In this document: piece after piece, positions 1 through 23,913 of the stretch
Layout: each line of letters starts with the position of its first letter
Position numbering within the stretch: position 1 is the first letter of the stretch
IMG/VR virus record: IMGVR_UViG_3300032223_003030
Span: 1 to 23,913 of that record
Length of the DNA: 23,913 nt
Reading direction: 5' to 3' (one strand)
Source of the DNA: a virus
Position numbers and translations under genes: made by a program
Notes under the pieces: model-generated
Told to the model about the DNA's origin: nothing
Databases searched by the model: none
The model's input: the letters and a program-made list of their open reading frames with translations, nothing else

Positions 1-609
1 AACAAAACGATTCCATTTAGCTTCATCACTTAATTTACTAGCTAGGTCTGGATTAGTATAGACTACGGATTTCCATAACCCGCCTTCAATATTTTTTCCA
101 TACATAAGAGCAATTTTATCTGCCATGCCTAAAGTATTTGCAAGATTTTGTACTGTTGCTATATGTTGTTTTATGATTACACCTGTATTTTCTGAAACTT
201 TAACGCCAGATGTTATGTCTTGAACTTTTTTATTATATTCTTCTATAATTTTTTTAGCCATTTCGGTTGGCTTTTCTGTCATAGTACTAGCGGTTTGTTT
301 ATCCGCTGCCTGTTTTGATAATTCTTCAATTTTAGTTTTTGCTGTTTCAAAAGCAGTTCTTATATCACCTCTAATTTTCTTTTTTCTAGAAGCATGAATT
401 GCTGGGTCGGCTTCTACTGCTGCTTCTGTTTTACGTTCAGTATCTTCTGCATTTTTAGCTGCTTTTTCAGTAATTTGTTTAGCTTTTGGACCAAAAAGCA
501 TACCAATAAAACCACCAATTAATAATGCTAATCCTGCAACTAAAGCAGTTGTTATAGGCTCAACTTCGTTTAATTTATTACTTTTTTTACTATGTAAAAC
601 AATTTTCAT
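1..609 (-). CDS. Membrane-anchored hypothetical protein, 3' end cut by window
   Basis: The frame is open from an ATG at 609 to the window edge, giving 203 codons without a stop, so the C-terminus is missing. A GGAG ribosome binding site (complement of 617-620) lies about 7 nt before the ATG, which supports this start. Residues about 19-40 form one hydrophobic, glycine-rich membrane segment ending in the motif GMLFGPKAK. The rest is charged, lysine- and alanine-rich and probably largely helical (residues 45-135). I do not recognise a family. The topology (short cytoplasmic N-terminus, one membrane span, long helical domain) and the position after a lysis-like gene group suggest an envelope-associated phage protein, but this is inference. 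The 60 bases between it and the gene upstream (610-669) show only the ribosome binding site. Confidence 0.75.
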   Translation of the reverse strand, partial: MKIVLHSKKSNKLNEVEPITTALVAGLALLIGGFIGMLFGPKAKQITEKAAKNAEDTERKTEAAVEADPAIHASRKKKIRGDIRTAFETAKTKIEELSKQAADKQTASTMTEKPTEMAKKIIEEYNKKVQDITSGVKVSENTGVIIKQHIATVQNLANTLGMADKIALMYGKNIEGGLWKSVVYTNPDLASKLSDEAKWNRFV

Positions 610-669
610 CTATTTTCTCCAAGAGTATTTAATACATAAATAGTCTTTAAATCTACAAATTTCTAATAT

Positions 670-1107
670 TTATTTAATTATGTATTTTCCGAGGAAAAAA
701 CCAGCGCCGATCCCTATAATCACGCCACCAGTTGCCAAAATATTACCCCAGAATGCTTGATTTTTATAGGCATCAATTGCATCTTGTTTAACGAGCAACT
801 GTTTTTCAAACATTTCTTTCTGGATTTGTAGTTCGATCTCTTTACTTTTTGTACAATTTTCTAGATCAACTTTGCATAGATTAAGTTCTTTTTGTTTATC
901 AAGAACCGCAAGTTTAATTTTCTCTTCTACTGAAAGATATAGATTTGCCATGCCATCTTCTGAAAAGAAGAAACCAGGTTTTTTAAGACATTCACCGGCT
1001 GGCATATGTTCATAATCTGGGGCTGTTTCTGCATATACTGGCGCAGAGATCATGGATAGGAATGTTACAAGAACTACTGAACTTATAAATTTATTTAGCT
1101 TGTTCAT
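670..1107 (-). CDS. Secreted coiled-coil protein with C-terminal membrane anchor, possible lysis/spanin-like
   Basis: A 145-aa protein. Residues 1-26 look like a Sec signal peptide: basic start, hydrophobic core about 9-21, and a likely cleavage site after VYA. There is no lipobox cysteine. Residues about 60-115 are charged and heptad-like, consistent with a coiled coil. Residues about 121-141 are a glycine-rich hydrophobic segment (ATGGVIIGIGAGFFLG) followed by KYIIK, i.e. a C-terminal membrane anchor. Four cysteines lie in the predicted periplasmic part (residues 40, 78, 85 and the signal-adjacent region has none). The start has an AAGGA site 7 nt upstream, and the gene overlaps the spanin-like gene upstream by 17 nt. 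The order signal peptide, periplasmic coiled coil, membrane anchor resembles unimolecular spanins, although those carry an N-terminal lipid anchor, which is absent here. The role in lysis is inferred from topology and neighbours only. Confidence 0.7.
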   Translation of the reverse strand: MNKLNKFISSVVLVTFLSMISAPVYAETAPDYEHMPAGECLKKPGFFFSEDGMANLYLSVEEKIKLAVLDKQKELNLCKVDLENCTKSKEIELQIQKEMFEKQLLVKQDAIDAYKNQAFWGNILATGGVIIGIGAGFFLGKYIIK

Positions 1108-1456
1108 TTGCTTTTCCTTTTGTTCCGATTAGCGCATCAAAGTCTTTCATAAATCCCTTTACATCATTTTTAATAGTTTCTGTTACTCTACCTTGTTTCT
1201 GGATCTTCTCAAGAATGATTTTTGTTTTCTCTAGCTCTGCTTCAATTTCGACAATATGTTTTTTAAGAGCTGATTCCATTTCCAGCTTGCTTGTTTCACA
1301 TTTTAACTTCTCTTCTGCTAATTGTTTAGCATGATTTTCTTGAATTTCCTGTGTCTGTTGAGCCACTTGTTGCTTGATCAGGCTTTTTGTCGCCACGACA
1401 CCAAATACACAAACCACAACTACAGCCGCCAATACCACCCATTGTTTTGCTCCCAT
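1091..1456 (-). CDS. Inner-membrane spanin-like protein (N-terminal TM plus coiled coil)
   Basis: A 121-aa protein. Residues about 5-23 form a single hydrophobic segment (WVVLAAVVVVCVFGVV). Residues about 25-95 are a Gln/Glu/Lys-rich helix with heptad periodicity, typical of a periplasmic coiled coil. This is the layout of Rz-type i-spanins, which connect the inner to the outer membrane at the last step of lysis. I chose the second Met (1456) over the one at 1477. There the stop of the upstream holin-like gene and this ATG share TAATG, and an AGGA lies about 6 nt upstream; the longer form would prepend seven polar residues. The spanin assignment rests on topology and on the holin-like and secreted neighbours. 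Sequence alone does not exclude another membrane-tethered coiled-coil protein. Confidence 0.7.
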   Translation of the reverse strand: MGAKQWVVLAAVVVVCVFGVVATKSLIKQQVAQQTQEIQENHAKQLAEEKLKCETSKLEMESALKKHIVEIEAELEKTKIILEKIQKQGRVTETIKNDVKGFMKDFDALIGTKGKANEQAK

Positions 1457-1704
1457 TATTTTCCTGCTCCCTTCCATTTTGTAGCTAGATCAGCAAATCC
1501 TTCTATGCCGACATAACCCAAAGTAATAGAAACCCAGTTATCTGCGTCGATTTTGCCAAACGCAAGAAGCGCGCTAGCCACTACCCATACAAGAAATTTG
1601 CGACTAATCGCTTTCTCAGTAATAATGTCTAGCACGCCTCTATCATTCTCTCTTTCTTTCATTTCGTCTTTTACTTCTTCTTTTATGTCTTCTATTACGC
1701 CCAT
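1456..1704 (-). CDS. Holin-like small membrane protein
   Basis: An 82-aa protein with a very acidic/basic N-terminal helix (residues 1-30), then two hydrophobic stretches: about 36-50 (RKFLVWVVASALLAFG) and about 56-72 (NWVSITLGYVGIEGFAD), ending with a short lysine-bearing tail. The pattern SRKF-hydrophobic-GKID-hydrophobic-G-E resembles small phage holins of the 2-TM type, which make the lethal inner-membrane hole at the end of infection. I chose the Met at 1704 because GAGGAG sits 7 nt upstream; an in-frame Met at 1719 would add five residues. The gene overlaps the preceding small gene in a different frame through a purine-rich stretch and is coupled to the spanin-like gene by TAATG. The holin call is by topology and neighbours, not a firm family match. 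Confidence 0.6.
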   Translation of the reverse strand: MGVIEDIKEEVKDEMKERENDRGVLDIITEKAISRKFLVWVVASALLAFGKIDADNWVSITLGYVGIEGFADLATKWKGAGK

Positions 1705-1825
1705 CTCCTTTCTCCTCATCTTCTTGTTGAAGATTTGATTCTATTGAAGCGCTCATAGTTTCATGACTTTCTTCTTCAATAGCTTCTTTTATCAATTCTA
1801 ATAAAAATTGTTTTGTGATTTTCAT
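1643..1825 (-). CDS. Small protein with N-terminal helical tag and basic tail
   Basis: A 60-aa reading frame with a strong GAGG ribosome binding site 7 nt before the ATG, lying in the end of the GIY-YIG gene, whose TGA stop overlaps the ATG (ATGA). Residues 1-19 (MKITKQFLLELIKEAIEEE) are an amphipathic helix of a kind that recurs at the N-termini of otherwise unrelated phage proteins; a related version begins the 165-aa protein at 7237. Residues 20-42 are polar and acidic, and residues 43-60 are rich in Arg and Lys. The last 20 codons overlap the holin-like gene in another frame, within a purine-rich stretch that would give Arg/Lys/Glu in any frame, so the basic tail may carry no function of its own. 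Function unknown. Confidence 0.55.
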   Translation of the reverse strand: MKITKQFLLELIKEAIEEESHETMSASIESNLQQEDEEKGDGRNRRHKRRSKRRNERKRE

Positions 1826-2553
1826 TTATTTTCCTCTATTGATTTACGTTTATATGTTATATTATATATAATTCTTTTTATAGAACTTCTAGAAACACTA
1901 AACTGTTTAGCTATATCATTTATTTTTATTTTTTGTTTATGCATATTTTTTATTTCTTCTACTTGCTCTTCAGTCAATTTGGAATTTGAATTTTTAACTC
2001 CAGTTCTTTGTTTGGCTAACTCAGACAAAAATTTTCTTTGAGATTCGCTTCGTTTTTTTCCTTTCCAGTGATTACTTTTTCCTTTTTTTGCTAAACTCAT
2101 TTTTTTTCTAGTTTCTTCAGAAAAAATTTTACCTTTATTTTTTTCACTAATTATTTTTTTTGTTTCTTCTGAGTGTTTTTTGCCTAAAGAGTTGATTCTG
2201 TGTTTTTCTCTTGTTACTTCAGAGCAAACAACACCAAGATTTGTTTCTGCTTTTTTTCTTTTATTGTATCCAACGTTTTTATCATAACATTTATATAAAT
2301 CTATATAATGCTGCTCTCTTTCTGTCGAGAGAGATATATTTTCAACTTCTTCTATAATAGAAAATTCAAAATCTTCTTCTCCGTATTTATTATATACATT
2401 TAACATATGTTTATTTGAGTGAATATTTTTTCTAAGCTCATAACGATGCTTATGCCAGCGCATATGAATATTTTTGCTGCTTCCTATGTATATTTTATTG
2501 TTATGTTTTGTGAGAATTCTATAAATTCCGATTTTATATTTTTTGTGGATCAT
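1822..2553 (-). CDS. Free-standing GIY-YIG homing endonuclease
   Basis: A 243-aa protein. Residues 9-26 carry the paired GIY and YIG motifs (GIYRI and IYIGSS). The catalytic Arg is probably in the region RWHKHRYELR (32-41), and the metal-binding Glu is in the STEREQHYIDLY helix (77-88), followed by NVGYN. Residues about 111-185 hold three or four copies of a short NUMOD3-type DNA-binding repeat built on SEETRKKMSLAKKGK. Residues about 192-232 look like a helix-turn-helix (LTEEQVEEI through IAKQFSVSRSSIKRII). This is the modular layout of I-TevI/Seg-type phage endonucleases, which nick or cut DNA of endonuclease-free relatives and spread by repair. It lies 15 nt after the sbcDC stop with no clear ribosome binding site of its own, and its 3' end supplies the binding site for the next gene. 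Being free-standing, it probably targets a neighbouring gene. Confidence 0.9.
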   Translation of the reverse strand: MIHKKYKIGIYRILTKHNNKIYIGSSKNIHMRWHKHRYELRKNIHSNKHMLNVYNKYGEEDFEFSIIEEVENISLSTEREQHYIDLYKCYDKNVGYNKRKKAETNLGVVCSEVTREKHRINSLGKKHSEETKKIISEKNKGKIFSEETRKKMSLAKKGKSNHWKGKKRSESQRKFLSELAKQRTGVKNSNSKLTEEQVEEIKNMHKQKIKINDIAKQFSVSRSSIKRIIYNITYKRKSIEENK

Positions 2554-2568
2554 CTAGAATAAATAGTA

Positions 2569-5500
2569 TTAAATATTAATAAAAGCATACCCATTATTAT
2601 TAATAATTTCTATCTGAGAGTCTACACACTCTTTTAATTGATCTAAATGTGAAATAACAATAATAGTTTTATAATATTCTTTTAATATTTGAAGAATTTT
2701 TATAAATCCATCTATATTTTCTTGATCTAAAGCGGTTGCTGGTTCATCTAAAATTAGTAATTCAGGTCTTGGTAATGTAGTACAACAATTTAAAGCTATT
2801 CTAATAGCAGTTGACGCTAATGTTTTTTCTGCTCCACTACCCATTTCTAATGGCCTTGCATCACTATTTGGATGTTTGATCATTATATCAAGCTTATCGT
2901 CATCGTTTTCTAGAAATACTCCAAAATTTACAACTCCATTTAGTATTTTAGCAATCTCTTCATTGATAGCTGGCAATTTATTCTTAATAATTTCATAAGT
3001 AATGCCACTTGGATGCATACATTTTAAATAAAGATCGTAGGCTGAGTATTCTTTTCTTGTTTTCTCAAGATTTTCTTTTTGTTCGTTAAGATTTTCAATC
3101 TTTTGTTTGAGTGATCCTTCTTTTTTATAGAAATCACGCAAATCACGATCTCTTGCTTCATACGAGCCTTTTGTTAATTGAAGATTTTGCTCTAGGTTTT
3201 TATTTTTTTTCTTTAACTCATCAAATTTTTCAATAAGTTCACGATTTTTCTCTTGTTCATCAAACTCTTGTTGATCTTTTTCGATCTGTGAAGTTAATTT
3301 TTCAATCAAAAGAAGGTTATTAGCTATTTGTAGCTCGTTTTTTGATCTTTTATCTTCTGATTCCTTCTTTTTCTTCGTCGCTTCACCGTGCTTATTAAGT
3401 CCACTAGTTGTTTTTTCATCAAGCTCGCTATAACGAGTATCAAGGATAGAGTAATTATGCTTATGATCCAGCAACACTCTTTGGTCAGTAGCCATTTTTT
3501 CTTTAGCTTGGAAGGCGTCCTTAATGAACTTGCAACTGGTGAATTGATCGCCACAGGGAATGTCCTCTAAGAGCTTTAATTTATGTGCATATCCTTTTAT
3601 GTTTTTTTCTAGAGAATCAATTTCTTTTTCAAGTGGAACCATTTCATCTCTAATTTTATCTAGCTCTGCATCGTCTTTAATTAATTGCTCATAATTAACT
3701 AGTTTTATAAAACTTTCAAGCTTAGAAATCAATGTATTTAATTTAGAATTTTCCTCTTTATAAGAAATATTGCTATTTGTTAAAGTTTCAACCTTTTGTT
3801 TGTTTAAAACTAAAGAATTATGCAGCTTAAAATAATTAGACACGTCAACTGGGGTTGCATTAAGTTGCTCTTTTAGCGTTTTTAACTCGTCATTAAGTTT
3901 TTCTATCTCTTCTTTAAATTCATCTAGCTGTTTTTGGTTATGAGTTATATTTGCATGTGTTTGAGCGAGTTCTAATTCGGTATTAGTTATGTCTCTGTCG
4001 AAATTATTGCCTTCTAGCTTCTTTAGAAGTGCTTTTAGTTCTGCGCTTTCTTCTTTGGCAAGCTTAAATTTCTTCTCAAACATCTCTAAATCTAGAAATT
4101 TAGCTAAAATTTCCTTACGCTTAGTAGATCCTTCTGAAATAAATGAAAGATAACCAAATTGACTCGCCATAGAGGTCAAAAAGAAGTCATCTACAGTACC
4201 AAAATACTTACGAATGCTATTATCTGTGTCATTGCGAGCTAAACCATTAAGAGAACCAGCGTCAGAAGTAAATTCTACATCTGTTTTAGCCTCTGTTGTA
4301 ATTACTCCCTTTAATTTTTTAGTGTATTTCTCAGAAGCTCTATCAATAACGTAGTTTTCTCCATCAATTTCAATTTCTACACGACCAGAACCCTTATCTT
4401 TTGTCTGATTAATAACATTAAGGTTCTTTCTATTGTTTTTTGAGGTAGTATTATAGATTGTATAGAGCAGCGAGTCTATAACTGATGATTTTCCACTATA
4501 ATTCTTACCAAAAACACCAACAATACCTCTTAAATTGTCAAAATTGATTGAATTACCCTCTCCATAGTTAAAAAGGTTATCCCATTGTAGGTTTTTTAGC
4601 TTCCATTTCACATTTCTCTTGGTTTCATCGGTATCTTCAACCATAGAAGAGTATTTTTCATTCAATTTGATTACATTCTGCATAACTTCTTCTTCAGCTT
4701 TGTAATCTTTTAGGAAATCCGTGATTAAATTCTCTTGGACCTTACCATCTCGTAGATTTTCGTTATTTGAAACGATCTCTGAGACATGTTTTGCATCAGA
4801 ACTACTAGCCAAAGCCTTATTTACGAAGATAACTGACTCTGGATTGAAGCGATTCTTGATAATTTCTGTTGCACGCTTTGTTTTTTCAAGCGAAATGTTC
4901 TTAGAGGTCATAATTCTGACCCTTGAGCCATCTTTTACGTCAATATCTGGTAGATTTCCTTCATCATCTAGGTCAATTGTTAGGTATGGTTTTGGATTTG
5001 GGATAATAAAATGCTGACAAGAGAACTTATCTTTTGATTGGATATCCCAAATAAGGAATCCTTTGTCATCAAACTCCCCAAAGTTACCCTGAACAGTTGA
5101 TCCTGGATATCTTACTCGCCCTTCTGTATCAACAATTTGATTACTTTTATGAATATCGCCCAAGAATGCATAATCATGGCCTTCAAGGGCAGTAATGTTA
5201 TGTTCTCCATTCTCTAAAGTATAACCACCGTCTGTTTTTACACCAGAAATAGCTCCATGATATAGAGCGATATTGATTTTTGAAGGATCTGATGGCTTTT
5301 TCCAGTTTTCTTCATCAATCCGACTCAAGATATTCAAATTTACTTCATCATTAAGCGAATATTCCTCAGAATACTTAAAAAGCTTAAGGTTTTCTGAGCT
5401 GATAGCATTAACAATAGGTGAAATCGCATCAGTTCGTGTATCGTTTTTGAGATTGCAATTCCCAGTTATACAAATTTTGTCATTTCTTTTGATTAAAATA

Positions 5501-6672
5501 TTTGAATTAGGAACAGTAACACAATAAACATAATCTTCGTGTTTAATTTTTTTAATATTATCTATGCCGGTATTATTTGTTATATTATTTTTAGTAATAT
5601 AGAAAACATATTGTCGTTTAGAGTTTTTAAATTTACCATATACTTCTTGATCGCTAATATGTGACATATATCCAACAAATCTTGAGAGAGTTACAAGATT
5701 AATAGCGTTTTGTTCTGAAATACTGGTGCATGTCCATGTATTTTTTGTTATCTTGCTACCATCTCCATTTAAATATCCGTCTATAAAACTTTTAATTTCA
5801 TTATTACTACAAGAATAAATGCTATTTGGTATACTTTTTTGTGCTTCAAAAAACGAAATTATTTTTTTAGCTAAATCACCATAAATACGCATAAATACGG
5901 TGCCGTCTTTTTGATAATTAATATTAAATTTATAATTTAAATTATTAAGCAAAGATGACAAGTATTCTATTTTTTTTTCTTTTTTAAAATGGAATTGAAC
6001 TCTACAACTATCATATTTTTGTTTCTTTGCACTTTTATGCTTCCTAAGTACAAATGTAGCATCTGCTAGACAAAATCCTAATAGGTTGTAAAAATAATCA
6101 TTAGTTGTATCACCACTTAGTCCATTTAAAGGTATATAATCATTTAAAGATATTTCTTCTGCAATCTTCTTATGATATACATCACTTGAGTTATTTTTAT
6201 ATAAAATTTGATGTGTTGGCGTAACAAGCAAATCTGCTTTTGGAGAAATTAAATTAATTAATTCGCCATTAAACATTTTTTTAATTAAACCAATTGGTTT
6301 TTCAAATACAATTTGATTTAAATTAGTAGAAAAAGTAGCAATTTCATCGTTTCTGTTGGCATTTACATACTCAGAAATATTCTGCCATCCATCTTTTTTT
6401 GTTAGGATCTCATGATCTGCGCTAAAACAATCGTGATTTCCAAGAATTACAAAAGTTGGAGCAATTTCTGATAGAGAACGTAGAAATTTTGTTGCCATTT
6501 CTACAAATTCTGGGCTGATTTGTGTTTTTGTATGAGCAATGTCGCCGCAGTGAATGATGTAGTCTACTTTTTGTTCTTTTGCTATGCGATATATCTCATT
6601 AAATACGATCTTAAACTCATCATGGCGCTTTAAGTTTAATAGATGTGTGTCCGACAAGTGTAGTATCTTCAT
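2569..6672 (-). CDS. Fused SbcD-SbcC (Mre11-Rad50-like) nuclease/ATPase containing an intein
   Basis: A 1367-aa precursor that would be 1043 aa after intein removal. N-terminal SbcD/Mre11 phosphoesterase: motif I SDTH (7-10), motif II GDIAH (43-47), motif III GNHD (78-81, directly followed by the intein), motif IV YHG (471-473) and motif V GDIH (505-508). After a linker, from about residue 686, comes an SbcC/Rad50 ATPase: Walker A GKNYSGKSS (722-730), long coiled coils (about 860-1215) with a hinge at CGDQFTSC (1040-1047), ABC signature MGSGAEKT (1277-1284), and Walker B with D-loop LLILDEPATALD (1305-1316). In T4 and T5 these are two proteins (gp47/gp46, D12/D13); here they are one chain. 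The complex resects and trims DNA ends for recombination-dependent replication and repair. The ATG has GAGGG 4 nt upstream and follows a terminator/promoter region. The hinge is C-x6-C instead of the usual CxxC zinc hook. Confidence 0.93.
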   Translation of the reverse strand: MKILHLSDTHLLNLKRHDEFKIVFNEIYRIAKEQKVDYIIHCGDIAHTKTQISPEFVEMATKFLRSLSEIAPTFVILGNHDCFSADHEILTKKDGWQNISEYVNANRNDEIATFSTNLNQIVFEKPIGLIKKMFNGELINLISPKADLLVTPTHQILYKNNSSDVYHKKIAEEISLNDYIPLNGLSGDTTNDYFYNLLGFCLADATFVLRKHKSAKKQKYDSCRVQFHFKKEKKIEYLSSLLNNLNYKFNINYQKDGTVFMRIYGDLAKKIISFFEAQKSIPNSIYSCSNNEIKSFIDGYLNGDGSKITKNTWTCTSISEQNAINLVTLSRFVGYMSHISDQEVYGKFKNSKRQYVFYITKNNITNNTGIDNIKKIKHEDYVYCVTVPNSNILIKRNDKICITGNCNLKNDTRTDAISPIVNAISSENLKLFKYSEEYSLNDEVNLNILSRIDEENWKKPSDPSKINIALYHGAISGVKTDGGYTLENGEHNITALEGHDYAFLGDIHKSNQIVDTEGRVRYPGSTVQGNFGEFDDKGFLIWDIQSKDKFSCQHFIIPNPKPYLTIDLDDEGNLPDIDVKDGSRVRIMTSKNISLEKTKRATEIIKNRFNPESVIFVNKALASSSDAKHVSEIVSNNENLRDGKVQENLITDFLKDYKAEEEVMQNVIKLNEKYSSMVEDTDETKRNVKWKLKNLQWDNLFNYGEGNSINFDNLRGIVGVFGKNYSGKSSVIDSLLYTIYNTTSKNNRKNLNVINQTKDKGSGRVEIEIDGENYVIDRASEKYTKKLKGVITTEAKTDVEFTSDAGSLNGLARNDTDNSIRKYFGTVDDFFLTSMASQFGYLSFISEGSTKRKEILAKFLDLEMFEKKFKLAKEESAELKALLKKLEGNNFDRDITNTELELAQTHANITHNQKQLDEFKEEIEKLNDELKTLKEQLNATPVDVSNYFKLHNSLVLNKQKVETLTNSNISYKEENSKLNTLISKLESFIKLVNYEQLIKDDAELDKIRDEMVPLEKEIDSLEKNIKGYAHKLKLLEDIPCGDQFTSCKFIKDAFQAKEKMATDQRVLLDHKHNYSILDTRYSELDEKTTSGLNKHGEATKKKKESEDKRSKNELQIANNLLLIEKLTSQIEKDQQEFDEQEKNRELIEKFDELKKKNKNLEQNLQLTKGSYEARDRDLRDFYKKEGSLKQKIENLNEQKENLEKTRKEYSAYDLYLKCMHPSGITYEIIKNKLPAINEEIAKILNGVVNFGVFLENDDDKLDIMIKHPNSDARPLEMGSGAEKTLASTAIRIALNCCTTLPRPELLILDEPATALDQENIDGFIKILQILKEYYKTIIVISHLDQLKECVDSQIEIINNNGYAFINI
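5458..6429 (-). mobile_element. Intein with LAGLIDADG homing endonuclease inside the SbcD domain
   Basis: An in-frame 324-residue insertion, precursor residues 82-405. It starts with Cys82 in block A (CFSADHEIL, then a DGW), has block B TPTH (151-154), and two LAGLIDADG helices with their acidic residues intact: LLGFCLADA (Asp204) and FIDGYLNGDG (Asp304). Block F is VYCVTVPNSN (383-391 region) and block G is ITGN, ending in Asn405 and followed by Cys406 as first C-extein residue. The penultimate intein residue is Gly rather than the commonest His, a substitution known in active phage inteins. Removal restores GNHD-CNLKND, a normal SbcD motif III context. All residues expected for splicing and DNA cleavage appear to be present, so it is probably active, though splicing cannot be shown from sequence. 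Insertion after the metal-binding GNHD motif means the nuclease must be inactive until splicing. Confidence 0.93.
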
Positions 6673-6681
6673 TTATCCCTC

Positions 6682-6714
6682 AAAATAAAATGACCCACTA
6701 GGTCATAGTGGGTC
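6682..6714 (-). terminator. Rho-independent terminator before sbcDC
   Basis: On the minus strand a perfect 9-bp inverted repeat, GACCCACTA / TAGTGGGTC with a 5-nt loop, is followed directly by the T-rich run ATTTTATTTT. It would end transcripts arriving from the primase/165-aa gene upstream, just before the sbcDC ribosome binding site. A shorter, mutually exclusive hairpin (ATGACC / GGTCAT) overlaps it. Confidence 0.75.
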
Positions 6715-6715
6715 G

Positions 6716-6743
6716 ATTATAGCATAGTTTATTGCTGTCTTAA
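6716..6743 (-). promoter_or_regulatory. Extended -10 sigma70-type promoter for sbcDC
   Basis: The minus strand reads TGCTATAAT (complement of 6716-6724), a perfect extended -10 element, with a weak -35 candidate TTAAGA (complement of 6738-6743) 16 nt upstream. A start 7 nt downstream would be the A at 6709, inside the first arm of the terminator stem. Such a transcript would lack part of that arm and could not fold the full terminator. In AT-rich DNA a TATAAT can occur by chance; the TG extension and its position between two genes raise the odds. Confidence 0.5.
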
Positions 6744-7237
6744 TTGTTTCTAAATCTTCTTACGTCGTCTACTTTATTACCATATGCCTCTGTGGACTTT
6801 ATATTTCTAAAAGGTAGATTGTGAGGCGCGTATTTCTCTTCTTCTGGGCTTATAGAGACTGTATAGTCATCCATTTTGTCTGCTCTCATCTTATCACTAT
6901 TTAAGAGCATCTTTGCAAACGTTAATAATTGTGGGTCTGCGTGGTCGATTAACATTGCAATGAAGAATTCCCCTAGCTTTTTTCCCTTAAGTTGCACGTT
7001 AAATTTCTTTTTTAGCAACATTAATTCTTTTCTGAACTGTGGGACTATACTTTCTTTATCTGCAATAGTATTTTTTTCTACTATCTCTCTATACTTAATA
7101 AATAAATTAATTAAGTTTCTTCTTAATGAATCTTCTTTTTTTGGCTCTTTAAGTCTTTTAAGCTTTTTTGTCATTGCAAGAGCGTTTTTTATCTCTTCTG
7201 TTATAATCTTTTGTATTAATTTTTTGTTTATAATCAT
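6740..7237 (-). CDS. Hypothetical protein with N-terminal helical tag
   Basis: A 165-aa, mostly helical, lysine-rich protein with no domain I recognise. Residues 1-18 (MIINKKLIQKIITEEIKN) are an amphipathic helix resembling the start of the 60-aa protein at 1825 (pattern M-x-I-x-K, hydrophobics, then I-x-E-x-I). Residues about 35-125 form a compact predicted helical region. Residues 140-165 are polar with little predicted structure and contain PHNLPFRNIKS. It starts 2 nt after the primase stop and has no clear ribosome binding site, so it is probably translated by coupling to the primase. It ends just before the promoter/terminator ahead of sbcDC, i.e. it is the last gene of the upstream unit. 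Position suggests a link to replication or recombination, but nothing in the sequence proves it. A virion or internal head protein is also possible given the tag. Confidence 0.65.
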   Translation of the reverse strand: MIINKKLIQKIITEEIKNALAMTKKLKRLKEPKKEDSLRRNLINLFIKYREIVEKNTIADKESIVPQFRKELMLLKKKFNVQLKGKKLGEFFIAMLIDHADPQLLTFAKMLLNSDKMRADKMDDYTVSISPEEEKYAPHNLPFRNIKSTEAYGNKVDDVRRFRNN

Positions 7238-7239
7238 GT

Positions 7240-8178
7240 TTATATGCTCATTAGTTTATTAAGAAGGAAATAATCCGTATCCTTAATTAGTTTCGCATTC
7301 TTTTTACATTCCAAAAATTGTTCATGAGACATATCTCCAACATCTATTCCTGATGGAACTGGGATTTTATAGACTTCTGCATCATAATTTAGCAGATCAC
7401 TAATCAATTTTTCTGCTTTTTTCTCTGCATCTGGGTCTAACGCCAAGTAGATTGCGGGATCTTGCTTGATGATTTCTCTGAAGACTTTTGAGTTTTCTCT
7501 GAGGGTGCTGCCAAGGATCGGGATTGCATTTTTTGCTTTAATCGCATCAAAAATTCCTTCAACAATCGTAACATCTTGACTCCAATCTATATATAATTCA
7601 TTAAAAACTATATCTTTTTTAACGTCTGGGTTTGTATACTTCTTCCAGTTATCTTCATAAGTTCTACCAACATAGTAATTTACTTTACCTGATGAATTAA
7701 AAGATGGAATTATTACTCTTCCTTCATACTCACCAGAGGTAGCATAACCTATCTTCCAGAATAGAATATCTTCTTTTCTTAAGCCTCTATCTTTTAGATA
7801 TCTTCTAGCTTTTAGTGAAGTTAGGCTATTATCTTTATTGCATAGAGATTGAAATTCTTCTGGGAGGTTTACTGCTTCTTCTTTAATTTCTTCATCTTCT
7901 TGCTCAAAGATCTTAGAATAATCATTGATTTCTATGATTCCACATAGCTCATTCCATTCTTGGAGTTGAGAGTATGTGCCTAATCTTTTAATTATTCTTG
8001 CTAGGTTGGGAGTAGACCAATCGCAGATCCAGCATTTACCCGCACCTTTTGCTATATTTATGCTAAATTTTTTCTTGTGATGATCGCAAAACGGACACTT
8101 AAATAATAGTTCATTTCCGCTATGAAAATATTCTCCAAGAATATCTCTTAAGATTTGGACTTTTTTTGTTTCTGACAT
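7240..8178 (-). CDS. DNA primase (zinc ribbon plus TOPRIM)
   Basis: A 312-aa protein. Residues 28-52 hold a CHC2-like zinc ribbon with two pairs of cysteines (CPFC at 28-31 and CWIC at 49-52). Residues about 150-180 match the RNA polymerase core of DnaG-type primases (GRVIIPSFNSSGKVNYYVGRT in two halves). The TOPRIM domain has the catalytic Glu in VEGIFDAIKA (Glu207) and the metal-binding DxD in LALDPDA (Asp248, Asp250). It makes RNA primers for lagging-strand synthesis at the phage fork. It lacks a helicase domain, unlike T7 gp4, so the helicase must be a separate gene outside this window. The start overlaps the end of ruvC by 31 nt, with an AGGA site about 8 nt upstream, consistent with coupled expression of the two DNA-processing genes. 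Confidence 0.88.
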   Translation of the reverse strand: MSETKKVQILRDILGEYFHSGNELLFKCPFCDHHKKKFSINIAKGAGKCWICDWSTPNLARIIKRLGTYSQLQEWNELCGIIEINDYSKIFEQEDEEIKEEAVNLPEEFQSLCNKDNSLTSLKARRYLKDRGLRKEDILFWKIGYATSGEYEGRVIIPSFNSSGKVNYYVGRTYEDNWKKYTNPDVKKDIVFNELYIDWSQDVTIVEGIFDAIKAKNAIPILGSTLRENSKVFREIIKQDPAIYLALDPDAEKKAEKLISDLLNYDAEVYKIPVPSGIDVGDMSHEQFLECKKNAKLIKDTDYFLLNKLMSI

Positions 8179-8687
8179 TGAAAGAATCCTGCTTTCGCAA
8201 TAACATATGAGTCAGCGCGATCATATGTACCTTTTTTGGGGTTATTGTGAGCAGTATACTCTACTTTAAATGTCGATTCAAGTCCTAAGATATGAGCTAG
8301 TACGATTTCTTTTGCGTTTTGACCTTTTTCTACTTTTATTCCCAGTGCTTTTCTCGCAGTAGAGGCTCCGATATATTCTGGTTCTGTTTGAAAAATTTCA
8401 GCACATAACCAACTAACAATTCCGTTAAATTTTGAAATTGTTACAATAACATTTGCGCTCGATGATCCTGGTCTAAAAGCATTTAGTGATTGCTCTATAA
8501 AAACATTTTTAATATTATATAAATTTTTTATTTGTATAAATCTTTCTTTTACTACGGCAGCTTTCTTAAAGATACTAATATTTTTTTTGCTTGTCAAGTC
8601 TATACATTCATTATGAATAATTTTTTCTTGTGCATCAATAACTGTAAAACCTAATAATTGAGTTCCAACATCTATTCCTAATATCAT
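8148..8687 (-). CDS. RuvC-like Holliday junction resolvase (intact copy)
   Basis: A 179-aa RNase H-fold nuclease. Visible catalytic acids: Asp6 in MILGIDVGT, Glu65 in VFIEQSL, and the Asp156/Asp159 pair in YDRADSYVIA near the C-terminus. The conserved second half also has GASTARKALGI and KGQNAKEIV, typical of phage RuvC-like resolvases. It cleaves four-way junctions so that branched replicating DNA can be packaged. Its ATG overlaps the TGA of the HNH gene (ATGA) with a GGA about 10 nt upstream. Residues 1-62 are 55% identical (34 of 62, no gaps) to the broken copy at 9464-9255, so this is a diverged allele and not a recent copy. The gene may be a chimera of two alleles, joined near codon 62. 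Confidence 0.9.
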   Translation of the reverse strand: MILGIDVGTQLLGFTVIDAQEKIIHNECIDLTSKKNISIFKKAAVVKERFIQIKNLYNIKNVFIEQSLNAFRPGSSSANVIVTISKFNGIVSWLCAEIFQTEPEYIGASTARKALGIKVEKGQNAKEIVLAHILGLESTFKVEYTAHNNPKKGTYDRADSYVIAKAGFFQCQKQKKSKS

Positions 8688-9010
8688 TTTATTTTTTCCA
8701 ATATTTTTTTAATGTGCTGAGTAAATCCATTATATGATAAATCTAATTTCATTCTATTACAAATATTGCAACAGGGAACACAATTTTCTATTATATAACC
8801 TATAGAATTGTCAATTCTATCTATACCGCAATAATCTAAATTTATTTTTTCAATTAATATATTTTCCGAAACATTAAAGCCACCACAGTAATAGCACTCT
8901 TGAGAAGTTATTTTAAAAAATTCTTCTTTTGATAATAAAAATTTTCTTTCTTTAGTTTTACAATTACTAACATATCTTAAATATCTATTAGTTAAAGTAT
9001 GTCGATACAT
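8684..9010 (-). CDS. HNH homing endonuclease, C-terminal catalytic part
   Basis: A 108-aa frame holding the nuclease half of a phage HNH endonuclease: CYYCG (residues 39-43), then GIDRIDNSIGY (62-72) and NCVPCCNICNRMK (76-88), the usual zinc-supported HNH core. Upstream of its first Met the same frame stays open and reads KWYETNKYKVS, which is the linker normally found between the N-terminal zinc ribbon and HNH domain in this family. The real protein therefore begins in another frame at 9276 and needs a -1 shift at an A8 run (9052-9059). Joined, it would be about 197 aa. The TGA stop overlaps the ATG of the intact ruvC. If the shift is a true mutation the endonuclease is dead; if it is slippage it may be made at low level. 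Confidence 0.85.
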   Translation of the reverse strand: MYRHTLTNRYLRYVSNCKTKERKFLLSKEEFFKITSQECYYCGGFNVSENILIEKINLDYCGIDRIDNSIGYIIENCVPCCNICNRMKLDLSYNGFTQHIKKILEKIK

Positions 9011-9276
9011 GCTAACTTTATATTTATTAGTTTCGTACCATTTATCGTTTCTTTTTTTTGACCTTCTGCAATTTTTTGTTTATGCTTGATTGCGTGTTTA
9101 TTTTTAGAAATTTTTACTTTTTCTTTATTATTTTGTCTCCATATTCTTGCTTTTTCAGCATTGCACTGCTTACAAATATTTTTGTATTTTTTAGTTTTTA
9201 AACATAAAGAAAAATATTCTATATTTTTTGTTTTTTTGCACTTATTGCAAGTTTTTAGATTATCTTGATTGTCCAT
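8992..9276 (-). CDS. HNH homing endonuclease, N-terminal zinc-ribbon part (frame-split)
   Basis: A 94-aa frame. Residues 9-40 form a zinc ribbon (CNKCKK at 10-15, then CKQCNAEKARIW at 35-46), followed by a basic helical linker rich in Asn, Lys and Glu. This is the standard N-terminal half of free-standing HNH endonucleases in T4-like phages. After GQKK at about residue 73-76 the frame loses family resemblance and ends 20 codons later, while the -1 frame continues the expected protein into the HNH core. The ATG lies in the last codons of the broken ruvC, almost at the point where ruvC similarity ends, and has no ribosome binding site, so translation probably depends on ruvC stub translation. 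Confidence 0.8.
   Translation of the reverse strand: MDNQDNLKTCNKCKKTKNIEYFSLCLKTKKYKNICKQCNAEKARIWRQNNKEKVKISKNKHAIKHKQKIAEGQKKETINGTKLINIKLACIDIL
9052..9060 (-). other. A8 run: frameshift mutation or slippage site in HNH gene
   Basis: The minus strand reads CAAAAAAAAG. In the upstream frame the codons are CAA AAA AAA GAA. The heptamer A AAA AAA is in register for -1 slippage, and a -1 shift here joins the zinc-ribbon half to the HNH half with no residues lost (QKK then RNDKW). I did not find a clear stimulatory stem just downstream, so an inactivating single-base indel or a sequencing error in the homopolymer are equally possible. Confidence 0.6.
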
Positions 9277-9464
9277 ATAATATTTTTGATGTTAAACAGA
9301 TATTTTAGTTCAAGCAATCTTGCTTTTACTGTTGCTGCTTTTTTAAATAGAGTATCTAGTTTTTTGCTAGTTAGATCTATTGCTTCGTTGTGAAGAATAG
9401 CGCCGTCTTCTCCGAGAACGGTTATTCCAGTTATCGAGGTGCTTATATCTAATCCGAGTATCAT
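9255..9464 (-). pseudogene. Truncated RuvC-like resolvase (N-terminal stub)
   Basis: A 69-aa frame whose first 62 residues align without gaps to the start of the intact RuvC (34 of 62 identical, e.g. HNE-IDLTSKK and NIKN). It keeps the first catalytic Asp (Asp6 in MILGLDIST) but stops just before the second motif (FIEQSL), replaced by seven unrelated residues and a stop. Without the Glu and the C-terminal acids it cannot be a nuclease. The start at 9464 is fixed by TAATG coupling with the gene upstream; a Met at 9509 would overlap that gene deeply and adds residues absent from RuvC. Similarity ends where the HNH gene begins, so the break is best explained by insertion or homing at this codon. 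The stub may still matter by carrying translation into the HNH gene. Confidence 0.85.
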
Positions 9465-9694
9465 TATGGTAATGTACCAGACATTTCTGAACTTGTTAAA
9501 TTTGTCCAAATGGTTGCAGCAATTGCAATTAACTTTGGATCTTGCATAGAAATGTCATCACCGGGAGAAAATGATGTTCTATTATAGTTTGATGCTATTT
9601 CTACACCATCTCTTTTAACAATAACTTTTTCTCTTATAAAAATATTGTTATTAAATATTTCTATCTTGTCTAAAATTTTTTCTTCTGTTAACAT
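9464..9694 (-). CDS. Small conserved protein next to tail-fibre genes
   Basis: A 76-aa protein of unknown function. It has a strong AGGAG ribosome binding site 5 nt before the ATG and ends in TAATG overlap with the ruvC stub. The pattern (K-I-E-I near residues 10-14, then VIVKRDGVEIA about 24-34, SPGDDIS about 43-49 and IAATIWT about 58-64) resembles small proteins often found beside tail-fibre genes of marine phages, as I recall them; I cannot confirm this by search. It contains no signal peptide or membrane span. Being the last gene after the fibre cluster, it may be a fibre-associated structural or assembly protein. Confidence 0.7.
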   Translation of the reverse strand: MLTEEKILDKIEIFNNNIFIREKVIVKRDGVEIASNYNRTSFSPGDDISMQDPKLIAIAATIWTNLTSSEMSGTLP

Positions 9695-9702
9695 TTAATC
9701 TC

Positions 9703-10602
9703 CTACGAAGTTGCAATGTAAGTTATGTTTAGCAAAAACCCATCAGTATAAGATTGTGCTGAATCTTTTTTTACAGTTATAGTATTTGGAGTGCCAGCTG
9801 CATTTGAAGACAGTATTAATGGAAAAGTATAATCTGATGGATTTGAACTGTTGTTACCGTTTAAATAACCGGTAGAGTAATATTGAGATGGATAAGGAAT
9901 CCCTTTGATAGTCGCGCCAAAGACAAAATCAGCAGTACCGAAACTTGGATTAATAGTTAAAGTTAAGGTTACTAATTTTCCAACTTTTATATATCTAGCA
10001 GTGCCAACTACGGAATTAGTAAAGTTAGCTAAAACAGGCGACCATGTACCTTCTTCGTAATCATTAAGCAATTCAGATGTAAGGGTTCCTGAGCCAGCAG
10101 TTGGGCCTGGTGTATTAGAAAAATCTATACCGGCACCATTATTAAAACTTAAATTAGTAGTTATAAGGCCGCTTGAATTTATTGTAATTCTTTCTATATC
10201 GTTTGTTTTTATTGAAAGAGAATGATTTGTTTTTGTTCCAATAAAACAAACATTAGGATCATCTGCGCCAAGTATAAGTTTTTTATTGTTTGTGCTTAAA
10301 GACATATAGCACGCTGTATCTCTAGCGACCTGAACTATTTCAGCAGGATCGCCAGAGCTACTACCAGAAAAATAAACAGATCCAGTAACATTTAGTCCAC
10401 CAGATGCAGTTAAATTATTAAATAATCCCAAAGAAGAACTAACTCCAACGGATGCAGTTAAATTATTAAATAATCCCAAAGAAGAACTAACGCCGACAGA
10501 CGCAGTAATAACCGATCCGTCAGCGTTAATGTTCTGTAGCTTTGTTTCGCTTGCAAGAATTTTATTCCTTATTCTTGCAAATTCAGAATCTTGGACTGCC
10601 AT
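9703..10602 (-). CDS. Tail-fibre-like protein with tandem repeat and receptor-type C-terminus
   Basis: A 299-aa protein. Residues 1-33 are a helical, polar N-terminus. Residues 34-65 are two exact copies of a 16-residue Ser/Gly/Leu unit (ASVGVSSSLGLFNNLT), followed by ASGGLNVTGSVYFSGSSSG, the Gly/Ser-rich beta pattern of phage fibre shafts. The C-terminal part (about 180-299) starts with LLNDYEEGTWSPVL and continues with RYIKVGKLVTLTLTI, a well-known end of many tail-fibre proteins. It probably forms a trimeric distal fibre or a tip that meets the host surface. It starts 3 nt after the stop of the neighbouring fibre-like gene. The receptor role is inferred from family resemblance. Confidence 0.75.
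   Translation of the reverse strand: MAVQDSEFARIRNKILASETKLQNINADGSVITASVGVSSSLGLFNNLTASVGVSSSLGLFNNLTASGGLNVTGSVYFSGSSSGDPAEIVQVARDTACYMSLSTNNKKLILGADDPNVCFIGTKTNHSLSIKTNDIERITINSSGLITTNLSFNNGAGIDFSNTPGPTAGSGTLTSELLNDYEEGTWSPVLANFTNSVVGTARYIKVGKLVTLTLTINPSFGTADFVFGATIKGIPYPSQYYSTGYLNGNNSSNPSDYTFPLILSSNAAGTPNTITVKKDSAQSYTDGFLLNITYIATS
10403..10498 (-). repeat. 48-bp in-frame tandem repeat (two copies)
   Basis: 10403-10450 and 10451-10498 are tandem 48-bp units. Their first 41 bases are identical and the last 7 differ at three positions, all silent, so the encoded 16-residue units are identical. They lie in the shaft-like region of the 299-aa fibre protein. Confidence 0.95.
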
Positions 10603-10605
10603 TTA

Positions 10606-11592
10606 TTATACCAATGCATATGAAGCTGTATTATAATTTTCTGCAATTAATCTATATTTATCTGTTGCGCCTAATGCTGGGGCGTCTAGAACAACGTGTA
10701 ATTCGTCGCTTAGTGTACCAGATACTTTTAATTGTACTGATAATAGATCATTTACCCATACGCCTGTATCTAATGTAGCAACATCAACCATAACGTAATT
10801 TAAGTCTGTTGCTGGGAATGCATTTTGTCCTAATTTTGTTTTTGGTAAGATTACAATTGCATTTCCAGAAGCATCGAATGCGCCTGTTATTTGATGACGT
10901 AATCTGTTGTAAGCATTTACAATTTTTGTATTGTTAGTTCCAGAAGTTAATGCATCATCGATAGCATGGAATGCTTGATCGATATTAAATAATCCACCGC
11001 CGTTAACAACTATACCAGTTAATGTCGTAAATGAAGCAGAGGTATGTAGTGACGCAGTTTGATTTAATCTAATATTAGAATCAACGTCCACACCAGCAGA
11101 ACCACTGATAGAATTAATTTTAGCTTTATTGAATTTTAAATCAGCTAAATTAGTTGTTCCACCGGCATTTGTTGTATAGCCAAATTGATAATCGTTGCTT
11201 GAGCTGACCCATAGGAACGAGCCAGTTTCATTATTTCCTCTGTTGATGTATAGACCGGCTTGTGATGCATCGTATGCGCCACTAGATCCGCTTAGTTTAT
11301 TGATAACAACGATGTTATCTTTTACTTCAAGCACATCGGTATTGATGATAGCAAGCGCACCGCTTACTAACATGTTACCCATAATTTGAACATCACCGCC
11401 AAAATAACCAGAACCAGCAGTTAATCTACCACTGCCAGAGATTGTACTATTTGATACAAGAGCAGACGCTGTTAATGGTATTGAAGCGCTGATATTTGTA
11501 TCGCTTACTTCAAAAACAATATTAGTTCCTACTTTTTTCTGAAGTAGTTTTTGCGCTGATAAGTCTGTCAAAGACTTTATTTGCCTAGCCAT
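10606..11592 (-). CDS. Tail-fibre-like structural protein
   Basis: A 328-aa protein rich in Ser, Gly, Thr and Asn. Residues about 36-185 show the SGSG/TAGSGYFGGDVQIMGNM pattern of beta-helical fibre shafts and the phrase EVKDNIVVINK, then GLYINRG and GSFLWVSSSNDYQFG, a set of motifs I know from large-phage fibre/baseplate-edge proteins. Residues about 222-318 form a separate domain (TKIVNAYNRLRHQITG through LDAPALGATDKYRLIA) that recurs at the end of the 201-aa protein upstream. The ATG has GGAG 9 nt upstream. It is probably a fibre or fibre connector; the shared domain may be the common attachment or trimerisation unit. No catalytic motif is visible. Confidence 0.75.
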   Translation of the reverse strand: MARQIKSLTDLSAQKLLQKKVGTNIVFEVSDTNISASIPLTASALVSNSTISGSGRLTAGSGYFGGDVQIMGNMLVSGALAIINTDVLEVKDNIVVINKLSGSSGAYDASQAGLYINRGNNETGSFLWVSSSNDYQFGYTTNAGGTTNLADLKFNKAKINSISGSAGVDVDSNIRLNQTASLHTSASFTTLTGIVVNGGGLFNIDQAFHAIDDALTSGTNNTKIVNAYNRLRHQITGAFDASGNAIVILPKTKLGQNAFPATDLNYVMVDVATLDTGVWVNDLLSVQLKVSGTLSDELHVVLDAPALGATDKYRLIAENYNTASYALV

Positions 11593-11615
11593 TCATTTAT
11601 TCTCCAAAGTTAAAT

Positions 11616-12221
11616 TTATACTATATTAAATAGTTCTCCATTTTCATTTACCGCGACTAATTTATATTTATAAGCTGAGTCTAGATCTGGTGCATCCATT
11701 ACCACGTATAATTCATTGTTTAATGAGCCAGATACCTTAAGTTCATAGGCTATAATTTCATTAACCCAAGAACTTCCAGACTGAACAAGAATATCTATTG
11801 ATATATCGTTAAAATAAGGCAGAGTAAAAGCGTTAGATCCAAGTGAAGAAGTTGGTAAAACGACTATTGCATTTCCATTATTATCAAAATTTCCTGTTAC
11901 TTTATATCTTAATCTTTTATATGCATTAACTAATTTAGTGTTTAACGATGCTTCAAAACTTGATGCTGTGTAAGCATATGTTGCGGTTAGTGCAGTATTA
12001 GCATATGAAGCAGTTTCTATAGATCCACTAAAATAAGAAGCGGTAGCAGCTAATTGAGCATATGAAGAAGTACCTAGGAAGATACCAATATATGGTACAG
12101 ATGAACTAACGTGACCATTAACACCACCAGTCACCTCAAAGATGACGTTGTTTTCATCATATTTTAAAATACTGCCATTCACTATTAAGTTTGGTAGTAC
12201 TTTAAACGGCGCTAGTGCCAT
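11616..12221 (-). CDS. Short tail-fibre-like protein with TASYA repeats
   Basis: A 201-aa protein. Residues 1-48 are a beta-rich N-terminus that shares a short VIFEV motif with the 328-aa neighbour. Residues about 51-88 are degenerate repeats built on ATASY (SSYAQLAATASYFSG, ETASYANTALTATYAYTASS), a common shaft repeat in large-phage fibre proteins. Residues about 95-193 are the same domain as the C-terminus of the 328-aa protein (TKLVNAYKRLRYKVTG through MDAPDLDSAYKYKLVA). A GAGGA site precedes the ATG, inside the end of the upstream small gene (20-nt overlap). It is probably a shorter paralogue from the same fibre apparatus. Confidence 0.72.
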   Translation of the reverse strand: MALAPFKVLPNLIVNGSILKYDENNVIFEVTGGVNGHVSSSVPYIGIFLGTSSYAQLAATASYFSGSIETASYANTALTATYAYTASSFEASLNTKLVNAYKRLRYKVTGNFDNNGNAIVVLPTSSLGSNAFTLPYFNDISIDILVQSGSSWVNEIIAYELKVSGSLNNELYVVMDAPDLDSAYKYKLVAVNENGELFNIV

Positions 12222-12450
12222 CTTTGTTCCTCTTTAGTTTTTTGTATTCATCTAGAAATTTCTTCTGGACTCCTACAAATTTGCTTTTTTTATTTAGGAC
12301 ATCTATAATTTTATTTAAATTTTTTTGCTGTTTTAGTAATTCTTCAACAAGTTGTTGTTTTTCGCTAGATTGAATATTTGTATTTTTTAATTTTTCCTTT
12401 AAAACATATATCCAATTTAAAATTTGTATAAAGCTAAGATTGTACTTCAT
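12202..12450 (-). CDS. Small coiled-coil protein
   Basis: An 82-aa lysine-rich protein of unknown function. Residues 1-22 are more hydrophobic (LSFIQILNWIYVLKEKL), and residues 23-75 form a long charged helix with heptad spacing of Leu and Ile. It overlaps the 58-aa gene upstream by 17 nt and the fibre-like gene downstream by 20 nt, so it belongs to a tightly coupled structural run. Short coiled-coil proteins at this place could be fibre assembly chaperones, but this is only position-based inference. Confidence 0.6.
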   Translation of the reverse strand: MKYNLSFIQILNWIYVLKEKLKNTNIQSSEKQQLVEELLKQQKNLNKIIDVLNKKSKFVGVQKKFLDEYKKLKRNKDGTSAV

Positions 12451-12610
12451 TTATTAACTCGTTATATTTTTGACTTAAAATATTGATTTTATCTATTAAT
12501 AAATTTTTATTTTTCAGTAATAAACCTTGTTTTTTTAGATCCCCTTCACATTCTAAAATTTCTTGAAAAATTTCTTCATATAAATTTAGTATTTGATCTT
12601 TAGTATCCAT
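12434..12610 (-). CDS. Very small coiled-coil protein (58 aa)
   Basis: The frame from ATG 12610 to TAG 12434 encodes 58 aa beginning MDTKDQILNLYEEIF. It fills what would otherwise be a 159-base gap in a run of overlapping genes. The ATG is coupled to the stop of the upstream gp15-like gene by TAATG, and the 3' end overlaps the 82-aa gene by 17 nt. The product is one charged helix (Leu/Ile at heptad spacing, residues about 5-52). Like the 82-aa protein, it may be an assembly factor; no family is recognised. The tight coupling is the main argument that it is a real gene. Confidence 0.6.
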   Translation of the reverse strand: MDTKDQILNLYEEIFQEILECEGDLKKQGLLLKNKNLLIDKINILSQKYNELINEVQS

Positions 12611-13695
12611 TATGATATTATAGTTATAAGATGGGAGTTGATGCCTATAACATTTCCAAAGTTAATGCTTAAGCTGTTTAAATTGACAAAGCTAACACCA
12701 GCAAATACCATATTATAATCTCCGCCAGTTTCTCTCACGTTTACATACATGTCTCTACTATTCATATCATGAGTAATTGTATATGATGAGTTTATTCCAT
12801 CCCCAACAAGAAATGTTTTTTTAATGACATTTCCAACAGAGACTAATTCTGGACCTATACTGGCTGGATTAGATACTATCCTTCTTTTTCTTGCTTCTTC
12901 TTCTGCTCCTAAAAGACTTGTTTCTCTTGGGAATTTAATTTCTACAGCGTTTTCTTCTACTTTTTCTGTAGGGATATCTTGATTTACATCATCCCCGATA
13001 AGCTGTCCAAGAACTTTTATAGTTACAGTAGATTTATGTTTCTTTTCTTCTTCAGCTAAATCATTTGATTCTTGTGAAAAATCTTGTTGAATGAAACATT
13101 CGTACCTAAACGATTCATGGGTTATAACAAAATAATTTAACGCAGCAGTTTTAGTCATGAACGGCTGCGTTAGTTCATTCATTTGTTGTAAATAACTTGT
13201 CAAGATTTGAATTTCATATTCAATCATGACATATACAGGCATTAAAACTGACTTAAATTTTAATACTTGTTTTTTATTCTTTTTTGAAGTAATAAAATTA
13301 AGTTGTCCAACCTGCTTTTGAGTGTCGGCATTAGCAAAATTAGATGTTTTATCTTGATTTAGTTCTCTTTCATATATAACTCTATTGTGTAATGGAGCTA
13401 AATTTGCTTGAAATGTTCCTTTTTCATTTGGGTTTTTAGAAATACTTTTTCTATGAATTGAAATAATTGGAGGAATAAGGGTTCCATTATTATCTCTTAT
13501 TTGAACATTATTCTTTATTTGGTAGGCTCTTTCAGAGTTCGACCAAATTACAGGAACTTTTTTAAAACCTTCAGCAGTAGTGCAATGTAAATTTAATTTT
13601 TCATCTACGTATTTAAATAAAGCGCCGTCTATAGTCTCGATATTTGATCGAGGCAGCTTTGTAGTTGATTGCTTTGGCGTATATTCGTTTTCCAT
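12610..13695 (-). CDS. Probable gp15-like tail sheath stabiliser / tail completion protein
   Basis: A 361-aa protein. Residues about 20-235 resemble the T4 gp15 family that closes the head end of the contractile tail: KKVPVIWSNSERA (45-57), LIPPIISIHRKSI (73-85), and MPVYVMIEYEIQILTSYLQQ with MNELTQPF (152-179), then a beta strand run ending VTIKVLGQLIG. Residues about 236-275 are a charged linker. Residues about 288-361 are an added small beta domain with GDGINSSYTITHDMNSRDMYVNV and a FAGVSF motif, a pattern common at the ends of phage tail proteins. It sits directly after a run of structural genes. I assign it from remembered motif order, not from a search; a related neck or tail terminator role is the main alternative. 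No ribosome binding site is evident; a 10-nt gap separates it from the gene upstream. Confidence 0.6.
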   Translation of the reverse strand: MENEYTPKQSTTKLPRSNIETIDGALFKYVDEKLNLHCTTAEGFKKVPVIWSNSERAYQIKNNVQIRDNNGTLIPPIISIHRKSISKNPNEKGTFQANLAPLHNRVIYERELNQDKTSNFANADTQKQVGQLNFITSKKNKKQVLKFKSVLMPVYVMIEYEIQILTSYLQQMNELTQPFMTKTAALNYFVITHESFRYECFIQQDFSQESNDLAEEEKKHKSTVTIKVLGQLIGDDVNQDIPTEKVEENAVEIKFPRETSLLGAEEEARKRRIVSNPASIGPELVSVGNVIKKTFLVGDGINSSYTITHDMNSRDMYVNVRETGGDYNMVFAGVSFVNLNSLSINFGNVIGINSHLITIIS

Positions 13696-13705
13696 ATTAA
13701 AATAA

Positions 13706-14923
13706 TTAGATGTCTAACTTAAGTTTGAACGTATATTCTCTCTCGTTGTTCTTTTTTACTGGGGTTGCTAGTTTTGCTATTGCTATTAGTTTCTTATTTT
13801 CATCATAAATGCCAATTTTATTTATAAAAGTCTGCTTCTTGAAGGAGCCGCTTACATTTGTATAAGGCGTTTTTATTGTATTTTTTATTAATATTTCTTT
13901 ATTTTCAATATAACTATTTGATGAAGTGGCAACATATTTAAAATTAGATTGATTATGCTGAACGAATGTTTTATTGTTTGTCATGTTTGCTTCATTTTTA
14001 GCCAAATGAAGAAGCATAGTGGTAGAAGAAATGTAATTAGTGCCTTGAAAGTCTAGTTCAAAACTAGATGAATTCAATAGAGAGCTAGATAATTGAGATT
14101 TACCCCAATGTTTCCATTTTGGAAGGTCAGTGTCTATTGTTTTTGTACTGCCAGAATAGTAAACATAGTTGTCTTTTGTACTGTTATTTAAATTCCAGCT
14201 ACCAGTTAATAATATAATACCCTCATCATATAAAATAACACCAGCCGTACTGCCAGTGCTAGATCCTGTTACTTCTACTAACTCTCCATTATATCTGTAA
14301 TCCTGCAATCTTCCAATTAAAGTACCTGTAATATAAAAATCTAATTGCACGCTTCCTCTTTTTATAGAGGAACCATAGAATATAGATGGTATATTTACCA
14401 TTAATATATCCTTTGGAACATTTGCTGAAATTTGATTATTTATATCTACTTTATAACTTGAAATATAGTTAGAGGATGTATAAGAGGGTGTAACTGATGA
14501 ATACCAGTCTAGAGTATTCTTTAAAGAAACCAATTTAATAGACTGTGCTATACCTGTAATAGATGTTTGGTCAGTAAAATTAGAAGAATTGCTTGAAGTT
14601 ATTGAAAATATTTTAACTGAAGAAGATAAATAGTTGTTTATAGTAGGTTGCGAATTTGTATATTGATTTTGTTGAGTTGTGTTAACTGGTGTCCAATTTC
14701 CAAATTGCGTATTTAGATCATATCTTAAAGAATAATTTGTAGATCCAAGTAAATTTAAGCCAGATCCAAGTACTAATGATGAATTTTTTGTATCAGAAGA
14801 TAAAATTTGGCCTAGATTTTTGATAAAAACAGACCCTGTAGAATCAATAAAAATTGAATTCTGAGGATATGCTTTTATTGTATTTTTTAATACATCTTCT
14901 AGGCCAAATTTTTTATAATTCAT
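13706..14923 (-). CDS. Virion structural protein, paralogue of the 383-aa neighbour
   Basis: A 405-aa protein rich in Ser, Asn, Thr and Tyr, mostly beta by composition, with no enzymatic motif. Three blocks match the 383-aa protein encoded just upstream, in the same order: IKRGS with LDFYITG (187-200), GVILYDEGIILLTG (228-241), and the last 40 residues with KLIAIAKLATPVKK and KLKLDI (about 366-405). Its start lies 1 nt after the upstream stop (TAATATG). The first 130 residues are low-complexity and differ from the neighbour. Probably a surface or tail-associated structural protein; the exact part is unknown. The tandem arrangement points to gene duplication followed by divergence. Confidence 0.7.
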   Translation of the reverse strand: MNYKKFGLEDVLKNTIKAYPQNSIFIDSTGSVFIKNLGQILSSDTKNSSLVLGSGLNLLGSTNYSLRYDLNTQFGNWTPVNTTQQNQYTNSQPTINNYLSSSVKIFSITSSNSSNFTDQTSITGIAQSIKLVSLKNTLDWYSSVTPSYTSSNYISSYKVDINNQISANVPKDILMVNIPSIFYGSSIKRGSVQLDFYITGTLIGRLQDYRYNGELVEVTGSSTGSTAGVILYDEGIILLTGSWNLNNSTKDNYVYYSGSTKTIDTDLPKWKHWGKSQLSSSLLNSSSFELDFQGTNYISSTTMLLHLAKNEANMTNNKTFVQHNQSNFKYVATSSNSYIENKEILIKNTIKTPYTNVSGSFKKQTFINKIGIYDENKKLIAIAKLATPVKKNNEREYTFKLKLDI

Positions 14924-14924
14924 A

Positions 14925-16076
14925 TTAATAATCCAAACGAACTCTTAATATCATCGATTGCTCTTCGGTTTTCTTTAACGGTTGTGATAATTTTGCTACA
15001 GCTAAAAGTTCATTATCTGGAGAATATAGGCCAGCGGTAGTGATATATGAAACAGGTGCATTTGCTGGATTTCCATTTTTTACTCTAATTTGACTTGAGG
15101 ATAGATAAGTTGGGTTAGAGCTATAATTAAATTCATTGTTATTAATTCTTAAGAAGTAAATTGTTGAATTTAATTCTGTTGTATTTTGAAATTCTATATT
15201 AGAAATTCTTCTTCTTAGTGCATTTGCCATACCATCGATAGAAGCTGTTCCCGCTAATGCAGTTATTCCAAGAGAAGAAGAACCATAATTAACAAAAGTA
15301 TCTCCATCGCTTAATTGACCATAAGCGCTTGCGCTCATGTTAGTAAATTCACTAACACCAGCAGAATATTTCTGGAAAGTTTGACCGCTTAGTAAAACCA
15401 CGCCAGCTTGATAGAAAATCAATCCACAGTTATCATTATGTGGATTTGTTGGGAAGTTAGTTTGATCATTTATAGACTCAGAGATATATAATAGACCAAC
15501 ATCTCCAACTGGTGAGTTTGTTAAATAACCTGGTGGGTTTAGCGTACCGCTGTAATCAACGATAGTACCAGTTAATCCAAATCTGCTAGTATCTGATTGG
15601 CCTAAGCCCAATTTCATCTTAAATGACCCTTTTTTAATTTCATCTTTTACCAACAATCTAGAGAATGTTAAAAAGAAACCATTGCTTATTTTGTTTCCAT
15701 TTGGGTTCGTCGATGCTTCGTAGTCAAATAATTTTATAGAACCAGTGCTATCATAACCAACTAATGTTTTAGCCATTTGGTTGTATATACTTATTTTTTT
15801 AGACTTATCTGTTGTTGCCTGAGAAGATGCAGCCATTACAGAATTGGATGAAATTCCATATGTAACATCAAATAAATCATTTGCAGATGAACTTAAATAC
15901 GGATAATCATAAACTGTTTGAAACATTTTATGAGAATAATTTAAAATATTTAGTTCACCAGCACTTGAAGAATAAGTACCTGAGAATATAGTACCAGTCA
16001 AAGGTATTTGCTCATACAATAACGTTCTTGTGTTTGTTACGTCATCGGTAGTTAAAGTTTTAAAAGTCGTTGCCAT
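14925..16076 (-). CDS. Virion structural protein, paralogue of the 405-aa neighbour
   Basis: A 383-aa protein, beta-rich and Ser/Thr/Asn-rich. Blocks shared with the next gene: IKKGSFKMKL (147-156), GLIFYQAGVVLLSG (218-231), a stretch around FLRINNNEFNYSSNP (about 308-322), and the C-terminal ELLAVAKLSQPLKK followed by RVRLDY (344-383). The AVAKLSQPLKKT ending is one I associate with structural proteins of large marine myoviruses. AAGGA lies 7 nt before the ATG. Its place between the 312-aa and 405-aa structural proteins suggests a tail or baseplate-periphery component; no precise role can be given. Confidence 0.72.
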   Translation of the reverse strand: MATTFKTLTTDDVTNTRTLLYEQIPLTGTIFSGTYSSSAGELNILNYSHKMFQTVYDYPYLSSSANDLFDVTYGISSNSVMAASSQATTDKSKKISIYNQMAKTLVGYDSTGSIKLFDYEASTNPNGNKISNGFFLTFSRLLVKDEIKKGSFKMKLGLGQSDTSRFGLTGTIVDYSGTLNPPGYLTNSPVGDVGLLYISESINDQTNFPTNPHNDNCGLIFYQAGVVLLSGQTFQKYSAGVSEFTNMSASAYGQLSDGDTFVNYGSSSLGITALAGTASIDGMANALRRRISNIEFQNTTELNSTIYFLRINNNEFNYSSNPTYLSSSQIRVKNGNPANAPVSYITTAGLYSPDNELLAVAKLSQPLKKTEEQSMILRVRLDY

Positions 16077-16095
16077 GTTTTATTCCTTGTCTCTA

Positions 16096-17034
16096 TTAGA
16101 TAAGTTTAGCGTATACAACAGGAACGGTTATTGAATATCCGGTCGTTGCACCAGTGATAATGATGTTAGAAAAGATTGTTTTTAGGGTAGAAGTAGCTGG
16201 GCTACGAGTTCCTGTATATATAGATCCGATAGTATCAAACATATAAGTGCTTGTTTTTGTTGTTAAGCTAGCTTCGATACCAAATTCTAATATAGTTCCT
16301 CTTGGACCAGAGATAACCTGACCACTATTTGATGTAGTAGTATCAATTGATGATACTGGATTATCTCTTACCATTGATGGATCTGTTGTTAATGAGACAA
16401 AGTAACTTGCGATATCGTCATCGTCTACGTAAGATGGATTAACTTGATTATAATTTTTGTCTAGTAGAACACCTAGTCTATTATCCATTTCGACAATATA
16501 TTGAGTCTCTTTTAATTCAGATGGTAAAGAGGTAACAGCAGTAGAGTCAATACCTTGATCAACTCTTATAATCTGGCTTCCATTTGTAGAAAATCCTTTT
16601 AACAGACCAGTACCGGTATTTATTGCAATGCTGTTTACTGTATTTCCAGAAGTAGAGAAAAAATCCTCTGTTGTCTTATCGACTGCGACGATGAATCCGT
16701 TTGTTATAATAGCACCAGCATAGTTACTTCCATTAAGAGGGTTAACCTCCATTACTGGTAGATGCAAGATATTTTTAAGATTTACTGTCATTAATTTACT
16801 TTTCATGCTAGATGCATTATTAGTAAATGATTCTAAGATTGGCGTTTGTAGTAACTGTAAATCTTGATAGGCGCTTCCTGTGTTACCAACAAATAAGCTA
16901 TAGTCAATTTCATCATCAGCAAGCGCAAACTTACTAATCTTGAAAGATCCATCTCCTTTTGCTAATCTCATTCTGCCCGTATCTGTTAAAACTGCGTCTA
17001 AAATTATGTCACCTGAATTATTTAAAAAACCCAT
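16096..17034 (-). CDS. Structural protein sharing an N-terminal domain with the 300-aa protein
   Basis: A 312-aa protein with a strong AGGAG site 6 nt before the ATG. Residues 1-70 match the N-terminus of the 300-aa protein encoded at 22219: ILDAVLTDTGRMRLAKG (11-27), KFALADDEIDY (35-45) and ILESF (66-70), against IDLQLTPYGKQTLAKG, YAFFDDDIIYD and VLEST. The remainder is beta-rich and different. A four-Asp run (YVDDDDIASYF) sits near the middle. No enzyme motif is present. The shared N-terminal module suggests that both bind the same partner in the virion, for example equivalent sites in a baseplate or tail. The distal part carries the specific role. Unknown function otherwise. Confidence 0.72.
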   Translation of the reverse strand: MGFLNNSGDIILDAVLTDTGRMRLAKGDGSFKISKFALADDEIDYSLFVGNTGSAYQDLQLLQTPILESFTNNASSMKSKLMTVNLKNILHLPVMEVNPLNGSNYAGAIITNGFIVAVDKTTEDFFSTSGNTVNSIAINTGTGLLKGFSTNGSQIIRVDQGIDSTAVTSLPSELKETQYIVEMDNRLGVLLDKNYNQVNPSYVDDDDIASYFVSLTTDPSMVRDNPVSSIDTTTSNSGQVISGPRGTILEFGIEASLTTKTSTYMFDTIGSIYTGTRSPATSTLKTIFSNIIITGATTGYSITVPVVYAKLI

Positions 17035-17074
17035 TTTTTTCTCCTAAACATTAAATAGTAGTTTATGTAAATTT

Positions 17075-18895
17075 TTACTTTTTTAACTTGTTTTTGATTT
17101 GATATCTATAGTCTAGATTAATATCAATCATTTTACCTGATGTTTTTGAGATTAATCTAATTTTATATTGTGGAGCACCAGTTCCTTGAAAAATAGATTC
17201 AAGATTCTTAAACCTGGATCTATCGAAGAGAAATTCAGAATCTTTATATGTCTCTTCAGATCCTTTTGTCTCTAATAAGCTTGTTTGATAATATGAGGGC
17301 TTTATTGATACTCTTTGCTTAAAAGGTAATTCTTGAGTCAGTAAATCAGAGCTTAAAGGATCAACTTTATCAAAATTAAATGATCTAATAATAGGCACAA
17401 TTGCACCATTAATATTTTTTATCTCTACTTCATATATAACGCTTGGGTTTGAATATCTTTTTCCATCATATGCTCTAAAAGTGTAATAATACATTTTATT
17501 TTCTTCGAGAATATCATAAAAAGCATTTTTATCAGAAGTTACTCTTATAACCTCGCCATAATTAAAAGCGCTATATGATGAAGGTTTTTCATTTATTTTA
17601 TAAACAATATATTCCTTAAAGTTTCTTTTACTGAAAAAAACAGGTTCATCTGCATTAATGCTTAAAGAGGTTTCTGCTGCTGTAAAGAAAATTGGCTTCT
17701 CATATGCAGTTTTTGTATTTAAAAATATCTTTATATTATTTGGTTGATTAAAAATAGGATAAATAGAAGGCTCTGGTATTACTGGATATGAGTCTTTTTC
17801 TATTGCAAATCCTTCAAAAAAATTAATATCTATTATTGTTGGATTTACGTATGCTATCTCTGCGTTTTTAGTTACTGTATATCCTACAGAAAGACATACT
17901 AGAGTAATTGAATATATATAATCTTGAAATGGTAAAACTTGATTATCTATATATTCTAAATCTTGATCGTAAACATATGGAATATATACATTTTGCAATG
18001 TTTCTGTTCTGTCAGCATTTTCAAATTTTTGTTTTTGACGCTTTTTAGTTATCTTATAAAATAAAGGAATTAATGTAGTTCGCTTATTTAACATAACTTC
18101 TTGAAGCAATTGCTCTGTACTTAAATCTGAATAACCTATTATGTTATCTAATGTATCTCTTACGTCTGGCACAAATGAATCTACTGCTTGAGATGTGATA
18201 GGATTACTAGATACATAAACAGTTTTTGGTAAATTTACAGAAATTAAATTTTGTAAATTAAAAATTTCATTATAATCTTTTATTTTTAATGCTGATTTAG
18301 TATCAAATTTAGCATTAAAATAATTAGAAAAAGTGTATTGATAAACAAAATAATTTTGCTTATCGTACATCATACCGCTTAAAAATCTATTTATATTATA
18401 AAAAGTTTCTTCTTTATTTTTATTTAAATTGTTAATTTTTGGAATTTTTATTCTAATAAATTCTGGCAATTTGTTGATTAAGTTAGGATTATTGCCTTTT
18501 TTAATAGTTTCATTTGAAAATAAATAATCCGTATAGTTTCCCCATATATCACTTAAAGATGGGATTAAGTTTGATTTGTAATATTCGACTATATTATTTT
18601 CTTCTAATGTGTAGAAATTTTTTATTTGTCTAGAATCGCTAATATGCAAATCTTGCACTTTTTCATTATAGTTATCAAAAGTAATTTTATTAAATTCGTG
18701 GGTTATTGAGACATTATATTCTGATTTACCATCGTTTACTGGTATGTCTACAGAAAAATTATGATAATTTAAATTATCTGTACCCTGCATTTGTATGCGA
18801 TTTTTTAAATCATTTAAGGCAACAACTTTTTTAGCATTAAGTGTATCGCCACTGTTATATAATGTATTGACAGTAAATTTATTTTCTATTATCAT
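17075..18895 (-). CDS. Large virion structural protein with fibronectin-like segment
   Basis: A 606-aa protein. Residues about 245-290 contain RDTLDNIIGYSDLS and TLIPLFYKITKKRQ. Residues about 300-345 contain YIPYVYDQDLEYIDNQV and a beta pattern ending SITLVCLSVGYTVTK. Residues about 425-492 resemble a fibronectin type III fold (EENKMYYYTFRAYD, then NPSVIYEVEI). The C-terminus (576-606) reads QYKIRLISKTSGKMIDINL. This order of motifs is one I associate with uncharacterised structural proteins of large marine phages. No signal peptide or catalytic residues are visible. It starts 1 nt after the stop of the 806-aa gene. A baseplate or tail-surface role is plausible from its neighbours. The 40 bases downstream (17035-17074) hold only the AGGAG site of the next gene. 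Confidence 0.7.
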   Translation of the reverse strand: MIIENKFTVNTLYNSGDTLNAKKVVALNDLKNRIQMQGTDNLNYHNFSVDIPVNDGKSEYNVSITHEFNKITFDNYNEKVQDLHISDSRQIKNFYTLEENNIVEYYKSNLIPSLSDIWGNYTDYLFSNETIKKGNNPNLINKLPEFIRIKIPKINNLNKNKEETFYNINRFLSGMMYDKQNYFVYQYTFSNYFNAKFDTKSALKIKDYNEIFNLQNLISVNLPKTVYVSSNPITSQAVDSFVPDVRDTLDNIIGYSDLSTEQLLQEVMLNKRTTLIPLFYKITKKRQKQKFENADRTETLQNVYIPYVYDQDLEYIDNQVLPFQDYIYSITLVCLSVGYTVTKNAEIAYVNPTIIDINFFEGFAIEKDSYPVIPEPSIYPIFNQPNNIKIFLNTKTAYEKPIFFTAAETSLSINADEPVFFSKRNFKEYIVYKINEKPSSYSAFNYGEVIRVTSDKNAFYDILEENKMYYYTFRAYDGKRYSNPSVIYEVEIKNINGAIVPIIRSFNFDKVDPLSSDLLTQELPFKQRVSIKPSYYQTSLLETKGSEETYKDSEFLFDRSRFKNLESIFQGTGAPQYKIRLISKTSGKMIDINLDYRYQIKNKLKK

Positions 18896-18896
18896 A

Positions 18897-21317
18897 TTAG
18901 TTACTCAGGATAAAATACCTGTTAAGTATTTCTAGATTAAGACGGCTATCATCAAAAAAGCCTATTTCATCTGTATTTACTTGCATAAATCTTATTAATA
19001 GTGATTGCCCGCTCGACATTATATTTTTAACTTTTGAGTCATTAATATCTAAAATTGTCCAAATTGGCTTTTTTAAAAATTTTATATTATGCTTATCGCT
19101 ATTTTCATATCCGCTCAGATATTCCACTCTTGTTAATTTTCCATATCTCAGTATAAATAATATAATTTTTTTATAATTTTTGTAAAAACTATCATCTAAC
19201 TTGTTGTTTAAGAAAGTTAAATAGAAGTTTATATTAGATTGGACGTATTTAGTTATTGAATAAGTACCAGTAATAAAATCATCTATTGTGCTATTAGCAA
19301 AATTAGAAGTTGATCCTGTTAAGTTTTTATATATAGATATAAGCTGCTCTCTATTTTTTGTTTTTAATATTTTTTCTATAGCGTTTCCTGGAGAGCTGGA
19401 ATTTTTAAACTTATTTAAATACATCATATTATCAATTTGATCAGTTAAGATATTATATAAATATAGATAACTTACTTGCTCTTCTGTCAAATTATTTTTT
19501 AATTCTTGTAGTAAGAATTGAATAGTAGTATCAGAAATCTTAAAATCTAAATCTTCTTCGCTTTTTAAATTTGCGCTTTCTACGATAGACTGGGTATCTA
19601 ATCCAAATGAAGTTAATCTATAAATTTTATCAATTTGGCGGAATGGAAAATATTGTTTATTATTCGATGTTAGATCTCTATAGCTAGAAAAATCAGCAGA
19701 ATAATCATAGAAACATTTGCCATTTGATGGCTTAACTGAGTTAATTAATATATAACTCTGTCGAAAATCAGTGTTAGTTTTTTTGTCTAATATTAAATTA
19801 GCTTTTTTTAAGAGGGAATCAAAGTGATTTCCAAAACTTTGCAAAACATCAAGAGATGCATTTGTTGGCGATAATGAATTTAATAATTCTTTACTTGTTG
19901 TTTCTAGTTTATTTTCTTCAATTATATTATAGAGTAATGTATAGGAATTACAACAATCAAAACACTTACTCCAATCTGAGTTGGCATATGATTGCTTGAC
20001 CGTATATAAGTCTGTAAAAGAATCTGTATTAAAATTATAATATATGTGCTTATCGTTTTTATCGACTTTATTTGCAAAATTTAAAGAATTGTTGAGATAG
20101 TTCTTAAATAATTCATTTTCTTCTTTTGAATGTCTTACTAGATTTTGCAAATACTTTAAAACACCGTCGTCGATAGATATATCGACTCTATAAGAAAATA
20201 AACCAGCGTTAAAATAGCTATATTCGGTATCTGTAAATTTATAAAAATGTATGTCAGAGAAAGAATCGACTGAATTATCTAGATAAACTGGGTCTTTATT
20301 AGTTGTTGTATTAGATATTAGTTTTTCTTTTTTTGTGTTTTTATCAATTCTTGAAACTTGTATGTCTTTTATAACGCTAAGTTGTTTTATCCAAGCTCTA
20401 ACAGTAGGATCATTAAATGAATCTTTTCCTAAAGAAGAAAAAACACTTGAATTTTTAAAGATGTAATTAATAGAATCAAATGAAAACATTATATTTAAGT
20501 TTCCAGCTTCGTCTACTGAGTGATGTACGTCACTTATTGCTGATAAATTATCGTATGTAACATCTTCTGATTCTTTTTTTGCACCCTGATATTCTAACTT
20601 TACTAGGCTTTTTGAAGAATCTAGATCGACTACTCTAACCTCTTCAGTTTTCTTGGTTATAGGATACTTTTTGTCATCAACAAAGTAAAAATAATTATTG
20701 TTTATTGAACTATATTCTGAACACCATAGATTATCTTGTTTTGTGTGTGGTCTAATAATTAAATTATTGATCACGCCATCTTTTATTAATTCAAACTTTT
20801 CTAACATAAAGCTAGAATTGTATTTTTTATCATTTATATTTTTGATTGAAAATTCTTTAGCGTACTCTCCTGAATCATAATAACAATATGTTATAAATCC
20901 AAGAAAATTACTTATTGGAAGTCGAAAATTTGAATCATAGAGAAATTTATATATTTTTTCTGTATCTGTAGTTATTTCAGGATTTTCTTCTAGTAACTGT
21001 TCTGGTGTTAGATTTTTTAATTTTAATGTAGATATTTGAAAATTATTTTTAGTTAGCACATCTAGATAATTTTCTTTTGTTATGCTATTAAAAACTTTTT
21101 CGTCCTGGATACAGGCAACTTTTATATAGCAATGTTTGCTAACATTTGGATTAGTTGCCCATCCAGAAGTCATATTTTTTGTTATAAAATGATCCATTAC
21201 CCATGTTTTAATTCGTATATCGTATACGCTATCGAGTTCTTTAATTTGAAATGATTCAAAAAAAGAATTAGGCATATTTCTTGTAAGTATTGAAACTATA
21301 TCAATCATGGAAGTCAC
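18897..21317 (-). CDS. Large virion protein of unknown function
   Basis: An 806-aa protein, rich in Asn, Ser, Asp, Tyr and Lys, with no recognised domain. The N-terminal half looks beta-rich; residues about 600-740 look helical (ELKNNLTEEQVSYLYLYNIL, later SNINFYLTFLNNKL). A cysteine cluster CFDCCNSY is near residue 450. The first possible start is a GTG at 21317 that overlaps the upstream TAG stop (TAGTG), with AGGA about 12 nt before it. An in-frame ATG at 21308 would drop three residues and fits the MIDIVSIL start equally well. Flanked on both sides by structural genes in one coupled run, it is probably a baseplate or tail component. Its size and composition do not show which. Confidence 0.68.
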   Translation of the reverse strand: MTSMIDIVSILTRNMPNSFFESFQIKELDSVYDIRIKTWVMDHFITKNMTSGWATNPNVSKHCYIKVACIQDEKVFNSITKENYLDVLTKNNFQISTLKLKNLTPEQLLEENPEITTDTEKIYKFLYDSNFRLPISNFLGFITYCYYDSGEYAKEFSIKNINDKKYNSSFMLEKFELIKDGVINNLIIRPHTKQDNLWCSEYSSINNNYFYFVDDKKYPITKKTEEVRVVDLDSSKSLVKLEYQGAKKESEDVTYDNLSAISDVHHSVDEAGNLNIMFSFDSINYIFKNSSVFSSLGKDSFNDPTVRAWIKQLSVIKDIQVSRIDKNTKKEKLISNTTTNKDPVYLDNSVDSFSDIHFYKFTDTEYSYFNAGLFSYRVDISIDDGVLKYLQNLVRHSKEENELFKNYLNNSLNFANKVDKNDKHIYYNFNTDSFTDLYTVKQSYANSDWSKCFDCCNSYTLLYNIIEENKLETTSKELLNSLSPTNASLDVLQSFGNHFDSLLKKANLILDKKTNTDFRQSYILINSVKPSNGKCFYDYSADFSSYRDLTSNNKQYFPFRQIDKIYRLTSFGLDTQSIVESANLKSEEDLDFKISDTTIQFLLQELKNNLTEEQVSYLYLYNILTDQIDNMMYLNKFKNSSSPGNAIEKILKTKNREQLISIYKNLTGSTSNFANSTIDDFITGTYSITKYVQSNINFYLTFLNNKLDDSFYKNYKKIILFILRYGKLTRVEYLSGYENSDKHNIKFLKKPIWTILDINDSKVKNIMSSGQSLLIRFMQVNTDEIGFFDDSRLNLEILNRYFILSN

Positions 21318-22219
21318 TAGCAGTTGTTTCCTTTTGGTGAAATATCAGTCATTGGATCATAAATATATAGTCTGTTAGGTTTAAAATCTTCTTGCATATC
21401 ATCAGTTATAATGTTAAAATAAGATTTAACCATATGTGTATCTTCTTCTGTAAAAGTTTGAAAATCAGAAAATTTTGATGTTGGAGTTACGTCGAAAGTT
21501 AAATCGTTATCACTAATAACACCAGGAACCAGCATATCGTCAATTATTGCAGAATCATTTGACATTATACTTTTTTCAAATTTAAGTTTTTCAATTATTC
21601 CATTCTGTATTTTATGTACCTCTATATCAAAATTTTTAAATAAATACTCTACATTTTCTTCAAAAATATCAAAAACTATCTCTTTTGGAGAAACTTTGAC
21701 ATATGAATCATCCTGTTTTGGAGGATAAAATATTTCTTTTGTATTCATTTCTGCTTTTGAATAATCTTTATCTATTATAATATCAACATACTCAGTTTTT
21801 AAGTAAATTTGTGGAATTGATTCATTTCCAAGGTTATTGTAGTATAAAGAACTAGAAAGATCTACTCTATCTATTGTACCATTTACAAATGAAATATTAA
21901 ATGAAGGTAAATATTGGATTGAATCATCTGCATCAGCTAATGGAATACCTAAATATCTAGAATAATCAAGTTCTTCTAAAGAATTAACAGAAGACCCAGA
22001 GAACTTATATTGAGTTTTTAGATAAGGAGTTGACTCTAATACTCTTGTTTGCGTATCATTTTGTAGTTCAGTTACACTATAAGCCATAGAGTCATAAATG
22101 ATATCATCATCAAAAAAAGCATAATATGTAGGCTTAAAAACACCTTTTGCGAGTGTTTGCTTGCCATATGGAGTTAGTTGTAGATCTATGACTTCTTCTT
22201 TGCTTTTAAAGAATGACAT
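21317..22219 (-). CDS. Structural protein with LTxxGRxxLAKG-type N-terminal domain
   Basis: A 300-aa acidic protein. Residues 11-64 contain IDLQLTPYGKQTLAKG, YYAFFDDDIIYDS and RVLESTPY, a module shared with the 312-aa protein at 17034. The rest is beta-rich with many Asp and Glu and no enzyme motif. It has a GAGG ribosome binding site 7 nt before the ATG. Upstream, a TATAAATA matching the T4 late promoter box overlaps the stop of the preceding gene (22232-22239), but this could be chance. The gene lies between the large C-terminally complete structural protein and the 806-aa protein. Probably a virion part; the shared module suggests a common docking site with the 312-aa protein. Confidence 0.72.
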   Translation of the reverse strand: MSFFKSKEEVIDLQLTPYGKQTLAKGVFKPTYYAFFDDDIIYDSMAYSVTELQNDTQTRVLESTPYLKTQYKFSGSSVNSLEELDYSRYLGIPLADADDSIQYLPSFNISFVNGTIDRVDLSSSLYYNNLGNESIPQIYLKTEYVDIIIDKDYSKAEMNTKEIFYPPKQDDSYVKVSPKEIVFDIFEENVEYLFKNFDIEVHKIQNGIIEKLKFEKSIMSNDSAIIDDMLVPGVISDNDLTFDVTPTSKFSDFQTFTEEDTHMVKSYFNIITDDMQEDFKPNRLYIYDPMTDISPKGNNC

Positions 22220-22230
22220 TACTTTTCCTC

Positions 22231-23913
22231 TTATTTATAAGATAATTTTGTTTTTTTAGCTTTTAAAGTATTTGCTTCTTGTCTTATATTTTGATCATTA
22301 GAGATGTCTTCATCTTCATACTTTTTTATTTTGTCTAATTCGTCTTGAGTCAGCTCAGGAGGCAATCTTAATATATATTTAGCCGAATATGTTAAAGTGT
22401 TGGATTTATCTCTAGTTTCCGCATAAGCATCTGTAAGCGTTTTTATGTTGGCTTCTGCGCTTAGTTTGTGGGTTAGTTTATCTTTCATCCAATTACTATA
22501 CCAATCAAAATCAGATATATCTATATTATAATTAGCTTTATATATGTTTAAGTTATATGGTAACAACTTTTGTATAACACCTGTTAATTTAGGATCTTGA
22601 TAATTTAAACCAGGTGCAGTTAATTTTTCTTTATATTGAGCTAGTTGGCCGTTTCCGTTATTCCAAATTTTTTGTAAGAAATTCGATACTTTATCGTATC
22701 TTTCCTTTTTTAGCATTAAAGTGCGTTTTTCTCTGGCTTCTATCTGCTCCTGTTGATTTGCTTGGACTGTCTGATTTGTTTTTTCCTGTTTAGATTTTAA
22801 TACAGTTTGTGCAAATTTATCCATTGATGCGGCACCACTAGATACCGCACCAGCTAATGCGCCTCCAAGAGCAGATCCTGCACTTCCTGCTGGTGTTGTT
22901 GGCGCTGCCCCAGGAAATCCAGTTGGTACAGAAGCCATCTCAAGATCTTTAGCCACTCTCATTGGATCTACCTCAGTTGCTTGTGGGCCTACATTTTTAG
23001 CAAACCCAGTCTTAAGACTATATTGTTCTTCTCCTAATAATTCTTTTGGAATATCTGCCCATTGTGGTTTTAACCATTTTTCAAATGGAACTAGTGTAGG
23101 ATCAACAGGTTTTTCATCCGATACTTTAATAGATGCATCAATATTTGCCATCTCGACAAGAGAGAAATAATCATAAGGCCAGTTGTATGAATACTCTGGT
23201 TCTTTTGTTCCTCCTGCAAATTGGAATTTAAAGCGTGCATCATCTTTTGAATCTGCTGTTAGCTTATAATAATTTGTATTTGCGCGCTTCTTAACTTTGA
23301 ATACCTTCCATCTAATGTCATCTGGTAGATTTTTTCCATGGAAGAATTCGTATTCTGATAAGTTATGTTCAACCGTTACTGAATCTAGTTCTGCTGTTTT
23401 TGCAATCTTTGGCATTAAACCTTGCCAAACGTCAACAAGATCTTCTGAATCTAGTTTGTGTTTGAACTCAAAGATATACATAACAAACGGATCTACAGTT
23501 TTATTTGTTATCCAGTCTAGATGTGGAGGTAAGTTATAGTCCATCATAGATCTCATAGTTTTGACTATGTTATTATTTTGGTCTAGTTTTGTACTTGTTA
23601 ATCTATTTTTGATCTGGTCTAATGTTAATTTCTCTGATGAAATATCAAGACCAATAAGCTCATTTACCTTATTTTTATCAACATAGAAATAACTTGGATT
23701 ATTTGGATCTGCACCAACTCTATCGCTAAATACTCCATTTTCTCCTAATAGCGGTAATAATGTTTGAGCGGTATCTAGTTTTCCATTATGATTTTTCTTG
23801 CTTGTATATGGAATCATCACGATGGCTTCTGAGATAATTTTTGATTCAGCAATAGATCCAATTGGTTTTGATGTTTTTTCAAATCCAACTAAGTCTGCCA
23901 AAGAAGAAGTACC
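22231..23913 (-). CDS. Large structural protein, 5' end cut by window
   Basis: The frame is open to the window edge (GTSS precedes LADLVGFEK), so the start lies outside; a TTG at 23901 is the only start-like codon near the edge and is probably internal. About 560 aa are visible. From the TTG, residues 1-300 are a folded region with DWITNKTVDPFVMYIFEFKH (about 129-148) and SYNWPYDYFSLVE (238-250). Residues about 325-360 are a Pro/Ala/Gly/Ser linker (PTGFPGAAPTTPAGSAGSA). Residues about 365-420 form a Gln/Lys/Glu-rich coiled coil. The C-terminus is charged. The WPYDYFSLVE motif is one I recall from very large structural proteins of marine phages, which suggests that much more sequence lies upstream. 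No enzymatic motif. Precise role unknown. Confidence 0.7.
   Translation of the reverse strand, partial: GTSSLADLVGFEKTSKPIGSIAESKIISEAIVMIPYTSKKNHNGKLDTAQTLLPLLGENGVFSDRVGADPNNPSYFYVDKNKVNELIGLDISSEKLTLDQIKNRLTSTKLDQNNNIVKTMRSMMDYNLPPHLDWITNKTVDPFVMYIFEFKHKLDSEDLVDVWQGLMPKIAKTAELDSVTVEHNLSEYEFFHGKNLPDDIRWKVFKVKKRANTNYYKLTADSKDDARFKFQFAGGTKEPEYSYNWPYDYFSLVEMANIDASIKVSDEKPVDPTLVPFEKWLKPQWADIPKELLGEEQYSLKTGFAKNVGPQATEVDPMRVAKDLEMASVPTGFPGAAPTTPAGSAGSALGGALAGAVSSGAASMDKFAQTVLKSKQEKTNQTVQANQQEQIEAREKRTLMLKKERYDKVSNFLQKIWNNGNGQLAQYKEKLTAPGLNYQDPKLTGVIQKLLPYNLNIYKANYNIDISDFDWYSNWMKDKLTHKLSAEANIKTLTDAYAETRDKSNTLTYSAKYILRLPPELTQDELDKIKKYEDEDISNDQNIRQEANTLKAKKTKLSYK

Follow-up and report, generated by a model that had tools for sequence, protein, structure and literature searches.

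Homing endonucleases are regarded as drivers of phage mosaicism, and, to our knowledge, it seems rare for a single homing event to leave traces in which both alleles still stand next to each other. Fungal mitochondria are described as containing hybrid genes that arose through mobile ORFs (mORFs), including atp6 of Allomyces macrogynus and atp6, atp9, cox2 and nad3 of Glomus; in these cases the endonuclease arrives with a foreign C-terminal end, and the native end stays on as a leftover (PMC3630166). Introns accompanied by duplication of a host-gene end are described from the mitochondria of Tremella fuciformis (PMC7315562). In phages, free-standing HNH genes are known to split other genes, as mobE does in nrdA of Aeh1 and mobA in gene 60 of T4, and overlaps with the upstream frame amount to 23 bp for T4 mobA and 20 bp for segC (PMC2988022).

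Here we describe a locus of the viral record IMGVR_UViG_3300032223_003030 (positions 1 to 23,913; this whole stretch of 23,913 nt is called the window below) that bears a resemblance to all of these systems. We propose that a break in the resident ruvC took up an HNH endonuclease gene together with the foreign ruvC front linked to it; the right-hand side would have been joined by homology and the left-hand side, at codon 62, without it. To this reading we give a probability of about 60%. The order on the minus strand is a 76-aa gene, a ruvC stub, the HNH gene, an intact ruvC and a DnaG-type primase, and the individual features are as follows:

9464..9694, minus strand: 76-aa gene (phrog_6228), 5' of ruvC in the native order
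9279..9464, minus strand: putative resident ruvC 5' stub, codons 1-62, with its ATG at 9464
8684..9276, minus strand: HNH / endonuclease VII-like homing-type gene, frameshifted (phrog_1035 and phrog_3118 matches)
9052..9059, minus strand: A8 run, site of the HNH frame shift (by reading-frame inspection)
8148..8687, minus strand: intact, putatively chimeric ruvC, 179 aa (phrog_159, E 2.4e-5; predicted RuvC fold)
8406..8687, minus strand: putative foreign ruvC tract, codons 1 to ~94 (from departures from residues invariant in 12 relatives)
8379..8408, minus strand: most likely foreign/resident crossover, codons 94-103 (from a scan of departures from invariant residues)
8148..8380, minus strand: putative resident ruvC 3' part, codons 103-179 (departs at 1/36 invariant positions; shares 69/76 aa with L024)
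7240..8178, minus strand: DnaG-type primase, native neighbour 3' of ruvC (phrog_47, E 7.8e-40)

The TAA stop of the 76-aa gene overlaps the stub ATG (TAATG), and the stub frame continues through the HNH sequence to a stop at 9255, the HNH start overlapping this frame by 22 nt. Further on, the HNH stop and the ruvC start share an ATGA, and the end of ruvC and the start of the primase gene have 31 nt in common, an overlap also seen in relatives. A group I intron in ruvC was rejected: no Rfam family reached its gathering score within the window, and the insertion is essentially all coding.

Used as a query, the intact RuvC protein matches exactly two places in the window, with E values (1e-117 and 3e-18) that put the resemblance between stub and intact gene far beyond chance. 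The sequence-only reading of this DNA had described a gap-free stub of 62 codons diverged from the intact gene, and alignment confirms it: the stub and the start of the intact ruvC are identical at 34/62 amino acids and 119/186 nucleotides, ungapped, with similarity ending at codon 62. The stub shares 40-49 of 62 amino acids with the ruvC start of ten near relatives, whereas codons 1-62 of the intact gene share only 28-36; at residues of this stretch that are invariant in 12 relatives, the stub differs at 0/21 and the intact gene at 6/21 (Fisher p 0.02). Against the seven closest relatives first retrieved, identity is 66-79% for the stub, 48-58% for the N part of the intact gene and 73-83% for its C part. 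Differences between the stub and the relatives fall on third codon positions in 52% of cases, against 51% between working genes. The native upstream join to the 76-aa gene (TAATG) is still present at the stub, and this, together with its closeness to relatives and its intact invariant residues, argues that the stub is native; because it shows no decay, and, if it has been free to decay since the event, less than ~0.06 substitutions per site have accumulated (95% bound), the insertion event is recent. Judged from these comparisons, the stub is a recently displaced native ruvC 5' end.

Relatives were gathered with the whole RuvC as query (ten) and with codons 1-100 (80 loci). In 13 IMG/VR relatives (L003-L009, L015, L016, L018, L022, L024 and L028) a single uninterrupted ruvC is followed by the same primase, with neither stub nor HNH gene, and in 14 near and sister relatives the primase (55-77% identical) comes immediately 3' of ruvC. 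Upstream of ruvC, L003-L006 and L024 also have the 76-aa gene and tail genes, and a TAATG-type join of the 76-aa gene and ruvC recurs in L006 and L024. No second ruvC copy or piece was found in the relatives' ruvC loci that were fetched. The sequence-only reading had looked to relatives lacking the HNH gene whose ruvC resembles the stub in its 5' half and the intact gene in its 3' half, and such relatives exist; the opposing case that it named, relatives carrying two full ruvC genes, did not turn up, ruvC being single in the relatives. L024, a 187-kb contig, is close to the left and to the right of the junction alike (identity of 73-77% for tail proteins and 77% for the primase), so the window is coherent and L024 gives a good picture of the empty site.

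The intact ruvC changes character along its length. Codons 1-97 depart at 12/52 residues invariant among 12 relatives, where any relative departs at 0-2 of 52-54; from codon 101 onward, 1/36 invariant residues is changed (12/52 vs 1/36, Fisher p 0.012) and 69/76 aa (91%) are identical to L024. Separate trees for the two parts, proposed earlier as a check with the split at codon 62, bore this out in their branch lengths but not in their topology: the terminal branch of the intact ruvC differs strongly (0.56-0.76 for codons 1-97, 0.06 for codons 101-176), and conflict between the part trees alone is not significant (AU p 0.11). The AU test rejects the stub and the N part of the intact ruvC as sisters (p 0.037). 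The last departure from an invariant residue in the 5' part is at codon 94, and a crossover scan reached a best Fisher p of 0.005 (permutation 55/2000) with codons 85-98 scoring alike, which places the crossover most likely near codons 94-103 (about 8379-8408). A crossover at codon 62 was rejected, as departures from invariant residues run on to codon 94; the foreign tract, once thought to end at codon 62, would instead extend to about codon 94-100.

Because it is the working copy that has changed and the dead copy that is conserved, decay or relaxed selection does not account for the pattern, whereas a foreign 5' import does. Base composition agrees weakly with such an import: GC3 is lower in ruvC codons 1-97 (12/97) than in codons 101-179 (19/79; p 0.049), and the GC of the HNH gene is 23%. 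The suspicion of a chimeric resolvase was well placed, since the 5' part is diverged and the 3' part ordinary for the clade; on sequence grounds the intact ruvC is a chimera with a foreign front and a native back, the divergence of the front being what points to its foreign origin. Counting against the proposed explanation, 7/12 odd residues in the foreign tract are absent from every sampled relative. The donor was not found in the sampled collections by a search with ruvC codons 1-100 and a degenerate pattern for IDVGTQ..LGF, and ruvC had no match in annotated phage records. A search of solved structures by sequence gave no match.

The AlphaFold2 model of the chimeric RuvC has a pLDDT of 90.8, and its top PDB matches are the RuvC proteins of D. 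radiodurans, T. thermophilus and E. coli (E 3e-9 to 2e-7), the best all being bacterial RuvC. Residues D6, E65, D156 and D159, invariant in 12 diverse relatives, are kept in the chimera; we take them to be the equivalents of E. coli D7, E66, D138 and D141. By prediction, the chimeric RuvC still looks like a working resolvase.

The HNH gene consists of two overlapping frames (9276..8992 and 9010..8684) with a one-base shift at the A8 run (9059-9052), where frame 0 reads GGT CAA AAA AAA GAA and the HNH sequence goes on in the -1 frame; the HNH gene of the sequence-only reading is not one ORF. Since its halves fit consecutive, overlapping stretches (60-136 and 102-226) of one PHROG endonuclease VII profile, phrog_1035 (endonuclease VII/HNH), the HNH is most likely one frameshifted gene, not two. 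Among HNH kin ORFs, the N-terminal half has one match, to a different ORF from that of the C-terminal half; with no shared-ORF match for the N-terminal half, the one-gene reading rests on the PHROG profile. The frameshift may reflect sequencing or assembly error, slippage or true loss. A programmed frameshift is not supported: the slippery A-run is present, but a structured stimulator is absent, the RNA downstream of A8 having no unusual structure (z -0.5).

The HNH domain matches phrog_3118 (HNH endonuclease, E 4e-14), with its DR...N...C..CN..K residues conserved in kin, and has no Pfam match. Kin of the domain occur in 98 annotated phage records and 415 IMG/VR stretches. In Stanwilliamsviridae they lie directly after RuvC in Annadreamy (L096), before a Cas4-like exonuclease in Jada (L099) and before RecA in Tomas (L100), varied positions among the recombination genes of Streptomyces phages, as expected of a free-standing homing endonuclease. 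Elsewhere in the records of 27 relatives, HNH kin amount to two weak matches, and an IMG/VR search for the C-terminal half with its own peptide patterns found no close kin. Across 80 related HNH loci there is no case of a gene piece repeated on the two sides of the HNH, or of a neighbouring ruvC of the family seen here; a family-wide habit of carrying gene ends was accordingly rejected (0/80 loci, the few left/right matches being short minus-strand pieces).

Two further homing-type genes lie nearby. An intein of ~324 aa with a LAGLIDADG-like motif (window 5458-6429, minus strand) directly follows the GNHD active-site motif in a fused SbcD-SbcC protein and is absent in 13/13 relatives covering the site. 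The fusion itself (gp47/gp46-like; 2569-6672, minus strand) combines metallophosphatase and AAA_23 domains in one ORF and is also found in L003, L004, L006 and others of the phage clade. A GIY-YIG/NUMOD3 endonuclease gene (window 1822-2553, minus strand) follows the SbcDC gene, with no match in 14 near loci. Three homing-type genes of three families (GIY-YIG, intein and HNH) are thus gathered within 7.5 kb around recombination genes, reminiscent of 'HEG islands' (PMC10448857). Separately, three tail-associated proteins (9703-10602, 10606-11592 and 11616-12221; window 9703-12221, minus strand) have similar stretches in common, with ASVGVSSSLGLFNNLTA repeated within the first of them; the 201- and 328-aa proteins match the same places in relatives, which suggests that tail or fibre genes were tandemly duplicated.

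In the course of events that we favour, the ancestor would have been an L024/L005-related phage with the normal order of 76-aa gene, ruvC and primase, and the donor, in our reconstruction, a phage with the HNH gene directly upstream of its ruvC, the HNH stop overlapping the ruvC ATG. The resident ruvC would have been broken near codon 62, most likely through presumed cleavage by the HNH enzyme, and ~870 bp received from the donor in one recent event. The right end would then have been repaired by homologous recombination inside ruvC, with the crossover near codons 94-103, and the left end joined to the HNH start at codon 62 without clear homology; microhomology at this left junction (TATGGACAATCA vs TATAGAGCAATCA) is present but was not judged significant. 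The order of these repair steps and the type of joining are reconstructed, and homing as the driving process is what we infer. The product would be a stub that now merely leads translation into the HNH, the HNH gene, which has since suffered, or uses, a frameshift, and a full-length RuvC with foreign codons 1 to ~94 and native sequence from ~103. We propose that the foreign ruvC, being diverged, is no longer cut, which would make the insertion immune while preserving the resolvase.

The data would be fitted equally well by a self-contained mobile unit, in which the HNH gene and a spare ruvC 5' piece re-supply the front of the gene that they interrupt and thereby make the insertion harmless, with codons 63 to ~94 as co-conversion of the flank. 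This accounts for a foreign tract that passes codon 62, the ATGA join of HNH and ruvC is tight, and the logic is that of the Allomyces and Glomus mitochondrial mobile ORFs with foreign gene ends (PMC3630166); the locus is, however, a single instance, with no other among the 80 HNH kin loci or the fetched ruvC loci, and we consider such a unit rather unlikely. The broader conjecture, that a phage homing endonuclease carries along an extra 5' end of the gene it targets and at each insertion into an essential gene at once rebuilds a working, cleavage-proof hybrid, we likewise regard as unlikely, if slightly less so. If true, such a unit would be the phage equivalent of the mitochondrial mORFs, and homing would have a means of exchanging protein halves among phages.

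It is quite unlikely that the HNH is a passenger, brought along when illegitimate recombination joined ruvC codon 62 of one phage to the HNH-ruvC pair of another with no cleavage by the HNH. Phage mosaicism is common, the HNH is frameshifted and the left junction lacks clear homology, all as such an origin would have it, but the junction coincides exactly with the HNH start codon, and exchange boundaries are places where homing endonuclease genes are known to occur (PMC10448857). Misassembly of the metagenome, in which one phage supplied the sequence as far as ruvC codon 62 and another the sequence that begins with the HNH, would explain why the stub/HNH junction is seen in one contig only, with no second instance in any other IMG/VR contig. 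Yet the junction has no shared word to mislead an assembler, L024 is the nearest phage type to the left and to the right of it, and the mosaic at ruvC codon ~100 would require a second, independent join; we judge misassembly very unlikely. The locus does show a tandem pair of homologous 5' ends. Even so, it is highly improbable that ruvC was duplicated in place, or was once present as two full genes, and that one copy then decayed; this was rejected, as relatives carry one ruvC, divergence stops at codon ~94-100, and the dead stub retains its conserved residues (21/21 invariant) while the working gene is altered, the reverse of decay.

Under the entry of an HNH gene with a linked foreign ruvC front, the locus is informative because it retains the displaced native 5' end as well as the endonuclease and the chimeric gene, and the ends of the tract can thus be mapped within tens of bases. 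It would indicate that insertion into an important recombination gene can be survived with no intron or intein involved, and that a Holliday-junction resolvase can become a within-gene hybrid through co-conversion.

The comparison with free-standing phage endonucleases is close in several respects. As with mobE and mobA, a free-standing HNH gene lies inside an important phage gene, and its 22-nt overlap with the stub frame resembles those of T4 mobA and segC (PMC2988022). The pieces split by mobE and mobA are, however, both needed and reassemble, whereas ruvC would be complete through its foreign 5' part and the stub redundant. The free-standing endonucleases of T4, in co-conversion and marker exclusion, likewise transfer their gene along with the flank of a neighbouring gene (PMC2988022), but in normal co-conversion the allele is replaced cleanly to the left and to the right, whereas here one side appears joined without homology and a stub is left. 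Among mitochondrial systems, the proposal for Tremella is similar, namely that a gene is partly replaced by foreign sequence when an element inserts that has both an endonuclease and a homologue of part of the host gene (PMC7315562); the Tremella elements are introns or former introns, whereas the ruvC locus has no intron by Rfam. The layout as a whole is known from fungal mitochondria; in the open-access literature, which omits many subscription papers, we found no report of it from a phage and no precedent there for a displaced gene end. As in the mORFs, an endonuclease and a foreign gene end would have been inserted and the native end displaced as a diverged fragment, with the native fragment resembling relatives and the functional copy a hybrid. 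The Glomus atp6 endonuclease is LAGLIDADG-type and that of the phage HNH, and, unlike in the mORFs, the foreign tract in ruvC also passes the insertion point. Where the mORFs exchange the C-terminal end and leave the remnant downstream, the phage ruvC would exchange the N-terminal end and leave it upstream; the fungal mitochondrial mORF hybrid is the closest parallel, and the phage ruvC its N-terminal mirror image.
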